This document shows positions 1-9,503 of a stretch of DNA of 9,503 nucleotides, piece after piece. Each line of letters begins with the position of its first letter. Positions within the stretch are counted from its first letter, which is position 1. Origin of the DNA: Candidatus Hydrogenedentes bacterium CG07_land_8_20_14_0_80_42_17 (GTDB lineage: Bacteria; UBA8481). A model generated the notes under the pieces. The model did not search any database and had not been told where the DNA came from. It saw nothing but the letters and a program-made list of their open reading frames with translations. A program made the translations under genes and the position numbers. The stretch spans positions 1 through 9,503 of the forward strand of contig PEWQ01000123.1 of assembly GCA_002780065.1 (NCBI GenBank), written 5' to 3'.

Positions 1-939
1 AAGATTATTTTGTTGAAGCCTAGAGGTTTTTGCGCTGGTGTAGATCGTGCGCTTGATACCGTCGATACTGCTCTTAAATTATTTAGTGCTCCAATCTATG
101 TAAAACACGAAATAGTCCATAATAAATTCGTCGTAAAGCGATTGACAGCTCGAGGAGTAATATTTGTCGAAGAGCTTTCAGAAGTGCCTGATGGCGCGAT
201 TGTCATCTTCTCAGCTCATGGAGTTCCTAAATCAACCCGTCAAGAAGCTGTTCGAAGATCTCTCCGCATTATTGACGCTACGTGCCCATTGGTCACAAAA
301 GTCCACAGCGAGGTAATAAACCTTGCTAATCATGGATGCGAAATAATTTTAATAGGGCATAAAGGTCATGTTGAAGTTATTGGAACTTTGGGCCAGCTTG
401 CAGACGGCTCGATAAAACTTATTAGCTCGGTAAACGATGCAATGACCGTGCAAATAAATAATCCAAATAAAGTCGGATATGTCACTCAAACAACTTTATC
501 TATCGAAAATACGAAAGAAATAATATCGGTTTTGAAAAGTCGATTTCCAAATATTCAGGTTCCTCCTAAATACGATATCTGTTATGCAACTCAAAATCGT
601 CAAAATGCAGTCAAAACTTTGATAGGAAAAGCAGATATTCTGCTGATTATAGGTTCAAAAAATTCTTCTAATTCAAATAGGTTGTCTGAAGTTTCTAAAG
701 CGCATAATTTACCGGCATATCTGATAGATTCTCCTGAAGAAATTTTGCCTTCATGGCTTAAAAATGTAAAACGTGTGGGGCTGACCGCCGGAGCATCTGC
801 ACCGGAAGACATTGTTCAAGATACCATAGCTTACCTTGCGAATAACTATGGAGCGCATTTGGAAGAGCTGGTAACCAAAGAGGAAAAGGTCAAGTTTTCT
901 CTGCCGAATGAATTCAAATCCATGATCGAAAAAAAATGA
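1..939 (+). CDS. ispH: 4-hydroxy-3-methylbut-2-enyl diphosphate reductase (IspH/LytB), 5' end cut by window edge
   Basis: IspH is a cytoplasmic [4Fe-4S] enzyme that carries out the last step of the MEP pathway, reducing HMBPP to IPP and DMAPP. The frame is open from base 1 (K-I-I-L-L-K-P-R-G-F-C). The family normally begins a few residues before this motif, so the true start is probably only one or a few codons outside the window; the TTG at 10 is not a credible start. Counting from that TTG, the three cluster cysteines are C8 (GFCAGVDR), C92 (DATCPLVTKVH) and C191 (DICYATQNRQ). Substrate-site residues are also present: H37 in VHNK, H70 in SAHG, H120 and E122 in GHKGHVEV, the TQTTLS motif, SKNSSNSNRL (215-225 region) and S263 in TAGASAPE. 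Length and full motif set match a single-domain, intact enzyme, without the S1-domain fusion seen in some clostridia. The stop overlaps the next gene's ATG (ATGA). Identification is near certain. Confidence 0.97.
   Translation, partial: KIILLKPRGFCAGVDRALDTVDTALKLFSAPIYVKHEIVHNKFVVKRLTARGVIFVEELSEVPDGAIVIFSAHGVPKSTRQEAVRRSLRIIDATCPLVTKVHSEVINLANHGCEIILIGHKGHVEVIGTLGQLADGSIKLISSVNDAMTVQINNPNKVGYVTQTTLSIENTKEIISVLKSRFPNIQVPPKYDICYATQNRQNAVKTLIGKADILLIIGSKNSSNSNRLSEVSKAHNLPAYLIDSPEEILPSWLKNVKRVGLTAGASAPEDIVQDTIAYLANNYGAHLEELVTKEEKVKFSLPNEFKSMIEKK
930..938 (+). promoter_or_regulatory. Translational coupling junction with in-phase A_AAA_AAA run
   Basis: An eight-A run (929-936) ends ispH and leads straight into ATGA, where the ATG (936-938) of the HAD gene overlaps the TGA stop (937-939) of ispH. 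No GGAGG-like site lies in the preceding 20 bases, so the HAD gene most likely depends on ribosomes terminating on ispH. In the ispH frame the run reads A_AAA_AAA (930-936), the phasing of a -1 slippery heptamer; a -1 shift would continue into the HAD frame at its ATG. No well-placed stimulatory structure is visible, so coupling is the simpler reading. Confidence 0.5.
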
Positions 940-1625
940 GTTCTAGGTTCAAACTTGCAATATTCGATATTGATTGCACTCTTATTTTGACTGGTGGAGC
1001 AGGAAGCAAAGCTTTTAAAATGGCAATTGAAGAATTGTTTCCCGATTCAACCAGCTTTATTCCAAAAGATTATCTTCCTCATGGTAGAACTGATTTAGGA
1101 ATATTTGCTGATTATATTCGCTTCATAAAACACCGAGAGCCTCAACAGAACGAAATCGAATTCATAAAAACAAAATATCTTAGCCTGCTTCCTGCAGAAA
1201 TGAAGTTATCTATCAAAAAATATAAGGTTTTGACCGGAGTAAAAAGTCTGATTGAATTTATTATCTCAAAAAAAGTTTTAGTAGGGCTTGGAACAGGCAA
1301 CCTAGAAGAAGCCGCAAAAATTAAACTCGAGTCATCAGGACTCTTAAGTTATTTTTCTTTTGGCGGCTATGGTTCTGATTCAAGCGATAGGTCTAAATTA
1401 TTGTCAATTGCAATTAAACGAGGATCAACAATTCTTGGTGAAAAAGTAAAACCTTCAGAAGCTATCTTTTTTGGCGATACAAAAAGAGATATATCGGCGG
1501 TCAGAAAAATTGGCGGATATATTGTCGGAGTCGCAACTGGAATAGAAACTGTTGAAGATTTACAAGAAGCCGATCTATCTGTTTCCAATCTTGAAGATAT
1601 AAGGATCAAAGAACTTTTTAATTAG
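936..1625 (+). CDS. HAD-superfamily hydrolase, phosphoglycolate phosphatase-like (subfamily I, C1 cap)
   Basis: This 229-residue protein is probably a cytoplasmic Mg-dependent phosphatase of the HAD superfamily. Motif I is FDIDCTLILTGG, with nucleophile D11 and acid/base D13. Motif II is GLGTGN with T120, and motif III is probably K154 in SDRSKLL. Motif IV is FFGDTKRDISA with D181 and D185. The segment from about 20 to 100 is helical in character and includes GRTDLGIF (50-57), a signature of the C1 cap of phosphoglycolate phosphatase/beta-phosphoglucomutase-like enzymes. The residue after D13 is Cys where Gly is usual. The ATG at 936 overlaps the ispH stop and has only an A-run in front instead of a Shine-Dalgarno box, so translation is probably coupled to ispH. 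The substrate cannot be told from sequence; phosphoglycolate is one possibility, another sugar or isoprenoid-related phosphate is another. Family assignment is firm, specific reaction is not. Confidence 0.9.
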   Translation: MSSRFKLAIFDIDCTLILTGGAGSKAFKMAIEELFPDSTSFIPKDYLPHGRTDLGIFADYIRFIKHREPQQNEIEFIKTKYLSLLPAEMKLSIKKYKVLTGVKSLIEFIISKKVLVGLGTGNLEEAAKIKLESSGLLSYFSFGGYGSDSSDRSKLLSIAIKRGSTILGEKVKPSEAIFFGDTKRDISAVRKIGGYIVGVATGIETVEDLQEADLSVSNLEDIRIKELFN

Positions 1626-1708
1626 ATTTATGCAATTAGCTAACTCTTGTTTTATCAATTAACATCAGAATTAAATAACAATTTTTTGGTGTTTTTTTTA
1701 CATTTAGC

Positions 1709-1738
1709 TTGACTTTATATATGCCGAAGTGATATGAA
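1709..1738 (+). promoter_or_regulatory. Probable sigma70-type promoter of the Flp pilin gene
   Basis: A -35 box TTGACT (1709-1714) is followed after 18 bases by TATGAA (1733-1738) as -10. Matches to TTGACA/TATAAT are 5 of 6 and 4 of 6. A T-rich tract (1682-1699) lies just upstream where an UP element would sit. The start point would fall near 1745, giving a leader of roughly 37 bases. The rest of the gap from 1626 is AT-rich; I see no GC-rich terminator hairpin for the ispH-HAD unit in it. Predicted by eye only. Confidence 0.55.
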
Positions 1739-1764
1739 TAAAGCTAGATTCAATTCTTTTTTTG

Positions 1765-1775
1765 AAGGGAGGTGA
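1765..1775 (+). promoter_or_regulatory. Very strong Shine-Dalgarno site deciding a GTG start
   Basis: AAGGGAGGTGA contains GGAGGTGA, an eight-base perfect complement to the usual 16S rRNA tail, with six bases to the GTG at 1782. This fixes GTG as the pilin start and argues for high expression. Confidence 0.85.
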
Positions 1776-1781
1776 AAATAA

Positions 1782-1985
1782 GTGATAGACATTCGTGAAC
1801 TGAAAACTGAAGAGTCAGGACAGGGCATGGTGGAGTACGGTCTGATTATCGGCCTTATCGCCATCATCGTCATCGCAGTCTTCGTAGCTCTAGGTGGCCC
1901 GTTGAAGAATATGTTCTCCAATGCAGTAGGAACAGAAACAATGGGACAAAACCAGGCTGCTCTGTCAGCTGGTATTTACGGTTGA
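1782..1985 (+). CDS. Flp/Fap-type (type IVb) pilin subunit
   Basis: A 67-residue prepilin of the Flp family, the major subunit of Tad pili used for attachment and surface colonisation. The short leader (1-13) ends in ESG, followed by QGMVEYGL. Prepilin peptidase cleavage is expected after G13, placing the conserved Glu at mature +5 (E18) and Tyr at +6 (Y19), as in Flp pilins. Residues 20-38 form one hydrophobic helix rich in Ile, Val and Leu, ending in GGPLKNMFS, and a hydrophilic tail of about 20 residues follows, rich in Ala, Gln, Gly and Thr. Its core uses mainly ATC for Ile (five of the six codons from I22 to I31), unlike the AT-rich genes upstream and suggestive of high expression. It has its own promoter, a near-ideal ribosome site and a terminator, so it looks monocistronic. 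No tad ATPase, prepilin peptidase or secretin is in the window, so assembly genes must be elsewhere. Confidence 0.93.
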   Translation: MIDIRELKTEESGQGMVEYGLIIGLIAIIVIAVFVALGGPLKNMFSNAVGTETMGQNQAALSAGIYG

Positions 1986-2031
1986 TCGTAACCAGTTTTA
2001 GACAAGAAATATAACAAAAGAAAATGATTAG

Positions 2032-2058
2032 CCCCGCTGGAATTTCAGCGGGGTTTTT
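2032..2058 (+). terminator. Intrinsic terminator of the Flp pilin gene
   Basis: CCCCGCTG (2032-2039) pairs perfectly with CAGCGGGG (2046-2053) across a six-base loop and is followed by five T (2054-2058). It begins 47 bases after the pilin stop. Confidence 0.9.
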
Positions 2059-2081
2059 AATTTAATAACACCTAATCTTCC

Positions 2082-2114
2082 AAAAAAAAAGACCGCTGCC
2101 TTTCGGCAGCGGTC
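2082..2114 (-). terminator. Intrinsic terminator of the adhesin-PorV unit
   Basis: A perfect 10-bp stem, GACCGCTGCC (2091-2100) with GGCAGCGGTC (2105-2114), closes a four-base loop that reads GAAA on the - strand, a stable GNRA tetraloop. Nine A at 2082-2090 give a nine-U tract in the - strand transcript. It lies 17 bases after the PorV/PorQ-family stop codon and faces the pilin terminator. Confidence 0.93.
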
Positions 2115-2131
2115 CTTCAGGAAGTATGCAA

Positions 2132-3088
2132 TCAGTATTTCGGGCCAAACTTATAGGTCAAAGCCAATCTGTGAGAATTTCCAAAATTGCCATAAGGAAC
2201 ATAAGCATAATCAACAGAAATATCCGAAATTTTGACTCCAAGACCGGCTGTCAGTCCGTTATCAGCATCGATTCTGCCGTCATAACCAACTCTAAGAGCA
2301 AGAATCTCCATTAGTCGTAGCTCGCCGCCAACAAGAGCGCATACATTCTGGTCTCTGACCTTTTCAGCCTCTGCAGAAACAGTAAGACGATTATTGAATA
2401 AATCAACCGCTATACCTCCGCGTACAAGAGCCGGAAGCTGTTCATCAGTTTTATCAAAAGTCATCTTAGTTCCCAGATTCTGTCCAACTACTCCAAAACG
2501 CACCGGCCAATCTGACGGCTGAAGTTGCAGACCTAAATCCACTGCAAAAGCTGTTGCAGACGTGTTGTCGATCTCAGAATTCAAGATCTTAGCTGTAATG
2601 CCAGCTGAAAGGCTTTGAGTAACCATTCTGCCGTAAGAACCACTCATAAGAATATCTTGGCCGCTAAAAGTTGTAGAAGAAACATTATCGTTAATAATAT
2701 CCGTCAGACCTACTCGGCAAGATTTTCCATAATCTAGATAGTTCAAAGCAATACCCCAAGAAGACTGACTGTTGATAGGATGCACTAGCCCCAACTGACC
2801 CTGACTGATATCAAGAACTAAATTCTGATACATAGCTTCAACTTCGCCGCGATGAGTCAATCCCAAAGCTGCAGGGTTGTAATGCATTGCAGAAACGCCC
2901 AATGAATTAGCAGTTCCAGCATCACCCATAGCAGGAATCCGCGCTCCCACACCTAATCTCAAAAGAGCTCCAGACGTAGTGCCGGCATCATTATCTGCAT
3001 AAGCAAAACCAACGCAAGCCGCAACCAACATTACCACACACAAACTTCTAATCATCGCACTTGCCTCTCTAATTCTTTTCGTTTTCAT
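2132..3088 (-). CDS. PorV/PorQ-family outer-membrane protein
   Basis: This 318-residue protein resembles the PorV/PorQ (UPF0164-like) family of FadL-type outer-membrane barrels. In Bacteroidota, PorV shuttles type IX secretion cargo to the cell surface. The N-terminus has basic residues, a hydrophobic segment (about 13-28) and a likely signal peptidase I site after AYA31. The start of the mature part is family-typical: GALLRLGVGARIPAMGDAGTAN followed by AMHYNPAALG (about 40-77). The rest alternates short polar/hydrophobic segments ending with Gly, as expected of beta-strands, through to a C-terminal LALTYKFGPKY. The ATG at 3088 overlaps the stop of the upstream giant gene (ATGA), with AAGGTGG ten bases before it; an internal ATG at 3055 (M12) preceded by GAGAGG is an alternative and would give a neater signal peptide. 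VAAC (22-25) also fits a lipobox, though a barrel makes that less likely. Family call firm; secretion role inferred from the neighbour. Confidence 0.85.
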   Translation of the reverse strand: MKTKRIREASAMIRSLCVVMLVAACVGFAYADNDAGTTSGALLRLGVGARIPAMGDAGTANSLGVSAMHYNPAALGLTHRGEVEAMYQNLVLDISQGQLGLVHPINSQSSWGIALNYLDYGKSCRVGLTDIINDNVSSTTFSGQDILMSGSYGRMVTQSLSAGITAKILNSEIDNTSATAFAVDLGLQLQPSDWPVRFGVVGQNLGTKMTFDKTDEQLPALVRGGIAVDLFNNRLTVSAEAEKVRDQNVCALVGGELRLMEILALRVGYDGRIDADNGLTAGLGVKISDISVDYAYVPYGNFGNSHRLALTYKFGPKY

Positions 3089-6000
3089 CGTATCACCGCC
3101 ACCTTTCCGGTTACTCTTTGACCAGATGCCGGGTCAGTGACAATATACAAGTAGTAACCGCTGGCAACCTCTCGGTTATCGTCGTTCTTCACACTCCAGC
3201 TCGCTGTAGCACCGTTTGCACCATTTGTAAACTCAGTCACCTTTTCTCCAAGAATCGTGTAGATCTCAATCTTGGAATTCACCGGCAGGTTCTTGAATAT
3301 GATGCCAGTAGTAGCATCACCTGAAATCCACGGCTTACCTGTTTGGTCATTGCCGTCGTTCGGTCTATACGGATTCGGTCCGACAATCAATCTGTTCAAT
3401 CCGGCATTCGCGTCACCAGTCGCATTAGTAACAAATATCGGCGAGAAGTGAGTTGTCCTACCCGACAGAGTTCTTCTGCCCTTGTTCCACGCTATATCCT
3501 GAAGTTCTTCGAGCAGTCCCGCGGCAGTTACTGTGTATATCTTAGCCTTCGACATATCGACACCTGTTGAATCGTCAATGCCATCGCCATTTGCATCAAT
3601 GTAATTAACCGTAATCGTTGCTCCTTGACCTCCCAGGTTTGTCTGCCCCGAGATCAATGAAATCTCAGCCCAATATTCAGGGATAAGTGTTGCGGCGCGC
3701 TTGCATGCATTCTGCAAAGTATCGCTCTGCGAACCATGCTGAGCTCTTACTACAGCGCGATCAGTATCATTCGATATTGATCCCTGATGCAGAGTGACTA
3801 CAACGTCAAATGCACCGGTAGGCGTCCTTATGATGATCAAATCCGAAGTGCTCTTTGTCGAAACTACTGCTTCAACATAAGTTGAATCGTTCGCAGTCGA
3901 AGTTCCTGCAATCATCACATACTGCGCCGTTGCAGTGTCATTCGTTGTTGTTGCAGATAGTGATACTGCGTAAGTATCAAGTCCCTGTGCCGTTTGAGCT
4001 ACTGCTCTAAATTCGAGCGTAGTATCGTTAACCAATATAGAAGTATCGTAGTTGATCGAATAATAAACATTTCCGACGTTGTCATAGCTGGAATCAGTCG
4101 CGGTTCCAATCGTTGACCAGTTTCCGCCAGTTATCGGTCTTACATAAAATACTACTCCTGTGACATCTGAAGATGACCCTGAAATTAATTCCGATATAAG
4201 CGAAACTTTTCCTGCTCCAATTGTCGTGTCATAGTAGATATGATCGCCGGCGGACGGTTGCAATAACGTCACAGTCGCCAAAGGCGCCGGTGAAGTCGCG
4301 GACCTGAATACAGCCGAAACAACCATCGTTGCATTATCCTCATTTCCTGCCTGATCCTGAGCCTTGACCGAGAATCTATATTCATGATCCGCAATCAAGT
4401 TACTGAGTGAATAACTATAGCTCGTTTGACCTGATACGTGCGGTACTGCACTCAAAAGAGTATCCGGATATGTTCCTACTCCTGAATCCCAATACAAATT
4501 GTATTGACCGTTGGTCATCTGAGTATCACCGCTCGGTGAAGGTCCAAATGTAATCTCCAAGCTTCCCGCATTTACAGTGACTGCAAAGTTTATCGGCGGA
4601 AGCGGCGGATTTGTATCCGGGGTAATAATTGTGTAAGAGTCATAAAGTACCGCAGAAACATTTGGTTCGGAGAACGGACCATCTGCTCCTCCAACTGGCA
4701 CTCGGCAACGGACCGATGGATAAGAAGTATCAGCCAATCGAATTACGATGAGATACTGTGATGTTTCTCGAGTCGACGATGAGTAAGTAGTCTCTTGTCC
4801 TATAGTATCCGTTGGAGTTTGGGTCGGAAGGCCGGCAAGATCAATTGTCCAAGTCTCACCGCTCACATTTGTAAACGAACCAACAATATAATCCGCAGGA
4901 GTTGTATCAAATTTCTGATTCTCATTCAAATCTCTAACGAGATATACGTTCAAGAACTTTGTTGTATCTGACGATCCGTAAAGATTGACAGTCAAAGCAT
5001 TAATTGTATCCGCTTCAACTGTATCGGAAACCTGTGCTCTAAACCACATCACTTCATGAGTATCAAGCGCCTGTATTGCACTCGGGAAACCTGCATCTCG
5101 AGGCTCAGATATAATTCTCATATTACCGCGTTGGTAGGTCAAGGTTGCTCCTGATGTAGTATCAGATGAAGCACCTGTGTCTGCAAACAATGTCTTCAAT
5201 CCACGTGTCGGAATATAAGCCTGTACTGTACCATTCTGATTCACAAACTCATTCGTCAAAATTACTACCGAGAATGTATCAGAGGTCAAATCAATAGCCT
5301 TGAAGCCATAATTCATATTAGCTAACCATGTGTCGCCCGAAGCTGTCGTATCAATCTTTGTCAATACTGCAGTCTCAAGTCCCGGTCCAATAACAAGCGT
5401 GCAGCTCGTCACCGAGTCCTTCGAGGTTCCGCGAATATTGATCTGGAAGACCTGTAATGTATCTCCAATCAATGTCGATGACTCGCCCTGAATCGTGCCT
5501 GAAAGAATTGTGGTCGGATTTTGGCCTTGAGTTAGAACGGGGTGAATTGTTTGAGAAGCAATAGGAGTCATCTCTGCCTGAACACCAGGTCTGCCGAATG
5601 TTACTACTCTGCCTGAAGAAATTACTGATGCAGGACCTGATTGCCGGAATTGAGAAGTCACCGAATCCGGCATAATGAGCGCAGTTAGAGTTGCATTCTG
5701 AGCTGTTGTTTCACGAACATTAACATAAACCTTGTAATTTGCAGAATCAGCAATTTGCTTTGTGACAGCAATAAACCATGAATCTGCACCATCTCGAGCC
5801 ATTGCAAAAGTCTCACCATTAATGTCAAGCGCTACTGACTCAACATCTGTATAAGCCATGGAAACAAAATTCAAAGAAACTCCAAAGCTCGTTACAGTAT
5901 CATAGGTAAGCGTTGACGATAAAGTTGTGTCTGCAAGAATCTGACCGCTTGCGATAAGAACCGGCTGGCCTGTAATTCTCGAATCCGGATGCACAGAAAC

Positions 6001-9000
6001 ATTTATTAATGCATCTGGAGTAATAGCCATTCTCGGCTTATTGAAAGTCACAATTCGTGAAGCCGTGAATAACGATGTATCTGTCTGCAATCGAGTGCTG
6101 ACAGAATCTTGTGGAATAGTTGCCTGTAAAGTAGCTCCAAGCGCTACAGTCTCGAAGACTTGAACGTAAAGCGTGCAGGTAATCGTCGAATTGTAAGCAA
6201 TAGTGGAATCCAAAGAGAGAGACCAATTATCAGAACCATTTCGAATCAGAGAAAGCGTATCTTCACTACCTGCGCTATTCAAAATGACATAAGCAGATTG
6301 AACGCTGTCTCCACCTGAAACTGCAGTGCCAACAAACTGGAATCCGACTCTCTGCAGAGTATCAGAAACACCTGAAGCTGAAGTCTGGCCGTCAAATGTG
6401 CCAATGTATGCTATAAACGGATTCTGATTCAATCTAGAATCAGGATGTATCGTAACTGCGGTCAATGCGCTGTCAGTAATAACCAGAGTATCAACATAGT
6501 TGAAGCGAACGATACGACCCGAAGTCACACCTGTGACCGTTCCTACAGAATAAGAAGCGACAGCAGTCTCAATCTGAACAGAAAGCGTCTCACCAATTAA
6601 CTTAGTCGGCTCTGTAGCAGTCAAAACTCGAATCCTGAATGATTGTCCCGAATCAATTGTAATCGGAGCCGCTAGCTTGAATACTGGATTCAGTCCCGGA
6701 GTATCAACAGAAAGCGTCTGTTCAGAGGCTGGAGTCATCGAACCTGCTAAGAACTCAACTTTCAAAACAATCGAATCATCGACAATATTGTTGCTGATAA
6801 CTTTAACCTGGAATGTAGTCAAAGAATCACTTGGTGATTGCGATGAAGTAATCTTTCCGTCAAAAACCAAAGTAGAATCGTTTTGATCTCTGAACGGAGA
6901 AACAATTGTATCCGTCAAAGCTGTTGCAGTGATAACAAATGGCGCCTTCGTAAATGTGACAATTCTCGATCCCAATAATACTTCGCTTGGAGAAGAATCA
7001 CCCATGAAGAAAGTGTGAACTGAATCAGCATGCATAAATGCTCTGACTCTGGAATTCGTACCGAGAGCGACAGTTTCCGCTACCCAACCTCGAACAATAA
7101 ACGTCTCGGAATTATTGTCGCTACTCATCTTTTGGTTAATTCCATTAATGGAATAAGGCTTTACGCGACTGCCAAATTCATCAAAGTAGCTGGCTCCCGC
7201 TGTCAAAACGTAAGAGTCCTCATTTGGCCCAAAGTAAACAGCAGCAGAAGTAATTGAATCCGCAACAGTCACGTCAGACGTTGCCGCGCTGAAAAATGCA
7301 ACAGAGAAATAAGTGATGCTATCAGTTGCCGGAGCATAATACTGCTGACCGGCCGCACTACCAATCTGTTGATATCCGCTAATGCCATTTACAGTGCCTG
7401 CGTAAATATCGAACGGAATATCTCCTGCCATTGAATCGGGATTAACATTAGTATCCGTCAAAGAGCCGTCCATAACTAGATACGTTGTATCTGCATAGTA
7501 GAAGCTCACAGTTCGTGAAGAATGAGTTTCACCGGCCAGTCCTGAAGTGTAATAAGTATTCACTGAATCTTTCGGAATTCTAGCAAAGAACGAATCACTC
7601 ACTAAAATTCTTGAATCGGCAAAGTAGGACTTCAATGTCACCCAAATTTCGAATCCTTGAGAATCACCAATCAATGTCTTTGAATCGGCATCTGCTAGTT
7701 TCCAAAGTGTATCCGCGCCGTCCTGAGTCAAATACTTTGTATCGCCGGCCGTAACAATAAGGCTTGGAGTCAAATACAATACTACTGTCTCGATGGAGTT
7801 GTTGTTTGCGATATCAGTAGTCACAGTATCGAACGAAATACCGAATGAGGTCAAAGAGTCGTAGTCCAGCATCGGAGTCGACCCTCTATCGATGTAGATA
7901 TGTCCGGTGCAAACCTTAATAGGATTGGACAATAACGCATTCCACGGTGGAATTGTTGTGTCTCCTAGATAATCCATTATAACGATAACAGAATCTACTC
8001 CCATCATAAATGTAGCGCTAGAGTCATTAGCAAGGACTCCAGGACCAGGTGTCGAATAAACCGAAGTGCAACCGCGTTCAACATACGAGCAATAGAGCAA
8101 CGTTCCTAGAGTCACAGTATCCGCAACATTAATTCTAACTCCATAAGTATCGTTGGAAGAAACTTGTATAGAAAGTCCTGTAGCCTGCCATCTGGTATCC
8201 CATCCTGCAACTTTGTTCATAGCTGTCCATGCGCCGTTTGTCTTTATTGAGAACTGAGCATTGTAAACACTGTCTCCGGCTGAGCCTCCGAATTCAACGG
8301 TGAGTTCCGTAATAATATCCGTGTCGCCGTAGATAAGAGTTGTGTCGAGTAAGACTTTGCCCTTAAGAACCGTTACAGGATTTACTATAGCCCATTGAGG
8401 CAGAATCGTATCCATACCATTGTTAATAATTTGAGATGGCAACTGCAAAATTGGTTTCGTCTCGGTAAGAATTCTTCCAGACGTAGCAACACTCTTTGGT
8501 CCTCGAGCTCGATAAGTAGTTATTATCGAATCAACCATTATTCGAGCAGTGATTGTGCTTCCAAGAAGAATGTTGTCGTGTGCACGAACCCAAATTTCAA
8601 TCGAAGCAGTATCAGAAATAGGTTTATTCACTGTTGCAAACCATGAGTCAACTGCTCCCTCTTTAGTCATCGTTCTTGTATCGCCATTAATTACGACCGA
8701 AACGGATTCCAGATTTGAAGCTATTCCGCCTGTCAAAATCAACGATACTCCAACTGTATCTATTACATCGTTAACAATTCCGGTAAAGGTATCTGCCATC
8801 AGTCTGCCGCTGAATACTTTCGTCCCGTGTATGCCTCCGGCAATACTAGAATCAGGATGGAGTTGAGTATCAGTTAAGACATCAACTTCAAGTATCACAT
8901 CTTGCCGATCATACGTCACAGTTCTCGATGAAGAAATAAATACGGCAGGTCCGAGATCGCGATAACGCAATGCTACAGAATCCGGCATAATCAAAGCGCT

Positions 9001-9503
9001 GAGAGTAGAGCCTGAATTTGTTGTCTCTCTCGCTCTGACATATACTCGATAATAAATCGTATCTGTCACGGATTTATTCAATACAACTTCCCACGAATCC
9101 GCTGTCGAAATCTTCGCCATCGGCTGAGTATCTTCATTGATCACCAATGCTACAGACTCAATATTAGCTGATGTCATTCCTGTCATGTTTAGAGATATTC
9201 CGAATGTCTCGACTACATCGCCTGAGACTCCGGAAATCGTGTCCTGAGCAATTATACCTTGCGCAACAAGAACACCGATAATTCCTCCGGTAACATTCGA
9301 ATCCGGATGAGCTGACACGTTTCCAAGGCTGTCCGCTACAAATTCTGGTGACGGAGTATAATAAGTGACGGTTCTTGAAGATGTCAGGAGAGAATTCGGG
9401 CCGCTGTCACGCAGATCTGTCCAGACAGAATCCGTTGAAATATTCGCAACGAGCGTTCCATTGTCCGGTGTATTCTTTGTCGAACGAGCGTAAACACGAA
9501 TAT
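3085..9503 (-). CDS. Giant secreted tandem-repeat protein with C-terminal sorting-type domain; N-terminus beyond right edge
   Basis: At least 2138 codons are visible. The frame has no stop up to the right edge: 61 more codons precede the GTG at 9318, which is an ordinary Val inside a repeat, so the true start and signal peptide are outside. In residue numbers counted from that GTG, the order is: nine complete repeats of about 150 residues plus a partial one (to 1395); a related but degenerate module (1396-1569) with a DxNxNxxxD loop at 1463-1471; an FN3 domain (1570-1672); an Ig-like segment (about 1681-1790); a ZU5-like segment (about 1797-1965) with DANGDGIDD at 1908-1916, ending in TTHFSPIFV; and a sorting/FlgD-Ig-like domain (1974-2077). 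It is rich in Thr, Ser, Asp and Val, with only seven Cys and no enzyme motif, which suits an extracellular stalk or adhesin. Its stop overlaps the PorV/PorQ-family gene by ATGA. Adhesion is inference; the ligand is unknown. Confidence 0.88.
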   Translation of the reverse strand, partial: IRVYARSTKNTPDNGTLVANISTDSVWTDLRDSGPNSLLTSSRTVTYYTPSPEFVADSLGNVSAHPDSNVTGGIIGVLVAQGIIAQDTISGVSGDVVETFGISLNMTGMTSANIESVALVINEDTQPMAKISTADSWEVVLNKSVTDTIYYRVYVRARETTNSGSTLSALIMPDSVALRYRDLGPAVFISSSRTVTYDRQDVILEVDVLTDTQLHPDSSIAGGIHGTKVFSGRLMADTFTGIVNDVIDTVGVSLILTGGIASNLESVSVVINGDTRTMTKEGAVDSWFATVNKPISDTASIEIWVRAHDNILLGSTITARIMVDSIITTYRARGPKSVATSGRILTETKPILQLPSQIINNGMDTILPQWAIVNPVTVLKGKVLLDTTLIYGDTDIITELTVEFGGSAGDSVYNAQFSIKTNGAWTAMNKVAGWDTRWQATGLSIQVSSNDTYGVRINVADTVTLGTLLYCSYVERGCTSVYSTPGPGVLANDSSATFMMGVDSVIVIMDYLGDTTIPPWNALLSNPIKVCTGHIYIDRGSTPMLDYDSLTSFGISFDTVTTDIANNNSIETVVLYLTPSLIVTAGDTKYLTQDGADTLWKLADADSKTLIGDSQGFEIWVTLKSYFADSRILVSDSFFARIPKDSVNTYYTSGLAGETHSSRTVSFYYADTTYLVMDGSLTDTNVNPDSMAGDIPFDIYAGTVNGISGYQQIGSAAGQQYYAPATDSITYFSVAFFSAATSDVTVADSITSAAVYFGPNEDSYVLTAGASYFDEFGSRVKPYSINGINQKMSSDNNSETFIVRGWVAETVALGTNSRVRAFMHADSVHTFFMGDSSPSEVLLGSRIVTFTKAPFVITATALTDTIVSPFRDQNDSTLVFDGKITSSQSPSDSLTTFQVKVISNNIVDDSIVLKVEFLAGSMTPASEQTLSVDTPGLNPVFKLAAPITIDSGQSFRIRVLTATEPTKLIGETLSVQIETAVASYSVGTVTGVTSGRIVRFNYVDTLVITDSALTAVTIHPDSRLNQNPFIAYIGTFDGQTSASGVSDTLQRVGFQFVGTAVSGGDSVQSAYVILNSAGSEDTLSLIRNGSDNWSLSLDSTIAYNSTITCTLYVQVFETVALGATLQATIPQDSVSTRLQTDTSLFTASRIVTFNKPRMAITPDALINVSVHPDSRITGQPVLIASGQILADTTLSSTLTYDTVTSFGVSLNFVSMAYTDVESVALDINGETFAMARDGADSWFIAVTKQIADSANYKVYVNVRETTAQNATLTALIMPDSVTSQFRQSGPASVISSGRVVTFGRPGVQAEMTPIASQTIHPVLTQGQNPTTILSGTIQGESSTLIGDTLQVFQINIRGTSKDSVTSCTLVIGPGLETAVLTKIDTTASGDTWLANMNYGFKAIDLTSDTFSVVILTNEFVNQNGTVQAYIPTRGLKTLFADTGASSDTTSGATLTYQRGNMRIISEPRDAGFPSAIQALDTHEVMWFRAQVSDTVEADTINALTVNLYGSSDTTKFLNVYLVRDLNENQKFDTTPADYIVGSFTNVSGETWTIDLAGLPTQTPTDTIGQETTYSSSTRETSQYLIVIRLADTSYPSVRCRVPVGGADGPFSEPNVSAVLYDSYTIITPDTNPPLPPINFAVTVNAGSLEITFGPSPSGDTQMTNGQYNLYWDSGVGTYPDTLLSAVPHVSGQTSYSYSLSNLIADHEYRFSVKAQDQAGNEDNATMVVSAVFRSATSPAPLATVTLLQPSAGDHIYYDTTIGAGKVSLISELISGSSSDVTGVVFYVRPITGGNWSTIGTATDSSYDNVGNVYYSINYDTSILVNDTTLEFRAVAQTAQGLDTYAVSLSATTTNDTATAQYVMIAGTSTANDSTYVEAVVSTKSTSDLIIIRTPTGAFDVVVTLHQGSISNDTDRAVVRAQHGSQSDTLQNACKRAATLIPEYWAEISLISGQTNLGGQGATITVNYIDANGDGIDDSTGVDMSKAKIYTVTAAGLLEELQDIAWNKGRRTLSGRTTHFSPIFVTNATGDANAGLNRLIVGPNPYRPNDGNDQTGKPWISGDATTGIIFKNLPVNSKIEIYTILGEKVTEFTNGANGATASWSVKNDDNREVASGYYLYIVTDPASGQRVTGKVAVIR
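3088..3399 (-). other. C-terminal T9SS type A-like sorting / FlgD-Ig-like domain
   Basis: The last 104 residues (1974-2077) of the giant protein carry RLIVGPNPYRPN, then IIFKNLPVNSKIEIYTILGEKV, then WSVKNDDNREVASGYYLYIV and finally GQRVTGKVAVIR at the very C-terminus. These match the B, D and E motif order of type A CTD signals in type IX secretion, and also the FlgD Ig-like fold, which is related in appearance. Position at the extreme C-terminus and the overlapping PorV/PorQ-family gene favour an export or surface-anchoring signal. Whether a complete T9SS exists cannot be seen here. Confidence 0.7.
4303..4611 (-). other. Fibronectin type III domain within the giant protein
   Basis: Residues 1570-1672 of the giant protein start with NPPLPPINFAVTVNAG, continue with LEITFGPSPSGD and GQYNLYW, and close with LIADHEYRFSVKAQDQAGNED. 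That is the usual FN3 order: proline-rich entry, B-strand, C-strand Tyr-x-x-Tyr-Trp and the F-strand Tyr-x-F-x-V-x-A-x-D. FN3 domains in bacterial exoproteins are generally spacers or protein-binding modules. Confidence 0.8.
5134..9503 (-). repeat. Tandem protein-level repeat array, period about 150 residues (nine complete copies plus one partial)
   Basis: Boundaries were set at the recurring motif S-x-R-(I/V/T)-V-T-(F/Y). Copies in reading order are partial 9361-9503, then 8911-9360 (150 aa), 8461-8910 (150), 8008-8460 (151), 7501-8007 (169), 6952-7500 (183), 6502-6951 (150), 6043-6501 (153), 5596-6042 (149) and 5134-5595 (154). Each copy tends to carry an (H/N)PDS motif shortly after the boundary. 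Then follow a strand-like T-x-F-G-(V/I)-S-L segment, ESV-x-L-x-I-NG, DGADSW, a (R)ET-x-x-x-G-x-TL-x-A-x-I segment and (M/I)P-x-DSV before SGP and the boundary motif. The third copy (8008-8460) has lost the boundary arginine (NDSSATF) and the HPDS element. Alternating hydrophobic residues suggest beta-sandwich modules. DNA identity between copies is low, so this is an old expansion. I do not recognise the family. Confidence 0.85.

Follow-up and report, generated by a model that had tools for sequence, protein, structure and literature searches.

The window considered here, the whole analysed stretch of 9503 bases, is an entire contig within a 2.39-Mb assembly. Its minus strand carries the open reading frame of a giant protein, of which 2138 residues are encoded; the contig stops before the N terminus is reached, which leaves the frame open on that side. 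Thr, Ser and Asp are abundant in the protein, and Cys is almost absent. Nine complete copies of a repeat, R1 to R9, lie end to end in residues 48-1456 (window 5134-9360, minus strand), and a further copy, R0, is cut by the contig end. On the C-terminal side there follow a tenth and more distant unit, an FN3 domain and a domain resembling the sorting domains of the type IX secretion system (T9SS). The next gene encodes an outer-membrane protein of the PorV/PorQ family, and its ATG overlaps the TGA of the giant gene as ATGA. Beyond the PorV-family gene, ispH and a gene for a HAD-type hydrolase lie on the plus strand. The features are as follows.

9361-9501, minus strand: R0, partial (C-terminal third); the nine-copy HMM matches residues 2-47, E 1e-9
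8911-9360, minus strand: R1, 150 aa; leave-one-out HMM E 2.9e-31
8461-8910, minus strand: R2, 150 aa; leave-one-out HMM E 5.7e-32
8002-8460, minus strand: R3, 153 aa; leave-one-out HMM E 1.3e-10
7501-8001, minus strand: R4, 167 aa; leave-one-out HMM E 1.1e-19; positional orthologue U10 (reciprocal best hit)
6952-7500, minus strand: R5, 183 aa; leave-one-out HMM E 2.7e-9; orthologue U11
6502-6951, minus strand: R6, 150 aa; leave-one-out HMM E 2.2e-7; orthologue U12
6043-6501, minus strand: R7, 153 aa; leave-one-out HMM E 4.4e-24; orthologue U13
5596-6042, minus strand: R8, 149 aa; leave-one-out HMM E 2.6e-42; copy used for structure prediction
5134-5595, minus strand: R9, 154 aa; leave-one-out HMM E 6.4e-22
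about 4612-5133 (limits approximate), minus strand: tenth, more distant unit of the 'RDxNxNxxFD' type; the intermediate-unit profile matches 4840-5082, E 4.4e-8
4336-4599, minus strand: FN3 domain; Pfam PF00041, E 9.2e-6, residues 1635-1722
3088-3396 (match 3100-3312), minus strand: T9SS type A-like C-terminal sorting domain; TIGR04183, residues 2064-2134
3085-9501, minus strand: giant-protein open reading frame, 2138 aa, truncated on its N-terminal side by the end of the contig
2132-3088, minus strand: gene for the PorV/PorQ-family outer-membrane protein; NF033709, 178 bits against a cut-off of 90
1782-1985, plus strand: short gene encoding a Flp-type pilin; match to Flp_Fap in Pfam, E 8e-10

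The pilin gene has a strong Shine-Dalgarno sequence and, at 2030-2055, a terminator-like hairpin behind it; a hairpin at 2118-2087 belongs to the opposite operon.

The existence of a repeat with at least nine complete copies had been proposed from the sequence-only reading of this DNA, and it is borne out by a leave-one-out test in which an HMM built from eight copies was searched against the ninth, with 200 shuffles per copy as the control. All nine copies were recovered, at E-values of 2.6e-42 to 2.2e-7, far above the shuffles, the best of which reached 0.007. The regular period of 149-154 residues given in the same reading describes seven of the copies but not R4 (167) or R5 (183), and its range of 5134-9503 does hold the nine copies, yet the array continues to the tenth unit. 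The motifs that it took to be a fixed set are a consensus instead, the exact forms being found in four of the nine copies for HPDS, two for FGxSL and one each for DGADSW and SxRxVTF. Identity of the other copies to R8 is 23-49%, and the only invariant residues among the nine are Pro19, Gly33 and Asp48 (R8 numbering); Pro19 and Asp48 are invariant across all 24 copies from two genomes.

Searches of Pfam, NCBIfam, PDB sequences and Rfam returned no family for the repeat, and no single copy matched any Pfam family, PF14873 included. A match of one copy to RBD_DGKtheta (E 0.035) was dismissed as chance. Stalk repeats of the Ig-like kind, such as FN3, Big, PKD and pilin shaft domains, are also tandem beta-sandwiches in very long surface proteins; however, they have about 90 residues rather than about 150. 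The Pfam profiles of FN3, Big and PKD matched none of the copies, and in hhalign comparisons the FN3 and PKD sets scored at most 15.9, not above chance level. The profile of PF14873 likewise found no match in this genome or in genome G001. Literature searches on BNR_assoc_N and on Hydrogenedentes with a T9SS gave no results.

An AlphaFold model of R8, made with a 24-copy alignment, is one compact all-beta domain (pLDDT 92.5, pTM 0.88), so that each period folds as a single domain and an alternation of two known domains within it, against which the sequence-only reading had advised a check, is ruled out. Foldseek alone gave weak matches to this model (best E 9e-4, TM 0.40). When the top 1000 Foldseek chains were re-scored with VIA-align, the best 14 matches were all N-terminal domains of GH33 sialidases from Bacteroidetes, with Z-scores of 8.9-10.6 and an rmsd of 2.7-3.5 over 124-130 residues. 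The highest score belongs to residues 34-196 of Tannerella forsythia NanH (Z 10.6, 129 residues, 2.9 Å), and 4fj6, 4q6k, 4bbw and PG_0352 are also among the 14; the first unrelated match is a cohesin, at Z 8.4. Residues 34-196 of NanH coincide exactly with the domain described as the carbohydrate-binding module CBM93, annotated as PF14873, which binds sialoglycans (PMC9472817). The corresponding domain of Porphyromonas gingivalis PG0352 has likewise been described as a carbohydrate-binding module and was crystallised with fructose (PMC10553830). The model of R8 thus matches the beta-sandwich fold of about 150 residues that is found at the N terminus of these sialidases, and the fold of the repeat is not an unknown one. 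The repeat is unrecognised, as had been said, to the extent that no copy matches the curated Pfam profiles, but not as regards its fold.

A link in sequence comes from intermediate units, as we call the distant matches that the repeat profile also has in genomes belonging to other families. In hhalign comparisons the repeat aligns with the intermediate units at 98.5% probability (score 92.7), and the intermediate units align with members of PF14873 at 79.9% (score 37.0), while column-shuffled controls score at most 12.4; a merged profile reaches 47.7% against PF14873. One of the intermediate units, found in another genome, has a Pfam match to PF14873 that stays under the cut-off of the family (E 0.014). 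The direct comparison of repeat and PF14873 is not significant (0.4%), and the case for kinship therefore rests on the intermediates and the fold. It is this missing direct match, together with the weak Foldseek result and the fact that Z-scores of 7-8 are common for models without relatives, that would speak for a novel family with no relation to PF14873, the resemblance then reflecting the generic closeness of beta-sandwiches. We think this unlikely, since a single domain family fills the best 14 matches at higher Z-scores than these and the intermediate units tie the two sides together in sequence. A remote kinship with PF14873 is likely but not proven, and for this reason we leave the repeat outside that family. 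The two also differ in arrangement: the CBM93 domain of the sialidases is a single copy before an enzyme, whereas the repeat forms long tandem arrays without one.

A two-copy model of R7-R8 (pLDDT 86.4, pTM 0.73) predicts the orientation of neighbouring units only moderately. In this model the strand 146-153 reaches the junction, and the first strand of the second unit, 157-162, begins directly after it. The last strand of one unit would thus lead almost directly into the opening strand of its neighbour, and the array is therefore probably stiff or semi-stiff. Among the 50 matches listed for the two-copy model there is no sialidase, and the leading places are taken by integrin legs, pilins and further sandwich chains; multi-domain matches have a poor rmsd. 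This outcome neither supports nor excludes the match to the CBM93 fold.

The comparison within the phylum is with one other genome, Candidatus Hydrogenedentota bacterium J006, which encodes an orthologue of the giant protein on contig RFFU01000032.1. The orthologue has 3431 residues and 15 copies of the repeat and is followed by its own PorV gene, the product of which is 58% identical to the PorV of the window; in a search of named genomes, the other matches are distant, in Bacteroidetes (21-24%). The protein starts with a stretch that is signal-peptide-like as judged by eye, KLSLFLAAIFSLVVVAGWFQEARA, and passes almost directly into the repeats, which are followed by FN3 and the C-terminal domain, with no separate head domain recognised. 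Four copies of the window are reciprocal best hits of four copies in J006, in the same order in both proteins (R4-U10, R5-U11, R6-U12 and R7-U13), and the probability that four such pairs fall consecutively on one diagonal is 0.0004 under a simple permutation. R1, R2 and R8 represent an expansion in the lineage of the window (support 100/99), and U05-U08 an expansion in the lineage of J006. From this ordered pairing and the separate expansions, it seems that an old ordered core of copies has been lengthened independently in each lineage.

In both genomes there is a second giant protein as well, which combines FN3-like domains with more distant units; its gene, too, has a PorV gene behind it that overlaps as ATGA. 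A PorV paralogue thus lies directly behind each of the four giant T9SS-type genes found in the phylum. The overlaps are at 3085-3088 in the window and at 6351-6354, 5002-5005 and 2369-2372 in loci L027, L028 and L029, respectively. Their presence at four of four giants suggests translational coupling and PorV proteins that may each be dedicated to one substrate. The J006 genes directly downstream of PorV (969-3831 of L028, minus strand) resemble, by eye, genes for lipopolysaccharide heptose/KDO biosynthesis.

The giant protein resembles type A substrates of the T9SS in several respects, namely a putative sorting-type C-terminal domain, an FN3 domain towards the C terminus, a PorV/PorQ-family gene in the operon and an SprA homologue in the genome. 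It differs in that the match of its tail to TIGR04183 (E 6.7e-4, 19.6 bits) is under the curated cut-off of 23, and in the placement of a PorV paralogue behind every giant gene of the phylum. The tail also matches CHU_C in Pfam at E 0.054. The SprA homologues of the two genomes have E-values of 6e-28 and 3e-21, under the curated cut-off of 200 bits. A search for PorU gave matches to the tail domain only, and Peptidase_C25 had no match in either genome, nor in the controls. The surface-protein context that had been supposed for the repeat is supported by the T9SS-type C-terminal domain, the PorV neighbour and the SprA homologue.

With respect to distribution, among 386 diverse genomes the repeat profile gives strong matches in the two from this phylum only, whereas 31 of the 386 contain matches to the intermediate-unit profile at E 1e-5 or below. 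The description of the module as lineage-specific is therefore accurate for a subfamily, the HPDS subtype, while for the wider domain a lineage-specific origin is rejected because of its relatives elsewhere. An SprA match is present in 21 of the 31 carriers versus 127 of the 355 other genomes (Fisher p 0.0005, with kinship among the genomes ignored), and in 15 of 25 carriers when the six genomes that supplied the intermediates are left out (p 0.015, kinship again ignored). The association fits a possible link between the domain and type IX secretion. Ten carriers have no detectable SprA; distant relatives of the repeat in genomes G133 and G270 (loci L042 and L036) were seen by eye in proteins with a dockerin-like end and no T9SS tail. 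The domain is therefore not tied to one export route. In genome G030, matches to the intermediate domain lie inside huge open frames of 22286 aa (C2) and 10454 aa (C40).

There are several possible roles for such a protein. The one we favour, and consider reasonably probable, is that of a surface fibre secreted by the type IX route, with a shaft made of a string of CBM93-fold domains. According to this model, tandem beta-sandwiches of about 150 residues with the CBM93/BNR_assoc_N fold would form the shaft, the giant would be exported through SprA, assisted by the PorV-family protein that its own operon encodes, and the C-terminal sorting domain would keep it attached at the cell surface. The string of units, being stiff or semi-stiff, would give the protein the shape of a rod and hold its N-terminal end away from the cell, and most copies would serve as stalk rather than in the binding of a ligand. 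The earlier suggestion of a stalk module in a surface adhesin is in this respect plausible as to the stalk, but the adhesin part is unproven, as the J006 orthologue apparently lacks a head domain. If the window protein is alike, the units themselves would be the function.

An alternative is that the units have kept a cleft and bind polysaccharides belonging to a biofilm, to other cells or to the surface of the cell itself, the array acting as a multivalent fibre of high avidity. The closest structural relatives, in NanH and PG0352, are after all carbohydrate-binding modules (PMC9472817, PMC10553830), and polar clusters are found near the N terminus (HPDS) and the C terminus (SxR) of the unit, roughly where the cleft residues His-40 and Ser-169 of PG0352 lie, as judged by position along the chain alone. 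By this analogy, glycan binding is possible. The clusters are not strictly kept, however: of the 24 copies, 14 have the His of HPDS and 15 the Arg of SxR, the columns of the 24-copy alignment hold no well conserved mid-domain Arg to match Arg-95 of PG0352, and the invariant Pro and Asp look structural. Moreover, Pfam finds no glycosidase domain in the giant protein. We therefore consider a glycan-binding fibre improbable, and its most specific form, a secreted filament of 10-15 tandem CBM93-fold lectin domains, multivalent in glycan binding and with a dedicated PorV paralogue for each giant, very improbable. It is also conceivable that the giants pack side by side into a surface layer or matrix, a coat without a tip function, as might suit the J006 orthologue, apparently all repeats between signal peptide and FN3, and the Thr-, Ser- and Asp-rich, nearly Cys-free composition of the window protein. 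The strong divergence of the copies is unlike what a uniform lattice would show, and each genome has two giants of different architecture; we regard a coat as highly unlikely.

Finally, we note that the repeat is real and uncurated, and that its fold and export route are of kinds already known. The CBM93 fold, known so far mostly from sialidases and other glycan-acting proteins, is linked to a much larger group of uncurated domains within giant proteins that uncultured bacteria export, and such proteins could now be annotated. Whether the domain acts as lectin or as stalk becomes a question that is testable on a single recombinant unit. We suggest that the strict pairing of giant and PorV genes reflects PorV proteins dedicated to individual substrates.
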